IMG/VR virus record: IMGVR_UViG_3300035698_005223 | Span: 1-33,753 of that record | DNA: 33,753 nucleotides | Reading direction: 5' to 3' (one strand) | Source of the DNA: a virus | Position numbers and translations under genes: made by a program | Shown: in pieces, positions 1 to 33,753 of the stretch | Numbering within the stretch: the first letter of the stretch is position 1 | Layout: every line of letters starts with the position of its first letter | Notes under the pieces: model-generated | What the model was told of the DNA's origin: nothing | Databases searched by the model: none | The model's input: only the letters and a program-made list of their open reading frames with translations

Positions 1-1562
1 AAACCTACTGATTTATTTTCTGCTTGAATTAAATCTGCCATCATAGCTGTACCTGTAGCAGTACCTGTAACTCTACCTGCCATTGTAGCTTGTCCAACTC
101 TCTTTTCTACTCCTTTTGTTACATTCTTAATTGCATTGACACTATTAGAAGGATTTTTAAAAAACTTCATAGGTTGCATTATCTTTTTAATGATACCAGG
201 ATTCTTAGCTGTATTAGTTAACATTCTTGATCCTGTATTAAAAACTCCCCTAGAAACCATCTTAGTAAGTCCAGCTACAGGAACTATAAAACCAGATACC
301 TGTCCAACTATATCCCAATTTCTTTTAGATTGCATAATATCCCATTGATAAGCTGCAGGATCAGAATCTAATCTCATATTCTTTGATAAGTTGACAATAG
401 ACTCTCCCCATGCAGCAAGTCCATATGTCATTTCATCATATTCCCAATATTCACTATCACGTTTACGTAAATACTGAACATCATCATAATGAAAAGGCAT
501 ATATTTATATGCTCCACTTGGATCCATATATGGTTTTATAACTTCTCCTCCATCCATTAATATATCAACTTCTGCATTAGTAAAATTAGCTTTTGTTTTA
601 TCTACATTATCAGCATAAGGTTTTGCTCCTCCATCAGGTCCACCAACATTAAAATTAAATTCAGTATTATTACCAATAGTTTTCTCCCATTCATCTTGCC
701 CTTGTCCTATTCCTCTTATTCCTTTACCAATTAAACTTACTGTTCCTGCTAAAAAAGAATTCCAAAACTGATTTCTTCCCCCTTCAAATCCACCAGTATC
801 AAACCAATCTGTAGTACCACTCCAATTAAGTACATCTTTGTTATATGTCTTTCTCCTATCCTTAGAACTTTGTTCATATATATATGTCCACTCACCATTA
901 ACTTTTCTAGGTTCTAATGTTATAGGTTTTTTTATACTATTCCATTCTCCAAAACTAAGTGAATTAAAATCTTGTATTTCATATTTTCCTGTATCTTCAT
1001 TAAACATTCTAACAATTCCATTATTCTGTGCAGTTCTTTCTGTAGTTTCTTTTCTCATAGGTTCTTTAATAGTCCTATTTGGAGAATAAAACATAGTCTC
1101 AGACTGAAACATCATATTATCTATAACTGATGCTACAGGGTCTGGCCCACCTATACCATAAGCTTTTCTTACTCGATAAGTTGTTGTTTCTCTTACCTTT
1201 TCATAATTAATATTGTTGTAGAAGTTTACTTGATCTGCAGACTGTTTATACATTTGATCAAATTCTGACACGTTAAATAAACCTGTCTTTGGATCAGTAA
1301 ATCCTGCTCCATATTTTTCCTTTACAATATCATAAGAAGGTATATTTAATCTATAACCTTGTTTGGATACATCAAGAGGATTAGATCCTTGTGATATTAC
1401 ATCAAAATAATTCATCTGCTCTCCACTACTCCATGCACCTCCAATATTAGAAGCAACTTCTTTATTTGAGTTATCAGGTATCGGTGGATTTGTTGGCTTT
1501 ACAGTTCCTTTGGATTTAATACCCTCGGTTTTCTGTTCCCATAAATTCTTATCTTCTGGCAT
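1..1562 (-). CDS. Large virion/cargo protein, N-terminal 520 residues (cut by window edge)
   Basis: An uninterrupted frame runs from ATG at 1562 (MPEDKNLWEQKTEGIKSK) to the left edge; I checked every codon and found no stop. AT-rich DNA with an AAAAAAAAG stretch precedes the ATG, and the previous gene ends 17 bases upstream. It is hydrophilic to about residue 410 with DPVASVIDNMMFQSETMFYS and TEFNFNVGGPDGG-like segments, and then becomes basic and hydrophobic (IVGQVSGFIVPVAGLTKMVS, VTGTATGTAMMADLIQ), which could be a membrane-active or glycine-zipper region. Probably part of the giant cargo/ejection proteins of crAss-like phages. Its end is not visible. Confidence 0.75.
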   Translation of the reverse strand, partial: MPEDKNLWEQKTEGIKSKGTVKPTNPPIPDNSNKEVASNIGGAWSSGEQMNYFDVISQGSNPLDVSKQGYRLNIPSYDIVKEKYGAGFTDPKTGLFNVSEFDQMYKQSADQVNFYNNINYEKVRETTTYRVRKAYGIGGPDPVASVIDNMMFQSETMFYSPNRTIKEPMRKETTERTAQNNGIVRMFNEDTGKYEIQDFNSLSFGEWNSIKKPITLEPRKVNGEWTYIYEQSSKDRRKTYNKDVLNWSGTTDWFDTGGFEGGRNQFWNSFLAGTVSLIGKGIRGIGQGQDEWEKTIGNNTEFNFNVGGPDGGAKPYADNVDKTKANFTNAEVDILMDGGEVIKPYMDPSGAYKYMPFHYDDVQYLRKRDSEYWEYDEMTYGLAAWGESIVNLSKNMRLDSDPAAYQWDIMQSKRNWDIVGQVSGFIVPVAGLTKMVSRGVFNTGSRMLTNTAKNPGIIKKIMQPMKFFKNPSNSVNAIKNVTKGVEKRVGQATMAGRVTGTATGTAMMADLIQAENKSVG

Positions 1563-1579
1563 ATCTTTTTTTTATTTAA

Positions 1580-3568
1580 TTATTGTTCGTCAATTAACAT
1601 ATCTCCACCTGTAAATATTTGAATAGCTCCACTTTTTAAAGTATTACCAGCATCAGGTGTCAAGAACAGTCCATTATTAGGAACTTGTGTCCACGCATTA
1701 AATGTAAAAGAACTAGAACCAGTAAGTATTGTACCTCCTTGACCTTCTGCTTCCCAATTTGCAAATGTAGCTGCATTTTCTTCACCATATTTTGATGCTG
1801 ACTCTATAGCATCCCATACTTCATCAATATAATCATCATCAACAAAAAACCCTGCTTCTACCATAACTGCCATGCTCTTTCCTTGTATTTGTCCCAGTTC
1901 ATTCTTAAATAAACCTACATCTTTCTGGTCAGGAGTTTGCATATATTCGTTCTTAAAACCTTCTTCATTAAATAAGATAACATCTTTTAATCGTAATCCT
2001 CTATCTCCATCAAGAAGCATATCTCCATCTAACATCATAAAGTTACCATCAGGATTTCCAATCATAATCATACCTTCTGAATTAAAATCACCTAATGAAG
2101 TTACTCCAATAGATTGACCTGTACTTTCATTTTTACTGAATTTTATTCTTTCATTTAATAAAGCAATATTATCTTTGTTTAATTCTCCCAAAACTACTCT
2201 TGTATTCCAAAGAACATTTTTCTGTCCTTTTCCTACAGAGATAGTTGTCTCTCTATAATCATTTGCATTCTTTGTCTTTTGTATAGTATTAGCCCAATCA
2301 GTTGACATCTTTTTATTTTCTTTATTTTGACCTCCTGTTAAAGCATCTGCTCCTACTCCAAGACTTGTAGCAGTTTCATGACTACTTGAATATAATCGTT
2401 GTGACCAACCACGTAAATTACTATCAACAAATTCACCAAGAGTAACATTACCTGATCTAACGCCTACTCTTTGCATCTCCATCTTTCCTGTTTCTTTGTT
2501 TTCTCTAACTACACTTGTTACTCCATTAGTCTTTTGTGCCATATAATACTGTTGATGCATATCAGTTGTTTCTTCTTCTGTAAGTGTCTGCATAAAGTCA
2601 TTTACTGCTTTATTTATTTGTCCAAAATTATCACTATGTTTTACAGAACTATTTATAGCAAAAGTTACTAATTGTGGTATTTGATTTACTTTACCATAAC
2701 TTCCATCAGTTAATTGTTGAGTAGTACCTCCTGTACCAACCACTTGTTGATTCCAACCATAACCTGAACTACCTCCAGTAGTATATTTATTTGCTGCTGC
2801 ACTTATAAATGTTATACCTGCCTTTTTCCAACTACCTGTCATATATGTAGTCTGTTCTGTTGGTTTTAACATTTTACCATCACTATTTACCAAAGGCATA
2901 AACTCTTGTGAACGATAATACTTTTCCATAGTAGTTTCATGATTAGTAAAATCACCATCTTTATTTCGTTTAGCAATCATTGGACCATCCTCTGTCATAT
3001 TTACTATATTACCTCCTCGTTCATCTACGATATAATCTTCTTCTCCAACATTCCCTATATGCCAACCACCTTTTTTATCTACCCATTGAAATTGTTGTTG
3101 ATAGTTATCATTAAGTAAAAAGTTATTTTGAGCATTATTCTTTCGCATTTCTTCCATACCAAATGTCTGTGCTGTTTTATTAGCTTTTACCATTCCATTA
3201 TTTGCCATGTTATATTCTGCTGCGTCAGCATTAATTTGATCTAACTGCCCTAATAACATCTTCCATTCATCAGAAGCTTGTGCTTGTTTTATTCCACCCT
3301 TCTCTTTAACCAAAGCCGTTAACCCTGAAGATATAGAAGATGCTCCTGATAACATAGAATTTCTTGTAGAATATAAATCTCTTGTTTGTTGCATAAGACC
3401 TGTATCTTTTACATCATCAAGATTAAGTCCATCTAACGCTGTTTTACCGCCATATTGTTGAGCTAGCATTTGTGTAGCCATAGGATCACTAAATGTAGGC
3501 ATAGGACCAGACTTATAACCTAGATACATTGATTGTCCATTATTTGTTCCACCACCGAATAAACCCAT
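1580..3568 (-). CDS. Large cargo/virion protein candidate, 662 aa
   Basis: Unrecognised. I start at the ATG at 3568 (MGLFGGGTNNGQSMYLGYKS); the frame extends to 3616, but that would overlap the preceding gene by 29 bases and the extra residues (MVVLQQQQSKNLKQNI) come from non-coding DNA. AAACAAAATATT precedes the start. The N-terminal half is helical and Gln/Asn/Met-rich; the C-terminal half has mixed beta strands (GMIMIGNPDGNFMMLDGDML, NAWTQVPNNGLFLTPDAGN). It contains the short phrase EEDYIVDERGGNIVN. No enzyme motif. A place in the ejected cargo is inferred from position. Confidence 0.65.
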   Translation of the reverse strand: MGLFGGGTNNGQSMYLGYKSGPMPTFSDPMATQMLAQQYGGKTALDGLNLDDVKDTGLMQQTRDLYSTRNSMLSGASSISSGLTALVKEKGGIKQAQASDEWKMLLGQLDQINADAAEYNMANNGMVKANKTAQTFGMEEMRKNNAQNNFLLNDNYQQQFQWVDKKGGWHIGNVGEEDYIVDERGGNIVNMTEDGPMIAKRNKDGDFTNHETTMEKYYRSQEFMPLVNSDGKMLKPTEQTTYMTGSWKKAGITFISAAANKYTTGGSSGYGWNQQVVGTGGTTQQLTDGSYGKVNQIPQLVTFAINSSVKHSDNFGQINKAVNDFMQTLTEEETTDMHQQYYMAQKTNGVTSVVRENKETGKMEMQRVGVRSGNVTLGEFVDSNLRGWSQRLYSSSHETATSLGVGADALTGGQNKENKKMSTDWANTIQKTKNANDYRETTISVGKGQKNVLWNTRVVLGELNKDNIALLNERIKFSKNESTGQSIGVTSLGDFNSEGMIMIGNPDGNFMMLDGDMLLDGDRGLRLKDVILFNEEGFKNEYMQTPDQKDVGLFKNELGQIQGKSMAVMVEAGFFVDDDYIDEVWDAIESASKYGEENAATFANWEAEGQGGTILTGSSSFTFNAWTQVPNNGLFLTPDAGNTLKSGAIQIFTGGDMLIDEQ

Positions 3569-3587
3569 AATATTTTGTTTTAAATTT

Positions 3588-4403
3588 TTACTCTGTTGCT
3601 GTTGGAGTACCACCAAATTGACTTAGATGTGCTTGCATATAAGCGTTTATTGTTGCAGCATCTATTCCATCTTCAGCCATCCTAGCTAATACTTGATAAT
3701 AATTTCCTTTGTTTCTATTATCTAATCTTGCAGCTTCACCTTGGAATAAACTATTTGTTACTCCACTTAATCCTTCAGATATTAATTGTGAACGCATCAT
3801 ATTATCTTTAGCAAGTACTTGTTGTGTTTTCCACTCATTCTGATTTTCAATCATTGCATTCTTATTAGCTATTTGTGATGTAGCCTGTGCTTGTTTATTA
3901 ATAACACCTGTTTCTGCTCTATTCAATTTATCAATAGCATTTTCTTGTCCTGTTATAGCACCACCTACTGCTTGTATCCCTAAATTTGGATTACCATATC
4001 TCATAGCTATATCTCTTGCTCCACTATAAGCTCCACTCATTCTAGTATTGATACCTCGTAACATATCATCTCTGTTGAACTTAAATTCTGGTGTTTCTAA
4101 ATATGGTGCTTCAGGAGTTACTGGTGCATCAGTATTTATATTCTGTACCATAGATAAAGCATGAAGTCCAGCATCTACAGCAGACTTCTTTTTATAAAAC
4201 TTATCTATATCAGCAAGGTACTCTTCATCATTCTTTAACCAATCATAAGCTTCATTTTCTGAAGGCGATCCTTCTATATTAGAAGATTCCCATTCATTAA
4301 TAGGAGTTAATTCAGTAGGAAGATTACTTCCTATTTTTATTTCTCCTGCTCTTTTTGGTTTCATACGAGTAATTGGATCTACTCTATCATTTAAAATTGC
4401 CAT
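3588..4403 (-). CDS. Helical internal virion protein candidate, 271 aa
   Basis: Unrecognised. After a disordered N-terminus (about 1-60) the protein is almost wholly helical and rich in Gln, Asn and Ala, with the segments YSGARDIAMRYGNPNLGIQ, ITGQENAIDKLNRAETGVI, and SLFQGEAARLDNRNKGNYYQ. Such long polar helices are typical of internal or ejected virion proteins and of tail-needle proteins. The order muzzle, Gly-rich protein, this gene and the two large genes that follow resembles the cargo block of crAss-like phages. Spaced 12 and 19 bases from its neighbours. Confidence 0.65.
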   Translation of the reverse strand: MAILNDRVDPITRMKPKRAGEIKIGSNLPTELTPINEWESSNIEGSPSENEAYDWLKNDEEYLADIDKFYKKKSAVDAGLHALSMVQNINTDAPVTPEAPYLETPEFKFNRDDMLRGINTRMSGAYSGARDIAMRYGNPNLGIQAVGGAITGQENAIDKLNRAETGVINKQAQATSQIANKNAMIENQNEWKTQQVLAKDNMMRSQLISEGLSGVTNSLFQGEAARLDNRNKGNYYQVLARMAEDGIDAATINAYMQAHLSQFGGTPTATE

Positions 4404-4415
4404 AATATTTATTTT

Positions 4416-5045
4416 TTAATAGTTAGGATCTGTAAATAAAGGACTGTTCCAAAATCCTGTATTACCTTCTTCTTTTGATTTTCTCATTCTTTCTTTGTCA
4501 TAATCACTATAACCTTGATCACCACCCTTTCTTTCTGAAATAGGTTTAGGAGTAAGGTCTTTATTAAAAGTATTCAATATATTATTAAATATACTTGTTT
4601 TTTCAGGTTGTAATATATCAGCATCCATTTCAGGAGGTCCCATTAAATCATTAGGCGACTTATTAAATAAGTTCTTTCCAAATTCTGCACCCTTTTCTCC
4701 TAACTTATCAAATCCCCCTAAAGCACCTGTTATACCAACTGCTACATCCGCTAATGGATATACTTGTTCTAATGGATCATCTAATACAACTTCTCTTTCT
4801 GTCCTTCTCTCCATATCAAAATCATCTTTCCTATAAGCATTAAATGGATTGGGTGCTTTATAATCAGAATACTCTTTCATCCTTGTTGCTGCTTCAGGTG
4901 CTATAGCATCTCCAGCTAATCCTCCTAGTTGATATCCTAATTGAGGACTTCCAAGTAATGTTCCTGCTATTCCACCTACGGCTCTACCGCCTAATCGTGC
5001 TGAGTTTCTTCCTGCATTTGCTCCAAATGAATTATATAAAGGCAT
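4416..5045 (-). CDS. Gly-rich protein, candidate ejected/cargo protein, 209 aa
   Basis: The N-terminal 55 residues are Gly/Ala/Leu-rich with regularly spaced Gly (RLGGRAVGGIAGTLLGS, GYQLGGLAGDAIAPEAATRM), a glycine-zipper pattern that can insert in membranes or pack helices. A second short one stands at about 105-125 (VAVGITGALGGFDKLGEKG). The C-terminal part is hydrophilic, disordered and ends in GFWNSPLFTDPNY. Glycine zippers are common in proteins that phages eject into the envelope of the host. Gap to the muzzle gene: 30 bases. Confidence 0.65.
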   Translation of the reverse strand: MPLYNSFGANAGRNSARLGGRAVGGIAGTLLGSPQLGYQLGGLAGDAIAPEAATRMKEYSDYKAPNPFNAYRKDDFDMERRTEREVVLDDPLEQVYPLADVAVGITGALGGFDKLGEKGAEFGKNLFNKSPNDLMGPPEMDADILQPEKTSIFNNILNTFNKDLTPKPISERKGGDQGYSDYDKERMRKSKEEGNTGFWNSPLFTDPNY

Positions 5046-5075
5046 ATCTTTAAAATTTTGTTTATCAGTTAATTA

Positions 5076-8000
5076 CTATGAATTACTATCTATATAATTA
5101 GTCAAACAACTTTTGACAAAGGTATAATTATTTTGATCGTATGTCAAGTTTATTTTCAACCATGTTCCTTTTAATGATGAATCTGTTTCAAATTCTTGTG
5201 TAACTCCATCAGTCTTAACACTAAATGGAACTTTCCAATGATCTTCTAAATATTGAGGCAAGTACCAAAACCTAGTTGTGTCATACCATAAACCTAGTGT
5301 AGAAATTTGATTTTCAGTAGAATAGACTGCTCTAGCGAATGGAATTTCCTTTGAATCTAGTTCATATGATAGGTAATTCTTCTCTACTAATGAACCTAAT
5401 ACATCTGGAGTGTTACCTGTAACTATAAAAGATAACTCCATTTCACGAGGTGTTCCATAGAGTAACAAGTACTGTCCTTGTCTGTTATGTAGGTATGAGT
5501 CCCAGTAATTAGTGTTCTGTTTGAAGGAATAGAAGTCTTTATTGATTTTAATGTAAAAATCTGAGTTATAGTCATTTTCAGATAAAAAGGCATCTAGTGT
5601 TTCAGTAAAGACCAAGCTTCTTTCCATTCCTAATATATCTTCTTGTCTTTGTTTCTTTAAAGTAAATATAACTTCTCTTGAATATTCATCATATCCACAA
5701 GTAATATCAAACCCAAATGGTTGAGATACTATATCTGTTTTAAGAGTTTCTTCATCATGTAAATCTCTTATCCATGAACTAACCATTTTACGTTCTGATA
5801 ATGGTTCTCCTACAAAAGCATAAGACATTCCTACATCTTGTAAAGAAGCTCTCCATATCATAAGATGTCTATTAATATCTACTCCATAAAAACCTGTTCC
5901 TGCTTCTATAACATGTTCTCTCTTTGTTATACCATAACTACCTATTTTACGAGCTTGTGGTGATAGAACATCACTAAATCCTACTGCTATCTCTCCTGAA
6001 GAAGAAGGTATATTAAATTGGTTCTTTTCAGTAGTATGTTCGTTAATAGCATTTTCTTGTACTGTAAATAAATTACCTGTTGATAATATCTTTCTTATTG
6101 GACCTCTATCAAGTTCATAGTCTTGATAAGAAGCTTCATCAATAAATCTATATACATCTGTATAAGAATTTTCATTGATCTTACCAGAATATCTTACTCT
6201 TGATACTTTTCTTTTTGGATCGAATGGTATAAGGCTATCCCAATGTTGAAACTTCTTATCTGATAATGTCTCAGAATTACCAAGGTTAACAAGGAATGAT
6301 TCTATATCTCCATCTTTATATGCTCCTTTACTAAACTTAAATTTCTCTTGTTCTGGGAAGAATGTAGTATCGTTCCCTGAATATCTCATAGCTGTATTTA
6401 TAGCACTTTCTACTACAATACTTAATGTTACTCCATGACTAAATAATACCTTTTTAGTACAATTTCCTTTAGGATTATCATATTGATCATCATCAAGCCC
6501 TACAGTATCCCAATCATTATGAATATCATCATACCCAAACTTACTTCCTGTCCAACTCATTTGTTTAAAATAAGTTCTTTGTAAGAAGCAATCTCCTTGA
6601 TAACGTATAAGATTAACTAAACCTGCACCATCAGTTTGAAATGGTTCTCCACTTCCAATAATACTATATAGTGTATTAATAGGTTCATATACATTCTTAA
6701 TATTAATAGCATCTGGATTAACATTATAAAGGTTACATATATCTAAATTATTATTTCCTGTTCCTACTGGATCATTATAAAAATCTGAATTATGTATCGC
6801 CATATATTTAGGAGTGTACATTCCTCTAGTTGACCAAAGCTTATCTCTTCCTGCATCTCTTTGTGCATAAAAAAGAGTATTAGCAGGATTCTCCCAATAG
6901 TCAGTAGAATGATTAATAAAATCTTCATCTACAGATATAGGATTTTGTACTGTATTAATTTGTGCTTCTCCTACTTTCTTTATTTTAGTTAAAGGTTCTT
7001 GTCCGTAATAAAATGCCTTTCCAACAGAGATTAAACTACTATATTCATAACCATCAACAACATCATAAAAGAAGTTTAATGGTAACATGTAATCTTTATA
7101 AGCATCTATATAATAAGCAGAAGCTGTATTATTAGGAGGTCCTTCACTAACTGTATCCCAATTATAAACACCTCTAGTTACTCTTGTTTTAGCAACTCTA
7201 GTTAAATAATTAATATCTTCTATATCATTGATTTGTCTAAACATAAAGTCAGGAGAATAAAAACCATAATAAGAAGGCTCACAAAAGAACCTTGATGAAT
7301 AATTCTTTACAAATTCTCTTTGATTACATGTTCCTGTTACATCCTTTTTAAAATAAGTCATAGGAGTATAACCTCTAAATATAGGCATCATAATCTTTCT
7401 GTACTTAGCATCTATATCTTCTTGTGGATCATATCCCATTGGGAAATAATAAGTAGATTCTACACCCCATGGTTGTTCCATTTCACTCATCATCTGTCCA
7501 TAATCATATCCACCTGTTGCACTAGGATCATTTGTTGGATGTGGATTACCAATAATTCCTCTACCTTGTCCATACATAAAATCTGAACCTTTTACATCAA
7601 CAAAACCAGTATATCCTGCTGTACCATCTGTAAGTGTTGGAGTAATAGAACAATCATCAGTATATCCTGCTGAATATTGATTACCTTGTGCTCTACATCC
7701 TGCTATCATAAGTCCTTGATAACGTAAATTTTCATACCTATCTCCTCTTACAATAAATATCTTTCTTACATTAGTATTTATCCATGCTCTTTGTTCGGCA
7801 GTAGCCATATCAGAAGGGACAACACCTGTCAACCAATCTACTGCTTTATCAAAATCTAATTCTACACCAAGAATATGTATTTCATTTCCTATAAATCCAT
7901 TACTTACTACTTGTGTTGGAAACCTTATAATTCCTTTATCATTTACAGAGGAAGTATTAAAATCATATTGATTTTCTATTTCTGCATTATTAAAATAAAG

Positions 8001-9377
8001 AGCATCTATCCCTTTTACAGGATATGCAGGTGACATATTACTATCTTCAAGTTCAAATACTAAAGCATAAGGATATGATTCAGTTCTAAAGTAACCTACC
8101 TTATCATATACCTTCTTATAGTCTTGATATTGTAAATTACCTATTGTTGTTGTTCTTAAAGGGCTAGCATCCATTGTTGCATCATCATTCCAATATAATC
8201 TAACATGAGCAGCAAATTCTTTTAACGCTTCATTATTAAGGTCTATCTCTTTCCAATTACCACCATAATATCTATTAGCGTGTTGTGTATGTGTATATGA
8301 TATTTGATCGTATGCTAAAGCTTTTATAATTTCTCCTACATCAATATCTGTTGCAGCTTCATATCCTGTTATAAGAACGTCTTGCGTTGTTCCTGTTATC
8401 TCAATATACTTAGTTAATACTTTTCTCTCTTTTAATACTTCAACATCACCATACATTCTTACATACGATACCTGAAGGTATTTATATGTTGTATCTAATT
8501 CATCTAATGTAAACCTTATTAGTTTATCAGATATTATATTTGGATCACCACCGCTTATAACAGCATAAGTATTTCCACCATCATATATCTGTACAGGGCC
8601 ACTCTCTGCTACAAAATAAGTATTGTTAAAATCTTCTGTTACATATCTAAAGTAAATGATATAGTTCCCATATTTAAGAATACCACCACCTTGTAATTCA
8701 AAATTAGTTATTTCAGGTCTTGAATTACATTGTAGGAATTGATTAAGTCTTGATTTAAAATCAGCATCAGAATAAACATTAGTATCAATAACATCTCCAT
8801 CTTGATTAAACCCACTATTGACTACTCTGTTATAAGTTTCTCCATCACAAATATAAATGTTTACTGAATCATCATAAGTTATCCTAGTAAAGACATCTAC
8901 TTTGTTTTCATCATCATACTTGAATAAATCACTTCTAAAGGCTTCTCTTGGATTTAATGGTAAAGTACCTGTCCAATTGTATAAAGGCTGGTAAACAGAT
9001 TTAAAACCTGTTAATACAGCATTAAAGTTAAATTGATTTGATAATGGTAAGTAATTATACTTCTGTGGAGAAGGATATGTTCCTACCTCTGTCTGTAGTG
9101 TTTGTTCATTATAAGACACTATATAAGCTATACCATTATGTGAATCATAGCCTATAGGTTTAAACCCTTCTGATAAAGTAAACTCTTGTCCATTACCTAC
9201 AATAGCACCAGTACTGTCTACATTAGTATTCCCTAACAAAGGAGTAATAACTAAATTATTATTCCTTGATACTATTCTTATATTTTTTGTTGGAAATACC
9301 CATGATTGATTATCCATCTTTGAAGGATCAATATCTGATACTACTCCTTTTGAAAATAAATTTAATATTCTTTTCAT
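5076..9377 (-). CDS. Tail muzzle/stabilisation protein, 1433 aa
   Basis: Largest complete gene. The beginning (MKRILNLFSKGVVSDIDPSK, followed by WVFPTKNIRIVSRNN and PIGYDSHNGIAYIVSYNEQT, GTYPSPQKYNY) is the characteristic N-terminus of the tail 'stabilisation'/muzzle proteins of crAss-like phages, which form the distal tail hub around the DNA exit. The long rest is beta-rich with many Tyr, Asp and Asn, consistent with repeated beta-propeller-like or plug domains. No catalytic motif is visible. A short (5-base) gap separates it from the last ring gene. Length is in the range of that family (roughly 1000-1500 residues). Confidence 0.78.
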   Translation of the reverse strand: MKRILNLFSKGVVSDIDPSKMDNQSWVFPTKNIRIVSRNNNLVITPLLGNTNVDSTGAIVGNGQEFTLSEGFKPIGYDSHNGIAYIVSYNEQTLQTEVGTYPSPQKYNYLPLSNQFNFNAVLTGFKSVYQPLYNWTGTLPLNPREAFRSDLFKYDDENKVDVFTRITYDDSVNIYICDGETYNRVVNSGFNQDGDVIDTNVYSDADFKSRLNQFLQCNSRPEITNFELQGGGILKYGNYIIYFRYVTEDFNNTYFVAESGPVQIYDGGNTYAVISGGDPNIISDKLIRFTLDELDTTYKYLQVSYVRMYGDVEVLKERKVLTKYIEITGTTQDVLITGYEAATDIDVGEIIKALAYDQISYTHTQHANRYYGGNWKEIDLNNEALKEFAAHVRLYWNDDATMDASPLRTTTIGNLQYQDYKKVYDKVGYFRTESYPYALVFELEDSNMSPAYPVKGIDALYFNNAEIENQYDFNTSSVNDKGIIRFPTQVVSNGFIGNEIHILGVELDFDKAVDWLTGVVPSDMATAEQRAWINTNVRKIFIVRGDRYENLRYQGLMIAGCRAQGNQYSAGYTDDCSITPTLTDGTAGYTGFVDVKGSDFMYGQGRGIIGNPHPTNDPSATGGYDYGQMMSEMEQPWGVESTYYFPMGYDPQEDIDAKYRKIMMPIFRGYTPMTYFKKDVTGTCNQREFVKNYSSRFFCEPSYYGFYSPDFMFRQINDIEDINYLTRVAKTRVTRGVYNWDTVSEGPPNNTASAYYIDAYKDYMLPLNFFYDVVDGYEYSSLISVGKAFYYGQEPLTKIKKVGEAQINTVQNPISVDEDFINHSTDYWENPANTLFYAQRDAGRDKLWSTRGMYTPKYMAIHNSDFYNDPVGTGNNNLDICNLYNVNPDAINIKNVYEPINTLYSIIGSGEPFQTDGAGLVNLIRYQGDCFLQRTYFKQMSWTGSKFGYDDIHNDWDTVGLDDDQYDNPKGNCTKKVLFSHGVTLSIVVESAINTAMRYSGNDTTFFPEQEKFKFSKGAYKDGDIESFLVNLGNSETLSDKKFQHWDSLIPFDPKRKVSRVRYSGKINENSYTDVYRFIDEASYQDYELDRGPIRKILSTGNLFTVQENAINEHTTEKNQFNIPSSSGEIAVGFSDVLSPQARKIGSYGITKREHVIEAGTGFYGVDINRHLMIWRASLQDVGMSYAFVGEPLSERKMVSSWIRDLHDEETLKTDIVSQPFGFDITCGYDEYSREVIFTLKKQRQEDILGMERSLVFTETLDAFLSENDYNSDFYIKINKDFYSFKQNTNYWDSYLHNRQGQYLLLYGTPREMELSFIVTGNTPDVLGSLVEKNYLSYELDSKEIPFARAVYSTENQISTLGLWYDTTRFWYLPQYLEDHWKVPFSVKTDGVTQEFETDSSLKGTWLKINLTYDQNNYTFVKSCLTNYIDSNS

Positions 9378-9382
9378 AACTT

Positions 9383-10012
9383 TTAATCAAATGATTTATT
9401 AAATAATTTCATATAGCCTAACTTAGGTATCATATTAGCCTTTATCATCATTGTCTTTTGTATATCTAATCTATCTTGTGTATCAAAGATATTAGCCCTT
9501 GCTTCTCTAATTAAATTAGAAAACTTATCATCCATAACACTCCATACTTGTGCTTGGAATTGAGGAGTACCTAAATCACCTTCTAACTTAGAACGTAAAC
9601 AATATATTTCACAAGCTACTATATACCCTTTAGGGATTAAATACAAGCCTTCGTCATTAATAGGAGAACCATAATAGTTAATACAAACTTCTTCAGGATA
9701 AGAAGTAGATACTTCTAATCTTAAATAATGACCTTCTAGTCCATGCTTGTTATATTTCAAATAACCACCACTATTATAAACATCAAGTAACCTATTAATA
9801 TTACAAGGTAGCTGTACCATTCCTGTTGTTTGATCTACAGAACATATTACTCCTTCATATTGTGCCATCTTCTCTACATCTTTAATATAGTTCCGGACAA
9901 CATCATCACACCACACTTCTACATCGCCTGGATCCCATGTGAAGTTCTTGTATTTTCTTGTTACATCTGCTAATATTCGGTGAAACGTTACGTATAAATG
10001 TGAATAGTCCAT
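9383..10012 (-). CDS. Ring protein of the tail neck, 209 aa
   Basis: The N-terminal helix region (MDYSHLYVTFHRILADVTRK) with a beta segment LPCNINRLLDVYNSGGYL (about 68-86), and the central motif INYYGSPINDEGLYLIPKGY followed by IVACEIYCL (about 112-140) is the 'Y.G...DE.GLP.IP..Y..AC..YC' pattern that I associate with crAss-like ring proteins. The C-terminal part is helical (IREARANIFDTQDRLDIQ). It lies directly ahead of the muzzle gene (5-base gap). Likely the last ring, joining the neck to the muzzle. Confidence 0.75.
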   Translation of the reverse strand: MDYSHLYVTFHRILADVTRKYKNFTWDPGDVEVWCDDVVRNYIKDVEKMAQYEGVICSVDQTTGMVQLPCNINRLLDVYNSGGYLKYNKHGLEGHYLRLEVSTSYPEEVCINYYGSPINDEGLYLIPKGYIVACEIYCLRSKLEGDLGTPQFQAQVWSVMDDKFSNLIREARANIFDTQDRLDIQKTMMIKANMIPKLGYMKLFNKSFD

Positions 10013-10014
10013 AA

Positions 10015-10602
10015 TTACTTTCTTTTAAAATAAAACACTCTTCTAACCCTTTCTTGCTCTTTCCTGTATTTTTCTACCTTTTCTTTATCTAATGTAATCT
10101 CTAATCTTTTATAACTTACTCCTTTTCTAATTTCTTCTTCTAATAACGCATAATATCTTCTTTTAAATCTAACATTAAAGATCACTCCATTTGTTTGTAT
10201 TATCCCTGCTTCTTTATAATGTAATACAGGAATGTATCTTGGCTTCTTTCCTTTATATTCATTGATTAAATCTTTCTTCGTTGGTGCTATGAATAAAACT
10301 CCAAAATCCTTCTGTGGAAACACAAAGGGATTCTGATACTTAACCATCTCATCAACAATATTTTCTTCATATTCTTTTACTATTTGCTTTGCTATCCTTA
10401 ATCCAAAACTCCTTCTACTTTCAGTCTTACATTTCAAATGGATATTTCTATCTATTGTCTTTTTAAGTTTTCTCTCTATCGGAACTTCTTTATGATAGTA
10501 CCTTAACCTTTTAAATTTATGGTCAAATATTTCTTCTAATCCTACTTCCTGTATTATCTTTTCCTGTCCTTTATACTTAATTACTTTGTTTTTCACTTTC
10601 AT
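10015..10602 (-). CDS. Highly basic protein in the ring cluster, 195 aa
   Basis: Unrecognised. Very rich in Lys and Arg throughout (for example KFKRLRYYHKEVPIERKLKK, KYRKEQERVRRVFYFKRK at the end) with a small hydrophobic, Pro-containing core (FGVLFIAPTKKDLI, RYIPVLHYKEAGIIQTNGV). It starts with overlap inside the preceding gene and ends two bases before the next. The charge suggests contact with DNA inside the tail channel or with acidic virion proteins. A tail-neck or ejection role is inferred from position only. Confidence 0.6.
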   Translation of the reverse strand: MKVKNKVIKYKGQEKIIQEVGLEEIFDHKFKRLRYYHKEVPIERKLKKTIDRNIHLKCKTESRRSFGLRIAKQIVKEYEENIVDEMVKYQNPFVFPQKDFGVLFIAPTKKDLINEYKGKKPRYIPVLHYKEAGIIQTNGVIFNVRFKRRYYALLEEEIRKGVSYKRLEITLDKEKVEKYRKEQERVRRVFYFKRK

Positions 10603-11002
10603 GTTTATTCCTCAATGCCTTAGTTATATGTGCACCATTGTCCTGTCTGCCTGTATAAGACAAATCTATTCCTGTTGCTTCTTTATATGCTTTAATCCAA
10701 TCCTTTGGTTGTACATTCTCATGCTCTTCTAATGCTCTTGCATTGACTTCCCATTCTTCCCTTACTCTATCATCAGGAGAACAAGACCAATCAGGTATAT
10801 AAAAATCTTCTTCATCAATAACAACTCTATAGTGTAGATAAACCATCTTCTCAAATTCATTAGAACAGCTATCACATCTATTAATAACATTCCTTGCATC
10901 TTCAAAGCAAAACTGATTCCATGGAGTAAACCATTTAATAGTTCCATCTTCTCCTACTATTCGAACACTTACATTAATAGTTATTATTTTTATACAACTC
11001 AT
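10577..11002 (-). CDS. Hypothetical neck/tail-region protein, 141 aa
   Basis: Unrecognised. The N-terminus is a beta strand pattern (IKIITINVSVRIVGEDGTIKW) and the middle is Cys- and acid-rich (CFEDARNVINRCDSCSNEFE, then YIPDWSCSPDDR). The C-terminal part is charged and helical. It overlaps the previous gene by 4 bases and the next by 26, which means tight co-expression with the ring genes. It might be a small ring, tail chaperone or tail-completion protein. Confidence 0.6.
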   Translation of the reverse strand: MSCIKIITINVSVRIVGEDGTIKWFTPWNQFCFEDARNVINRCDSCSNEFEKMVYLHYRVVIDEEDFYIPDWSCSPDDRVREEWEVNARALEEHENVQPKDWIKAYKEATGIDLSYTGRQDNGAHITKALRNKHESEKQSN

Positions 11003-11148
11003 TTATTTATATTTTTTAATATTGGCATATTTTTTTTTTTAATTGATTTAACTTTTGGTTGTACAATTATTACGGTAGGAAGTATATAAAAATCTAAACA
11101 ACAACCTCTTCTTCTTCCACATCGATCTTCTATTAATTTATTTTTCAT
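10999..11148 (-). CDS. Small coupled gene, 49 aa
   Basis: Missed by usual length cutoffs. ATG at 11148 overlaps the stop of the upstream gene as ATGA, and its own TGA (11001-10999) overlaps the ATG of the downstream gene, again as ATGA, so it is locked in translational coupling on both sides. The product starts MKNKLIEDRCGRRRGCC, has a hydrophobic strand (LDFYILPTVIIVQP) and a Lys-rich end. It contains a run of 11 A (11030-11040), a possible slippage site. The Cys-Gly-Arg-Arg-Arg-Gly-Cys-Cys head might bind nucleic acid or metal. No function can be named. Confidence 0.65.
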   Translation of the reverse strand: MKNKLIEDRCGRRRGCCLDFYILPTVIIVQPKVKSIKKKNMPILKNINK

Positions 11149-11849
11149 TGTGATTGTTTCCTTACGTTTTGAGCTGTTTGTTCACTTGCTGGTTCATCAT
11201 CAGCATCTTGTTTCTTATCTGCAGGAATACCATACAAACTCATCAAGTCTTTCTTAACGATTGTTTCTAGTGCTAATTCACTAGGTACAGGATAATTGTC
11301 TTTATCAATATCATAGTTACAAGCAAGTACTGGATTAAAAAGTAATACTATACCACATAAAAACCTTGTATCTTGTGGTAAGTTCTTTAAGTATAAAGTA
11401 GATCCTAAAGAAGTATATGCTTTCTTATCAGCTAACATTCTCTGTCCTCTGCTTAACATAAAATTCTGTACAGTAGTTTTCGTAAATACATTAGAACTAT
11501 CTCCATAACCTTTAAGCATATTATCATTACCAATAGCTAATATAACCTTATCTCCAACTCCTGTCATTAATCCTTCTATTACAGCCTTCCATATAACGGT
11601 ATCAGATTCATAATATAAATCTCCAACCCAACAACCTTTCTTTTCACATACAACTTCTATACAACATATCTCTTGATAATAGTCTTGTGATAATCTTCCT
11701 ACTGCTAATTCTTTTCTTATTAAAGAAGCTCTTACACCATTACACTTATCAATAAGGAATTCATCTTCAATCTTAAAATCATCAGTAATATGATGTCCGG
11801 AAATATCTTCTTTTATAGATTCAATTATTCTAATTAAACTTTTACCCAT
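11145..11849 (-). CDS. Ring protein candidate of the tail neck, 234 aa
   Basis: N-terminal region DFKIEDEFLIDKCNGVRASL IRKEL (about 25-50) is the pattern 'D...I.DE.LI...N.VRA.LIR' that I know from crAss-like ring proteins, and YPVPSELALETIVKKDL (about 195-211) matches their closing motif. The centre has several Cys (CCIEVVCEKKGCW) and beta strands. It ends with a hydrophilic, Asp/Gln-rich tail. It follows the terminator hairpin directly and ends in an ATGA overlap with a 49-aa gene. Probably one ring of the stacked neck below the portal. Confidence 0.65.
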   Translation of the reverse strand: MGKSLIRIIESIKEDISGHHITDDFKIEDEFLIDKCNGVRASLIRKELAVGRLSQDYYQEICCIEVVCEKKGCWVGDLYYESDTVIWKAVIEGLMTGVGDKVILAIGNDNMLKGYGDSSNVFTKTTVQNFMLSRGQRMLADKKAYTSLGSTLYLKNLPQDTRFLCGIVLLFNPVLACNYDIDKDNYPVPSELALETIVKKDLMSLYGIPADKKQDADDEPASEQTAQNVRKQSQ

Positions 11850-11861
11850 GGCTTTAGTATT

Positions 11862-11902
11862 TTTAAAAAAAAAGGATGGCAGTCAACGACTAACCACCCT
11901 TT
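11862..11902 (-). terminator. Strong hairpin terminator/attenuator after the 478-aa gene
   Basis: Minus strand: AAAGGGTGG pairs with CCATCCTTT (one G-T wobble), and inside it AGTC pairs with GACT around a GTT turn (11871-11902), followed by about ten T. It lies 27 bases after the stop and leaves only about a dozen bases before the next ATG (11849), so no promoter fits between. It probably limits expression of the downstream ring and muzzle genes. Confidence 0.88.
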
Positions 11903-11928
11903 AAAACATATATATTGAAAAACTACAA

Positions 11929-13365
11929 TTATGCGTTTACACTAATACCTGACCATGCAAATATTAATTCATCAAATGTAGTATCTGCTGTATAAGCAGC
12001 ACCATCACTAACATCATACATATAATCAGTAGCATCCCAGAAATCAGTCTTTAAATATGTTTTCTTAATATAAAGAACAACCTCTTGCAGATAGTCGTTT
12101 CTATGACTTGCTCCATGTTGAGCTGCAATATTTGTTAAGTTCATATTAAATACATATTTACAATATTCTGCTTTTGGATCTACTTGGTTTAACCAAATAA
12201 GTGTACTTGAATCACCCATGCCTTTATCAAAAGAAAATTCTTTAAATACCTCTTCACCTGTTAAGATGTTAGGGAATTTACCGGATTTACTAAAGTCATC
12301 AGTAATAGTAATATCACCTGTATAAACTGGCTTATAAACCATGTCTGATAATGTACCCTGCATATAAAGATAAATGTTATCTCCTGCTGCACCATCTCTT
12401 CGTGCATAAGCACCTGTAACAGCTGTCAAAGCAGTAGTAGCAGCAACAACGGCACCTGCTATGGCTGTTGATGTAAGAGCGCCAGTTGAACTATAAGTGA
12501 AAAGATTTGCTTGTGTTACGGCTGTAGCTGCACTAGCATCTAACTTATAAAAAGTTAAACCTTGTACAGTAGCAAAACTTTCAAATGATAATACATCAAA
12601 TTGAGTCTTAGCATAACCGTTAGCATCTAATTTTGCACTAATCCATATACCTCTTTCAACAATAGTAACATCTGTTCCTGCTGCTACAGTAAATAGGTAA
12701 CCTGGATCAATAGAAGTAATAAATACTTCATCTTCTGCTGTTGCAAAAGCATATACATAAAGATTAACTGTTGCATCATCATTAATTTTATCAACTAATT
12801 GATTAGCTGCAAATGCTGTAGAAGTTATAGTAGTTGCTGTTGAATCTTCATCAGTAATAATAACGATAGAAGCATCACTATTATCATCATCAGTAAGTTT
12901 ATAAAATCTACGTCCTTCAGTAAATGAATAACCTATTTCAGAATCTTTCATCTGTGTTAATAAATCATCTTCCATGATTAGCTTTTGTGCATCAGTAATA
13001 TAACCTGCAGAACAAGTTACTGTTTCTAATTCACCACTATAGCTATTCATACGTGGAACATAGTTGAAGTTTTGTACACCTGGATATTGTGTTTCTTCTC
13101 TGATTTGAAATCCATACTCATAACCACACTCATCGCATGGACATTCTGGATTAAGAATTACTACTACACTTGTGGCAGAACCTACAAATGTACAGTCTTT
13201 AATAGCACTAGCTATAGCACCTGCTCCATCATCTATCATAGATAGACCATATTTTTTGAAAAGCAAATGTAAATAACCTGTTTCTGTATCTGTGTACAGT
13301 CCAAAGTCATTAACTGTTAGTTCATTAATAACAAGTTTTTTTGTTGGATACTTTAAATTGTTCAT
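11929..13365 (-). CDS. Major neck/tail or auxiliary head protein, 478 aa
   Basis: Unrecognised structural protein. Residues 1-150 and about 350-478 look like well-folded beta-rich domains; the middle (about 150-350) is Ala/Thr/Asp-rich like a decoration or shaft domain. A tight cysteine cluster CPCDECGY (Cys75, Cys77, Cys80) with Cys118 might hold a metal ion. The C-terminal region contains FKEFSFDKGMGDSSTLIW and a long helix (NDYLQEVVLYIKKTYLKTDF). It is followed by the strongest terminator of the window, which suggests a high-copy virion component. Alternatives are auxiliary capsid protein, tail tube-like ring or head fibre; I cannot decide. Confidence 0.72.
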   Translation of the reverse strand: MNNLKYPTKKLVINELTVNDFGLYTDTETGYLHLLFKKYGLSMIDDGAGAIASAIKDCTFVGSATSVVVILNPECPCDECGYEYGFQIREETQYPGVQNFNYVPRMNSYSGELETVTCSAGYITDAQKLIMEDDLLTQMKDSEIGYSFTEGRRFYKLTDDDNSDASIVIITDEDSTATTITSTAFAANQLVDKINDDATVNLYVYAFATAEDEVFITSIDPGYLFTVAAGTDVTIVERGIWISAKLDANGYAKTQFDVLSFESFATVQGLTFYKLDASAATAVTQANLFTYSSTGALTSTAIAGAVVAATTALTAVTGAYARRDGAAGDNIYLYMQGTLSDMVYKPVYTGDITITDDFSKSGKFPNILTGEEVFKEFSFDKGMGDSSTLIWLNQVDPKAEYCKYVFNMNLTNIAAQHGASHRNDYLQEVVLYIKKTYLKTDFWDATDYMYDVSDGAAYTADTTFDELIFAWSGISVNA

Positions 13366-13381
13366 AATTTTTAAAATTTAA

Positions 13382-14167
13382 TTATTTTTGATTAACTCTA
13401 ATTGCTTCTTCGTTCAAGAACGATTGATACCTCTCTTCTTTTACTCTTTCTAAATATACTCTTATAGCTATATCAACTACTTCTTTCCTCAACATAGGAG
13501 GAAGTTCACAATTAACAGAGCCTACACCTGGAGTATAATTAGGATTAGGAGCATCATCTTGATGAGTTTTATCAAAAAATATCCTTAAAGGATATCTAAG
13601 ATACTCTAATCGCATAGAATGAGCATAAGAACTGGTTCCCGTTATGAGTCTAATACGATCTTCTATCTTTTCATAATACAACCTAGAATCTTTAGGTTTA
13701 CGATAAGGGGACTGAAAATGATGTGAACGTTGGTCAGAACGCATAATATTAACCTTTAACCAATCGCTCACACCTTCTAAATCACATTCATTATTAACAT
13801 AATTAATTTTGAACATAATATTTAAAGTCCTCAAATATCTAGGATACTCTTGTGTAGTAGCCATAGTATTATTTAAAACAAAGATTTTTTCAGGAGTATA
13901 AAATTGATCAACAACAATTGGAATAGTAGGATACATAATGTTTCCTTCATAAACCATAGAACCATCGGTAGCGATCCTTAACATAGACAAATCATCGATT
14001 TGTTTTTGGTCAAGTTCAATACCTTCAACAGCATTTTGTTTTACCCACTCATCTTGTCCCCAATCATTAATAATACGATTGAATAGAGCAGGTATAACGG
14101 TTCCAGTATAAGATTTCTTTATACCATCTAAAAATGCGTTATATAGGTCCAATGTTGTTAGTATCAT
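13382..14167 (-). CDS. Ring/adaptor protein of the head-tail connector, 261 aa
   Basis: The N-terminus (ILTTLDLYNAFLDGIKKSYTG, residues 2-22 in part, then VIPALFNRIINDWGQDEW) and the C-terminus (CELPPMLRKEVVDIAIRVYL, EERYQSF) fit the crAss-like ring proteins that stack beneath the portal: a helical adaptor core and the closing LP..L..E.V..A..... motif. The central part is a beta domain. Overlaps the preceding gene in an ATGA junction and is followed by the 478-aa gene after 16 bases. Role as the first ring (portal-facing) is inferred from gene order. Confidence 0.7.
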   Translation of the reverse strand: MILTTLDLYNAFLDGIKKSYTGTVIPALFNRIINDWGQDEWVKQNAVEGIELDQKQIDDLSMLRIATDGSMVYEGNIMYPTIPIVVDQFYTPEKIFVLNNTMATTQEYPRYLRTLNIMFKINYVNNECDLEGVSDWLKVNIMRSDQRSHHFQSPYRKPKDSRLYYEKIEDRIRLITGTSSYAHSMRLEYLRYPLRIFFDKTHQDDAPNPNYTPGVGSVNCELPPMLRKEVVDIAIRVYLERVKEERYQSFLNEEAIRVNQK

Positions 14168-15243
14168 TTCTTAACTTCCTCTATTGTTTCAGCGTGTGGG
14201 TTTTCATCAATCCCATTTGCTAGATCAACTCTAAGGGAGTCAATAGCACCTTTTAATGCTACAAATGGTTGCCACTTAATTTCATCCTTTACACCTTCCT
14301 CATAAATATCCTCTGCCTTTTTTATGTCTTGGTCAAATAGTGCTGATTTAATTTCCTGCACATATTGACCAGCTTTTTTCTTTTCAGACACATCACTAGT
14401 CTTAACATCTTCTAGCTTTTTAACAGGTGAATTATCTACAGCTTGTATCCATTTTAGTAATGTTAATTCATTACGTGAATCTCTAGCGTATATAACCACA
14501 CTATCAATAGTAGCACCTAAAGGAGTGTTATTATAGATAAAGTCCATACCTTCTCTTTGAATTATATTCTTAGAGACTAATTTCATAATTAGGTATTTCA
14601 TCTTTCTATCATCATCATTTCCCTTTTGTGTGTTAATAATAGATTGTGGATCTTCCTTAACGATAGTTAGTAACTTAGCTTTTATGTTTGTAGAAGGAAC
14701 ATTACTTGGATTTGGCATAACGAAAGTAGTAGAGTAATAGTTTAGTAAAAATGCTATTTCTATCCTTTTCTCTTCACTAGATTCCATTATCAATTTCCTT
14801 GCTTCCCAATCTAAATCTGCTTCTTGTTCAATAATCTTATTTTCTACAAATTCAGATTTTAATATAAACTTATGTTTTGTTCTATTAAACTCTTTAGTAG
14901 ATAAAGCTACATCATCTGTATATAACAAAAGAATAAGTCTTGCTCTATCTGCATAATCACTTAATTCAAACTTGTCCATATGACGAAAGACATGTTGTGT
15001 TTCTGGATTTACAATGTATGGAAATAAACCTGCCTTCTTTTCAGAAATTGATGTTTTTCCAATCATCTCATCTTTGGTTAAAAAGTTATCTTCTCCAGAA
15101 CCTTGGTGTTGTCCTGTTTCAAAACCTCCTTTACCAAGTGATGCAGCCATAACATAATAACTTGATGTCATATAAACTTTACTACGTGATACTAACTGTA
15201 CCGTACCTTCTCCTAATGTTTCTAATATTTCTTTATGTGTCAT
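14164..15243 (-). CDS. Head/neck structural protein, 359 aa
   Basis: Unrecognised but surely virion-associated by position between capsid and ring protein genes. Mixed alpha/beta N-terminal half with long charged helices (EQEADLDWEARKLIMESSEE), a Pro/Asn-rich linker (TFVMPNPSNVPSTN, about 175-188) and a C-terminal helical region rich in Lys and Glu. The stop overlaps the next start as ATGA. The upstream gap contains AGGAACAGGAAA before ATG, one of the few SD-like starts of the window. It may be an auxiliary capsid or head-completion protein. Confidence 0.7.
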   Translation of the reverse strand: MTHKEILETLGEGTVQLVSRSKVYMTSSYYVMAASLGKGGFETGQHQGSGEDNFLTKDEMIGKTSISEKKAGLFPYIVNPETQHVFRHMDKFELSDYADRARLILLLYTDDVALSTKEFNRTKHKFILKSEFVENKIIEQEADLDWEARKLIMESSEEKRIEIAFLLNYYSTTFVMPNPSNVPSTNIKAKLLTIVKEDPQSIINTQKGNDDDRKMKYLIMKLVSKNIIQREGMDFIYNNTPLGATIDSVVIYARDSRNELTLLKWIQAVDNSPVKKLEDVKTSDVSEKKKAGQYVQEIKSALFDQDIKKAEDIYEEGVKDEIKWQPFVALKGAIDSLRVDLANGIDENPHAETIEEVKK

Positions 15244-15268
15244 TTTCCTGTTCCTTGTTTATTCTTGA

Positions 15269-16738
15269 TTAATAATTTGTCATTTGATTTGTACTATAAG
15301 GTCTGAAAATTCTGAATGGTCTTGCACGACAAATGATTCCATTTTGGAATAAGATGTGTTTAGAACTACCATCTACAGAAGATGCAATATTACCTTGCAT
15401 ATCAATACCTGCTACTGTACCTTCTGCTGAAGGACGTAACTGTATTAATTCAAAATTCTTCATTCCATTATCAGTTTCACCAATAGGCATCATTAAAGTT
15501 TCCCATTCGTTACTATAAGTACCATCTTTCAATTGAATACCAGGACGATTAACTGACTTAAAGTTCTTATGTTTGTGAGGGATTAAACGTAATCCACCTA
15601 ATTCATAATAACCATAAGTATCATTAATACCTTTTGAAGAACCACTACCTTCGATATTAGCATTGATAGTAACACCTAATGAACGCATTAATCTTTGGAA
15701 AGATAAAAATGCTTTAGGAGCCATAAACATAGCTAATTCACGAGTATTGTTTGAGTCTGCTGTAATATATTGGTCAATGTTAGCTAATGTATCATCTAAG
15801 AATTTTTGATTCCAACCATCATTTTGTGGAATTTCAATAGGTCCACCGTTTGCATTCATAATACCTTCACCAGCCAAAATCTCTTGACCTTGTTTGTTAT
15901 GTAGCATAACTTTATGAGTATCTTCTGAAACAGTTCCTTTTCCCCACATCATTTGATATTCCAAATATTCTGCAGCACGCTTCATCATAAGGAATTCAGC
16001 TTCTGTTAAGAAAGACTTCTGTCCATTATGAAGAACGAATTTACCTGTTACTTTGCCATTTTTAATCTTTGCAGCAGCAGTACCAGACCAAGAATACTTA
16101 AAACGTTGTAAAGTTAAATAAGCATTAGCCATTCCTTGAAATTTGTACTTTTCTGTACTTCTTTCAGAGAAATCTTGTGCATGCATATTCATAAATGTGT
16201 TAGCTTCTTGTCCTGCCATTAATAGAGAAGTATCTACATAATCTTCAGGATTGTTTGTAACAAGCTTAACAGTTAATCTAATGTTACCACCTTCGTCTTT
16301 AGGATCATCAATAACATAAACTTGTGTCTTGTTGTCAGCTAATTCAATAACCTCATCAAGACCAGCCCAATTAGAATCTACCCACATGTAAAATTGTGTT
16401 CCTTTATAACCAGGTTTTGTAGCATAAGCATAAGAAACAAAAGATTTGCCTGTTGAATCATTGGCTAATCTAAATTTTGTTATTTCTGGAGAATCAGTCT
16501 TAAATTTAACATGATTAGAACCTACTGTTCTGTAGTTTCCATCATTGGTGCTAAAGTTAATACCTTTAGTTTTTGAACCTTTCATATCCAATAAGGATAT
16601 CAAGGGAGAAATCTCGTTGCGATATAATCTCATAATAGTTGGGATAAAATCTGGCTGAGATAAGCCTACTTGTAGTAACATTTGATCACTAATACTTTCG
16701 TGTGCGACTGTTACTTTTGAACCGGGTGCTAAAATCAT
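15269..16738 (-). CDS. Major capsid protein, 489 aa
   Basis: Main shell subunit. About 490 residues is the usual size of crAss-like capsid proteins, which have the HK97 fold. The beginning (MILAPGSKVTVAHESISDQM, then MRLYRNEISPLISLLD) and the middle (GKSFVSYAYATKPGYKG, FKYSWSGTAAAKIKNGKV, EYLEYQMMWGKGT) match what I know of this family. The C-terminal half contains the long region TRELAMFMAPKAFLSFQRLM and PHKHKNFKSVNRPG. It lies after the scaffold candidate and before the neck genes. No delta-domain or protease cleavage site is evident. Start is supported by the A-rich leader. Confidence 0.88.
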   Translation of the reverse strand: MILAPGSKVTVAHESISDQMLLQVGLSQPDFIPTIMRLYRNEISPLISLLDMKGSKTKGINFSTNDGNYRTVGSNHVKFKTDSPEITKFRLANDSTGKSFVSYAYATKPGYKGTQFYMWVDSNWAGLDEVIELADNKTQVYVIDDPKDEGGNIRLTVKLVTNNPEDYVDTSLLMAGQEANTFMNMHAQDFSERSTEKYKFQGMANAYLTLQRFKYSWSGTAAAKIKNGKVTGKFVLHNGQKSFLTEAEFLMMKRAAEYLEYQMMWGKGTVSEDTHKVMLHNKQGQEILAGEGIMNANGGPIEIPQNDGWNQKFLDDTLANIDQYITADSNNTRELAMFMAPKAFLSFQRLMRSLGVTINANIEGSGSSKGINDTYGYYELGGLRLIPHKHKNFKSVNRPGIQLKDGTYSNEWETLMMPIGETDNGMKNFELIQLRPSAEGTVAGIDMQGNIASSVDGSSKHILFQNGIICRARPFRIFRPYSTNQMTNY

Positions 16739-16752
16739 TTTTTTTTGTTTTT
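16739..16752 (-). promoter_or_regulatory. A-rich translation start signal of the capsid gene
   Basis: Just upstream of the capsid ATG, the minus strand has AAAAACAAAAAAAA. There is no Shine-Dalgarno sequence. Bacteroidota ribosomes favour A-rich stretches before the start codon, so this is likely to give high translation of the capsid protein. Confidence 0.55.
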
Positions 16753-16765
16753 AAATTTTCATTAT

Positions 16766-17872
16766 TTACTGAATATCATCTGCAGTTAATTTTACAATAT
16801 CTAACTTATTAGCACCAGCAGCAGCTTGTCCGCTCTGTTCACCTGTAGGAAAAATCTTGTTAATAGCATTCTGCTTTTGGTTTTCCTTAAAGTTAGTAAA
16901 AAAACTTGCTTCCTGTTTGCTCTTAATCATATGAATATATGGCATTAAAGCAATAATGTTTTCTTCTTGTGCTAAGAACTTGTCGATTTCATTTTGATTC
17001 TGTGAGTCCTTAGTAATCAAAGAGGGTATAGCCTTTACATAATCTTCCTGCATTTCAGGAGTAAAGGGAACGTTCAAACCATCTTTTTTAACCTTTTCAA
17101 TGTAAGGTGTGATTACAGTCATATTATCTGCATTGAATTTTTCAATTTGCTTCTGACTATAAGCTGCCTGTTCTTGAACTTGGTTTCCAAAGTGTTTGTC
17201 CAAACTATCTTTATATTGTTGTCTTAAAGGTTCAACTTTTGTAGGTAATTCTACTGCGTTGATATCATCAATATATTTATCAATTTCTTCTTCAGGTAAT
17301 CCATTAGGATTTTTTTCTGATACTCCTCTATTTGCCATTAACCATGACTTATAAAAAGTCTTATCATCTTCTTTTAACATAGAAGTTAACTCTGCTGTTT
17401 GAACAATAAACTCTTGCCCTTTACCTTGTTGCTTTGCAGACATATATGCTGCTACATAAGGATCATTAGGTTGTGATGCAGTAGCTATTTCTTTTGCTAA
17501 GAAATTAAACTTCATTTCATCAGTAATTTTATTACCTTCTTTATCAGTTCCTTTTACAATCTCTTCAGGTAACTCATACTTCTCTCCCATTGTTTCTTTT
17601 AATTTGGAGATGTAATAGTCAAGCTTTGGTGTTTGTTCTCCATCCTTTCCACCTTCACCACTAGCTGCTGCACCTTCTGCTCCTTCACCTTCTCCATCTG
17701 TAGGAGTAGGATTAGCACCTTCTATCTCTGCTAAGATACTTTCTTGTGTTTGTACTATTTTTTCTCCTTCTAATGCGGCTGTACCTTCTCCACCACCACC
17801 TTCTCCTCCATCTATGGAGAGTAAGAATATTCCTAAACTTCTTTTTACTAAATCCTCTAATCTTTTTTTCAT
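16766..17872 (-). CDS. Scaffold candidate, 368 aa
   Basis: Lies immediately upstream of the major capsid gene (27-base gap), the usual place of a scaffold. The N-terminal 25 residues are basic/hydrophobic (MKKRLEDLVKRSLGIFLLS), followed by a Gly/Glu/Ala-rich, acidic, presumably flexible region (about 20-80). The rest is a hydrophilic, mostly helical protein, rich in Gln, Lys and Glu, ending NKLDIVKLTADDIQ. No protease Ser/His/Asp pattern is visible. It could instead be an internal head protein. Confidence 0.65.
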   Translation of the reverse strand: MKKRLEDLVKRSLGIFLLSIDGGEGGGGEGTAALEGEKIVQTQESILAEIEGANPTPTDGEGEGAEGAAASGEGGKDGEQTPKLDYYISKLKETMGEKYELPEEIVKGTDKEGNKITDEMKFNFLAKEIATASQPNDPYVAAYMSAKQQGKGQEFIVQTAELTSMLKEDDKTFYKSWLMANRGVSEKNPNGLPEEEIDKYIDDINAVELPTKVEPLRQQYKDSLDKHFGNQVQEQAAYSQKQIEKFNADNMTVITPYIEKVKKDGLNVPFTPEMQEDYVKAIPSLITKDSQNQNEIDKFLAQEENIIALMPYIHMIKSKQEASFFTNFKENQKQNAINKIFPTGEQSGQAAAGANKLDIVKLTADDIQ

Positions 17873-17903
17873 CTGTTCCTTTTTAAATTATTAATTATAT
17901 TAT

Positions 17904-18695
17904 TTATAAATCATATAAATACTTTTTTCTTGCTTGATATTTTTTATCACGTCTAACTGGACTATTCTCTCTTTGAAATATATTAGTTCGATTAGCCCAT
18001 TCTTTAAATTCTGCTTGTTTTTCAGGAGATAACTGTTCGAAATTTGGAATTAATTTTTTTCCAAAAGCTGTCATTGTTCCTACTGATTCTTCTGTTATTG
18101 CTTCTTCATTAGGATTATATACTGTATTCTTTTTTATTACATCTTGATAATTTCCTGTCATTATTTCATTTACTGTAGGAATTGTTCCTACAGCATTAGG
18201 TGGTGCTACATTTTCTTTCTGAACTCCTTGTGATTGTTGCATAACATCTGTTATAGTAGGATTTTCAGTTACGATTTTCTCTGTTTCTGCTACTAAATTA
18301 TTTTCATAAGCATCCAATTTAGATTTCCTTACTATTTTATCTACATCAATATCAAATCCTTTATTATAATTTGGATTTTCTAGTGTTATTCCATCTCTTG
18401 AAGGTAAAATATTACTTCTTCCTCTATTTACAGAAGGTGCTGTTTGTTCAAAGCTATTCTCTGTTGGCACTTGTGTCATTATATCAGCAGGAGTAGGTAT
18501 TGCTTCTACTTCTGTATTGGATTTTCTAGTGTTATTCCATCTCTTGATAGCATCTTTTTCTGCTTCTATCTCCGCTAACATCTCTTGGTCTACCATATCT
18601 GCTTCAATCATATTCTTAAATATATTACTTACATTAGGCATCAATATATCTGCTGCTGGAGTTATAGGTTTTTTAGGATATTTTTTCTTAGTCAT
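17904..18695 (-). CDS. Protein between portal and scaffold with a repeated short motif, 263 aa
   Basis: Unrecognised, low-complexity and probably largely disordered. A short pattern occurs four times: TPAADILM (12-19), PTPADIM (67-73), PTITDVM (146-152) and PTVNEIM (173-179), that is a Pro/Thr pair, two variable residues, an acid, Ile/Val and Met. Such repeated peptides often dock onto a partner surface. The C-terminus is basic (VRRDKKYQARKKYLYDL). I start at the ATG at 18695; the frame extends to 18725 but that would lie inside the putative promoter, and AATTATT precedes 18695. Possible scaffold or portal-capsid assembly factor. Confidence 0.7.
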   Translation of the reverse strand: MTKKKYPKKPITPAADILMPNVSNIFKNMIEADMVDQEMLAEIEAEKDAIKRWNNTRKSNTEVEAIPTPADIMTQVPTENSFEQTAPSVNRGRSNILPSRDGITLENPNYNKGFDIDVDKIVRKSKLDAYENNLVAETEKIVTENPTITDVMQQSQGVQKENVAPPNAVGTIPTVNEIMTGNYQDVIKKNTVYNPNEEAITEESVGTMTAFGKKLIPNFEQLSPEKQAEFKEWANRTNIFQRENSPVRRDKKYQARKKYLYDL

Positions 18696-18711
18696 AATTA
18701 TTAATTTTTTG

Positions 18712-18743
18712 TAAAAATAATACAATTTAATTTATTTGTCAAC
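18712..18743 (-). promoter_or_regulatory. Candidate promoter ahead of the capsid genes
   Basis: On the minus strand GTTGAC (18738-18743) is followed after 18 bases by TATTTTTA (18712-18719), a TAnnTTT match lacking the final G. The same TTGACAAATA ten-mer and a TATTATTTT stretch occur in the promoter at 31929-31961. It falls in the gap after the portal gene and would allow the scaffold and capsid genes to be transcribed at a higher level. Confidence 0.45.
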
Positions 18744-18747
18744 TTTT

Positions 18748-21414
18748 TTACCTTTCACTTACATTTTCTTTATTTCTAGCTCCTTTAATTTTAGCATCAT
18801 GATCAAGTTTTTTCGTCTTTAAAGATACCTCTGAATCTACACCTAATTTAATCATATTCATCATATAGTTTAACTTCATCTGAAACTCTGATAACCTTTG
18901 TTCATTAAGTGTTAATTCTTTATTTTGGTTCATTAAAGCTGTTTCTGTTCTTTGTTCATTAGTCAATTCTAATAACTTTACATTAGTATCATCTTCGTTC
19001 TTAGAAGATAATAATTGTAATTCAATCATTCTAATCTGTTTGTCATTAGCATTTTTTTCTTGCTCTACTTGTACTCTCATCTTTTCTATTTCTCTTTTGC
19101 TATCTTCTATCCCTTTTTTCATTTGCTCTTTCATCTGTGATACTTGCGCTTCATGTTGTTGTTGGGATTCTACTGACCTTTGAGATTCCATTTGTCTAGC
19201 TTCATCATATTCTATAAACTTTTCTTCAAGTTCTTTTAGTGTTTCTATATTATAAGAGTCTATTAATGCTCTCATTGGCATAGTTCCTTGCATAGCCATT
19301 CCACTCATTACTCCTCTTAATTCTTGGTGTTGATTAACTTGATAAGGAGTATCTAATATCATAGCTTGATATGAAAAGTTTTTTAATCCTTCTGGAATAC
19401 TTACTACTTCATTATCTATACCATCATACATTATTGTTACTATCTCTCCTGGTTCAAAACAATTATTTATACCATGATTAAGCATAGATGTCAATGCATG
19501 TGATAAAATTGTATCACATTCGTAAAATAATGGCTCTACGATGAGCATAGATTGGTCTAGTGCTTGTTTACTTGTTCCTACTTGATCTGATTGTATAACT
19601 TGTCCTAACATCTGTCTGTTAACTCCAATTATCCTACCCATTGTTTCTTCAAGTTCTTGTAAGATTTGTGTTAACTCTACTACTACAGGAGATACAGTAT
19701 TGTCATAATTCATCCATTGGTTATAAGAAGGATTAATAGCCTTACCGTTAGCATCTACTGTATTGATATATAAATTACCAATCTTCATATTATATTCCCA
19801 TTCCTGCTTGCCCATTCTTGGAGGTTTTTGAGAATAGTCAACAACAGTTCCTTTACCACCTGATATTGCTAGTAATAATTCCCTATGATAATTAACAATA
19901 TTATATAGTTCTTGTATATCTTTTGTATATTGTATTAAACTATAAGGTTCATCAACAAAGTTATTAAATGAACGTCCAAAAATAGGAAGGTATGCAATAG
20001 AAAGATTATTATGATCTCTCTGTACAAATTTCTTCTTCCTTGGTCTTATGATATATTCTCCTGCTATTATTGTAGCTTCATATATATCTTGTACCTCATA
20101 CTGTTCTCTTTTCTCTCCTTTGGTATCAGAATACATTATGACTTCATCTTTAAAGAATGTTTCTTTATTGTTACGTTTATTAACGTAATATCCATTCTTA
20201 AAATGATAATCTTCTTTCTTTAATAAGTTTTTATTAGCAGATACAATATGAGTAAAGAATTGTCTTTTCTGATATGGATTAGGTGATTTTTTTACATAAA
20301 CAGTTCTATTAGACTTAAAGAATATTTTACCAACTCCAATACCATTCCCAGACATTCCATTACCATTGTAATCCATAGAAGTTGTTCCATCAATGAAATA
20401 ACCTTCTCCGTTAGAACCAGACATTAATCTGTTATAACTATTAAAAGCTCCTTGATAGTCAGCTAATCCTTTTAATACCTTATCTCCATGCTCTTCCTTT
20501 ATCTCTTGTCCATATAACCTTACTATATCTGTATAAGAATAATAATCAAGTGTCATACCCCAAGGTCCTTCATGTACAAATTCTATATTATCTATTTGAG
20601 GATAAAATACTTTTAAAGAGTTCAATGCTTCAAATGTAGGAAGTCTATGCCCTTCTGTATAGTCAACATAATAATAATGCTTACCTGTTACTATTTGATT
20701 AACAAAAGCTGTTGTAGTCTTTTTCTTTATCCTTAGTTCTTTTTCAAGTTTAATCTTTAGCTTCTGTGCTATTATTTCTTTATGGTCTTTATAATCTCTC
20801 TTCCAATATTTATTCAACTTCTCCATTTCATCTTCTTTCAACTTCTTCTCTCTACCATAAGCATCCATCATTGACTTCATCTCATTTAATATATATGGAA
20901 GTTGTTGCTTTAACTGTACTAACTGTTCTGCTTGTGCTTCATCTTGTGGCTCTTGCTGTGTCATTTGCTGAAGTTGTTGCACTTGCTGTTGTATATTTTG
21001 CATTATAGCATCATACTGTCCATGTGCTTTTTGATGTTGTATTATAGAAGCACTAATAGATTCTTTTATCTGCTTATCATATTTATCTTTCATTAGCTCT
21101 TCATCTGTTATATAAACAGACATAGGAAACCTTCTTCTTTCTTGTTGTCCTTTAAGGATGTCAAGGAAGTGTCTTTGTATAGGAATAAACCTTACAAAGG
21201 CAGGAAGTTCATAATCTCCATATTTTCTAAGATAGTCATAGTCTTTTTGATTTATTCGCTTATTATATAAGTCCCAAGACTCAACATCAACATCTTTTCC
21301 ATCAGTTGTTCTGATAGCTTCTTGATAAACATAAGTGGCTTGATTTTCAATCCAAGACTTATCTTTTTGACTTTCACTTACATTAAATAGTTTTTCTACA
21401 TCAATAGATTTCAT
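18748..21414 (-). CDS. Portal protein, crAss-like type, 888 aa
   Basis: Dodecameric ring through which DNA enters and leaves the capsid. Size and position after TerL fit crAss-like portals. The N-terminal wing (AFVRFIPIQRHFLDILKGQQERRRF, read at residues 72-96 in part) is typical. A Gln-rich helical insert follows at about 126-172. A conserved segment around 620-670 (RQMLGQVIQSDQVGTSKQAL, YECDTILSHALTSML) is the usual portal stem region. The last about 160 residues are a Gln/Glu/Lys-rich coiled coil, probably the barrel or an internal extension. No SD site; the start has AATT before ATG. A putative promoter lies just downstream. Confidence 0.85.
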   Translation of the reverse strand: MKSIDVEKLFNVSESQKDKSWIENQATYVYQEAIRTTDGKDVDVESWDLYNKRINQKDYDYLRKYGDYELPAFVRFIPIQRHFLDILKGQQERRRFPMSVYITDEELMKDKYDKQIKESISASIIQHQKAHGQYDAIMQNIQQQVQQLQQMTQQEPQDEAQAEQLVQLKQQLPYILNEMKSMMDAYGREKKLKEDEMEKLNKYWKRDYKDHKEIIAQKLKIKLEKELRIKKKTTTAFVNQIVTGKHYYYVDYTEGHRLPTFEALNSLKVFYPQIDNIEFVHEGPWGMTLDYYSYTDIVRLYGQEIKEEHGDKVLKGLADYQGAFNSYNRLMSGSNGEGYFIDGTTSMDYNGNGMSGNGIGVGKIFFKSNRTVYVKKSPNPYQKRQFFTHIVSANKNLLKKEDYHFKNGYYVNKRNNKETFFKDEVIMYSDTKGEKREQYEVQDIYEATIIAGEYIIRPRKKKFVQRDHNNLSIAYLPIFGRSFNNFVDEPYSLIQYTKDIQELYNIVNYHRELLLAISGGKGTVVDYSQKPPRMGKQEWEYNMKIGNLYINTVDANGKAINPSYNQWMNYDNTVSPVVVELTQILQELEETMGRIIGVNRQMLGQVIQSDQVGTSKQALDQSMLIVEPLFYECDTILSHALTSMLNHGINNCFEPGEIVTIMYDGIDNEVVSIPEGLKNFSYQAMILDTPYQVNQHQELRGVMSGMAMQGTMPMRALIDSYNIETLKELEEKFIEYDEARQMESQRSVESQQQHEAQVSQMKEQMKKGIEDSKREIEKMRVQVEQEKNANDKQIRMIELQLLSSKNEDDTNVKLLELTNEQRTETALMNQNKELTLNEQRLSEFQMKLNYMMNMIKLGVDSEVSLKTKKLDHDAKIKGARNKENVSER

Positions 21415-21431
21415 AATTCTTAATTTTTGCG

Positions 21432-23501
21432 TTATGCATATACTTTAACTAATTGTCCACCCCTGTTAACAAACTTAGAGGTTTTTATTGTATTCTTTGC
21501 TGATAATTCTGCTTGTGATAAGATGGGAGTAAACTCATCTTCTTTAGCAGCTACTTCACAAATAGATGTTGCAATTGTAATATCACAATTATATTTATGA
21601 CTTCCTGTTTCATATCTGTATTTCGCTAATGCCAATATCTGTGCTTCGAATTGTAAACTATTTATAAATTGGTCTGTAATATTGTCTGCTAATAAAGCAA
21701 GTATCTGTGGCTTTAATGCAGGATCTATTCCTCTTGATTGTCTTGATTGTGATGGTGCTCCATTCTTAGAAGCAAATGCTAGTTCAGGTCTTTTTCTAAT
21801 ATATTGTCCTACCTTATTATTATCGTACCAATCAAAGATACGTAAGTTTCTATTCTCAATTAAATTCAAACAATTATACCATACTGATATCATAGCACAA
21901 TTTCTATAGAAAGCTTTAGCACCACCCTTTCCTGCATCTGGTCTATCTATATATTCACATACATAAGCGTTAAAAATTCCATCACCAGGAAGGAATTTCT
22001 TTTTAACATATGAAGCACCTTTTGAATTAGTAGTTAATGTTTCATCTATATCATAGCTGTCTGTTCCTTGTACATAAAGATAAAGGAATGTCTTATGGTC
22101 TTTATCTAATCGTGGTCTTTCCCTTACTCTTATCCAACCATTAGGATCTAAAACAAAATTAACTCCTTTATTCAAATCAGAATTATCTATTGGTTCTAAT
22201 CGTCCTACTTCTATTGGTGCTACATCTGAACCTGATATAATCTCTGTATATCTTCTGTTTAATTGTAGTATTCTATCTTCTCCAAAGAAACCACCTCCTG
22301 ATATAAGAAATGCTTCAGAAGCATACTTAGGATGCTGTGTTCTAAATTTAAGTCTTTCCTTATGGTTCTTTTTTAATTTCTCTTGTTTCTCTAAATATAT
22401 TGTTCCTGCATCAACATCACTATTTCCATCTTTATCAATTATTTTATATGCTACTCCTGTTGAAAAGTGTCCTGTCTTTTTATCTCTTGCTGTTATATCT
22501 CTTTCCCATTTATTACTAAACTCTAAACAATTATATTCTTCTGGACTATAATGTATCTTCTTAATATCATCAGCTCCTAAATCCATATCTCCACCTGTAG
22601 CTATATAAGTATTATAACCTGTTTTCTTACCCTCTGCCTGTTGTGCAGGTAAAGCAAATTCTCTAGCTTTAATAACTTGACCTTTTTTCCACTTACCACA
22701 TTCTTCCCAAAATATCCAAAATGGAGAATAACGTGAGATAACTTGTTCTTTATCTTTTGCTGTTAATCCCCTTATTTCTGAACCATAAAATTTAGCTTTA
22801 ATAACTAAATTAGAAGGCTTGTTTATACTTCTCTCTTTATAGAACTGTGTATTGCGTAATCCATCTAAACCTCTTGTAACATTCTCAAAAGTATGTTCTG
22901 AATCTGTTTCTTGTCCTGCTACAATAATGTTAACTGAATTAGGTACAAATGTATAGTTATATCCAAGTATTCCACCACCACCTTTCTCGCTATAACCCAA
23001 TTGCCTAGACTTCAATTCTGACTGGTCTTTAGCTTCTTTAAACATTCTTACAAGTCGTTGGAAGAAGAAAAAATCAATGTCTAAGAAACGTGGATTTATA
23101 ACTGTCTTTACACTACTTCCTTCAGGTAAACCATATATAGGCCAAAAGTTTAAATAGAAATATTGTCGTCCTGTAATATGTAATGTTTTATTTCTTATCC
23201 ATAACTTATATTCTGGCAACCATACATCTCCATTTTCATACCATAAAGCATCTTCACCATCTACACAATAGTTACCACCTTCTTTTATAGCATTAGGAAT
23301 GTCATAACCATTAATACATCTTTGTTGTTGTCTTTTCCACCATTCTCTATCAACTTGAATATTGTTATCCTTTATAAAATCATGAAAGTCTTTTTTAGTT
23401 AATGGTATCTCATCAGGAGCAAAATGAAATAAATCATCTTCCCAAGGAAGTTCATGTCCAAGGGCAACAGGTGAAAGTCGTGATGTATCTAAAAATTCCA
23501 T
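21432..23501 (-). CDS. terL: Terminase large subunit, 689 aa
   Basis: ATP-driven DNA packaging motor and nuclease. The ATPase domain shows a Walker A-like motif KSRQLGYSEKG (residues 164-174), a Walker B motif with catalytic acids FWIFWEECGK (261-270) and a coupling-type segment near 297-305 (NTYIATGGD). The C-terminal RNase H-like nuclease has LYLYVQGTDSYDID (Asp481) and NCDITIATSIC (Asp640) as likely metal-binding acids. The extended N-terminal part (about 1-150) contains WWKRQQQRCINGYD and LHITGRQYFYLNFWPIY, a pattern I associate with terminases of large Bacteroidota phages. It is translated from ATG sharing one base with the preceding stop; the portal gene follows after 17 bases. Confidence 0.93.
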   Translation of the reverse strand: MEFLDTSRLSPVALGHELPWEDDLFHFAPDEIPLTKKDFHDFIKDNNIQVDREWWKRQQQRCINGYDIPNAIKEGGNYCVDGEDALWYENGDVWLPEYKLWIRNKTLHITGRQYFYLNFWPIYGLPEGSSVKTVINPRFLDIDFFFFQRLVRMFKEAKDQSELKSRQLGYSEKGGGGILGYNYTFVPNSVNIIVAGQETDSEHTFENVTRGLDGLRNTQFYKERSINKPSNLVIKAKFYGSEIRGLTAKDKEQVISRYSPFWIFWEECGKWKKGQVIKAREFALPAQQAEGKKTGYNTYIATGGDMDLGADDIKKIHYSPEEYNCLEFSNKWERDITARDKKTGHFSTGVAYKIIDKDGNSDVDAGTIYLEKQEKLKKNHKERLKFRTQHPKYASEAFLISGGGFFGEDRILQLNRRYTEIISGSDVAPIEVGRLEPIDNSDLNKGVNFVLDPNGWIRVRERPRLDKDHKTFLYLYVQGTDSYDIDETLTTNSKGASYVKKKFLPGDGIFNAYVCEYIDRPDAGKGGAKAFYRNCAMISVWYNCLNLIENRNLRIFDWYDNNKVGQYIRKRPELAFASKNGAPSQSRQSRGIDPALKPQILALLADNITDQFINSLQFEAQILALAKYRYETGSHKYNCDITIATSICEVAAKEDEFTPILSQAELSAKNTIKTSKFVNRGGQLVKVYA

Positions 23502-24133
23502 TATAATGATTTAGGGTTTGTGTCAAACATATAAGTATTTGATTTTCTTTTTTTCTCTATTTTCTCTTTTTTAATTAATTCTTTTAAATCTTCTTTAAAC
23601 AATAATAGTTTCTTAATTCCATCCATAGATTTTAATTTCGCTTCTGAATTATCTCTATTAATCATCTTTTTAATAGTAACAGTTTTTATATCTTTCGGTT
23701 CTAAATCTTCTGTATAATAATTAGGAACTATAATATCTATTTTAACTTCTTCTCTAGTAGAATGTGGTATATTATTAATATGCTTTACTAAGTTGTTAAT
23801 ATCTGCTTCTAAAGCAAAATAAGTATTTTCTGTTAATGTAAATTGTTCTTCAAGATAAAATTTCTTTACTCCTATAAAAGCTTCATTAGTTTCTATATCT
23901 TCTGGGGTCTGTTCATTTAAATAATTTGATTCTATAATTTTCTTTCTCTCTGATAACAATCTTTCTGAATATTCGCCATCTCGTTTATACATAAGGTATA
24001 AATACTTTAATTGTTCATGATAAAATCTTTTATCACGAGTCTTATCTTGTGAACGCAAAAACACAACTACTGGATTATATTGTGCTTCTTTACTAATATC
24101 TACTTTTCCTGTATCTTCATTAAACTTTAACAT
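23501..24133 (-). CDS. Gene in small-terminase position, 210 aa
   Basis: Unrecognised by sequence. Charged, mostly helical protein with acidic and basic stretches and a very Lys-rich segment near the end (LKELIKKEKIEKKRKSNTYM). It lies immediately ahead of the large terminase, sharing one base (TAATG), the classic place of the small terminase subunit that recognises DNA for packaging. A helix-turn-helix cannot be made out with confidence, so the call rests on position. It may alternatively be a packaging accessory protein. Confidence 0.55.
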   Translation of the reverse strand: MLKFNEDTGKVDISKEAQYNPVVVFLRSQDKTRDKRFYHEQLKYLYLMYKRDGEYSERLLSERKKIIESNYLNEQTPEDIETNEAFIGVKKFYLEEQFTLTENTYFALEADINNLVKHINNIPHSTREEVKIDIIVPNYYTEDLEPKDIKTVTIKKMINRDNSEAKLKSMDGIKKLLLFKEDLKELIKKEKIEKKRKSNTYMFDTNPKSL

Positions 24134-24139
24134 AATTCT

Positions 24140-24526
24140 TTATTTCTTTATAACATGAGCAACAAGTAGAACTACTGCTACTGTTGTTGAGGCAATAGTC
24201 CACCATGTTAATTTTTTCTTTTGCTCTTTATATATATCTTCTTTTAAATCTAATTGTAAATCTTTCTCATCTATTATGTCTCTTGCAATATTAAAGTGAT
24301 ATTCTAATGTATCATATTCTATTTCTAATGCTACAGAATACTCTTCACAAATCTTACCTTCAATAAGTTGATGGTTTATTTCCTTTAATGTTTCTGCTGA
24401 TATGAATACTCCTGTATCACCTTTAAATACTATCTCGTTTTGAGAGTAACTCAAAGAGCAATTCATAATTATTAGTAACATTATTGCTATCGACTTCATT
24501 ATGTAGTGGCTTATACTTTTCATCAT
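24140..24526 (-). CDS. Candidate unimolecular spanin, 128 aa
   Basis: An N-terminal export signal (MMKSISHYIMKSIAIMLL, hydrophobic core to about residue 22) is followed by Cys23 in IIMNCSLSYSQ and a C-terminal membrane segment over the last about 25 residues (WWTIASTTVAVVLLVAHVIKK), with a helical, acidic region between (YDTLEYHFNIARDIIDEKD). A lipoprotein signal plus a C-terminal membrane anchor is the layout of unimolecular spanins such as T1 gp11, which join the outer and inner membranes. The lipobox is imperfect (Asn at -1); SPI cleavage after LSYS is an alternative. I start at the first ATG because AGGAT precedes it; the ATG at 24499 is possible. The 5' end lies inside the upstream gene. 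Confidence 0.65.
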   Translation of the reverse strand: MMKSISHYIMKSIAIMLLIIMNCSLSYSQNEIVFKGDTGVFISAETLKEINHQLIEGKICEEYSVALEIEYDTLEYHFNIARDIIDEKDLQLDLKEDIYKEQKKKLTWWTIASTTVAVVLLVAHVIKK

Positions 24527-24722
24527 ATCCTAATTTAATTATTTTATGTTTAATTGTTTCATAATAATCAAGTATTTCTTGTAAACTATCTCCTCTACAT
24601 TCACTTTGATTAAGTTTCTTTTGTGTATTAACCTCTGGAGATTTAGGAGAAAATCTTACCATTACAAATATCAATATACCAAATGCTACTAACAAATATG
24701 GTCCCCATTTATTATCATTCAT
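24423..24722 (-). CDS. One-TM protein, spanin-like, 99 aa
   Basis: An N-terminal membrane segment (about residues 8-23, PYLLVAFGILIFVMVRF) is followed by a charged, helical extramembrane domain (SLQEILDYYETIKHKIIKL). This is the layout of an inner-membrane spanin (Rz type), which links inner and outer membranes at the last step of lysis in Gram-negative hosts. It overlaps the endolysin by 8 bases and the following gene by 104 bases, an arrangement reminiscent of Rz/Rz1 pairs. Sequence alone does not prove the role. Confidence 0.6.
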   Translation of the reverse strand: MNDNKWGPYLLVAFGILIFVMVRFSPKSPEVNTQKKLNQSECRGDSLQEILDYYETIKHKIIKLGYDEKYKPLHNEVDSNNVTNNYELLFELLSKRDSI

Positions 24723-25197
24723 GTTTTCTATTTTTAGTTGGTATTACGCATCCAAAGACATCATAAACATTGAATCCTGGACAAGACGTTGCATGAACAT
24801 GGTTGTGTCCCATTACAATTATATCAGGATGTAATACAATAAAGTCTTTGATATATTCGTGCATACTTCCAAACTGTCCATTTGTCAATGTGTTCTTCGC
24901 TATCCTAACATCATGTTTTTCTGTACCTCCTGCATAAACTATGTTCCTTGCATAAGGATTGTATTCCCTTGCTCCATTTGTTATCTCACTATACTGAACC
25001 CAATTATCAGAATTATATTCAACTAGATTTTCAATCTCTCCATCTAATAAAAACAAATCAGCATAACCAACTTGATTCCAACCTCTACCACCTTTTGATA
25101 TAGGACCGGTATGCCACCTTCTAATATCATCTCCTGTTACGACTCTTCCTTCTGGAGTTGCTGTACAATGCACTATTAAATATTTTAATTCTCTCAT
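24715..25197 (-). CDS. Endolysin, N-acetylmuramoyl-L-alanine amidase (Amidase_2 type), 160 aa
   Basis: It cleaves the bond between MurNAc and L-Ala in peptidoglycan. The T7-lysozyme-type zinc site can be read: His10 (VHCTAT), His131 (GHNHVH) and Cys139 (SCPGF), with His131 and Cys139 eight residues apart as in T7 lysozyme, and Tyr45 at the place of the catalytic Tyr. The position of T7 Lys128 is Thr137, a change also known from eukaryotic PGRP amidases. There is no signal peptide and no cell-wall-binding domain, so it should depend on the holin for release. It overlaps the next gene by 8 bases. Confidence 0.9.
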   Translation of the reverse strand: MRELKYLIVHCTATPEGRVVTGDDIRRWHTGPISKGGRGWNQVGYADLFLLDGEIENLVEYNSDNWVQYSEITNGAREYNPYARNIVYAGGTEKHDVRIAKNTLTNGQFGSMHEYIKDFIVLHPDIIVMGHNHVHATSCPGFNVYDVFGCVIPTKNRKHE

Positions 25198-25424
25198 TAT
25201 TTCTTAGTATTTTGTGCACATAAGGCGATTATACTTGTTGCGAATAAACCATACTTTACTATCTTATAAAGCAGTTCATCAGTTTCTATCATTCCAAAGT
25301 ATTCAGAACCCACTACAGAACCTAAGACAACACTTAATGTAGCACATATATTTCTTACCCACTTCCAATAGTTATTCAGTTTACTGAAAAACCTTGTCCA
25401 TGCATTCTTTATTCCTTTTTTCAT
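25197..25424 (-). CDS. Holin candidate, 75 aa, two TM segments
   Basis: Small membrane protein with a basic, aromatic N-terminus (MKKGIKNAWTRFF) and two hydrophobic segments at about residues 25-43 (NICATLSVVLGSVVGSEYF) and 54-70 (KIVKYGLFATSIIALCA), ending with NTKK. Size, topology, positive ends and the position directly ahead of the endolysin fit a class II-type holin, which forms the inner-membrane lesion at lysis. Its stop and the endolysin start share one base (TAATG), so both are translated together. There is no family motif to confirm it. Confidence 0.65.
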   Translation of the reverse strand: MKKGIKNAWTRFFSKLNNYWKWVRNICATLSVVLGSVVGSEYFGMIETDELLYKIVKYGLFATSIIALCAQNTKK

Positions 25425-25435
25425 AATATATATTA

Positions 25436-25870
25436 TTAGTTAAACATTTCTTCTTGTGTCATAAATGTATCGGTTATAATCTCATAAGGAGTGTCGTATC
25501 TTATTACTGACTTTAAATCATTCTTTAAATACTCCTTTGTAATTTCATCAATTGTAGGAACTTTATCAAGTATGTAAATAAGAGTTTTATCATGTGATTT
25601 AAGTTTATTATCTATAGTTTTAAACCCATTATTTATATTTAATGTCATAGTATCTAGGGCTTCTAATACTTCTTCATTGCTTTGTTCTTTTGGTATTAGT
25701 TTCTTCATACACTCTATTGAGTCTATCAAATCTTTATTAATATTAGGTTGTATATATTTTACAGTATTATATATCCCAAACCCTTTTATCATAATACCAA
25801 GTACAAGTACCCATACTACTTTACTAGCAATACCCTTAAAATTTATCTCAGGTAATTTTATTTTATTCAT
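25436..25870 (-). CDS. One-TM protein of the lysis cassette, 144 aa
   Basis: A short basic N-terminus is followed by one membrane segment at about residues 16-35 (ASKVVWVLVLGIMIKGF) and a long, charged, mostly helical domain that would lie in the periplasm or the cytoplasm. No catalytic motif is visible. It stands directly ahead of the holin candidate and endolysin, so it may belong to the lysis system, for example as an antiholin or membrane anchor. It could also be an unrelated membrane protein. The next gene starts 11 bases downstream. Confidence 0.6.
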   Translation of the reverse strand: MNKIKLPEINFKGIASKVVWVLVLGIMIKGFGIYNTVKYIQPNINKDLIDSIECMKKLIPKEQSNEEVLEALDTMTLNINNGFKTIDNKLKSHDKTLIYILDKVPTIDEITKEYLKNDLKSVIRYDTPYEIITDTFMTQEEMFN

Positions 25871-25890
25871 ATCTTATAATTATCAATCGT

Positions 25891-26385
25891 TTATATTTCC
25901 TGTATCTCTAGCCATACATCTACTGTTCTTCCTGCTCCTGGACTCCATACACTAGCAGATATTCTTGTTCCTGCATTGAAGATAAAATCTGTTGCATCTC
26001 CTGAACCACTAGCCTTGTTTTTCTTTGCTGCAAAAATAGCTTCTGCAAAAAAGGAAGTCCCTGAGTCTGCTGAAAATCTTATTAATGTATTTTCATCTGA
26101 TGATGGTTGTACTGTAAAACCAATTACTTTAAACGGTTTGGTAGATGTTACTGCAGCACGTAATTCTGTATCTGATCCCCAATCAGCATTTCCTGCTGTT
26201 ATTTCAACCCCTGTTAAATCTTCAGGTTCTATTGATATCTCAAACTCTCCTCTTATACCATTAAACAAATGTCCACCTACTTCATCATCTACATTTAAAG
26301 TATTATTATAAAATAATATATCATCAAAAAACATTGCTGTTCCTGCATCTATATTTGCTCCTATTGCACGTACAAAATTCAACAT
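25891..26385 (-). CDS. Beta-helix fibre protein, C-terminal part, 164 aa (frameshifted)
   Basis: From residue 5 (VRAIGANIDAGTAMFFDDIL) it continues the beta-helix pattern that breaks off in the upstream gene, and then has a C-terminal beta-sandwich (about 70-164) ending AGRTVDVWLEIQEI, a tip-domain type seen in Bacteroidota phage fibres. As an independent gene it would start at ATG 26385 and overlap the upstream gene by 62 bases, unlike the 1-13 base overlaps of the rest of the cluster. An in-frame TAG stands two codons before that ATG. The simplest reading is a single fibre gene with a +1 shift at the T4 run, from assembly error, mutation or recoding. Confidence 0.75.
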   Translation of the reverse strand: MLNFVRAIGANIDAGTAMFFDDILFYNNTLNVDDEVGGHLFNGIRGEFEISIEPEDLTGVEITAGNADWGSDTELRAAVTSTKPFKVIGFTVQPSSDENTLIRFSADSGTSFFAEAIFAAKKNKASGSGDATDFIFNAGTRISASVWSPGAGRTVDVWLEIQEI

Positions 26386-27073
26386 CTGCTAATTTATTAA
26401 GTGCTGAATTGGCTCCTAATTGTTGCATTCCTGTTATACAAAATCCTATTCGAGTATCTTTTATTTCAGTACATTCTGCATTATCTAAACATATACCTGT
26501 CATATAAGTATAGGAGTCTTCTCCTTTTATATCGCAGTTTCTTATCTTGCCATTTTTTATTGAAGTAGTTCCATCTAAATGAATAGCTATTGCAGTACTT
26601 GTCAAGTCTTCACCAACAAACATACAATCATCAACACGAAAACCTCCTGCAGTAAATATTACTCCATCATTTCCTGTTCCTAGATTAATGTTTAAATCTT
26701 GAAGTCCCACATAACCAGTAAATTTAAAAATAGATGTTGCAGAAGCATGTGTATTTTTAATCTTAGTCCAATTTCTATGTGAACCTTTTAGAATATAATT
26801 ACCAGTATATGTTGGATCACCTGTAGTATATATATCATAATTATTTGCTCCTGTATTCACAGCAATCAAAATTAAAGTACATTCATTAACATCAGTACTA
26901 GCGACTGCCAAAGCACCTTGTATAGTTGTATATGCTGTGGACCAACTTAAACCATCTGTATCATCTCCATTAGGAGATACAAACAATGTTGCTGTAATAG
27001 CTCTATTATCTATGGAACTACCTATTGCTGAATTTAATCTACTTATGTTTGCACCTTTAGTTATTGCTATCAT
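26324..27073 (-). CDS. Beta-helix fibre protein, N-terminal part, 249 aa (frameshifted)
   Basis: Residues 31-54 (LFVSPNGDDTDGLSWSTAYT) are the typical entrance to a right-handed parallel beta-helix of the pectin-lyase type, followed by helix turns (about 60-230) such as YVGLQDLNINLG, FRVDDCMFVGED and IKNGKIRNCDIKG. Many receptor-binding fibres and depolymerases use this fold. After Phe233 the frame leaves the beta-helix pattern and gives 16 Cys/Arg-rich residues and a stop. The natural continuation is in the +1 frame, in the next gene. Removing one T from the TTTT run (26374-26377) would fuse both into a 393-residue protein. The true ending of this gene is therefore in doubt. Confidence 0.75.
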   Translation of the reverse strand: MIAITKGANISRLNSAIGSSIDNRAITATLFVSPNGDDTDGLSWSTAYTTIQGALAVASTDVNECTLILIAVNTGANNYDIYTTGDPTYTGNYILKGSHRNWTKIKNTHASATSIFKFTGYVGLQDLNINLGTGNDGVIFTAGGFRVDDCMFVGEDLTSTAIAIHLDGTTSIKNGKIRNCDIKGEDSYTYMTGICLDNAECTEIKDTRIGFCITGMQQLGANSALNKLADVEFCTCNRSKYRCRNSNVF

Positions 27074-27258
27074 GATTTTGTTATTTTAAGTTCTTTTATT
27101 TTAGGGATATCTTTTATATCTATTTCTTGCCAATTCTTAGGATTATCATTAAATCCTAAATGTACATTTTTACTACAAACAGTTAAGTCTTTTTTGCTTT
27201 GTAATATCTTGCCTTCTTCAGCAATTAATAGTATATATTTCATTTCTTTTCTTATCAT
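27070..27258 (-). CDS. Hypothetical small protein, 62 aa
   Basis: Unrecognised small soluble protein. It begins MIRKEMKYILLIAEEGKILQ, with a second possible ATG at residue 6. The short strand-rich pattern (YILLIAEEGKIL, VHLGFNDNPKNWQEIDIKDIP) would suit a small beta domain. The stop TGA overlaps the ATG of the beta-helix gene as ATGA, so both are translationally coupled and it may act as a chaperone or attachment partner of that fibre. This is inferred from position only. Confidence 0.55.
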   Translation of the reverse strand: MIRKEMKYILLIAEEGKILQSKKDLTVCSKNVHLGFNDNPKNWQEIDIKDIPKIKELKITKS

Positions 27259-27271
27259 AATATCTTATTTT

Positions 27272-28414
27272 TTATGTTGCTACTGTATATCCTTTTGCAG
27301 TTGCGATTCCTACCGTGCAAGTAGCTGCTCCTGGATTTCCCGTTACTGTTATTGTTTGCGCTCCATTTGCCGTTCCTAATGATGTGAAAAATGCATTTAT
27401 GGCAGCAGTTTCCATCAATTGATTTGATAAATTAATACCAACTGTTAGTCCTGTTAATATTAAATATTGTAAAGCTTGATAATTAGTTGAATAATCTTGC
27501 ACAAAATATGTTGTTGTAGTGACGGCCGCACAGTCGTCCATTGAAAAAGATACAACACTTGCATTTCTAAGTGTTGAACTTATATTAGTTACAGCACCAG
27601 TATTTGTTAAATTAACAATTTTGTGCGTATCAGAATTGTTCCAACATTCTGAAATATCTATACAAGCATCGATTGCTTGATTAAATGTTCTTGAATATGA
27701 ATTACTTTTTGCACCTTTAAAACATTTTCTCATATGTGTGGTCTCATCCCAAGGAAGTGAATCAAAATCAAGATTGGAATTATAAAAAGCATCTAAATTA
27801 GAAAATTGAAATAATAGGTCTGCCCAAGCAGCCGATACTAAACCTGATTTACCAACCCACACAATACTTTCAAGATTTGTAATGTATGATAAGAATGAAT
27901 AACGATTAAAAGGAACATTTATTTCTAAAATCTTTAATAATGTTGGATAACCATAATCTTTAAGTATCATGCAGAATTCTACATGTTGACTAGCAATTTT
28001 AACAGCCAACCAATTTGAGATATATAATCTTGCCCCAATCGTTGAATGTAGCACCGACCAATCCCCTACGGTAAAATTACCAGTTGAATTAAATTCAACA
28101 ATAGCAAGTTTGCACCCCAATGATGGGATGATTCCTCCAGGGATGTTCGCATAATCTAGTATTTTTTCTATTTGCACCGTGTTTGTAACCGCTGCCGCTG
28201 CACTTCCATCGCCCCAAACCATAGACCCTGTCCCAGCAAATGTCCCCTTAAAAGCAATATAATTTTCTACATCGGGATAAGCAAGGTATAAACCTACAAA
28301 TCCATCGTCTGCTGCTCCTATCAATGCCGATACAACTGCCCAATTCCAATCTACTGGAGGATTCCAACCTTCACTTGAACCAGACGTTTTTACTATAGGA
28401 GTTATAAGAGGCAT
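27272..28414 (-). CDS. LRR/BspA-like host-recognition protein, 380 aa
   Basis: The N-terminal part contains WGDGS (residues 67-71) in a PKD-like context, and the central part has irregular leucine-rich-like units (LLKILEINVPFN, YITNLESIVWVG, FSNLDAFYNSNLDF, LQYLILTGLTVG). The end, MNLSNQL-like followed by INAFFTSLGTANGAQTITVTGNPGAATC and a final KGYTV, is the terminal unit I associate with BspA-type leucine-rich proteins in phage tails. LRR/BspA-like domains mediate surface binding, so this is a probable adhesin of the fibre cluster. It is translated in overlap with the preceding gene (13 bases) and is followed by a small gene after 13 bases. Confidence 0.65.
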   Translation of the reverse strand: MPLITPIVKTSGSSEGWNPPVDWNWAVVSALIGAADDGFVGLYLAYPDVENYIAFKGTFAGTGSMVWGDGSAAAAVTNTVQIEKILDYANIPGGIIPSLGCKLAIVEFNSTGNFTVGDWSVLHSTIGARLYISNWLAVKIASQHVEFCMILKDYGYPTLLKILEINVPFNRYSFLSYITNLESIVWVGKSGLVSAAWADLLFQFSNLDAFYNSNLDFDSLPWDETTHMRKCFKGAKSNSYSRTFNQAIDACIDISECWNNSDTHKIVNLTNTGAVTNISSTLRNASVVSFSMDDCAAVTTTTYFVQDYSTNYQALQYLILTGLTVGINLSNQLMETAAINAFFTSLGTANGAQTITVTGNPGAATCTVGIATAKGYTVAT

Positions 28415-28761
28415 ATTGTTACTTTAAAAGTTATACTTGCTGTTGGTGTTGTTTCGCAAGTGAAATCTATTGAATTAGCTGCTTGTGTTACAGGATATAT
28501 ATTTGCTTCTCCCCATTTATCTCCTTCTGTTTGTGGTGATAAATCAAAAAAAACGACAGATGTTGCTGTTACTCCTGCTACTGTTTTAGTACAAGTTGTT
28601 CCACCTGACCAATTTGCTACAGCTATTGTTACCGTTACCGTAGATACACTACTAAAAGCTACATCCCCTACTGTTGCAAAAGGATTTGCTGTTGTAGGAG
28701 AATCAGAAGCTACAGCTGCATCATATTCATTCTTTGGTAAGAATCTTGTTATCTTAGCCAT
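28402..28761 (-). CDS. Small fibre-associated protein, 119 aa
   Basis: The N-terminus contains TTANPFATVGDV, a phrase often found in phage tail-fibre proteins near domain junctions. The rest is a Thr/Ser/Val-rich all-beta domain with repeated hydrophobic strands (VSTVTVTIAVANW, DFTCETTPTASITFKVTI). No catalytic residues are evident. It lies between two fibre genes and overlaps the next start by 13 bases, indicating co-translation. Likely a fibre tip, collar or assembly factor; the precise role is inference. Confidence 0.65.
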   Translation of the reverse strand: MAKITRFLPKNEYDAAVASDSPTTANPFATVGDVAFSSVSTVTVTIAVANWSGGTTCTKTVAGVTATSVVFFDLSPQTEGDKWGEANIYPVTQAANSIDFTCETTPTASITFKVTICLL

Positions 28762-28763
28762 AC

Positions 28764-29699
28764 TTATGTTGTATATTCAATAATGAAACTTGTTCCTGTA
28801 GCATTAAAAGGTATTGCTGCATAAGTATCTCTACATCCTACATCATCCCAAGGGATAGAAACTCCTGCAGGAATACTTATTCCATTCCATATTCCTGCTG
28901 AATCACCATTATTTAATACAGAACCTCTTAAACTACCTGCTGCTACAGAACCAGAACCTGTTGATATAACTGTATTATGAGTTAATGTTGAAGGAGCTAA
29001 TAAGTCTGTCTTATCTTTTATCAATATTTGTGTAGTCTCTTTTGCTACTGTAGAGAGAGCAACATCTAAATTAGAAGTATCGGCATCTATTGTAGATAAA
29101 AATACCCTAGCAGCTTCTAAAGTGGTTTGTGTAGCTATTGTAGATAAAGCAACATCAAGATTAGCTGTATCAAGTAATATAGAATCTAATGTAAGCCCTT
29201 GTAATAATTGTTCACTAAGAATTAAGTTCAATACTGCAGAAGCATCTAAATATACTAAAGGTCCTACTGGAATATATGGAGTACCATCAACTTCTTCATA
29301 TGTTATTGTAGCTACTCCTTCATTCCATGTAATAATCTGTCTTACTACAATATCTCCAAATCCTTCATCACGAACAAGTATTATCTCTATATCTTGATCA
29401 GCAGATACAATAGCAGCTAATATTGCTGCTGAAGTTAATTCAGTAGCTCCTCCTATTCCTGCAGTTGATACCATAAGAGCATTAAAAGCAGCTTCCATAA
29501 CTTCTATAGTTGGAACAACACCACCATTCCATTCAGTAACGTCTGAATGAATTATCTTATATATACTGTTAGAATCTGTTTGTATATTTATTATTTTATT
29601 ACCTTCTTTTCTAATATCTTCAATTTGTGCAGCAGCAATATTCGTATTACTCATTCCTTCATTGATTGTTACATAACCGGTATAGATTGTAATTTTCAT
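28764..29699 (-). CDS. Coiled-coil fibre/appendage protein, 311 aa
   Basis: Structural fibre protein by composition and context. An N-terminal globular part (about residues 1-150) is followed by a helical segment holding two copies of NLDVALST.A..TT at about residues 180-193 and 210-223, exactly 30 residues apart, a likely trimeric coiled coil. The C-terminal domain (about 240-311: GSLRGSVLNNGDSAGIW, IPAGVSIPWDD, TGTSFIIEYT) is of a type frequent at the ends of Bacteroidota phage fibre proteins. It starts just after the attenuator hairpin, and the next gene follows after 2 bases. It probably attaches or extends another fibre; the exact role is unknown. Confidence 0.7.
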   Translation of the reverse strand: MKITIYTGYVTINEGMSNTNIAAAQIEDIRKEGNKIINIQTDSNSIYKIIHSDVTEWNGGVVPTIEVMEAAFNALMVSTAGIGGATELTSAAILAAIVSADQDIEIILVRDEGFGDIVVRQIITWNEGVATITYEEVDGTPYIPVGPLVYLDASAVLNLILSEQLLQGLTLDSILLDTANLDVALSTIATQTTLEAARVFLSTIDADTSNLDVALSTVAKETTQILIKDKTDLLAPSTLTHNTVISTGSGSVAAGSLRGSVLNNGDSAGIWNGISIPAGVSIPWDDVGCRDTYAAIPFNATGTSFIIEYTT

Positions 29700-29710
29700 A
29701 ATTTCTTATT

Positions 29711-29750
29711 TTAAATTAAAAAGACTACCCCCTCTAATGAGGGAATAGTC
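29711..29750 (-). terminator. Terminator or attenuator hairpin between fibre genes
   Basis: On the minus strand GACTA and CCCTC pair with GAGGG and TAGTC (29723-29750, with a 2-base bulge on each side), followed by CTTTTTAATTT. Only about 23 bases remain before the next ATG at 29699, too few for a promoter, so partial read-through is likely. Confidence 0.75.
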
Positions 29751-29762
29751 AATTAATATTAT

Positions 29763-31631
29763 TTATCGTGTATGTCCTACATACATAAAGTCAACTACAG
29801 TTGTTCTAGCTGCGTTGTTTAATTCAGATACTATTACTGTTGCGAATAAATCTACTGTTGATGTTACCCCAACTGTATCACAAGTACCATAAAGAATATT
29901 ATTAATATAGAATTTAACTATTGCACCATCGGAAGCAACTTCAATTCTAAACTCTTGATATGTAGCTGCTGTTGGAGCAACTGATAATGCTGCACTATCT
30001 GTATCAACTGTTGTAGTATCTACTGAAGCCATAAACCATTCATCTGTAGCTGCAGTAGTATCAAATACAAATCCACAAGCATCATCGGCTGTTGCAGTAA
30101 CTACATCAGCACCACTAATATCAAATGGATGTTCATAACCTAATACATCAGTAAGTCCTATAAAGACTTTTACATCAGTAATAGCAGATAACTTAATACG
30201 ACCTTCAAATACCAATGCGCCTGAATCGGCTCTTACTGGAAGTTCAAGTTGTACTGCCGAACCATCCGCTGTTGTTCCACCTGTTATACAATCAAGTTCA
30301 CCATTTGCTCTTACAGCTACTATAGAAGGATCTGTTCCACCTGCATTATTATGTAAGGCTACACCAAAATCAGTTTCATTAATAGTCTGCATTTTGAAAT
30401 CTTCCATGAAATCAAAGCGTGTTCTACTATCTATCTCACCATTTGTTTCAATAGCTTGTTGTTCCCCTTTGCCTATAATAGTATCATTTCTATCATCTAT
30501 AAATCTAGCCATTCCAAATTCATTATATGCTGTTCCTGTTCCACTTGTAGCAGTCATTCCTGCTGCATTTATGTAAATAGGATATGCATCAATATCTGAA
30601 CCTTGTAATGTAGCACTTGATAAATCAATATGTAAAAATCTAAGCGATCCACCTTCTGCTCCACCTTCTCCTACAGTACCAGAAAATATCCCTTCAAATA
30701 TTGAAAAAGAAGAATTAGATGTACCGTTAGGCATATCTCCACTCCATGTTCTGCGTATCATAGCCAATGTATCTGTTCCAAGTCCATCATGTGCACAAGA
30801 TACGCTAAAGTCGTCAAGTATTGTTGTAGCATCAAGGGTTGAAGTTGTCATTGAGCCGTTATGCAAGTATCCACTTGTTTTAGTAGTGATAATTCCATAG
30901 TTAAAAATGCTACCCGTAGTAAGAAGAAGTGTATCAGCCCAATCAAAGTAATGACTTGCTGCTGATGTAGTACCATCTAAGTTAAAAAGACCGTTAAGAT
31001 ATAAATCAGTCCATCGTGCAGCACCACTACCAATATTACCTGTTGTATTAGGAACAACATCATCATTAGCATTATGCGGCTGAACACCATCTGAACCTGC
31101 ATTTCTATCCCATAAGTTTTCTGCTAGTACCTGTGCATCTACATATGCTTTAATACTCTCTGATGTTGCTAATGTAGTATCTGTTGCAGTAGCAAAAGAA
31201 TCATCATCTAAAAAGCCTACAATAGCAATAGTACCTGCTATGTCTAAAGATGTAGTTACTGATAAAGCATCTGCTAAACTAAATGTTGTTGTTTGAGAAC
31301 CAGCTACCGTTACAATTTGTGTTGCTGTTCCTGCTAAAGTAAATACTTCTGTACTCAAAGCAACTGCTCCAGTACCTGTATCACCTGCAAAATCTAAATC
31401 AGATAATGTAAGATTATCATCTACATATTTTTTATTAGCAAATTGATAATCTGTCGTAGGAGCTGCTGAAGGTCCTACTGGAAATGAGTTAAAGGTTTTA
31501 ATACCTGCAATAGTTTGATCACCATAATTAAAGACTACATTATCCCAATCATTTTTATGACGAGGTGGAATGTCTTTCATCCCTGTAAATGTTTTGGCTT
31601 TTCTGCCACTTCTTCTGTTAAATTGTTTCAT
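29763..31631 (-). CDS. Long tail fibre with lectin-like C-terminal domain, 622 aa
   Basis: The N-terminus is basic (MKQFNRRSGRKAKTF) and probably attaches to the virion. Residues about 35-75 contain a motif usual in tail fibres, DQTIAGIKTF followed by FANKKYVDD. The centre is rich in Ala, Thr, Gly, Asp and Ser (beta-structured shaft). From about residue 455 to the end there is a pattern of a concanavalin/laminin-G-like beta sandwich (GALVFEGRIKLSAI, FIGLTDVLGYE, EFRIEVASDGAIVKFYINN), a fold that commonly binds sugars. It most likely recognises host surface glycans. It is followed by a hairpin terminator, so its mRNA is probably more abundant than that of the downstream fibre genes. Confidence 0.82.
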   Translation of the reverse strand: MKQFNRRSGRKAKTFTGMKDIPPRHKNDWDNVVFNYGDQTIAGIKTFNSFPVGPSAAPTTDYQFANKKYVDDNLTLSDLDFAGDTGTGAVALSTEVFTLAGTATQIVTVAGSQTTTFSLADALSVTTSLDIAGTIAIVGFLDDDSFATATDTTLATSESIKAYVDAQVLAENLWDRNAGSDGVQPHNANDDVVPNTTGNIGSGAARWTDLYLNGLFNLDGTTSAASHYFDWADTLLLTTGSIFNYGIITTKTSGYLHNGSMTTSTLDATTILDDFSVSCAHDGLGTDTLAMIRRTWSGDMPNGTSNSSFSIFEGIFSGTVGEGGAEGGSLRFLHIDLSSATLQGSDIDAYPIYINAAGMTATSGTGTAYNEFGMARFIDDRNDTIIGKGEQQAIETNGEIDSRTRFDFMEDFKMQTINETDFGVALHNNAGGTDPSIVAVRANGELDCITGGTTADGSAVQLELPVRADSGALVFEGRIKLSAITDVKVFIGLTDVLGYEHPFDISGADVVTATADDACGFVFDTTAATDEWFMASVDTTTVDTDSAALSVAPTAATYQEFRIEVASDGAIVKFYINNILYGTCDTVGVTSTVDLFATVIVSELNNAARTTVVDFMYVGHTR

Positions 31632-31644
31632 TTTTGTTTTGTAT

Positions 31645-31911
31645 TTAAGAATTAATAAAATCTTTGATTGCCTTATCTCCTGATTCTACTATTGGCCATG
31701 GTATTAATTCTTTAGAATGGAACAAAGAACTCTTTAGTTCATTCTCATGCCACCAATGACATTTAACACCCATTAACATAGTTCCTATTATTTTTCCTTT
31801 ATCATTTTTTTTATCTACTCTATTAAAGTTAACAATCCACATCTTATGCTTTATATTTCCTATATGAGCTACTTGCTCACCCTGTTTGAACCTATACCTC
31901 ATATAATTCAT
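31645..31911 (-). CDS. Small YodC/DUF2158-like protein, 88 aa
   Basis: First gene after the promoter at 31929-31961. The pattern FKQGEQVAHIGN...MWIVNFNR...GVKCHWWHENE...LFHSKELIPW resembles YodC/DUF2158 proteins, small beta-barrel proteins with a conserved order of 'F..GD.V', 'M.V', 'V.C.WF' and 'F....L'. Their function is poorly known and they occur both in bacterial chromosomes and in phages. Two possible ATG starts exist (residues 1 and 4); I keep the first, because AAAGGA stands just upstream. The next gene follows after 13 bases. Assignment is by motif reading only. Confidence 0.6.
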   Translation of the reverse strand: MNYMRYRFKQGEQVAHIGNIKHKMWIVNFNRVDKKNDKGKIIGTMLMGVKCHWWHENELKSSLFHSKELIPWPIVESGDKAIKDFINS

Positions 31912-31928
31912 ATGTCCTTTTTTTTTTA

Positions 31929-31961
31929 CAAAGATAGTAAAATAATATACTATTTGTCAAA
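31929..31961 (-). promoter_or_regulatory. Bacteroidota-type promoter for the fibre/late unit
   Basis: On the minus strand TTTGAC (31956-31961) is followed after 19 bases by TATCTTTG (31929-31936), an exact match to TAnnTTTG, the -7 element of the primary sigma factor of Bacteroidota. The expected start site is near 31920, leaving a leader of only about 10 bases before the ATG at 31911, where AAAGGA precedes the start. It follows the terminator directly, so it begins a new unit. Confidence 0.75.
31934..31953. promoter_or_regulatory. Inverted repeat inside the promoter spacer, candidate operator
   Basis: Perfect 6-bp arms ATAGTA and TACTAT are separated by 8 bases. The repeat lies between the -33 and -7 elements and overlaps the first bases of the -7 element. 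A protein bound here would block the polymerase. The ribbon-helix-helix protein encoded upstream is the obvious candidate, but AT-rich DNA makes chance repeats fairly common. Confidence 0.4.
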
Positions 31962-31991
31962 TAAAAAAGCCTGATATTTTAATACCAGGCT
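31962..31991 (-). terminator. Rho-independent terminator
   Basis: On the minus strand an 11-bp stem (AGCCTGGTATT paired with AATATCAGGCT, one G-T wobble) spans 31968-31991 with a two-base loop and is followed by a T tract (31962-31968). It lies 7 bases after the stop of the 169-aa gene and immediately before a good promoter. Confidence 0.88.
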
Positions 31992-31997
31992 CTTAAT

Positions 31998-32507
31998 CTA
32001 CATTTGTACTGTCTTAAACAGTCCTTTCAATAAGCCATGAAAGCCGTTATTAACAATTAATGGTCGTAACATTCCAAACTGTACAGGAGTTAAATCTTTT
32101 ACTTTTCTTTTATTAATTAATTTAAATTTAATTGTAGATTCGAGAACACCATTTGATTGATGGGCTACTTCTATTCTTTTTCTTAACAATCCTTCTTTTG
32201 GAAGTTTTTTATTAAGTTTCTCTATTTTACCTTCTATCTTAACTTTGTTCTTTTGTAAATCTTCTTGTGATTTTACATTCTTGAATATCTCATTATACAT
32301 TGTATTGTATCTTTTATATTCTGGTGTATCAGCAAATTTAAGTTTCTCTTTCATTTCTTTATCATTAACTATTTTCTGTTTTTGTAATGTTTCCATGTTA
32401 GTGATAATGAAATCTGAGAATTGTGTTGACTGTACATTCTTTTGTTTTTGGAAGTATTTTGCCATTTGTTCCATTCCTGCTACTTTGATCTTTACTCTTG
32501 CTTTCAT
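31998..32507 (-). CDS. Basic helical protein, 169 aa, last gene before terminator
   Basis: Unrecognised. Strongly Lys-rich and predicted mostly helical, with a coiled-coil-like stretch around residues 80-110 (KVKIEGKIEKLNKKLPKEG). The C-terminus is more hydrophobic (FHGLLKGLFKTVQM) and Gly-containing. No signal peptide, no membrane span, no catalytic motif that I recognise. It ends at TAA 31998, seven bases before a strong hairpin terminator, so it closes the small-gene transcription unit at the right side of the window. Confidence 0.65.
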   Translation of the reverse strand: MKARVKIKVAGMEQMAKYFQKQKNVQSTQFSDFIITNMETLQKQKIVNDKEMKEKLKFADTPEYKRYNTMYNEIFKNVKSQEDLQKNKVKIEGKIEKLNKKLPKEGLLRKRIEVAHQSNGVLESTIKFKLINKRKVKDLTPVQFGMLRPLIVNNGFHGLLKGLFKTVQM

Positions 32508-32517
32508 AATTTATTTT

Positions 32518-32808
32518 TTAATTATTAATTTGTGTTCTATAGTTATCTAATCTATATTTGATTTGTTCTTCATCAATGTCTTGTTCTATCATTTGTCTTT
32601 TAACAATTTTCTTTATTTCGATAATACTTTCTTGACATACATTTAAAGGATTTAATTTCATTAATGTACCACCTCTATCTATTAATATACTCATATTATA
32701 TTTAAGAGCATAAAGTTCTTGTAGATATATTGGCAAGACTCCCCATATAGTTCCTAAGCAATGGAAGTCTTTTTTCTTATGATTATTATTTAGATTTACT
32801 ATCTTCAT
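32518..32808 (-). CDS. Hypothetical protein, 96 aa
   Basis: Unrecognised. The ATG at 32808 lies inside the 3' end of the ribbon-helix-helix gene (23-base overlap). The N-terminus is basic and Asn-rich (MKIVNLNNNHKKK), followed by a hydrophobic/aromatic segment around residues 18-35 that could be a buried helix rather than a membrane span. The C-terminal half is a charged helical region (SIIEIKKIVKRQMIEQDIDE). It is followed after 9 bases by the next gene. Its position beside a putative regulator suggests a regulatory or accessory role, which is only a guess. Confidence 0.6.
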   Translation of the reverse strand: MKIVNLNNNHKKKDFHCLGTIWGVLPIYLQELYALKYNMSILIDRGGTLMKLNPLNVCQESIIEIKKIVKRQMIEQDIDEEQIKYRLDNYRTQINN

Positions 32809-32938
32809 GTATGTATTCGTTAATTTTATCTTTTACTACTTCGGACATTGATTTATTTTCTTGTTCACATTTCATTTTAAACAAAGCTTTGACACTTGCA
32901 TTTATCTTAATGTAAACTCTTTTGTCTTGTTTTGCCAT
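32786..32938 (-). CDS. Ribbon-helix-helix (Arc/CopG-like) DNA-binding protein, 50 aa
   Basis: This short gene reads from ATG at 32938 to TAA at 32786. The product begins MAKQDKRVYIKINASVKAL and shows the ribbon-helix-helix pattern: a basic beta strand (about residues 6-14, KRVYIKINA), a first helix (about 16-27), a turn with Ser, then a second helix (about 30-44, SMSEVVKDKINEYI). Proteins of this fold bind DNA as dimers through the paired strands, often as repressors of nearby promoters. Its last 23 bases overlap the start of the next gene in another frame, which suggests translational coupling. An operon boundary with a promoter and an inverted repeat lies about 850 bases downstream and is a possible target. 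Fold assignment is by pattern; target is inference. Confidence 0.75.
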   Translation of the reverse strand: MAKQDKRVYIKINASVKALFKMKCEQENKSMSEVVKDKINEYIHEDSKSK

Positions 32939-32949
32939 TTTATTAGTTT

Positions 32950-33462
32950 TTATTCAAACTCTTTCCAATCATCAGCATGTTTTTCTTCTTCTTTAAGTTG
33001 AAGGTTGTTAGCTATCATCTCTCCTGTCTTGTTATAAACACCAATCTTACCACCTCTTTTTAGGATATACATTTCACCACCCCAGCTTTCTCTGGTCATT
33101 TTCTTAGTCTTTACATCTTGTAAAATACGTGGACCTTCTGATTGTGGTTCACAATCTTCAATCACTTCTTTTTTTTCCGTAGAAATTTTCTTAAAGTTAT
33201 TTTCAAACTCTAGCTTCTCACAGATATCATAATGTCCTTCTTCGGTAACATATACGTAATGTTCCTTTTCTTTAACGATATCCATTTTGTTTTCATCACC
33301 AGGAATAGCAAGTTCTTTTTTCTTCTTATCAAACGTTACTAAATCCATTTGGCATAGAGAACCTCTTAGTAAAGACATTACTGTTTCTACATTTTTAGGT
33401 GTTCCTTTAAAGAGAATGGCATGTACCTTTAACTCTTCTGTGTTGTGTTGATAGTTAGTCAT
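32950..33462 (-). CDS. Hypothetical protein, 170 aa
   Basis: Unrecognised charged soluble protein without membrane segments. The N-terminal part (MTNYQHNTEELKVHAILF) looks like an alternating beta/alpha domain. The middle (about residues 50-105) is Lys/Glu-rich. Near the C-terminus a short beta motif, YILKRGGKIGVYNKTGEMI, resembles a strand-turn-strand repeat. It starts with ATG preceded by an AT-rich stretch and lies 11 bases ahead of the ribbon-helix-helix gene, so both are probably co-transcribed. Confidence 0.7.
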   Translation of the reverse strand: MTNYQHNTEELKVHAILFKGTPKNVETVMSLLRGSLCQMDLVTFDKKKKELAIPGDENKMDIVKEKEHYVYVTEEGHYDICEKLEFENNFKKISTEKKEVIEDCEPQSEGPRILQDVKTKKMTRESWGGEMYILKRGGKIGVYNKTGEMIANNLQLKEEEKHADDWKEFE

Positions 33463-33477
33463 AATTTCTGTTTTAAG

Positions 33478-33621
33478 TTATTTATTAATTATTATACTAT
33501 ATTCTTGTCTAAGCTTTTCTATTTCTTCTTCCATCTCTACGTCTAGTTTTTTCGAATACTTATTAAATAAATATTCTAAGTCTTCATCATCTAATGTAAA
33601 TACCTCTTCTATTTTATGCAT
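33478..33621 (-). CDS. Small acidic helical protein, 47 aa
   Basis: Unrecognised protein. I start it at the ATG at 33621, giving MHKIEEVFTLDDEDLEYL and a predicted helical, very acidic chain with the Glu-rich stretch EMEEEIEKLRQEY near the end. The open frame continues upstream to a TTG at 33726, but that part is Cys/Tyr/aromatic-rich, has no ATG and overlaps the GC-rich non-coding stretch, so I leave it out. It is the first gene of a small-gene group ending at the terminator near 31980. The next gene starts 15 bases downstream. No function can be assigned. Confidence 0.5.
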   Translation of the reverse strand: MHKIEEVFTLDDEDLEYLFNKYSKKLDVEMEEEIEKLRQEYSIIINK

Positions 33622-33753
33622 GTCATTTATGATGCAATTAAAAAAAGCACATAACAATAAATATAAGTAATAGGACGGGCTGCAAATGAACTTGGATACC
33701 TCCCAAGAGCGATACTTGTTCGTCAACTTTCACGGATTGCGTGTAACATTCCC
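33622..33753. other. Non-coding, GC-richer window end
   Basis: I see no convincing gene here. An open frame can be extended to a TTG at 33726, but its first 35 residues read as translated non-coding DNA. The bases from about 33670 to 33753 are clearly richer in G and C than the rest of the window. They include a perfect 5-bp stem with a 7-nt loop at 33691-33707. A tRNA was considered and rejected. This may be an untranslated leader or the edge of a promoter region between genome halves. Confidence 0.45.
33658..33686 (-). promoter_or_regulatory. Weak candidate promoter for right-end genes
   Basis: On the minus strand TTTG (33683-33686) is followed after 17 bases by TATATTTA (33658-33665). This partly matches the Bacteroidota TTTG / TAnnTTTG pattern, with the final G replaced by A. 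It would give a leader of about 30 bases before the ATG at 33621. The match is weak in AT-rich DNA. Confidence 0.25.

Follow-up and report, generated by a model that had tools for sequence, protein, structure and literature searches.

The 33,753-nt stretch of DNA analysed here (the window), which is a single IMG/VR virus record (IMGVR_UViG_3300035698_005223), carries on its minus strand two overlapping open reading frames that very probably (at about 0.9 by our estimate) are the remains of a single gene. This gene would encode a beta-helix fibre or tailspike-like protein with a C-terminal beta-rich part, interrupted by a net two-base deletion just past the EFCTC codons, and is in this sense an ordinary broken gene. 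Sequence comparison shows that the relatives encode the two halves in a common frame, and of the contigs found only this one has the break.

Two overlapping frames match one protein family

The upstream ORF (26324..27073, minus strand) encodes 249 aa and the second ORF (25891..26385, minus strand) 164 aa; the overlap between them is 62 bases long, and a TTTT run lies at 26377-26374, all as the original prediction had described. The N-terminal half contains most of the beta-helix. It was thought to leave the beta-helix pattern at Phe233, and it does continue from there with 16 more residues (CTCNRSKYRCRNSNVF) to a TGA, but the Cys-Thr-Cys that follows Phe233 still aligns with the family (EFCSC in relative L004), so that only 13 codons are truly out of the family pattern before the stop. 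The C-terminal half holds the last beta-helix rungs and the C-terminal beta-rich part. Past the junction, the +1 frame runs without an internal stop over 157 codons compared with 15 stops in each of the other frames, and is therefore open beyond what chance would give. Its ATG at 26385 is probably fortuitous, and is not conserved in that frame in the relatives L004 and L001. The 62-base overlap had been considered unusual; its length is correct, but overlaps of 104 (24423-24526), 29 (3588-3616) and 26 bases (10577-10602) occur elsewhere in the contig. The longest of these joins two small membrane-type ORFs beside an amidase gene, an arrangement that spanin pairs can have. Rereading of the TGA was rejected, since homology would stay lost with the matching sequence lying in another frame, and so was an alternative genetic code, as TAA, TGA and TAG all serve as ORF ends in the window (table 11).

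Scanning the two halves separately with tblastn retrieved different contigs, with 47-70% identity to intact relatives for the N-terminal half and 39-76% for the C-terminal half. Every contig found in this way (L001, L002, L003, L004/L005 and L006) carries both halves in one unbroken frame. Four intact relatives were aligned, and a broader scan with this alignment yielded 25 viral loci and one genome contig, corresponding to 22 distinct relatives once identical proteins were removed; two of them (L001 and L030) run off the end of their contigs, and near-duplicates (L023/L024 and L025/L037) make the number of independent lineages slightly smaller. Both halves lie in one uninterrupted frame in 21 of the 22, the exception (L037) being broken elsewhere, and none is broken at the window's position. 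Two separate genes with the same overlap, which the original prediction had proposed looking for among homologues, were likewise absent from all 22. Most family members also share a conserved C-terminal ending, W-L-x-I-Q-E-I. Both ORFs match a single protein family from end to end, and the proposal that a net +1 shift splits one beta-helix fibre gene is borne out. A pattern scan for sister copies with or without the indel found none, and no fibre relatives were found in the phage records searched. The flanks of the fibre gene in L002, L003, L004 and L006 show it in differing neighbourhoods, which suggests that the gene moves between phages.

The frame changes beyond the T run

The family match is carried by the upstream frame up to and including EFCTC and by the +1 frame from AIGANIDAG onwards, and the closest relative reads EFCSCAIAANLDAG without a break across the junction. 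Two family landmarks are separated by seven residues in 20 relatives and by eleven in the other two (with the residues of L039 counted by eye). Skipping one T in the TTTT run leaves six residues, one fewer than in any relative, whereas seven remain if the net change is two bases lost beyond the run. Pairwise DNA alignments to L004 and to L001 each open a gap of two bases in the window sequence immediately 3' of the TTTT, at about 26365-26373 (minus strand). The run itself (26374..26377, minus strand) is present in phase in these two closest and intact relatives, where it is read normally as the Phe-Cys codons TTT TGT. Because the run is in phase there, and given the residue count and the alignment gaps, the frame change does not lie at the T run, and the slip originally placed there was rejected. 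The idea that the +1 frame resumes the pattern exactly at Phe233 is accordingly right about the continuation and wrong about the point, which falls within about 26365-26373. The assignment of two bases rests on relatives at about 70-76% identity, and a one-base gain plus the loss of one residue is conceivable instead.

A predicted beta-helix fibre in a crAss-like phage

An AlphaFold model of the intact L004 protein (mean pLDDT 81, with residues 1-59 unreliable) shows the repeated short strands of a beta-helix and, after them, a C-terminal part rich in beta structure. The break maps inside the beta-helix, among its later rungs, and the strands run on to residue 427 of the model. The best Foldseek matches are phage beta-helix proteins (tailspikes and fibres) and polysaccharide lyases, among them Kp32gp38 (9qrm), the Agrobacterium phage 7-7-1 tail fibre (9rkv) and the HK620 tailspike; they are weak, with TM-scores of about 0.2-0.4 that support the fold class only. 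The likeness to right-handed beta-helix tailspikes, depolymerases and tail fibres thus consists of the beta-helix model, the weak fold matches and a location close to the terminase, with structural genes on one side and lysis genes on the other. Unlike those proteins, the fibre has no Pfam, PHROG or PDB sequence match, and no catalytic residues are assigned here. The model would place the protein in the beta-helix tail fibre or tailspike class, and receptor binding is predicted from the fold and the gene neighbourhood.

The window is a contig of a crAss-like phage that has not been cultured. The crassvirus family PF23898 is matched by its major capsid protein (E 2e-13), phrog_6547 by its portal and phrog_6681 by its terminase; among phage records the terminase matches uncultured crAss-like, Flavobacterium, Cellulophaga and similar phages, with every match under 60% identity. 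From these matches, the host is probably a Bacteroidota bacterium. Immediately upstream of the fibre gene, a 62-aa ORF (27070-27258) matches positions 159-284 of contig L040 at 40% identity and on this basis is probably a real small gene. L040 also holds the closest terminase relative, which is 75-79% identical in amino acids to the window terminase and contains an in-frame, intein-like insert of about 358 codons (L040:3242-4315) that the window terminase lacks; the terminase-like ORF of L002 contains an intein-like insert as well. A search for relatives of the 622-aa fibre gene found none, and no member of the broken fibre's family was found in the closest terminase kin (G007), a record that may be incomplete.

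Recoding, phase variation and a split gene as improbable readings

Past the break the second frame stays open and its sequence is conserved, and a TTT_T context lies close by, features that would fit programmed frameshifting giving a short and a long fibre form. There is also a likeness to the prfB type of +1 programmed frameshift, in that a net +1 shift occurs with a T run nearby. The window differs from prfB, however, in having no stop codon in the A site (the codon after TTT is TGT), no conservation and a shift point outside the T run. None of the 22 relatives has the arrangement, the intact ones read the TTTT in frame, and a slip at the run gives the wrong residue count. No slippery site is present where the homology changes frame. 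RNA past the site folds less strongly than its shuffled versions do on average (z +0.94 and +1.00), revealing no unusual or stimulating structure downstream, and the window's other genes contain 60 in-frame instances of TTT_T. A literature search for programmed frameshifting in tail fibres found no papers. We therefore rejected recoding as unconserved and unstructured, and regard it as the least probable of the explanations considered.

Conversion into two working genes, the second starting at the ATG at 26385, draws on the presence of that start and its 164-codon frame, but the cut would then fall within the beta-helix of the L004 model rather than between domains, the start is unconserved, and no relative is split there; this explanation, too, was rejected as highly improbable. 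Hardly more probable is phase variation, in which a slippage tract would reversibly switch a receptor-binding protein. Fibres are plausible targets for such a switch, and of two nearly identical contigs one carries a broken second family member (L037). The site, however, has no simple repeat that is long enough to change length often, only four Ts, and the break lies outside them, while the L037 break, a 94-base deletion showing a single base of microhomology, would not be readily reversible. With the break unshared, RNA folding weak, TTT_T common and the second start unconserved, what is left is damage or error.

Age and origin of the lesion

Compared with L004, the downstream half has 76% amino-acid identity (dN 0.18, dS 1.61, dN/dS 0.11), with 0.19/0.14/0.50 differences per codon position, and the upstream half has 68% identity (dN/dS 0.25). 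By these measures the downstream half is no less conserved than the upstream half; it is under purifying selection and shows no sign of decay. Since it is conserved and free of internal stops, the lesion is either young or absent from the real genome, and we infer that it is recent.

A dropped pair of bases in the contig, with the phage gene itself intact, is one form that the broken frame could take, and such a sequencing or assembly error had been among the causes first suggested. We retain it as unlikely but of real weight: all relatives are unbroken at this place, decay is absent from the downstream half, and the window's main structural genes form long, intact ORFs. Against it, short reads would seldom lose two bases outside a homopolymer, and no second break was seen in the window, although most of its genes have no relative for comparison. 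As such losses are unusual, we consider a true mutation in the sampled phage about twice as likely as an assembly error.

The second broken member, L037 (G009:C1:5440-6466), carries its 94-base frameshifting deletion in the same fibre gene, independently of the window's break. Outside the deletion, its contig differs from that of intact L025 (G008) by 3 mismatches in about 14.3 kb and by a ten-N gap in the L025 contig. The deletion is perhaps a sign that the fibre gene can at times be dispensed with, or perhaps a further fault of assembly. That the window's gene is truly disrupted in a living population, in a family repeatedly inactivated by frameshifting deletions because its members are dispensable, swappable receptor-binding modules lost during host-range change, is a doubtful extension of these observations.

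An ordinary broken fibre gene agrees with what is seen in frameshift-disrupted phage fibre genes, whether pseudogenes or assembly indels, in its unbroken homologues, its unique lesion and its otherwise undecayed halves, and we noted no difference from them. From such a gene, ribosomes would read 13 wrong codons after EFCTC and then stop, and the upstream product, without the last rungs and the C-terminal part, would probably be non-functional. The family to which the gene belongs would represent a beta-helix fibre that occurs in varied phage neighbourhoods and matches no Pfam or PHROGs model. For annotation, the two ORFs are best described as one disrupted fibre gene, and not as two proteins or a recoding site.
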